Positions 1 through 23,088 of a stretch of 23,088 nucleotides of DNA are shown piece after piece. The notes under the pieces are model-generated. The model searched no databases. It was given only the letters and a program-made list of their open reading frames with translations, and was not told the origin of the DNA. The first letter of the stretch is position 1; each line of letters opens with the position of its first letter. The translations under genes and the position numbers were made by a program. Origin of the DNA: a virus; IMG/VR virus record IMGVR_UViG_3300042453_004207, positions 1 to 23,088 of that record; one strand, 5' to 3'.

Positions 1-106
1 TTCTACAGGTTTAGTGCAGTCTTAACAGGTACTTAACAGTCTAGTGATCCGGTTGAGAGGGTAGGTTATGCGACATATAGAGGAGGAGGCATAGGCCAGC
101 CCAACA

Positions 107-290
107 TGCAAGCTCCGTGCCAATCGCCAATGTCAACTGTGTCAAATCCGACACACCCATACCCATGCAAGGTGTATGCCACATGCACATACCGTGCCAA
201 GCATAGATATTGCAGGGGGTGCAAGATGCGTGCCAGCCCTGTGTCAGTTGTGACCGGGCATGGTCGTTGCAGGGTGCAAGCGTTGTGCCA
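107..290 (+). repeat. Four-copy TGCAAG-N5-TGCCA array
   Basis: The element TGCAAG, five variable bases, TGCCA occurs at 107-122, 166-181, 220-235 and 275-290. Start-to-start distances are 59, 54 and 55 bp, so the copies sit on a near-regular period. The last two copies are preceded by TTGCAGGG, which forms a short inverted repeat with the following TGCAA. The stretch is visibly more GC-rich than most of the window. The bases between copies are poorly conserved, so this is not a CRISPR array. The spacing would suit a protein-binding iteron array (origin or regulator), but that is inference. Confidence 0.55.
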
Positions 291-318
291 GCGCAGGGTC
301 AAGCGAAGAAGTAGAGGA

Positions 319-330
319 GGGGGGGGGGGG
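319..330 (+). repeat. Run of 12 G
   Basis: Twelve consecutive G follow AGA GGA at the end of the TGCAAG array. A similar purine stretch (AGAGGAGGAGG) lies at 79-89, before the first array copy. Homopolymers this long are prone to slippage and sequencing error, so the exact length is uncertain. Confidence 0.8.
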
Positions 331-391
331 TGGCTCTCGCGGTCATCGGTAGCCAAGGCATGGTTAACACGCAACTTTTTAGAATTCACAG

Positions 392-704
392 CTATAGAAA
401 CACTGTACTCAAAAGCGAGTTATAGCGATCTTATCCAGAGTTATCGGAATTTGATAAACTGGGATAAACTACCTCAAATTACCCCTTTTAGCGTATCAGA
501 TGAGTGCGGTTTGATCCAATATAAGGTTAAATAAGGGTATTCGTAGTTAACGTTACTATAGAAACTTTACGGTGTGGGGTAGTGCTGATAGTATAGAAAC
601 GTAGTTCGTAAGTGCTTGATACTTAAAGTACGCCGACAGGGGTACAAACATTGTTATACACTGTTAACTTTTGATAGAAACTTTAACAACTATACTATAG
701 AAAT
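392..704 (+). promoter_or_regulatory. Cluster of TATAGAAA motifs
   Basis: CTATAGAAAC occurs at 392-401 and 556-565, GTATAGAAAC at 591-600, TGATAGAAAC at 672-681 and CTATAGAAAT at 695-704. Three have a TTAAC shortly upstream (547-551, 664-668, 683-687), with variable spacing. I see no convincing gene from 1 to 702, so this reads as a control region in front of the first gene. The CTATAGAA core resembles the initiation part of SP6-type phage RNA polymerase promoters (ACTATAGAAG). That likeness is suggestive only, and no RNA polymerase gene is visible here. Confidence 0.4.
682..700 (+). promoter_or_regulatory. TTAACAACTATA motif, copy 1
   Basis: An exact TTAACAACTATA (683-694) continues as CTATAG and ends two bases before the ATG at 703. 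It has no Shine-Dalgarno sequence between it and the ATG. The same 12-mer stands upstream of genes at 9180, 18802 and 22125. Confidence 0.5.
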
Positions 705-1239
705 GGTCGAGTTAAAGTCACTCATTAGCCTTCCTAATTCCGGCGTAGCGGCATTCGTCAATCACGATGACCGTAAGGTATTCCTGTTCCATTCGACTTC
801 CCTAATCGAAGCCATAGCTCGTCACGTTAAAGCAATCAATACGGGTATGATGGATTCGGTTGAGTTACAGCAGGATAGAAACAAACTTACGTTCGAGCTT
901 CTTGAACCACAGGCTAATACCCTAGCTCTTCCCGTCAGGATTCGTTACTGGAGAGATTTGTACCTTGATAAAGGGTACGGGCTATATAGACCTGTGAATG
1001 GTGTTAAATACACCCTACGGGTCGAATACGACCATAATGCGAATGTGCTAGTTACGGCTGTTAATACGAGGCATACGCCATACATCATTGGTGTCTTTCG
1101 TAATCTGGGATTAGCTCACCAATGGATAGATAATACGTTCAAGGACAAAAGCTATATCATCCCACAATATGCCAACAATTCCCTAACCAAATCGTATCTC
1201 GATAAGTATGACGTTCCGAGATTTGGGAAAGGTGCATAA
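703..1239 (+). CDS. Hypothetical protein, possible degenerate GIY-YIG fold
   Basis: The product is 178 residues from the ATG at 703; an in-frame TTG at 616 would add 29 residues, but neither start has a clear ribosome binding site. I prefer 703 because it directly follows the TTAACAACTATA motif. The N-terminal half (PNSGVAAFV, KVFLFHS, an ARH helix, then LTFELLE) follows the order of GIY-YIG nuclease elements. However, the Tyr residues and the catalytic Arg position are not conserved, so any such domain would be inactive or I am over-reading it. The C-terminal half is not recognised. A 12-nt gap separates it from the next region, and function is unknown. Confidence 0.6.
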   Translation: MVELKSLISLPNSGVAAFVNHDDRKVFLFHSTSLIEAIARHVKAINTGMMDSVELQQDRNKLTFELLEPQANTLALPVRIRYWRDLYLDKGYGLYRPVNGVKYTLRVEYDHNANVLVTAVNTRHTPYIIGVFRNLGLAHQWIDNTFKDKSYIIPQYANNSLTKSYLDKYDVPRFGKGA

Positions 1240-1338
1240 AGGGTACTTTATATGTTACAACGCACCACTAATGCCGTATCGTTTGGAGTATGTGGGAGTA
1301 TGGAACAACGTATAACGTATGGAATAGAGTATATTTTT

Positions 1339-1444
1339 TCCGGGTCAGGGAACCCGGAGGGTAAACTATACCCGATGAACTTAGGTATCTGCGCCCGCGC
1401 TTCACTTAGGTTACGCGCTTGCAGCGTAATTACCTATATACCTA
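1339..1444 (+). ncRNA. Candidate structured RNA segment
   Basis: This stretch holds several inverted repeats in tandem. TCCGGGT (1339-1345) pairs with ACCCGGA (1352-1358) over a 6-nt loop. TAGGTAT (1382-1388) can pair with ATACCTA (1438-1444) and encloses TTACGC (1411-1416) pairing with GCGTAA (1424-1429), with flanking TAGG and CCTA able to extend that stem. A T run precedes rather than follows the first hairpin, so it is not a standard terminator on either strand. It is not a recognisable tRNA. It could be a leader structure or a small RNA; support is the pairing alone. Confidence 0.25.
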
Positions 1445-1455
1445 TAGTTGTTAAC
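1443..1455 (-). promoter_or_regulatory. TTAACAACTATA motif on the minus strand
   Basis: The reverse complement of 1443-1454 is an exact TTAACAACTATA, followed on that strand by GGTATATAGG. If it is a promoter it points leftwards, antisense to the gene at 703-1239. No minus-strand gene is convincing there. Confidence 0.35.
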
Positions 1456-1507
1456 GCGGTAGAAATCTTAACAAATAGAAACTATTCTTAACATTTGAGA
1501 AATTAAT

Positions 1508-1717
1508 ATGGAATTACTTATACTTGTAGTCGTTGTGATGTTGATTGTGCAGTTAGTGGGCGGTTATAGTGATGAAAAAAAATTTTCGGGTGGGTTAAAA
1601 GATTGTCGTTTTAGAGGAGAACCACATAGCTGGTCTTATAATAAGAACGACAAACTGGAATGTATAGAATGTGGATTTGTGGCAGGAAGAGAGGAGCCTC
1701 AAGATGAAAGGTCTTAA
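1508..1717 (+). CDS. Small membrane-anchored Cys/His protein
   Basis: This 69-residue product has a strong N-terminal hydrophobic segment (about residues 2-19), likely a membrane anchor or uncleaved signal. A soluble part follows with C33, H40, C52 and C55 arranged like a small zinc-binding site. Such mini-proteins are common in phage accessory regions, and I do not recognise this one. The start is ATG at 1508 with only a weak GAG ten bases upstream. Its 3' end overlaps the next gene by 14 nt, indicating co-transcription of 1508-4182. Confidence 0.6.
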   Translation: MELLILVVVVMLIVQLVGGYSDEKKFSGGLKDCRFRGEPHSWSYNKNDKLECIECGFVAGREEPQDERS

Positions 1718-1928
1718 TAAAGAGTTTTATTACTTGTTCAGTCTTGACGTTGAGTTATTTCAAAAAACCATCCGCATTGATAATATGTGGAAAAAAATGT
1801 ATTTAAACAAAGCCGCGCTTGTTTCTCTTCGCAGCGACGACGAGGATGACGCGTTTATAGATGTTCACGCCGAACATTCTTTAACTCATCAAGATGGATT
1901 TAGAGTGTTTAAGAAAAGAGGGCTATAG
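1704..1928 (+). CDS. Hypothetical protein
   Basis: A 74-residue acidic, soluble product of unknown function. I chose the ATG at 1704 over an in-frame ATG at 1671 because 1704 has a good ribosome binding site (AGGAG seven bases upstream) and gives a shorter overlap with the preceding gene. The middle carries a run of Asp/Glu (about residues 45-52). It is followed after four bases by the next ATG. Confidence 0.55.
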   Translation: MKGLNKEFYYLFSLDVELFQKTIRIDNMWKKMYLNKAALVSLRSDDEDDAFIDVHAEHSLTHQDGFRVFKKRGL

Positions 1929-1932
1929 AAAC

Positions 1933-2160
1933 ATGGAATCGGACGAAAACGTAAAAACGATACAAACCGCGAATGAAAAACAGACCAAACAGTGTAGGGT
2001 TTGTGGGGAAATAAAAATTCGCGTATTAAAGGGTAAGTTTAACAAAAAGGACAAGCGCTGGATGGGCGTGTCCGGTGGTTATTGGAATGGGCACGTTTGT
2101 CCAGAATGCCACAGAAAAAGATGCGCAGAAAGACAAAGGGTGAAACGTGCAAAAGCTTAA
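1933..2160 (+). CDS. Small zinc-ribbon protein
   Basis: A 75-residue, strongly basic product. C21-x2-C24 and C56-x2-C59 form a four-Cys zinc-ribbon pattern, with the second pair in the context HVCPECHRKR. This arrangement resembles the zinc-binding cores that precede HNH or endonuclease VII domains in phages, but no nuclease residues follow, so a nucleic-acid-binding role is the most I would infer. The ATG at 1933 is preceded by CTATAGAAAC (1923-1932) rather than a Shine-Dalgarno sequence; an in-frame ATG at 1894 is less likely because it lies deep in the previous gene. Confidence 0.6.
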   Translation: MESDENVKTIQTANEKQTKQCRVCGEIKIRVLKGKFNKKDKRWMGVSGGYWNGHVCPECHRKRCAERQRVKRAKA

Positions 2161-2632
2161 AAAATTTCTAGGACGCTATTCTTTCTATATCCGCGTTTTT
2201 GTATACTCTTTAATAATGTTCACATTTATTAAAATTGCTTCATTTAGCAATAAAAAAGATCCCGAGCTAGAAAAGTTTTTTAATAAAAATTTAAATATTA
2301 TTAACCACTATTGTACCAAAGATCAGTATCGTTTGCCTTTTATGAGTAGCGTGACCTTTGGTAAGATGGAAATACCGGGAGCCATCGCTTATTGCGAACC
2401 TAAAATAAATGGGTTTAAATTAGTTTTTGACGAGAGATACTGGAATAGATTGTCTAATATTAATAAGACACAGTTGATGTTTCATGAAATGGCGCACTGT
2501 ATGTTCAACGAAGATCACCGCGATGACCCGAATCATTTTATGTATTATTCAATGAACGACATAGATGCATTATTTTTAGCTATGCAAGTTCATCAATATC
2601 TTGCTGTTAAATGCGGAGTGCCGCGTGGCTAA
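2147..2632 (+). CDS. Membrane-anchored HExxH zinc protease (metzincin-like)
   Basis: The product is 161 residues from a GTG start with AAGG seven bases upstream, overlapping the previous gene by 14 nt. A basic N-terminus and one hydrophobic segment (about residues 13-32) predict an inner-membrane anchor with the rest exported. H113-E114-M-A-H117 is a zinc-protease active site. D123 or H124 lies where the third metzincin ligand falls, although the usual Gly is replaced by Phe, and a Met-containing segment (MYYSMN) about eleven residues on could be the Met-turn. Role in the phage is unknown; it could act on envelope proteins. Family assignment below the HExxH level is inference. Confidence 0.65.
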   Translation: MQKLKKFLGRYSFYIRVFVYSLIMFTFIKIASFSNKKDPELEKFFNKNLNIINHYCTKDQYRLPFMSSVTFGKMEIPGAIAYCEPKINGFKLVFDERYWNRLSNINKTQLMFHEMAHCMFNEDHRDDPNHFMYYSMNDIDALFLAMQVHQYLAVKCGVPRG

Positions 2633-3251
2633 TCTTAGCAGCAGTACACCAGCAATTCCTGTCCTTGTGAGGAACGAGTTTCTTTACAATCAAACAAAGG
2701 GTCATGGCGAAACAACACCCGGTTGGATGGTTGGGTTGAGGACAATCAAAGGGTTTGCTGTTACTTTTTATGTACTGCTAGAAAATGGCGTGCTTTTCAC
2801 TGGACTGCCTATTCACGCCCTTTGTCATAAAAAGGACGCTCCGGCAGAAGAGCTTACTACCCTAGAGATGTGGGATTCGCTTTCTTATGATCACTCTATT
2901 TTCCAAATAGATTTTTTAAAGAAAATGTCGGCAAGCGTATTACTTAAAAATAAAAAAGTTATAAAAGGCGAGTATAAGTTCTCGATTGACTTCTCTAGCC
3001 AAGGAACGCTGAGTAACCTTTCTGAAACTCCTAATGAGTGGAAGGTTTTTCATTTTGTTAAATTAGAAAACGGTAATTTTTCTTTATATCCTCAGAATCG
3101 TATTTTATTTAAAGACGCAGCTTTAACGAAAGAAATTGATTCTAAATCTATTGATTATTTAGTTAACACTCAAGAATGGTCGTCTGAAGACGGTAATAAA
3201 TGGAATTGCGCGAATGATGAAAAGTACGTGTACGGAGTTGAAAATGAGTAA
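2625..3251 (+). CDS. Phage hypothetical protein coupled to the aminotransferase
   Basis: A 208-residue soluble product. The GTG at 2625 has GGAG six bases upstream, so I prefer it to the TTG at 2601. It overlaps the protease gene by 8 nt and the downstream aminotransferase gene by 8 nt, so translation of all three is probably coupled. Features such as VLLENG, LPIHAL and YPQNRILFKD recall conserved hypothetical proteins from other phages, but I cannot name a family or function. There are no membrane segments or obvious catalytic motifs. Because of the coupling it may act with the PLP enzyme. Confidence 0.7.
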   Translation: MANLSSSTPAIPVLVRNEFLYNQTKGHGETTPGWMVGLRTIKGFAVTFYVLLENGVLFTGLPIHALCHKKDAPAEELTTLEMWDSLSYDHSIFQIDFLKKMSASVLLKNKKVIKGEYKFSIDFSSQGTLSNLSETPNEWKVFHFVKLENGNFSLYPQNRILFKDAALTKEIDSKSIDYLVNTQEWSSEDGNKWNCANDEKYVYGVENE

Positions 3252-4182
3252 GCTAGATATGTCTTGGGGATCTCCAGCATTTTTAATTCCTTATTGGGAC
3301 ATTACTCCTATTAAAACCGATGATGTAAAAAAGCCCGAAGTCTACCAATTCGGCTCAAGAAAACAATTAAAAGAAAAGATTCTTGAGTTACATCAGCTTG
3401 TTGAGAATGCCAATGTTAAGGATAAGCACGTTGTTATCGGCGCGGGAGCTACGCAAATTATTCTAGGATTACTTAATGTTCTAAAACTTAAAAAGTCGGA
3501 TTACGCGTTTGGTAAAAAGATTACCAGTGCGTGGGCAGAACCGCCACACTTTTCACGCTTTCCGATTCTAGCCAATTTTGCTGGGCTGGATTGGAAAAAA
3601 GACAAAAACTCCTTAACCATTTGCACTATACCAAATAACCCTGACGGCGCATTTTCTACCTACGCCAAGTGCGACATTCTGGATTTAACCTATATGTGGC
3701 CGCAATACACCAACCACATTAAGAAATACAATCACCCCGTGATGGTGTTTTCTTTAAGTAAAGCAACAGGCCATGCCAGTACACGTATTGGGTGGGCAAT
3801 CATTAAAGACAAAGACATAGCCGTAGCGCTGGAGCAGTACATTGAACTAGCGTCCAGTGGACTGTCTATTGACGCTCAAATAAAAGCCGAGAAGGTTATT
3901 GATTCTCAATTCAAGCGCGATTTTACTGTTTTTGAAGACGGAAAGAAAACGCTCGAATCCAGATGGGAAACCATTAGACGCCTTAATAGAAGTGAGGCAT
4001 TTCCGTTTACCGTTTTAAATGACTCGGGAATGTTTCTTTGGGCGGAAGGTAAGTGTCCGGAAAATATTATCTGTTTACCCGGCGAAGCACTAAAAGGACA
4101 AAAAAATCAATTTCGTTTAAACATCGGCTGTTCTGACGAAACGTTTGCCAAGTTTGTTCAGATGTTTTTAACTGGAAAGTGA
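3244..4182 (+). CDS. Alliinase/TAA1-like PLP-dependent aminotransferase
   Basis: The product is 312 residues from ATG 3244 (GGAG just upstream). It has the fold-type I PLP signature in order: GAGATQ near the N-terminus, IPNNPDG (residues 129-135), D147 and Y150 in DLTYMWPQY, the Schiff-base K173 in FSLSKATGHAS, R181 in TRIGWA, and a C-terminal R291 in FRLNIG. The WP-Y, SK-TGHA-TRIGWA and SIDAQ segments match the plant alliinase C-terminal/TAA1 family (tryptophan aminotransferase and Cys-sulfoxide lyase) better than ordinary class I aminotransferases. It is shorter than TAA1 (about 390 residues) and lacks the plant EGF-like domain. Substrate is unknown: transamination of an amino acid or C-S lysis are both possible. 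Confidence 0.85.
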   Translation: MSKLDMSWGSPAFLIPYWDITPIKTDDVKKPEVYQFGSRKQLKEKILELHQLVENANVKDKHVVIGAGATQIILGLLNVLKLKKSDYAFGKKITSAWAEPPHFSRFPILANFAGLDWKKDKNSLTICTIPNNPDGAFSTYAKCDILDLTYMWPQYTNHIKKYNHPVMVFSLSKATGHASTRIGWAIIKDKDIAVALEQYIELASSGLSIDAQIKAEKVIDSQFKRDFTVFEDGKKTLESRWETIRRLNRSEAFPFTVLNDSGMFLWAEGKCPENIICLPGEALKGQKNQFRLNIGCSDETFAKFVQMFLTGK

Positions 4183-4704
4183 TTACGGCTTAAATAGTCT
4201 AAGTGATCTATCGCTTCTTGTGCCCATGTCGAGGTGTACCCAGTTGGTGTTTTTACCTCTAGTGGCAACAGGATCTTCGAGCCAAAGGTCGTAGTTTTTT
4301 AGTAACTCAGGTTTAGTGAGTATTTTATTAGCCAACGACTGTCCTTTGTCATCTTTTATGTCGATAGCTTTTCCGGTCATATGGAGGCTTCTTTTGGCGG
4401 CATTTGGCACCGCGCCATTTATGGCGGCGGGACGCCAACCGGAGGACACCTCGGTGGATTTTACACCCAAATTCCAAAGTAATGCGTTTACTTTTTCAAG
4501 AAGTGTGATAGCATTAGATAAGATTTCGTGTGTGTATTCTTGAGGAAATTGCTTATCTCGTCCCATTAGGTAAGCGTCCAGTGTAATAATTGGAACCTTT
4601 ACTTTAGAAAACCCACAAGAAGGACACTTTAGCCAGTCTCTAAGGGACGGGTGATCGGCTAAATAAGCTACGCATATCCGGCAAATATTGTAATTTATTG
4701 ACAT
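4183..4704 (-). CDS. Zinc D-Ala-D-Ala peptidase M15 (endolysin)
   Basis: This 173-residue product is the only minus-strand gene supported. An N-terminal four-Cys zinc ribbon (C8, C11, C27, C30) precedes a peptidase M15 domain: MGRDKQFPQEY, SSGWRP, then zinc ligands H108 and D115 in SLHMTGKAIDI and H157 in WVHLDM. These enzymes cut peptide cross-links of peptidoglycan and serve as phage lysins. I chose the ATG at 4704, which has GAGG five bases upstream, over an in-frame ATG at 4737. No signal peptide is present, so release would need a holin; the two-TM protein at 4845 is a candidate. Its stop codon directly abuts that of the aminotransferase gene. Confidence 0.85.
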   Translation of the reverse strand: MSINYNICRICVAYLADHPSLRDWLKCPSCGFSKVKVPIITLDAYLMGRDKQFPQEYTHEILSNAITLLEKVNALLWNLGVKSTEVSSGWRPAAINGAVPNAAKRSLHMTGKAIDIKDDKGQSLANKILTKPELLKNYDLWLEDPVATRGKNTNWVHLDMGTRSDRSLRLFKP

Positions 4705-4720
4705 TTTAACCTCAATATAT

Positions 4721-4742
4721 AGTTGTTTATTTAACAACTTTA
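4721..4742. promoter_or_regulatory. Divergent motif pair (inverted repeat)
   Basis: AGTTGTT (4721-4727) and AACAACT (4733-4739) form a perfect 7-bp inverted repeat over 5 bases. Each arm is part of a variant of the TTAACAACTATA motif: AAACAACTATATA reading left towards the endolysin gene, and TTAACAACTTTA (4731-4742) reading right towards the packaging genes. The 140-bp gap 4705-4844 thus looks like a divergent promoter region or an operator between two operons. Confidence 0.5.
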
Positions 4743-4844
4743 TTTATAAGTATTTTTAAGCAATACCAATAGCCGTTTTTACGGTAATTAAAAATTAAAG
4801 TGGTTAACGCGGAAAGTACTTAAAAAACAAGTAGATAGGAATTT

Positions 4845-5156
4845 ATGGAAAAACTAGCTAGATTTTTACCATTGGGATTGTTTTGCGCTTTTTCTATAAA
4901 ACTATTATCACAACAGTTTTACGATCCCACCGAAGCGGCTGTTCTTCTTGTAATGGCCGGTCTTTCTGCGTATTCTTCACGCAAAAAATCTCAAGAATTT
5001 GAAGAACTTGAGAAAAGAATTAATCTTTTACAATCCGCCGCCGAAAAAGACGCTCAAGAACTCCATAGAAATCGCAAAGATATTGAAGACACCAAGGCTC
5101 TTCTTGGTGGAATTAAGCTTGGGCAGCAGCTTAAAAGTCAAATGAATAGGAATTGA
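4845..5156 (+). CDS. Two-TM coiled-coil protein, holin candidate
   Basis: A 103-residue product with two hydrophobic segments (about residues 6-22 and 28-45) followed by a charged, heptad-like helix to about residue 90. AGGA lies shortly before the ATG. Size, two TM segments and position beside the divergently transcribed endolysin fit a holin. Position directly before the terminase genes would equally fit an unknown membrane protein made early in the packaging operon. No sequence signature decides between these. Confidence 0.65.
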   Translation: MEKLARFLPLGLFCAFSIKLLSQQFYDPTEAAVLLVMAGLSAYSSRKKSQEFEELEKRINLLQSAAEKDAQELHRNRKDIEDTKALLGGIKLGQQLKSQMNRN

Positions 5157-5158
5157 TT

Positions 5159-5587
5159 GTGTCTTTAGAAAAAATGCTAGATGAAGTTAAGGATATGTCG
5201 GAGCTTCGGGTATTTTCTGAAGCGCAACAGAAGACTATTCTAAAACTTTCCAAAAAAAATAAAGAATTAGAAGAAGAAGTTTCTCATCTTAAAAAACTTC
5301 TTGAATCTCAAACTCCAATAATTCAAACATCGGAACAACCCGCTTCCCTTGGAGAAAAATTTCTCACCAGCGATCAAGAATCTATTTGTAGGATGGAATT
5401 AAACAAGCTAAAGCAAACTTCTTTTGAGCGTGAACTAACGCTTGAAGAAGCGAAGCGAGTTGATATTTATTCCAAAATTCTAAATGTTCTTGAAAACAGC
5501 CCTAAAACTATCAAGGTCGAAACAAAAAGCATTCCAAGTCAGGACTTAATGAGCCTCGTGCAATCCGAGGAAACGGTGAATGAGTAG
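5159..5587 (+). CDS. Putative terminase small subunit
   Basis: A 142-residue product from GTG 5159 (AGGA seven bases upstream); an alternative TTG at 5153 would overlap the preceding stop. The N-terminal third is a coiled coil rich in Lys and Glu (about residues 25-50), and a segment reading LTLEEAKRVDIYSKIL resembles proteins encoded just upstream of phage terminases. It overlaps the TerL gene by 8 nt (ATGAGTAG), the usual arrangement for the small and large subunits. A helix-turn-helix DNA-binding domain is not obvious, so the name rests mainly on position and size. Confidence 0.55.
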   Translation: MSLEKMLDEVKDMSELRVFSEAQQKTILKLSKKNKELEEEVSHLKKLLESQTPIIQTSEQPASLGEKFLTSDQESICRMELNKLKQTSFERELTLEEAKRVDIYSKILNVLENSPKTIKVETKSIPSQDLMSLVQSEETVNE

Positions 5588-7040
5588 TAAAATTTCTCGC
5601 GCAGACGCCGTTAAAGAATTGTGGCGGCGTGGCGAATTATCTTGGAAACTCGACTCTGTGCAAAAAGAAATGCACAGGCGATTTTACAATGACGGATTTA
5701 AAACAAACACTTGGTTACTCGCTCGTCGTTCGGGAAAAACGTTTCTTCTTTGCGTTCTTGCACTTGAACAGTGCATTAAGGTTCCAAACAGTATTGTAAA
5801 ATTTGTTTCCCCAACAAAACTTCAGGTTAATAATAACGTTCGACCGATTTTTAAATTTCTTTTACAGGATTGTCCTGAAGATGTAAGACCTGATTTTAAA
5901 ACCAAAGATTATATTTATTATTTTCCAAACGGTTCTGAAATTCAGTTAGCTGGTACTGATAACCAACACGCTGAAAAACTTCGCGGTGGCGACTCTCACA
6001 TTTGTATCGTTGACGAAGCCGGAAGTTGCGATGGGCTAGAGAATATCATTAAGAGTATTCTTCTCCCCACTACGCTTATCACTCGTGGAAAAATGATTTT
6101 AGCGAGCACTCCTCCCAGCGAATCTGGCCACGAGTTTATTAAATTTATCGAAGACGCTGAACTCAAGGGTTCTTTAATTAAAAAAACAGTCTTTGATAAC
6201 CCTCGTATTACAACAGATCAGCTTGATGAACTCATCGAAGAACTCGGTGGATTAAACACCGATGCCGCAAGACGAGAACTTCTATGCGAAATTGTTAAAG
6301 ATAGCACCACTTCTGTTATTCCAGAAGCAACAGATGAGCTTTATAAGGAGATTGTGAAGGAATGGCCGCGCCCGCCTTTCTACGACGCTTATGAAGCTAT
6401 GGATTTAGGGTTTAACGACCTGACTGTTATCCTGTTTGGTTATTACGACTTTAGAGCGGCTAAAATTATTATTGAAGATGAGTATGTCATTAACGGGCAC
6501 CAACTTCATCTTCCTGAACTTGTTAATAAAGTTAGAGAAATTGAAGCAAAGCTTTGGACAAATCCATATACCAACGAAGTTAAGAAGCCGACAAAACGAG
6601 TTAGCGACATTGACTACATCGTTCTGAATGAAATTCGTCGTATTAGTAACAACGAAATTGTATTTGAGGCTGCTAAAAAAGATAATAACGAAGCTGCCAT
6701 TAATACACTTCGTGTTCTACTCGCCAAAAAACAAATTATTATTAATCCAAAATGTTCTACTTTACTTAGGCACTTAAAGAATGTAAAATGGAAAAGCGTA
6801 AATAACAAAGAGCGTTTTGCTCGGTCGCCAGATGACGGCCATTACGATGCCGTGGACGCTTTAAAGTATATGATTAGAAGTATGAATTATAACAAAAATC
6901 CATATCCTTCAAATCATTCTCCGGGTGCCAATGCGCCTTTTGTTGAACAATATCTTTATGCAAAAAATGGGAGCGGGGAGTCAAGCGATAACGGGAAGCT
7001 TGACATTTATAAAGCCATTTTTGGTATTAAAAGGAAGTAA
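5580..7040 (+). CDS. terL: Terminase large subunit
   Basis: This 486-residue protein is the ATPase-nuclease motor that packages phage DNA through the portal. The ATPase domain has a Walker A motif ARRSGKT (residues 48-54), Walker B HICIVDEAG with D145 and E146, and a coupling segment ILASTPP. The nuclease domain (RNase H-like) has D275 in MDLGFND and a C-terminal acidic cluster at D418-D426 in DDGHYDAVD. Length is normal for TerL. The start overlaps the upstream small gene by 8 nt, and the portal gene follows after 2 nt. Confidence 0.95.
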   Translation: MSSKISRADAVKELWRRGELSWKLDSVQKEMHRRFYNDGFKTNTWLLARRSGKTFLLCVLALEQCIKVPNSIVKFVSPTKLQVNNNVRPIFKFLLQDCPEDVRPDFKTKDYIYYFPNGSEIQLAGTDNQHAEKLRGGDSHICIVDEAGSCDGLENIIKSILLPTTLITRGKMILASTPPSESGHEFIKFIEDAELKGSLIKKTVFDNPRITTDQLDELIEELGGLNTDAARRELLCEIVKDSTTSVIPEATDELYKEIVKEWPRPPFYDAYEAMDLGFNDLTVILFGYYDFRAAKIIIEDEYVINGHQLHLPELVNKVREIEAKLWTNPYTNEVKKPTKRVSDIDYIVLNEIRRISNNEIVFEAAKKDNNEAAINTLRVLLAKKQIIINPKCSTLLRHLKNVKWKSVNNKERFARSPDDGHYDAVDALKYMIRSMNYNKNPYPSNHSPGANAPFVEQYLYAKNGSGESSDNGKLDIYKAIFGIKRK

Positions 7041-7042
7041 TC

Positions 7043-9115
7043 ATGGACGGTCAAAGTAAGTATCAATCCGCTGAAGACATTTATTTCGCAGCCAAAAAAC
7101 CCGAGCAAGTTGCTGCGGTTCTTCTTGAGAAGTCGGCGTCGTTCTTTAACGTTCTTCGAGCTAATGCTCTCCTAGAAAAGCTTCAACGGATGTGGAGAGC
7201 TTACCACGGTGCGTATGATAACGACCTCGGTTTTGGACACCGCATTAATTTTACCGGTGAACAGGGTGAATTTACGCAACTCGCTGTAAACCACTTCCGA
7301 AATATTGCACGAAATATGTTTGTGATGGTGACTTCCAATCGTCCAATCATGGAAGCTCGCGCTGTTAACACTGACTATAAATCTCTTGCCCAAACACACA
7401 TTGCCAACGGCGTTCTTGATTATTACATGCGCGAAAAGCGCCTTGAAGACTCGCTAAAATTTGCGACTGAAATGGCAATCGTTCTCGGCGCAGGATTCGT
7501 TAAGCTTGAATGGAATGCCACCGCTGGCGAAGCCTATGACGTTGATCCTGAAACCGGAGAATTTAACTACGAAGGTGAAATTGAATTCTCAAATCTTTCA
7601 CCATTTGACGTAGTTGTTGATGGAACGAGAGAATCTTGGGATAACGATTGGATTATGTGTCGTACTTTTAAGAATCGGTACGACCTCATGGCCAAATACC
7701 CAGAACTCGCTGATAAAATTAAGGCAATTCCACCAAAGAACCAAAGTTCTGTCTATCGTCTTGCTGTTTTCTCAAACGACGACACCGATGATATCCCAGT
7801 TTATGAGTTTTTCCATCGCCGCACAGAGTCCATGCCAGAGGGTCGTTACCTTCTTTTCGTTGACACTGATGCCGTGATGCTTGATGTGCCGATGCCGTAT
7901 CGCGTGATTCCAATTTTCCGTATTGCTCCGTCGAGCATTATGGGAACTCCATATGGTTACACGGATATGTTCGATATTTTCCCAATTCAGGAAGGCATTA
8001 ACGCTCTTTACAGTACTATTATGACCAACCAGAACGCTTTCGGCGTTCAAAATCTATTCGTTCCGCGTGATTCTGACGTTTCAATCGCGTCACTACAAGC
8101 CGGAATGAATATTATTGAAGGAAATAGTAAGCCAGAACCTATTAACTTTACTCAAACACCAGCGGAAGTCTTTAAGTTTCTTGAAATGCTAATTCATTCG
8201 GCTGAAACTATCTCTGGCGTTAACAGCGTTGCCAGAGGAAATCCTGAAGCTTCTCTCAAGTCGGGCGCAGCGCTTGCGCTTGTTCAAAGCATGTCGCTCC
8301 AGTTCATGTCAGGACTTCAACAGTCTTACGTTAAGCTGATTGAAGACGTTGGAACTGCGCTTATTAATATCCTCAAGGACTTCGCCAGAACTCCAAAAGT
8401 CATCGCGCTTGTTGGTAAGAACAATCGCACTGAGCTTAAAGAGTTTACAGGCGAAGATGTTAGCGCAATTAACCGCGTTGTGGTTGATGTAGGTAATCCG
8501 CTTTCTCGCACTATCGCAGGTCGCGTTCAAATGGCCGAACAAATGCTGCAAATGAATCTTATTAAGACTCCGCAGCAGTATTTTCAGGTGATGAACAGCG
8601 GTCGTCTTGATAGCATGTTTGAAGGCGAGATGAGCGAACTGATGCTTATTAAGTCTGAAAACGAAAGACTGATGGAAGGCGAAGATGTTCAAGCTTCCGC
8701 TCTTGATGCACATCGAATGCACATTATGGAACATAAGTCAGTACTTTCAGATCCGGATCTTCGCAAAGATCCGACTCTAACGGAGAAGGTTTTTAGTCAT
8801 ATTTTAGAACACATTGATCTTCTTCGTAACACTGACCCCGATCTTCTCGCAATGATCGGAGAGCAGCCGCTTCCTCCAATGCAACAACCTCTGGCCCCAA
8901 CGCCAACTGGAGAAAGCATTCCGATTCAAGGTCAAGAAAATATTCCAAATAGAACCTTGGAAAGAAGTCCAATGTCTGATATGATGGGGTTAGAAGGTGC
9001 GCCGGAAATGATTGCGCAAGCTGGAGGAGGTATGCAACAACTCCCCGAGATGCCAACACCTCCGCCTCCCTTCCAAGGAATGCCGGTTACACCGGGTCAA
9101 ATAACTCCTCAATAA
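7043..9115 (+). CDS. Portal protein
   Basis: A 690-residue protein directly downstream of TerL, with AGGAAG before its ATG. It would form the dodecameric ring through which DNA enters the capsid. Supporting features are length, position and segments typical of large podovirus-type portals: SPFDVVVDGT followed by WDNDWIMCRTFKNRYDLMAKYP (read in two parts, about residues 190-220), and a central region from RIAPSSIMGTPYGYTDMFD onwards. The C-terminal 80 residues are rich in Pro, Met and Gln and look flexible. Homology beyond these visible segments was not tested. Confidence 0.85.
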   Translation: MDGQSKYQSAEDIYFAAKKPEQVAAVLLEKSASFFNVLRANALLEKLQRMWRAYHGAYDNDLGFGHRINFTGEQGEFTQLAVNHFRNIARNMFVMVTSNRPIMEARAVNTDYKSLAQTHIANGVLDYYMREKRLEDSLKFATEMAIVLGAGFVKLEWNATAGEAYDVDPETGEFNYEGEIEFSNLSPFDVVVDGTRESWDNDWIMCRTFKNRYDLMAKYPELADKIKAIPPKNQSSVYRLAVFSNDDTDDIPVYEFFHRRTESMPEGRYLLFVDTDAVMLDVPMPYRVIPIFRIAPSSIMGTPYGYTDMFDIFPIQEGINALYSTIMTNQNAFGVQNLFVPRDSDVSIASLQAGMNIIEGNSKPEPINFTQTPAEVFKFLEMLIHSAETISGVNSVARGNPEASLKSGAALALVQSMSLQFMSGLQQSYVKLIEDVGTALINILKDFARTPKVIALVGKNNRTELKEFTGEDVSAINRVVVDVGNPLSRTIAGRVQMAEQMLQMNLIKTPQQYFQVMNSGRLDSMFEGEMSELMLIKSENERLMEGEDVQASALDAHRMHIMEHKSVLSDPDLRKDPTLTEKVFSHILEHIDLLRNTDPDLLAMIGEQPLPPMQQPLAPTPTGESIPIQGQENIPNRTLERSPMSDMMGLEGAPEMIAQAGGGMQQLPEMPTPPPPFQGMPVTPGQITPQ

Positions 9116-9120
9116 CATTG

Positions 9121-9152
9121 GCTTTTAAAAATAATAAACTTTTTTAAAAGGC
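9121..9152 (+). terminator. AT-rich hairpin after the portal gene
   Basis: GCTTTTAAAAA (9121-9131) pairs with TTTTTAAAAGGC (9141-9152) with one bulged G and a 9-nt loop. There is no clean U tract beyond the 3' arm, so termination would be partial or bidirectional. It lies between the portal stop and the motif at 9154. Confidence 0.35.
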
Positions 9153-9153
9153 A

Positions 9154-9170
9154 TTTAACAACTATATAAG
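9154..9170 (+). promoter_or_regulatory. TTAACAACTATA motif, before 9180
   Basis: An exact TTAACAACTATA (9155-9166) continues as TAAG and lies 10 bases before the ATG at 9180. No Shine-Dalgarno sequence lies in between. It stands right after a hairpin, at the boundary between the packaging and tail-fibre blocks. Confidence 0.55.
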
Positions 9171-9179
9171 ATAAAAGAA

Positions 9180-9560
9180 ATGGCTACTACCAGAAGTTAT
9201 AGCTCGTTAGACCAAAACCAAATAATGCAACGCGCTTTCGATGAAAGCAAAGATGCACTCAGGGTCCAAACCGAAGCTGTAGTTGTCGCTAACGCGATGG
9301 AAGTTGCTATTTCTGACAGAGATGATTCGATCAGACTAGGGGATGGGACAAATCTAACTCAAGTGAATCCAGACGGTTCACTGAAGGTTAGTACTGGTCT
9401 GGTGAAGGACTCGTATGATTACTTTAGTGGTAGTCATACGGAAACCACTAGCACTTATGTATATAGAAGGGGAGGAATTTCGGGAACAGTCGTAGCAACG
9501 GTGCAAATCGTTTACGCTGACTCCAATAAAGATGAAATAGTTAGTTTATCGGTAATATAA
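9180..9560 (+). CDS. Small putative virion protein
   Basis: A 126-residue product starting with MATTRSYSSLDQNQIMQRAFDESKD (shown here only as an N-terminal helix that precedes the beta-rich part). The second half is beta-strand rich and contains RRGGISGTVVATVQIVYAD, a pattern seen in small structural proteins of other tailed phages. No membrane or enzymatic motifs. It heads a run of three tightly spaced genes leading into the tail-fibre gene, so a tail or neck role is likely but inferred. Confidence 0.65.
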   Translation: MATTRSYSSLDQNQIMQRAFDESKDALRVQTEAVVVANAMEVAISDRDDSIRLGDGTNLTQVNPDGSLKVSTGLVKDSYDYFSGSHTETTSTYVYRRGGISGTVVATVQIVYADSNKDEIVSLSVI

Positions 9561-9561
9561 G

Positions 9562-9786
9562 ATGTTTAATTTGCACTTCGATCCGGTTACTACTCAATTA
9601 GTAATTGGAAAGAAAAAGAAAAGCGGCTCTGGGGGCGTAAATGGTGGTATTGCCACTATGAGCGCTCTATATGTCGTTAATGACTTGGAATTGCAGATAA
9701 ACACTGTTATAGTTAAAGACTATATAGAAGTTGCCGAAGACGGGTCATTTACAGTTTTTCAAGCTAGTACGGTGGAGATCGCCTAA
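9562..9786 (+). CDS. Small hypothetical virion-region protein
   Basis: A 74-residue product with a short Lys/Gly-rich loop (KKKKSGSGG, about residues 17-25) and otherwise alternating hydrophobic residues suggesting beta structure. It starts one base after the previous stop and shares the A of its stop with the next ATG (TAATG). Tight packing between two putative virion genes is the main clue. I do not recognise the family. Confidence 0.6.
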   Translation: MFNLHFDPVTTQLVIGKKKKSGSGGVNGGIATMSALYVVNDLELQINTVIVKDYIEVAEDGSFTVFQASTVEIA

Positions 9787-10175
9787 TGTCACAATTTATT
9801 TTTAATAAAAGATTGACACCACCGATACCCGACCTCAATAAAGTTTCCGTCTATGTAAAACCAGACGGCGAACTCTATATGAGAAAAGATTCGGGAGTAG
9901 AAGTAAAAGTTTCAGGCAAAGCCTCCATGAAAATCGAGGCTCGACTTATTACTGCCGCTGAAGCTGCTCAAAAATTCCTCGTTTTACAAGCTATTCCATC
10001 TGAACCTGAAAATATCTCCCTAATTATCGGTCATGGTGGTGGAACACAAATAAAAGGTTTAGGGTTTGATATTTCCGGAGAGAATAATACCGTTCTATAT
10101 TGGGACGGTAAAGCACTTGATGGATTTATTGAGGAGGGAGATGTTTTTCTCCTTCATTATTTAACGATCGTTTAA
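9786..10175 (+). CDS. Beta-rich structural protein with fibre-tip-like domain
   Basis: A 129-residue product. From about residue 46 it resembles the last 80 residues of the tail fibre at 10214-12613: a strand with L-x-L-x, a variable loop, a W-x-G or F-x-G turn, then a closing GD-x-hydrophobic strand (EEGDVFLLHYLTIV here, VAGDTLVVRFWVS there). This domain type is common at the C-terminus of phage fibre proteins. It overlaps the previous gene by one base, and a 38-bp A/C/T-rich spacer with GGAAGG leads to the next gene. Probably a tail or fibre accessory protein. Confidence 0.65.
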   Translation: MSQFIFNKRLTPPIPDLNKVSVYVKPDGELYMRKDSGVEVKVSGKASMKIEARLITAAEAAQKFLVLQAIPSEPENISLIIGHGGGTQIKGLGFDISGENNTVLYWDGKALDGFIEEGDVFLLHYLTIV

Positions 10176-10213
10176 TAACAACAATAATAACAACAATTTA
10201 GGAAGGTACTTAA

Positions 10214-12613
10214 ATGAGTATTTTTATTAAAAAGAAATTTATAGGCGACAACGAAGTTGACGGCGCAAAAGTATTGATGCTGAACAACCAAGCTGTTCGC
10301 GCTGAGAACGCTTCTGGAGCAGCAGTTGAACTTTTCAAGCTGGACTCTTCAAACGTTCTACAATTCGTTCAAATGCCACAGGTTTCAGCAGATCCAACTT
10401 CTGGAAACCAACTTGCTCGTAAGAGCTATGTCGATGCACAAGACGCCGCTGAAGCTGCTGCTCGTGCTGCCGCCGTTTCCGGCCTCGAAGCCGCTGTAGA
10501 CGCAGAAGAAGCTCGCGCTCTTGCTGCCGAAGCTGCGCTTCAATCCGAAATCGACGCTGAAGAATCAGCTCGCGCTGCCGCTGTAAGCGCCGAAGCGTCT
10601 GCTCGTCAGGCCGCTGATGCTGCTGAAGCCGCTGCTCGCGCTGCTGCTGATACTGCACTTCAGGAAGCTATTGACGCTGAAGAAGCTCGTGCGATTGCCG
10701 CTGAAGCTGCCCTTCAGGGTGAAATTGATGCAGAAGAATCAGCTCGCGCTGCTGCTGTTTCCGCCGAAGCTGCTGCTCGTGAAGCTGCCGACTCCGCACT
10801 TGATGCTCGTCTTGATAGCCTTGAGCTTGATAGCGTCACCAAGAGCTACGTTGACACTGAAGTCGCTGGCGCAAAAAGCTATACAGATCAAAAGGTTGCA
10901 GATCTAGTTGCATCAGCACCAGCAGTCCTTGATACCCTCAAGGAACTCGCTGATGCTCTCGGTGAAGATCCAAACTTTGCAACAACCGTTGCTGGTCAAA
11001 TTGGCGCAGAACAGGCCGCTCGCGAAGCTGCTGACTCTGCTCTTCAGTCTGAAATTGATGCTGAAGAAATGCGTGCTCTTACAGCCGAAGGCGCTCTTCA
11101 AAGCGAAATCGACGCTGAAGAAGCCGCTCGTATTGCCGCTGACGAAGCCCTCGATGGTCGCCTTGACAGCCTAGAAGCCGATAGCGTCACCAAGAGCTAC
11201 GTTGATTCACAAGACGCTCTAAAGCTTGACCTTGCCGGTGGAACCATGTCCGGCGATATCACAATGGATGGTAATGCCGTTAAGTTCCGTCCATTCGGAA
11301 TGATGGGTCAGGAAGTCAAGTTTGGAACTATTACTGTTCCCGGTCCATTTGGTCCGGTTCCTGCATTTGGAGTCGACGCCGGAAACAACGACGTTCGCAT
11401 TAGCACTTCAACTGCCGTTAAGGTTGAAATCCCATATGCAATGGGTGCTCATGAATTTGAGCTTTCTGGAATAGCAGCGAAGATCAATTTCCCTGAAGTT
11501 GTTCTCGGAAATGGTTCAAACTCCATTCTCCTAAAGGGCGTTGCTCAACCTGTTTCTGACACTGATGGCGCAAACAAGATTTACGTGGACACCACCGCTG
11601 GTAATGCGGCGGCTGCTGCTGCGCTAACTGAACAAGAACGCGCGATTGCCGCTGAAGCTGCTCTTCAGATGGCAATTGACGACCTTGAGTCCGATCTTGC
11701 CGGTGAAACCGCTGCTCGTGAATCTGCCGATAGTGGTCTTCAAAGTGCTATTGAAGCCGAAGAAGCTCGTGCTACGGGTGCGGAAGCCGCTCTCCAAGCT
11801 GAAATTGATGCAGAGGAAGTTCGTGCTGCTGCTGCCGAAGCTGCTCTTGAAGCCGCTATCGATGCAGAAGAAGCTCGTGCGATTGCCGCTGAAGCCGCTG
11901 TCGAAGCTGCTGCTGAGGCTTACACCGACGCTGCTATTGCCGCTCTAAAGGGTTCAGTAAGCGGAAGTTATGATTCTCTCAAGAAAATCGAAGACAAGAT
12001 CGAGTTTATTGTTCAAAATACCGATCCTGCCGCTCTTGATTCTCTTGCAGAAATCGTAACTGCATTCCAAGGAGCCGATGGTAGCATTAACGCTGCTATT
12101 AGCGCCCTTGCTGCAAGCGCATCTGCTGATCTCGACGCTGAAGAAGCCGCTCGTATCGCTGCTGACAGCGCTGAAGCTTCTGCTCGTCAATCAGCCGACG
12201 CTGCCCTCGATGCACGTATCGACGTTCTTGAAGCAGATCCAACCACCAAGACCTATGTTGACGCACAGGTCGCTTCAGAAGCCGCTGCTCGTATTGCAGG
12301 CGATGCTGTTCTCCAGAGCGCAATTGACGCTCTTGAAGCAAGCACTGCTGCTTTCCAACCAGCCGCTCCAGAAGTGTTCACACTATCATCAACCGATATT
12401 GCTAACCAGTACATTGAACTTTCAGTGACCGCTGTTGTTGCAAACTCTGTTGAAGTTCGCGTCAACCGCATGTTTGCTCTCCCAAGCGAGTTCACACAAT
12501 CTTCCGGTACTGCCGGTAAGGTTCGTCTGTCATTCGCTGGTGCTCTTGCAACCGGTGGACAACAGGCTCTCGTTGCTGGCGACACTCTTGTCGTCCGCTT
12601 CTGGGTTAGCTAA
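10214..12613 (+). CDS. Tail fibre protein with Ala-rich coiled-coil repeats
   Basis: A 799-residue protein. A short N-terminal domain leads to NQLARKSYVDAQ, followed by long Ala/Glu coiled coils built from repeats of the form AAEAALQSEIDAEE at about residues 75-205, 260-320, 470-580 and 635-720. Fibre hallmarks are several K-SYVD-type segments, LDTLKELADALGEDPNF, and LAGGTMSGDITMDGNAV, which opens a central beta domain (about 335-465). The last 80 residues are a beta tip. The composition predicts a trimeric, elongated fibre. GGAAGG precedes the ATG, and a strong terminator follows the stop. It could be a side or tail fibre; the receptor-binding role may lie in the downstream propeller proteins. 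Confidence 0.85.
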   Translation: MSIFIKKKFIGDNEVDGAKVLMLNNQAVRAENASGAAVELFKLDSSNVLQFVQMPQVSADPTSGNQLARKSYVDAQDAAEAAARAAAVSGLEAAVDAEEARALAAEAALQSEIDAEESARAAAVSAEASARQAADAAEAAARAAADTALQEAIDAEEARAIAAEAALQGEIDAEESARAAAVSAEAAAREAADSALDARLDSLELDSVTKSYVDTEVAGAKSYTDQKVADLVASAPAVLDTLKELADALGEDPNFATTVAGQIGAEQAAREAADSALQSEIDAEEMRALTAEGALQSEIDAEEAARIAADEALDGRLDSLEADSVTKSYVDSQDALKLDLAGGTMSGDITMDGNAVKFRPFGMMGQEVKFGTITVPGPFGPVPAFGVDAGNNDVRISTSTAVKVEIPYAMGAHEFELSGIAAKINFPEVVLGNGSNSILLKGVAQPVSDTDGANKIYVDTTAGNAAAAAALTEQERAIAAEAALQMAIDDLESDLAGETAARESADSGLQSAIEAEEARATGAEAALQAEIDAEEVRAAAAEAALEAAIDAEEARAIAAEAAVEAAAEAYTDAAIAALKGSVSGSYDSLKKIEDKIEFIVQNTDPAALDSLAEIVTAFQGADGSINAAISALAASASADLDAEEAARIAADSAEASARQSADAALDARIDVLEADPTTKTYVDAQVASEAAARIAGDAVLQSAIDALEASTAAFQPAAPEVFTLSSTDIANQYIELSVTAVVANSVEVRVNRMFALPSEFTQSSGTAGKVRLSFAGALATGGQQALVAGDTLVVRFWVS
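10829..10854 (+). repeat. 26-bp direct repeat, copy 1
   Basis: An identical 26-bp stretch beginning GATAGCGTCACC recurs at 11180-11205. Both copies encode the same DSVTKSYVD peptide at the end of a coiled-coil block. A diverged third version lies near 12235-12262. They mark internal duplication of a fibre module and are sites for recombination. Confidence 0.75.
11180..11205 (+). repeat. 26-bp direct repeat, copy 2
   Basis: The second exact copy of the repeat at 10829-10854, 351 bp downstream in the same reading frame. Recombination between the copies would delete 117 residues without changing the frame. Confidence 0.75.
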
Positions 12614-12643
12614 TAATTCTCTAGCGTTAGCTAGTTAATTTGG

Positions 12644-12683
12644 GGGATGCGTTTGTTTTATATAAACAGGCGCATCCCTTTTT
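12644..12683 (+). terminator. Intrinsic terminator after tail fibre gene
   Basis: GGGATGCG (12644-12651) pairs perfectly with CGCATCCC (12671-12678), with a further short stem (TGTTT/AAACA) in the loop, and five T follow. A smaller hairpin, CTAGC-GTTA-GCTAG (12621-12634), lies just upstream. Confidence 0.85.
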
Positions 12684-12720
12684 ACCAATATTTATACTTT
12701 TTTTATAAAGGATTTATTTT

Positions 12721-13068
12721 ATGCCACTACTTTCAATTCCAGCTTCCGTTTCTAAGGGAGCATCACAATCTGTTACTCTGGATAAAAGTGCGCTTTTTGC
12801 TCTAGCTGCCGTTTCCGGTGATTCATTTTTCTCTGTTCAGGCAAACGTGAAGCGTGCCATTGTTGAATATAACTCAGAGCCCGGAAATCAAACTGAGTTC
12901 CTCGTGTTTGATCTTTCACAAGCGTCGCCAACCGCATCTTTTCAGGTGAGTCTACGCGCTCGATCAAGTTTTCTACTTGAACGAATTGTTCTTGAGGATT
13001 TTGATGGCGGCACTCTTGTTGTTGAACGCGCGGATCTTCCAGTTGGCTACGACGTAACCATTATTTAA
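12721..13068 (+). CDS. Stand-alone fibre N-terminal domain
   Basis: A 115-residue protein that aligns end to end with the first 105 or so residues of the two large proteins downstream: LPSS/IPAS-x-SKG near the start, VEY/VVYKS in the middle, FDL/FDFTQ-x-SP, S-x-RARSSF/KARNSF-x-E-IVL-x-DFD-GG, and a final L-P-x-G. It ends where those proteins enter their Gly-rich hinge. It may be a virion adaptor that occupies the same docking site without a receptor-binding head, or the remnant of a third propeller protein. It has AAAGGA eight bases before its ATG and follows a strong terminator. A 12-nt gap leads to the first paralogue. Confidence 0.75.
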   Translation: MPLLSIPASVSKGASQSVTLDKSALFALAAVSGDSFFSVQANVKRAIVEYNSEPGNQTEFLVFDLSQASPTASFQVSLRARSSFLLERIVLEDFDGGTLVVERADLPVGYDVTII

Positions 13069-13080
13069 TGGGGGTAAATT

Positions 13081-15699
13081 GTGATTAATTTACCAAGTTC
13101 AATAGCAAAAGGTGAGATTTTATCTTTTGCTTTAAATAAACCATTAGTTATTGCTGCGGTTTCTGATTCATATTGGTCGGATGCTTACAATATTCAGAAA
13201 TGTGTTGTTGTTTACAAATCTTCATCCGGTCATCAACGCAAGCGCCTTGAATTTGATTTTACACAAGAAAATCCAATAGTAACGGCGCAATGGTCATTAA
13301 AAGCTCGTAATTCATTTGAAATCGAAGAAATTGTTCTTATCGATTTTGATAACGGTAGTTATACGATTCCGCGTTCATCGCTCCCATCTGGTAAGGGTAT
13401 CTCTTTTGCCGGAGAGGGTGGTGGGGGATCTGTTGTTGCTGAGGTTGTGCATAATTACCAGTTAAACGGAAATGCAACTACGTCAATAGCAAACGGAAAC
13501 GACTTATATATAGGCGGTTCTTTTTCGAGCGTTAGATATTCGGCGAATGGAGTTGTTAAAATCGATTCAAATACGGCTGAAAATGTCGAATTGGATCAAT
13601 TCGCTGCGGGATTTCCTAAGATAAACGGTAATATTTCTAAGGCAGTTTACGATGGTCCCGATGTGATGTATATTATCGGGTCATTCACTCAAGTTGAAAA
13701 CCTAACCAGACGCCATTGTGCGAGATTATTAAGAAACGGAAACGATTGGGTACTTGACACCAATGTTTCAATTAATTTTCAACTTGGTTTTCCTCCAACT
13801 GATATATTAGTTCACACTAACTATCTTTTTTTTACTTGTCCCGGGTCGTTTGCTAGTTTCGTTGCGTTTAATAAAACATCGTTTGCGGTAGTGGCGTCTG
13901 GATATGGAGGGGCAAGCGCTTCGACGTTTTACAAGCTCGCGGTCGATGATCGATATGTCTATTACTGCGGATTTTTATCGGTTTCCGGAAATCAAGGTCG
14001 AATTTATAGAAGGGATCTTCAAAGTCCGTCTTTGGCTCTTGACACTTCTTTTACTTATACAACAACTAACACATCTATTACCGACATTAGTGTAGTTGGT
14101 AATGATGTTTATATTGCTGGTAGTTTTACGAATTATTCTACGGGTTATTATTTAGCAAAATTCAATAAAAATACCGGAGCAATTGACACGAATTTTGCAT
14201 CTCCTGTTAATTCTTCGCATTTAAGCGGTCGATTAATTTGGAGTATTGTCGTAGATGGCGACCATATTTATGCGGGTGGAACTATACCGCAACTTGGAAA
14301 AAATCTAATTAAAATCAACCGATTTACCGGGGCATTGCTTTCGGAGTTCGATGCCGGAACGATTTGCAGTGTTGGTTCTGGAACAGCGGTGGTCAACACG
14401 GTTGTAAAAAACGGACCTTATATTTACCCAATGGGAACTTTTGAGGGACGAAATTCTACAGCCAATTCAATTCGTGTTATAAATCTCGCAAAAGTTGATG
14501 CCGTAAGCGGAGCACTGATTACGGAATTTAATACAAAAGATCAACAACTTGCTGTGAGTGAAAAAATTTCCTTCATCGATTTTGGAACCACTGGAACGCG
14601 AGTTTTTGGAGATTTTCAAGGTTGGGGAGGATTTTCTAGGGCGGGTGTTGCAAAGTTCACAAAAGATTCTTATGGTAACTGGAAGATTGTTGAATCATTT
14701 GATCCCGGCGTCGGTGGTACCTCGGTAAATACCATGGCACTAGATGGAGATCATCTTTATCTTGGGGGTAACTTTAATACTTGGGCGGGTGCTTCTAGGT
14801 TAAAGGTGGCGCGCATTAGCTCCATCAACGGCTCTCTCGATCCGTTTTTTGGCGTTGGCGTTTTTACCAGCGGAGTTACTAGCGGACAGTTTAACGGTTT
14901 TTTAAATCAAGCCGTAAACAAAATCATTGTTGATGGCGACAATGTTTTTTTTGGAACATCGAGTACTCTTTATAGTAAAAAATCATCAACGGGTTCTGCG
15001 GTGTCCACGTCGTTTCCATACTGGATGAGTGTGAATAAACTAACAAACACAGAAAGCATTCCGACTTTTGGTCCGAATGGAATAGTTTATGAAATGCTTA
15101 TTGATGGAAATAATATTTATTTTGGTGGGACTTTCACAAGCTGGGCTGGAACAACGAGAAGTTATTTAGCAAAAGCGAATAAAACAAACGGAGCGCTAGA
15201 TACCCAGTGGGTACCACCGACAGGCTATACGGCTACCGGTTCTGGAGATTATGTGACCAAAATGAAAATGATTGGTTCAAATATTCTAGTTGGCTCGCAC
15301 ACGCAGGCTGTGGGTGGTGTTTCTGGTAACGGCGGCGTTTTCTTTGTCAACAAAGACACCGGCGCTCTTGTACAAACTTACCTAGCAACTTCTTTTGGTG
15401 GTTCATCTTCGCGAGTAACCACAGGAAGTATTTTAGAAGACGCAGAATACGTTTATCTTTGTACAGGAAGAAATGTTACAAACTTGAGCATTTCATTCCG
15501 TAGAATTCGTAAATCCGATCTTGCTCTCGACACTTCGTGGGGATTTTTTAATATCGGCGCATTGATACTTGCCGCTGAGATTTATCAAAATGAAATAATT
15601 CTCTGTACTTCTGCGAATAGTACTTTTAATTTAATGCCGCACTCTAAAAGAATTTTTTCAATGAATACCTCCGATGGTAGTCAAAGGGCTAACATTTAA
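13081..15699 (+). CDS. Receptor-binding protein candidate, delta-60-like propeller (paralogue 1)
   Basis: An 872-residue protein from a GTG start preceded by GGGGG. Residues 1-110 are the shared N-terminal domain, followed by the hinge GEGGGGS (111-117). The rest is built from repeats of about 40-60 residues of the type LYLGGNFNTWAGASR, then KVARISSINGSLDPFF, matching delta-60/DUF5122-like propeller repeats. The architecture suggests a virion-docked protein with a beta-propeller head that binds a host surface structure. The coding sequence is AT-rich (16 of 60 bases G+C at 14101-14160). It is followed by a terminator and then by a co-linear paralogue. Confidence 0.8.
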   Translation: MINLPSSIAKGEILSFALNKPLVIAAVSDSYWSDAYNIQKCVVVYKSSSGHQRKRLEFDFTQENPIVTAQWSLKARNSFEIEEIVLIDFDNGSYTIPRSSLPSGKGISFAGEGGGGSVVAEVVHNYQLNGNATTSIANGNDLYIGGSFSSVRYSANGVVKIDSNTAENVELDQFAAGFPKINGNISKAVYDGPDVMYIIGSFTQVENLTRRHCARLLRNGNDWVLDTNVSINFQLGFPPTDILVHTNYLFFTCPGSFASFVAFNKTSFAVVASGYGGASASTFYKLAVDDRYVYYCGFLSVSGNQGRIYRRDLQSPSLALDTSFTYTTTNTSITDISVVGNDVYIAGSFTNYSTGYYLAKFNKNTGAIDTNFASPVNSSHLSGRLIWSIVVDGDHIYAGGTIPQLGKNLIKINRFTGALLSEFDAGTICSVGSGTAVVNTVVKNGPYIYPMGTFEGRNSTANSIRVINLAKVDAVSGALITEFNTKDQQLAVSEKISFIDFGTTGTRVFGDFQGWGGFSRAGVAKFTKDSYGNWKIVESFDPGVGGTSVNTMALDGDHLYLGGNFNTWAGASRLKVARISSINGSLDPFFGVGVFTSGVTSGQFNGFLNQAVNKIIVDGDNVFFGTSSTLYSKKSSTGSAVSTSFPYWMSVNKLTNTESIPTFGPNGIVYEMLIDGNNIYFGGTFTSWAGTTRSYLAKANKTNGALDTQWVPPTGYTATGSGDYVTKMKMIGSNILVGSHTQAVGGVSGNGGVFFVNKDTGALVQTYLATSFGGSSSRVTTGSILEDAEYVYLCTGRNVTNLSISFRRIRKSDLALDTSWGFFNIGALILAAEIYQNEIILCTSANSTFNLMPHSKRIFSMNTSDGSQRANI

Positions 15700-15711
15700 T
15701 AAGACACAAAA

Positions 15712-15739
15712 CTTCTTGAGTTGGTTCAAGAGGCTTTTT
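15712..15739 (+). terminator. Intrinsic terminator between propeller genes
   Basis: CTTCTTGA (15712-15719) pairs with TCAAGAGG (15726-15733) over a 6-nt loop (eight pairs, one G-U), followed by CTTTTT. Confidence 0.8.
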
Positions 15740-15757
15740 ATAAAAGGAAAATAAGCT

Positions 15758-18490
15758 ATGATTAATTTACCAAGCTCTTTAGCCAAGGGCGAAATTCTTA
15801 CTTTTGCTCTTAATAAGACATTAGTAACATCGGCTACTTCGGACACTTATTGGTCCGATACCGCAAATATTCAAAAGTGTATCGTTGTTTATAAATCAAC
15901 CTCAGGTCATCAACGCAAGAAACTTGAGTTTGATTTTACACAAGAATCACCAACAACTACTGCCGAATGGTCAGTTAAAGCGCGTAATGCATTTGAAATC
16001 GAAGAGATTGTTCTCATCGATTTTGACGGCGGTAGTTACACGATTCCGCGTTCTTCACTTCCGTCTGGTAAGGGTATTTCCTTTGCTGGAGAAGGCGGCG
16101 GAGGTGGTGGATCGATTGTCACTGAAGTTGTGCATAATTATATGCCAAACGGCGCAATTAATGATATGGCCACAGACGGTAGTAATATCTTCATTGGTGG
16201 GGCGTTTACCCAACTTCGTTTTATGGCTCCCTATGCCGCCACGATCAGCTCAACAACGGCTGAGAACGTGCTCACTGATCAGATGAGTGGGAAGTTCCCT
16301 CAATTTAACGGAGCTATTAATTGCTTTGTTTTTGACGGGCCAAACACCCTTTTTGTCGGTGGCAATTTCACTCAAATGAACGGCGTAGCACGCAGAGGTA
16401 TCGCCAAACTCATCAGGTCAGGAAATGGATGGGTATCTGACGCTTCCTGGAATGAGCTCGGAAAGAGAGAATTGAATAACGCGAACGCGAATGCTCTTTC
16501 TATCTATGGAGACGAACTCTACATTGGTTCCGGTGGCAGTGCTGCCTTTTACAAGGACAATCTTGGAGTCAGCAGCGGGATCTATTTTGCAGCAGTAAAC
16601 AAAAACACAGGGGCAAAGATAGCTAGCGGTTTTGTCGGCACCGGAGGCATTTTTGCTAACGTAACAGGTGCCTATACCTCTGCAATCGAAACGGACGAAA
16701 CACACACCTATTTTTCATGCGGATTCGATTCTACTGCGTTTTCAGTGTGCCGATACAATCGCGAAACTAAAGCGATCGAAAAAATTCTTTCGCAAGTCAC
16801 GTTTTCAGGGAATTCTGGTGGCATCTATTGTTTGAAGGTAGTTGGCGGTGATCTGTTCATCGGTGGAGGAAACCTCTATGTGAACGGCACCATCACAAAC
16901 GACAGAAACCTTCTTAAATATAATAAAGGCACACTGCAAAAAGATGCGACCTTCCAAGCGATCATTTCCACGACTGATCAGATCAATGTAAGAGTTCTGA
17001 AGATTTTAACTGACGCGTCTGGAAATCTAATCGTCGGTGGCCGTTTTCTTAGTTCTTTAGGCAACAATCTAGCGAAGATTGACAAATCTACTGGCGCAAA
17101 AATCACAGCATTTAACAGCGGAAATGTTGCCAGAAACAACCTTGCTATCTCCTCCAACGGAAGGGGTTTCGTTAGCGACATGGTAATCTCTGGTGGGGTT
17201 CTCTATGTTGCTGGGAAGTTTTCTGGTCAGGGGATTACTGCGGACCCTATTACAGTCCGAAATGTGGCTAAGGTCGATGTTACTACTGGCGAAGTCGACA
17301 CCGCATTCTTGTCAAAGGACTCTCTTTTGGATTTTTCCTCTGTCGATTTTCCCGAGCACGTCAACTGCTTGGTGTTGGATTCCGATAGACTTATTCTCGG
17401 TGGTGTTTTTCCAGCTTACGGAGGCTACGCTCGCCAGGGCGTCGCGAAGCTCACGAAGGACGCTGATGGGAATTGGAAGGTAGTCGACGCGTTCAATACC
17501 GCAAGCGGTGGGACCGCAGTGAACACACTGGCACTCTCTGGGAACGATCTCTACATCGGTGGCACGTTCACGACCTGGGCGGGCTCGGCGCGAAACCGCG
17601 TCGCAAAGCTCAACGCTACGACCGGGGCACTCGACCCGAGCTTCGGGTTCGGTGTGTTTACGAGCGGACTTATGACCGGGCAGTTCAACGGCGTGACAAA
17701 CACTGTGAACAAGTTGGTCGTCGATGGAACAGATCTGGTGATCGCTGGCGCGTTTACGACCTATTCTAGAAAATCTTCTTCGAGCGCCGCAGTCAACACG
17801 TCGACGCCTTACTGGATCAGGGTCAACACATCGACGAACACCGAAACGGTCCCATCATTCGGTGCCCCAAGCTCCATTGTGGATTTTGATATCCTCGGAG
17901 ACTCAATTTTCGCTGGGGGAAGTTTTACCACATGGGGCGGAACTAACCTTGGAACCGCAGCAGGAACCGGCAGACTTGCGAAAGCAAATAAAGTCACAGG
18001 AGCGCTGGATACTGCTTTCGTTCCCGATTTCAGCGGTGGAATTATCCTTGTGAAAGCGACCTCAGCTGGGATTTTTGTTGGAACCCAAGGCGCATCGATC
18101 AACGGAGTCTCAGGACCTCTTGCGGCTCAGAGTTCGGGCTCGGCATTTTTGAACGCGAATACCGGAGCGACTGTTCAGCAGTATTTTGAACCGTTCATCT
18201 CTCTGTCTGTTGGTGTAATCGCTGAGAATTCAACGCACTACTTCATTTCAGGCGTTAGCACCGGGAATGGCTTTGGACTCGCAAAGATAGCTAAGACCGA
18301 TCTCCAGATCGCGCCGGTTGTCTATTCTCCGCAGGGCAGTAATGCCTATAGCGCGATTGGTGGAATGGTCGCGGTTGGTGGGGAGATCATTGTCGGATTC
18401 GCTGCGACAAACCCTTATTTCTTCACTCCAAAGGAGAAATATCTCTTTTCGATCTCCGAATCTTCGGGACAGCTAAACTCCAATATCTAA
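15758..18490 (+). CDS. Receptor-binding protein candidate, delta-60-like propeller (paralogue 2)
   Basis: A 910-residue paralogue of the preceding gene. The first 110 residues are nearly the same (FEIEEIVLIDFD, SSLPSGKGISFAGEGGGG), then the propeller half diverges but keeps order: for example LYIGGTFTTWAGSARNRVAK here against LYLGGNFNTWAGASRLKVAR there, and FGVFTSG with GQFNG in both. Base composition changes along the gene: the first 400 bp resemble paralogue 1, whereas 17581-17640 has 42 of 60 bases G+C. This suggests the head region came from a phage of higher GC content. ATG start with AAGGA upstream; a strong terminator follows. Confidence 0.8.
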   Translation: MINLPSSLAKGEILTFALNKTLVTSATSDTYWSDTANIQKCIVVYKSTSGHQRKKLEFDFTQESPTTTAEWSVKARNAFEIEEIVLIDFDGGSYTIPRSSLPSGKGISFAGEGGGGGGSIVTEVVHNYMPNGAINDMATDGSNIFIGGAFTQLRFMAPYAATISSTTAENVLTDQMSGKFPQFNGAINCFVFDGPNTLFVGGNFTQMNGVARRGIAKLIRSGNGWVSDASWNELGKRELNNANANALSIYGDELYIGSGGSAAFYKDNLGVSSGIYFAAVNKNTGAKIASGFVGTGGIFANVTGAYTSAIETDETHTYFSCGFDSTAFSVCRYNRETKAIEKILSQVTFSGNSGGIYCLKVVGGDLFIGGGNLYVNGTITNDRNLLKYNKGTLQKDATFQAIISTTDQINVRVLKILTDASGNLIVGGRFLSSLGNNLAKIDKSTGAKITAFNSGNVARNNLAISSNGRGFVSDMVISGGVLYVAGKFSGQGITADPITVRNVAKVDVTTGEVDTAFLSKDSLLDFSSVDFPEHVNCLVLDSDRLILGGVFPAYGGYARQGVAKLTKDADGNWKVVDAFNTASGGTAVNTLALSGNDLYIGGTFTTWAGSARNRVAKLNATTGALDPSFGFGVFTSGLMTGQFNGVTNTVNKLVVDGTDLVIAGAFTTYSRKSSSSAAVNTSTPYWIRVNTSTNTETVPSFGAPSSIVDFDILGDSIFAGGSFTTWGGTNLGTAAGTGRLAKANKVTGALDTAFVPDFSGGIILVKATSAGIFVGTQGASINGVSGPLAAQSSGSAFLNANTGATVQQYFEPFISLSVGVIAENSTHYFISGVSTGNGFGLAKIAKTDLQIAPVVYSPQGSNAYSAIGGMVAVGGEIIVGFAATNPYFFTPKEKYLFSISESSGQLNSNI

Positions 18491-18512
18491 AACCAGCACG
18501 CACACACAGGGG

Positions 18513-18546
18513 GGCTCGCGGGAAACCGCGGGCCTTTCCCTTTTTT
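18513..18546 (+). terminator. Intrinsic terminator with GAAA tetraloop
   Basis: A 9-bp stem (18513-18521 with 18526-18534, one G-U pair) closes a GAAA tetraloop and is followed by TTTCCC and six T (18541-18546). Confidence 0.85.
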
Positions 18547-18547
18547 A

Positions 18548-18575
18548 TTGCCCTTTTATTTAATTCATATATAAT
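18548..18575 (+). promoter_or_regulatory. Sigma70-like promoter
   Basis: TATAAT (18570-18575) lies 16 bases after TTGCCC (18548-18553), a weak match to the -35 box. Transcription would begin at or very near the ATG at 18582, giving a leaderless message. It follows the terminator of the propeller gene. Confidence 0.45.
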
Positions 18576-18581
18576 ATACGC

Positions 18582-18785
18582 ATGGCTAGAATTGTGCTTA
18601 AAGACCCTCGTTCCCCTTCTCTTAAAAAGACAATGAAACCACCGTCCTTGCGATATAAATCGCTATTTTACCAAATGGCGTTATTAAACATTATTCAAAC
18701 AATTTCAATAGTTTATCTTATAAATAAAGATAAAATTGACCCTATTATTATTCCTATTGTTAAAAAAGCAAAACAATTACTATAA
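18582..18785 (+). CDS. Small basic single-TM protein
   Basis: A 67-residue product with a basic N-terminal third and one hydrophobic segment (about residues 32-48), then a second partly hydrophobic stretch (IDPIIIPIV). No Shine-Dalgarno sequence precedes the ATG; a TATAAT box ends seven bases upstream. It could be a small holin or a membrane protein of the ejection machinery, but nothing in the sequence is diagnostic. It is followed by the motif at 18787. Confidence 0.5.
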   Translation: MARIVLKDPRSPSLKKTMKPPSLRYKSLFYQMALLNIIQTISIVYLINKDKIDPIIIPIVKKAKQLL

Positions 18786-18798
18786 TTTAACAACTATA
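18786..18798 (+). promoter_or_regulatory. TTAACAACTATA motif, before 18802
   Basis: An exact TTAACAACTATA (18787-18798) ends three bases before the ATG at 18802. If it behaves like a -10 region the start site would fall inside the gene, so it may serve the genes further downstream or act at the translation level. Confidence 0.45.
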
Positions 18799-18801
18799 AA
18801 C

Positions 18802-19056
18802 ATGGCTACTCCTGCAAAGGGCAAACGGTTTACTAAGATTGTTAAAACAGTTGGCGGACGTACACGCAAAGTGTCGTATGGTCAGGCTGGTAAGGCGTCC
18901 GATGGCGGGGATCGTATACGTCCCGGCACTAGCAAGGGCGACGCATACTGCGCCAGATCCAATAAAATTAAAGGTGACTGGAGAAGCGATCCTAATTCAC
19001 CTAATAACCTTTCCCGCCGAAAGTGGAAATGCATCGGGAATAAATCCCGACGTTAA
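18802..19056 (+). CDS. Small basic phage protein
   Basis: An 84-residue, very basic product from the ATG at 18802; an in-frame ATG at 18736 would add 22 residues that overlap the previous gene and cover the TTAACAACTATA motif, so I reject it. The sequence GGRTRKVSYGQAGKA, then DRIRPGTSKGDAYCARS and NNLSRRKWKC, resembles short conserved proteins found near structural genes of aquatic phages. I cannot attach a function. The basic charge suggests DNA contact or packaging inside the head. Confidence 0.7.
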   Translation: MATPAKGKRFTKIVKTVGGRTRKVSYGQAGKASDGGDRIRPGTSKGDAYCARSNKIKGDWRSDPNSPNNLSRRKWKCIGNKSRR

Positions 19057-19059
19057 TTT

Positions 19060-19248
19060 ATGTCCGAGCGTTTTTCTAAAACCAAAAAAGCTATTAGAAA
19101 AACAGAAGGGGCTAAACCTACTAACCCCGAACTATACGCTCGCGTTAAATCTGAAGCTAAACAAAAGTTTGACAGATGGCCATCAGCCTACGCTTCCGCT
19201 TGGGTGGTAAAAACTTATAAAGCTCGCGGTGGAGGCTACCGCTCGTGA
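19060..19248 (+). CDS. Small basic protein, DUF5872-like N-terminal half
   Basis: A 62-residue basic product containing NPELYARVKSEAKQKF, then WPSAYASAWVVKTYKARGGG. As I recall the DUF5872 family, its members open with a helix of this kind (D/NPELW-x2-VK) and a W-SA segment ending in YK-RGGGY. Here that part stands alone and its stop overlaps the next start by 4 nt. Function is unknown; the family is common in marine phages and bacteria. Domain naming is from memory. Confidence 0.65.
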   Translation: MSERFSKTKKAIRKTEGAKPTNPELYARVKSEAKQKFDRWPSAYASAWVVKTYKARGGGYRS

Positions 19249-19490
19249 GTCTAAAGCGTTGGTTCGCTGAAAAATGGACGAATCAGAAAGGCGACGAATG
19301 CGGCGCTGGAACTACCAAAGGTACGCCAAAATGTCGTCCATCTAAAAAAGTTACATCTGAAACTCCTAAAACTTGGGGAGAGCTTTCCGAATCGCAAAAG
19401 AAAAGGGCGATATCTGACAAACAAAAGGTTGGACACGCGACCAGTAAGGTGCGGTTTTCAAGATTAAAAAAGGCTATGAAAAAGTCTTAA
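19245..19490 (+). CDS. Small basic protein, DUF5872-like C-terminal half
   Basis: An 81-residue basic product from a GTG start overlapping the preceding stop (GTGA), with GGAGG nine bases upstream. It begins LKRWFAEKWTNQKG and continues with ECG, KCRPSKK and a Lys-rich C-terminus. In DUF5872-type proteins, as I recall them, a similar (S)L-x-W-x-EEW segment follows the first half found in the upstream gene. The two genes may therefore be a split form of one protein. Function unknown. Confidence 0.65.
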   Translation: MSLKRWFAEKWTNQKGDECGAGTTKGTPKCRPSKKVTSETPKTWGELSESQKKRAISDKQKVGHATSKVRFSRLKKAMKKS

Positions 19491-19491
19491 T

Positions 19492-19653
19492 ATGTTTACT
19501 TCTAAATTTTCAAAACTTAAAAAGATTCTTGGTCCTAAATTTGGCTCTAAACAAGTTGCGACTGCTCAAAAAGAAGCTTCTGAAAACCCAAAAGAATTTC
19601 TTAAAAAGATGAAGGAACCAAGTATTAAAAAAATTAAAGGAATTGCTTTCTAA
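19492..19653 (+). CDS. 53-residue basic protein
   Basis: A short gene of 53 codons plus stop, starting ATG one base after the previous stop and sharing its last A with the next ATG (TAATG). The product (starts MFTSKFSKLKKILGPKF, ends KKIKGIAF) is Lys-rich and probably helical. Exact fit between two genes, codon use like its neighbours and tight overlaps support that it is real. Function unknown; like the two preceding proteins it may bind DNA or be carried in the head. Confidence 0.6.
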   Translation: MFTSKFSKLKKILGPKFGSKQVATAQKEASENPKEFLKKMKEPSIKKIKGIAF

Positions 19654-20153
19654 TGGATCGCGCTAAACTTGACGAATTTCTTCGTAAAATCATGCAGCTT
19701 GAATCTTCTGGCGGCAAAGATACCGATCATCGTCGCATGACCGCCGGTTTACATGAGGGCGATGCTGCTATGGGCAGTTTCGGTATTATGCCAAAAACGG
19801 CAGATGAGTTTATTAATCGTCGCAAAATGAAAGGTCAATTTGGACCCGATGAGGCGATTATGAAACAAATGTCGCCAGAACAGCTTAAAGAATTTCTCGC
19901 CGGTAACGAAAGAGTTGAGTCCAATCTAGCCCGCGATATTGGAGAGCACGTGCTTCGTCGATCAGGTGGGGATGAAGACAAAGCTGCTTATATGTGGAAT
20001 ATGGGCCACAATAAAAAAGCTTCTTCGATTGACGGAGAAGATTTAGCTGAAAGCGATTATGTTAGGAAATTTCGCCGCTTGAAAAACCTTCTTAGCGGTA
20101 AAAAAACAGCTATTGCAGATGGTTCTGACAGTAGCGGTGGAGTAATGCCATAA
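19653..20153 (+). CDS. Lysozyme-like transglycosylase (SLT type)
   Basis: A 166-residue protein with the layout of a lysozyme-fold transglycosylase: E17 in MQLESSGG as the likely catalytic Glu, GSFGIMPKTADEF (residues 41-53) matching the G-QIMP-TA motif, and AAYMWNMGHN (about 110-119) matching the YN-G motif. It would cut the glycan strands of peptidoglycan. There is no signal peptide. Its place among putative internal virion genes, far from the M15 endolysin, suggests it works at DNA entry rather than at lysis. It overlaps the previous gene by one base. Confidence 0.7.
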   Translation: MDRAKLDEFLRKIMQLESSGGKDTDHRRMTAGLHEGDAAMGSFGIMPKTADEFINRRKMKGQFGPDEAIMKQMSPEQLKEFLAGNERVESNLARDIGEHVLRRSGGDEDKAAYMWNMGHNKKASSIDGEDLAESDYVRKFRRLKNLLSGKKTAIADGSDSSGGVMP

Positions 20154-20163
20154 AGGAAATATT

Positions 20164-20580
20164 ATGAGAGACATTTTAGTACATTTAAGAGCAATGCAAA
20201 TGTTTGCACAAACGGCACATCATCTTGTTGCCCGTGCGCCATTTCACAGCGATCACAACTTCTTTGGTGACGCTTATGAAGCCGCCGCTAAGGATTACGA
20301 TGGTGTTGCAGAACGTATCCTTGGTCTTATGGGTGAAGATGCTCTTCGTCCACAAACCATTCTAATGGAAGTTTCTGAAAAACTCAAGATGGCTCCTTCA
20401 ACCGGAGTTAAAGAAAACAAGATGTTCTATCAGTATCAACAGATGATGGAGCAAGAGCTTTGTAAGAAAATTTCGGCTACAATCGCCGCCGGAGTTTCTC
20501 CGGGCACAGAGCAGCTTCTTGGTACAATTTGCGATAACTCTGAAATCCGTCAGTATAAAATTAAACAGCGCATTAAATAA
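20164..20580 (+). CDS. Dps-like ferritin-family protein
   Basis: A 138-residue helical protein. H19, H31, D46 and E50 have spacings of 12, 15 and 4, identical to the ferroxidase ligands of Dps (H51, H63, D78 and E82 in E. coli). The surrounding text also fits: AHHLV-x4-FHSDHNFF, then Y-x7-YDGVAERILGL. The usual HWN segment is changed to HHLV, and the second Dps acidic ligand four residues after H31 is a Gly with Asp next to it. Dps proteins form dodecameric shells that oxidise iron and shield DNA from peroxide. A phage copy could protect its DNA or pack in virions. AAGGA precedes the ATG. Confidence 0.75.
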   Translation: MRDILVHLRAMQMFAQTAHHLVARAPFHSDHNFFGDAYEAAAKDYDGVAERILGLMGEDALRPQTILMEVSEKLKMAPSTGVKENKMFYQYQQMMEQELCKKISATIAAGVSPGTEQLLGTICDNSEIRQYKIKQRIK

Positions 20581-20705
20581 TGTCTTCTTCAGCTAATACA
20601 TACACAACTCTTAAACCCATATACAAAGAGTCATATGGGTCTAAGGAGCGTTTCAAAAAGGTCAAGGAAATGTGTAAGTGTAAGGATAAGAAAGATAAGA
20701 AGTAA
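20580..20705 (+). CDS. 41-residue Lys-rich protein with CKC
   Basis: A short gene sharing one base with the stop before it and one with the ATG after it (TAATG at both joints). The product, 41 residues, contains LKPIYKESYG and ends in a Lys/Asp tail with MCKCKDKK. The precise fit between two genes suggests it is translated. No function can be assigned. Confidence 0.5.
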   Translation: MSSSANTYTTLKPIYKESYGSKERFKKVKEMCKCKDKKDKK

Positions 20706-22027
20706 TGTCTCGTTTTAATTTCCTTAAAAAGCTTTTTTCTGAAGCTCCTGAATTAGAGAAAACGGCAAAACTTAGCTCAACCGCCGAAAGAATGGCAGAA
20801 AAATCTCTTTCGCCACAGGAAATACAGCAATATAAAGAAGCAGCGGAAGCTCTTGATAAAGAAAGACAGCTTCAAGCTTGGCTTGCGATGGAGAAGGCGC
20901 CTAAAGATATTATTGCACAAGCAAAAGAAGCGACTCTTGCTCCACAAAGAGCTAAATTAGATGAAATTCGCCGTACCCGAGACTTCTCTGGATTTGAGAA
21001 TTGGGCAGAAGGTGGTCCAACAACTCAACAATTAAAGCAACTCCGTCAAAAAGAATTTGAATTAGGAAAAGAAGAAGGCGTTAATGATATTGATCTTAAT
21101 GCTTATTTTCAATCATTGTCTCCGTCAAAAAAAGCTGCGGCGCTTGCGGCTGCATCTACCGCTGGATTAGCTTTAGATTCGGAAGAAGCCGAGGCTGGAT
21201 TTCCGGGTAGCGTTGCTGCTCGCAAAAAGATCCTAGAAAAAACTGAAAAAGCAATGGACGCTTGGACCTCCGGCAAAAAAGCAGCCGGAGGCGGTCGTGA
21301 ATTAAGAGAAGTTCTACAGGGGCAGCTTGATTTAGATCCTACTGGTGCAGCTAAAAACGAAGCATTAAGACGTTTAGCGGCTAGAACAGAGGTTCGTCAA
21401 AATCCAACAACTGGAGAACATGAATTTAAGGTTTATAGGGGCGACGCAAAGGACCGTGCGGGAGAAACCGCTCAAAGTTTTACCACCAATCCCGATGTAG
21501 CGCAAGAATTTGCTGACGCATATGGTGGTCAAGTAAGAGAAACGTGGCTTCCTGCTTCTAAGGTTGGTTCAATTCCGAGCATTATGAAAGAAGGTCAATA
21601 TCTTTCATCTGAAGGCGAAGTTATTGCTAAACCCTTTAAAGTACAAAGCGCCTTATACACCCCTAAAGAACCATCGCTTCATCAACGTATTTCAGCCCGT
21701 GCGACTCCTAAAGAAGTGTCAGAAGAAACGGATGATTTTATTTCCGAAATGCTATCCGAAGCTCCTAGTGCAAAAAAGAAGGTCGCTGGTATTGCCGCTG
21801 CTGCCGGATTAGGCGGATTGGCTTCATCAGGTCAAGAAGCGAAAGCTTCTGAAATCGCTAAAAAGTATTTAGGTAATCCTGAAGAAGATCGTAAACAAAT
21901 TGCGGAGAGTTTAAATACTGCTGGTGAATTTATGTCACCTTTCTCTAAACTATATCAATTGCTCTCTCCTACTGACATTGCATCCGAAGGCGAAGAATTT
22001 GAAATGCCTCGGAAACCTCGCAAATAA
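20705..22027 (+). CDS. Putative internal protein with ADP-ribosyltransferase-like domain
   Basis: A 440-residue protein. Residues about 240-312 carry the three ordered motifs of an R-S-E class mono-ADP-ribosyltransferase: VYRG with R245, SFTT (258-261) followed by NPDVAQEFA, and EGE (303-305) before VIAKPF. Such enzymes move ADP-ribose from NAD onto host proteins; phage examples include Alt and ModA of T4. Two Ala/Gly-rich hydrophobic segments followed by acidic residues (about 142-164 and 358-382) could insert in membranes. Position beside the transglycosylase and Dps-like genes suggests a virion protein injected at infection. No Gln or other second catalytic acid beyond EGE was checked, and activity is inferred. 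Confidence 0.7.
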   Translation: MSRFNFLKKLFSEAPELEKTAKLSSTAERMAEKSLSPQEIQQYKEAAEALDKERQLQAWLAMEKAPKDIIAQAKEATLAPQRAKLDEIRRTRDFSGFENWAEGGPTTQQLKQLRQKEFELGKEEGVNDIDLNAYFQSLSPSKKAAALAAASTAGLALDSEEAEAGFPGSVAARKKILEKTEKAMDAWTSGKKAAGGGRELREVLQGQLDLDPTGAAKNEALRRLAARTEVRQNPTTGEHEFKVYRGDAKDRAGETAQSFTTNPDVAQEFADAYGGQVRETWLPASKVGSIPSIMKEGQYLSSEGEVIAKPFKVQSALYTPKEPSLHQRISARATPKEVSEETDDFISEMLSEAPSAKKKVAGIAAAAGLGGLASSGQEAKASEIAKKYLGNPEEDRKQIAESLNTAGEFMSPFSKLYQLLSPTDIASEGEEFEMPRKPRK

Positions 22028-22037
22028 TTTTCTATAA

Positions 22038-22056
22038 ATTAACAACTATATATAGA
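22038..22056 (+). promoter_or_regulatory. TTAACAACTATA motif, before the scaffold gene
   Basis: An exact TTAACAACTATA (22039-22050) continues as TATAGAAAT. It lies 75 bases before the ATG at 22125, leaving a leader that contains a hairpin and a proper ribosome binding site. Confidence 0.55.
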
Positions 22057-22058
22057 AA

Positions 22059-22081
22059 TCTCCACCTAATTATAGGCGAGA
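22059..22081 (+). promoter_or_regulatory. 5' leader hairpin of the scaffold gene
   Basis: TCTC (22059-22062) pairs with GAGA (22078-22081) and CCTA (22065-22068) with TAGG (22073-22076), separated by a small internal loop and capped by ATTA. It would sit at the 5' end of a transcript started at the upstream motif and could protect the message. Confidence 0.35.
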
Positions 22082-22124
22082 TAACTTAATATACCCCGTT
22101 ATGGGATTATGAAAGGTAATCTAT

Positions 22125-23084
22125 ATGTCAGATAATACTGCTGCATCCTCTATTTCTCCTGCCACCGAAGCTTCCGCTTCATCTGAATCCTCAGAACTAG
22201 AATCTTCACAAGCCGCTGAAGGTCTTGAATCTGTCGCCGCCGAAAGCGAAGCCGCAGAAGCACAAGCCTCGCAAGCCGCCGCTGCTCGTATTCGCAAGTT
22301 AAAGCTTAAAGTTGACGGTCAAGAGCTTGAAGAAGAACTCCCATTTGATCTCGACGATAACCCAGAAGCGGTTGAGTATATGACTCGCCAGCTTCAGCTT
22401 TCAAAAGCCGCTCAGAAGCGCATGGCTGAATCTAGCCAGCTTCAAAAAGAAGTTAAGTATTTCCTAGAAGAACTCCGTAAGAACCCAAAGAAGGTTCTTG
22501 CTGATCCTTCAATTGGTATTGACGTTAAGCAGCTTGCCGCTCAAATCATCGAAGAAGAGATCGCTAACGCCCAGAAGTCTCCAGAACAGCTTGAAAAAGA
22601 GCGTCTGGAAAACGAGCTAAAGGCTCTTCAAGAAGAACGCGAGCGCGAACGCGAAGAAGCTCGTGAAAAAGAATTCGCTCGTCTTCAAGAAATCGAATAT
22701 GAGCGTTATGACACTCTTATTTCTAAGGCAATTGAAACCAGCGATCTTCCAAAGTCTCCATACGTTGTTAAGAAGATTGCCGATTATATGCTTCTTGGAC
22801 TCAATGAAGGTATCGACGTTTCTCCAGAAGACGTTCTCCCGCTCGTTCGCGACGAAATTCAAAACGATCTTCGTGAAATGTTTGCGGTTATGCCAGATGA
22901 AGTGATTGAAAAGATCGTCGGTAAGGACGTATTCAATCGCGTTCGTAAGAAGAACGTTGCTAAAGCTAAGAGCGCTCCGCAGCCAGTAAAGTCTGCTATT
23001 AAAGATACTGGCGCTGCTTCCAAGGCTTCCGCCTCTTCATCGGACGCGCAGAAGAAGACTTTCCGCGATTTCTTTGGCGTGTAA
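22125..23084 (+). CDS. Capsid scaffolding protein
   Basis: A 319-residue protein with the general build of a head scaffold: an acidic Ser/Ala-rich N-terminus (to about residue 55), a long Glu/Arg/Lys coiled coil (about 150-200), and a basic, Ala/Ser-rich C-terminal tail ending in KKTFRDFFGV. Scaffolds guide procapsid assembly and leave before or during packaging; the major capsid gene usually follows directly, here beyond the window. AAAGG lies eight bases before the ATG. The gene has its own TTAACAACTATA motif and leader hairpin, consistent with high expression. No protease motif was seen, so a fused protease is unlikely. Confidence 0.75.
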   Translation: MSDNTAASSISPATEASASSESSELESSQAAEGLESVAAESEAAEAQASQAAAARIRKLKLKVDGQELEEELPFDLDDNPEAVEYMTRQLQLSKAAQKRMAESSQLQKEVKYFLEELRKNPKKVLADPSIGIDVKQLAAQIIEEEIANAQKSPEQLEKERLENELKALQEEREREREEAREKEFARLQEIEYERYDTLISKAIETSDLPKSPYVVKKIADYMLLGLNEGIDVSPEDVLPLVRDEIQNDLREMFAVMPDEVIEKIVGKDVFNRVRKKNVAKAKSAPQPVKSAIKDTGAASKASASSSDAQKKTFRDFFGV

Positions 23085-23088
23085 GTTA

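Follow-up and report, generated by a model that had tools for sequence, protein, structure and literature searches.

A compact PLP enzyme of the TAA1/alliinase clade encoded by several types of phage

Introduction

An uncultured phage encodes a 312-residue protein that is almost certainly a PLP enzyme of the clade that contains plant TAA1 and garlic alliinase, and relatives of this enzyme are found in 38 further IMG/VR contigs, which represent several unrelated phage types. The window, meaning the whole stretch of DNA analyzed here, is an IMG/VR virus contig of 23,088 bases. The tryptophan-aminotransferase clade has been described as almost exclusively plant (PMC9309667), with single TAA orthologues in green algae (PMC10015382). 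Relatives of TAA have also been noted in choanoflagellates and algae, and proteins of about 25% identity are cited for bacteria and archaea (PMC4754409). The presence of a divergent branch, under selection, in several types of phage closes a gap in the known range of the clade, and bears on the disputed origin of the plant TAA genes. The phage enzyme is compact, at about 310 residues, and its distinct conserved residues make predictions of its substrate testable.

The gene and its genome

The reading frame of the enzyme is intact, with 312 codons for 312 amino acids. It starts with ATG, and its first 8 nt overlap the end of the upstream gene (Table 1). The presence of terminase and portal genes in the record identifies the window as a fragment of a tailed phage, and the enzyme gene qualifies as a phage auxiliary metabolic gene, being a gene for a metabolic enzyme that lies in a bona fide phage genome and is under selection. 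The nearest cultured relative of the terminase is that of the Silvanigrella aquatica phage CP017838, at 29.8% identity, and the portal protein is 28% identical to its counterpart in the same phage. As the nearest cultured relatives are this Silvanigrella phage, for terminase and portal, and Myxococcus phage Mx1, for the GroEL of the type C phages described below, our guess is that the hosts may lie near Bdellovibrionota or Myxococcota.

Table 1. Features of the window around the PLP enzyme gene (contig positions)
Feature	Position	Strand	Evidence or remark
PhageMetallopep protein, HEMAH motif, two genes upstream of the enzyme	2147..2632	+	PF18894 1.3e-5
phrog_3704 protein, probable GTG start	2625..3251	+	phrog_3704 1.5e-50; last 8 nt overlap enzyme gene
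Shine-Dalgarno-like GGAG, 6 nt 5' of the enzyme ATG	3234..3237	+	read from sequence
TAA1/alliinase-like PLP enzyme, 312 aa, PLP lysine K173	3244..4182	+	PF04864, TAA1 match, AlphaFold2, Z 36, purifying selection
Peptidase M15-type endolysin, convergent, abuts enzyme stop codon	4183..4737	-	phrog_894 9.3e-9; PF08291 1.3e-5
Terminase large subunit	5580..7040	+	phrog_2 2.3e-34
P22-like portal protein	7043..9115	+	PF16510 1.1e-8

Family and fold

The initial annotation, which was made from the letters of the DNA, had placed the protein with TAA1 and alliinase and not with the ordinary bacterial class I aminotransferases, quoting the motifs SK-TGHA-TRIGWA, DLTYMWPQY and SIDAQ. All three are present in the 312-aa reading frame, and the assignment is borne out by the family profile, the PDB matches, the fold and the tree. 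Alliinase_C (PF04864) is the best Pfam family of the window protein, with 144.2 bits (6.5e-42) against a cut-off of 22 bits, and it is matched by all viral members tested (27/27). NCBIfam gave weak matches to the window protein, all of them below the cut-off. In a sequence search of the PDB, the window protein matched Arabidopsis TAA1 at 2.8e-30 and garlic alliinase at 8.6e-23, and the next entry stood at 0.0035. When a profile of 27 viral members was used, the values became 8.8e-66 for TAA1 (residues 21-382) and 2.6e-55 for alliinase, with the best ordinary aminotransferase at 6.1e-16.

The AlphaFold2 model of the window protein is of high quality (pLDDT 93.0, pTM 0.91) and its residues 1-312, the full length, were aligned in the fold comparison. 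The model matches garlic alliinase (1lk9) with a Z-score of 36.1 and an rmsd of 2.4 over 310 residues, and TAA1 (3bwo) with the same Z of 36.1 and an rmsd of 2.0 over 306 residues; the second TAA1 structure, 3bwn, likewise gives Z 36. The next-best fold is an aspartate aminotransferase from Thermus (5bj4, Z 28.0). This enzyme and E. coli AspC share fold-type I, the PLP lysine and the arginines with the phage protein, but the fold score is lower.

The competing account would be an ordinary bacterial class I aminotransferase, taken from a host and resembling alliinase by chance. The window protein does match the corresponding profile, Aminotran_1_2 (PF00155, 36.1 bits, 5.6e-9), as is expected within one superfamily; however, PF04864 is ahead of it by 108 bits.

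Compared with the plant enzymes, the window protein shares with Arabidopsis TAA1, TAR1 and TAR2 (3bwn, 3bwo) the Alliinase_C family, all PLP ligands and the arginine for the alpha-carboxylate, but it has 312 residues where TAA1 has 391. With garlic alliinase (1lk9, 2hor) it shares the core motif SKxTGH..R.GWA. The EGF-like domain of alliinase, in contrast, is absent from the viral protein according to Pfam, and viral residue 1 aligns with alliinase residue 56.

Residues of the active site

Seven residues, Tyr34, Asn132, Asp147, Tyr150, Lys173, Arg181 and Arg291, are invariant in the alignment of 27 viral proteins. Their equivalents in TAA1 are Tyr58, Asn168, Asp191, Tyr194, Lys217, Arg225 and Arg363, and the last five correspond in alliinase to Asp225, Tyr228, Lys251, Arg259 and Arg401. 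These five had been singled out at the start as the key residues, and the set that makes up the PLP pocket is indeed complete. A further group, consisting of His50, Trp152, Tyr155, His177 and Trp184, is common to the viral and plant proteins and missing from the four bacterial aminotransferases compared, which argues against an ordinary aminotransferase; among the viral proteins, His177 is conserved in 24 and Trp184 in 26 of 27.

Two charged residues set the viral proteins apart. Glu201 is present in all 27 of them, at a position occupied by Ile245 in TAA1, Thr279 in alliinase and Ser, Gly or His in the four bacterial enzymes. Arg105 is present in 26 of 27 and absent from both plant enzymes, the TAA1 residue being Thr131. 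A third difference from TAA1 is Gly262-Met263 in place of Pro325-Ala326. In the alignment, the Asn of the T-S-N motif of class I bacterial enzymes follows Glu201 at a distance of five residues. In E. coli AspC the Asn of the Y-S-N motif follows Arg280, which is Arg292 in the common numbering, at the same distance, so that this arginine falls in the column of Glu201; the equivalence is anchored on a short sequence, and the profile alignment to AspC stopped short of the region. Arg292 of aspartate aminotransferase binds the side-chain carboxylate of the substrate and governs specificity, and reversal of its charge by mutation has been cited (PMC11286295); the same role for the side-chain carboxylate is given for the yeast and chicken enzymes (PMC6715241). 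A conserved glutamate at this position, where aspartate aminotransferases carry an arginine, suggests that the side chain of the substrate is positively charged. The main alternative is that Glu201 could form an ion pair with Arg105, within or between subunits, in which case it would be silent on the charge of the substrate.

Phylogeny and selection

In a tree that included two plant rows and four bacterial rows as the outgroup, the viral and plant proteins (TAA1 and alliinase) were separated from the bacterial class I aminotransferases by a branch with 100/100 support. Profile, fold, tree and residues together rule out the ordinary class I aminotransferase, and we give that account a negligible chance. 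TAA1 and alliinase also form a pair with 100/100 support, apart from all viral rows, and the window protein does not sit with TAA1/TAR, as it lies off the branch that leads to TAA1 after the split from alliinase. The tree placed the plant pair among the viral rows at moderate support, but a single viral clade was not rejected (p-AU 0.246, or 0.18 when the longest row is removed). Since only two eukaryote sequences are in the tree, no direction of transfer is claimed.

The enzyme genes are under strong purifying selection in the pairs compared. Between the window and its 81% identical orthologue in contig L024, pS is 0.92 and pN 0.13; L018 and L028 give a dN/dS of about 0.08, and in the other pairs pN is far below pS. 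A pseudogene is ruled out by the same excess of pS over pN.

Distribution among phages and scans of other collections

The DNA pattern SKxTGHxxxRxGW matched 27 contigs in IMG/VR, of which 26 encode relatives, and a profile-guided scan confirmed 38 loci, made up of these 26 and 12 more. The viral relatives are 24-81% identical to the window protein. Phage types were told apart by gene content. Type A comprises the window, L024, L007/L023, L012/L016 and L042, and has a set of phrog_3704, PLP enzyme, endolysin, terminase and portal genes. In type B, a conserved 360-residue protein lies downstream of the enzyme, and the upstream protein, read by eye, may be a class II-like ribonucleotide reductase. 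Type C (L018, L028, L053, L054, L055) has GroEL, one or more small ORFs, the enzyme and then an SbcC/gp46-like nuclease, the last assigned by Pfam on L018. The remaining contigs have little in common with types A to C. Among cultured phages, the closest relative of the GroEL of type C is in Myxococcus phage Mx1 (L076), at 42.5%; there a single small gene stands between GroEL and the nuclease, with no PLP enzyme in the slot. Given this slot without the enzyme in Mx1 and with it in five contigs, the enzyme looks optional but long-standing at the place between GroEL and nuclease. Within type B, contig L006 carries hexanucleotide arrays of TAGGTC and GGTCTG (9488-9648 and 10115-10275, about 27 copies each), and L043 is similar.

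The initial annotation knew of no described phage member. This holds for the collections searched, although the window protein is not unique, given the 38 other viral contigs. The window protein had no match in PHROG and no matching record in INPHARED at E < 0.01; among the BFVD viral predicted structures the best model was a generic aminotransferase, 14% identical; and no report of a phage alliinase or phage tryptophan aminotransferase was found in the literature searched. The class I aminotransferase-like PHROG phrog_5879 does match 18 of the 27 viral members weakly, but not the window protein. It was rejected as an earlier viral family, being a generic aminotransferase profile that matches 14 of 14 bacterial and archaeal control genomes, and weak Staphylococcus phage matches (22%) were likewise taken as generic.

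Plasmids gave no match with the relative in L010 as the query. In cellular prokaryotes, a profile-guided scan of 84,980 species, covering contigs of 3 kb and longer and possibly passing over records near the window, confirmed no relative. The sensitivity of these scans is limited: of the 38 viral loci, the DNA pattern by itself finds 26. Two pattern matches in prokaryotes (L068, L069) proved to be spurious frames in unrelated genes. In 299 genomes from one phylum, the top-scoring profile match was a generic aminotransferase at 47 bits, against 227-440 bits for the viral records, which also speaks against an ordinary aminotransferase borrowed from a host. The pattern match in 398 genomes of the first phylum was only the known spurious one, and a 149-genome sample of the second phylum gave nothing at 1e-15. 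One broader view is that of a family found mainly in phages and largely absent from cellular prokaryotes, which acts on a substrate of its own, either a cationic amino acid or an intermediate made by the phage, and from which the eukaryotic genes that led to auxin synthesis in plants may derive; we regard it as speculative and rather improbable.

Proposed function

Our favored reading, which we put at even chances, is a fold-type I PLP transaminase that belongs to the TAA1/alliinase clade and has a distinct substrate, possibly a cationic one, serving as an auxiliary metabolic gene of several phage types. The enzyme would most likely be a homodimer, with PLP on Lys173 and with Tyr34 of the partner subunit, Asp147, Tyr150 and Arg181 placed around the cofactor. 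Arg291 would hold the alpha-carboxylate of the substrate, and the reaction would be the transamination of one L-amino acid. Best supported is a functional PLP enzyme that acts on an amino acid: the family, the predicted fold, the complete site residues, the selection and the occurrence in many phages are observed, whereas the dimer, the transamination, the class of substrate and the benefit to the phage are inferred. That the enzyme is a transaminase we consider fairly likely. That the substrate is cationic is a tentative proposal, less probable than its opposite, with Lys, Arg, ornithine or a relative with a positive side chain as the leading guess. The gene is common to several unrelated phage types and would presumably benefit the phage.

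The site is the same in TAA1 and alliinase, so homology cannot separate transamination from beta-elimination, and each plant activity has to be weighed. A TAA1-like enzyme would transaminate tryptophan or another aromatic amino acid to the 2-oxo acid, such as indole-3-pyruvate, tapping the host aromatic pool or making a signaling indole. Among PDB entries, TAA1 matches best by sequence and is joint best by fold, and its own specificity for aromatic amino acids is promiscuous (PMC9309667). However, the plant pair groups apart from the viral proteins, a charged Glu201 in place of Ile245 would suit an aromatic side chain poorly, and the neighbors examined included no recognizable YUCCA-like gene or other gene of the auxin pathway. 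We therefore hold this activity to be unlikely, and the production of indole-pyruvate, as first suggested for the protein, found no positive support.

The case for an alliinase-like enzyme, a PLP C-S or beta-lyase that turns a cysteine derivative into pyruvate, ammonia and a sulfur product, rests on a fold score over 310 residues equal to that of TAA1 and on the match to garlic alliinase by sequence. The sequence scores nevertheless favor TAA1, the EGF-like N-terminal region is missing, and there is no recurring sulfur-metabolism gene nearby, only a single HesB-like Fe-S carrier confined to the L056 lineage; we judge such a lyase improbable as well. The separate plant grouping and the viral Glu201, at a position that probably contacts the substrate, mean that neither plant activity is transferable to the viral enzyme. 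The presence in the viral clade of Glu201 and Arg105, both missing from the two plant enzymes, indicates that the substrate probably differs from the Trp of TAA1 and the Cys sulfoxides of alliinase.

Neighboring genes

No convincing recurring neighbor, pathway partner or operon partner was found across the phage types in the gene contexts of the viral contigs. The order of phrog_3704 and enzyme is conserved in L024, L007/L023, L012/L016 and L042/L078, and in type A the two genes overlap. The phrog_3704 family is, however, very common in phages, with at least 587 confirmed IMG/VR relatives (including L078-L157), and among the best 80 of these the enzyme adjoins in two type A contigs only. A dedicated pathway partner is thus ruled out, as phrog_3704 mostly occurs elsewhere without the enzyme. 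Its protein gives a 207-residue, beta-rich model (pLDDT 77) whose best PDB match has Z 5.1, none being clear, so that the labels "ferredoxin" and "PurM" in cyanophage and pelagiphage records look doubtful.

Nearby genes also bear on the suggestion that the enzyme modifies a nucleobase or an envelope component, for which no positive evidence emerged. In its general form, the enzyme would serve the modification of DNA bases or glycans by aminating a nucleotide or sugar precursor specific to the phage. ThyX and IMP dehydrogenase/GMP reductase genes lie near the L062 enzyme, and dCMP-deaminase-like and SIS-domain genes directly 3' of the L064 enzyme, as such a role would lead one to expect. Nucleotide and sugar genes are common in large phages, though, and those seen here do not recur across phage types and are lacking in the window; moreover, the invariant Arg291, as a ligand of the alpha-carboxylate, points to amino-acid substrates. 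Modification of a base or glycan is thus very unlikely, and an amino-acid transaminase stays the preferred reading.

The PhageMetallopep gene occupies the same place in all five type A contigs. In types A, B and D, small HExxH metallopeptidases lie no more than three genes away from the enzyme, the examples being the one in the window and those in L035, L043 and L046 and in L058 and L062. They look non-homologous and are too few to judge, and their proximity is possibly due to chance. A Cas12f1-like/TnpB-type zinc domain ORF lies directly 3' of the enzyme in L048 (7171-8256, + strand; PF07282, 4.6e-16), and the HesB/IscA-like Fe-S carrier gene of L056 (6970-7287, - strand; PF01521, 2.4e-16) is tail to tail with the enzyme gene. 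Farther along the window, positions 10214-12613 (+) encode a 799-aa protein rich in EEARA/AAEAAL repeats, with 54-base tandem repeats in the DNA. The adjacent ORFs at 13081-15699 and 15758-18490 (both +), of 872 and 910 aa, have very similar starts (MINLPSS-AKGEI--FALNK) and look like duplicated tail or fiber proteins.
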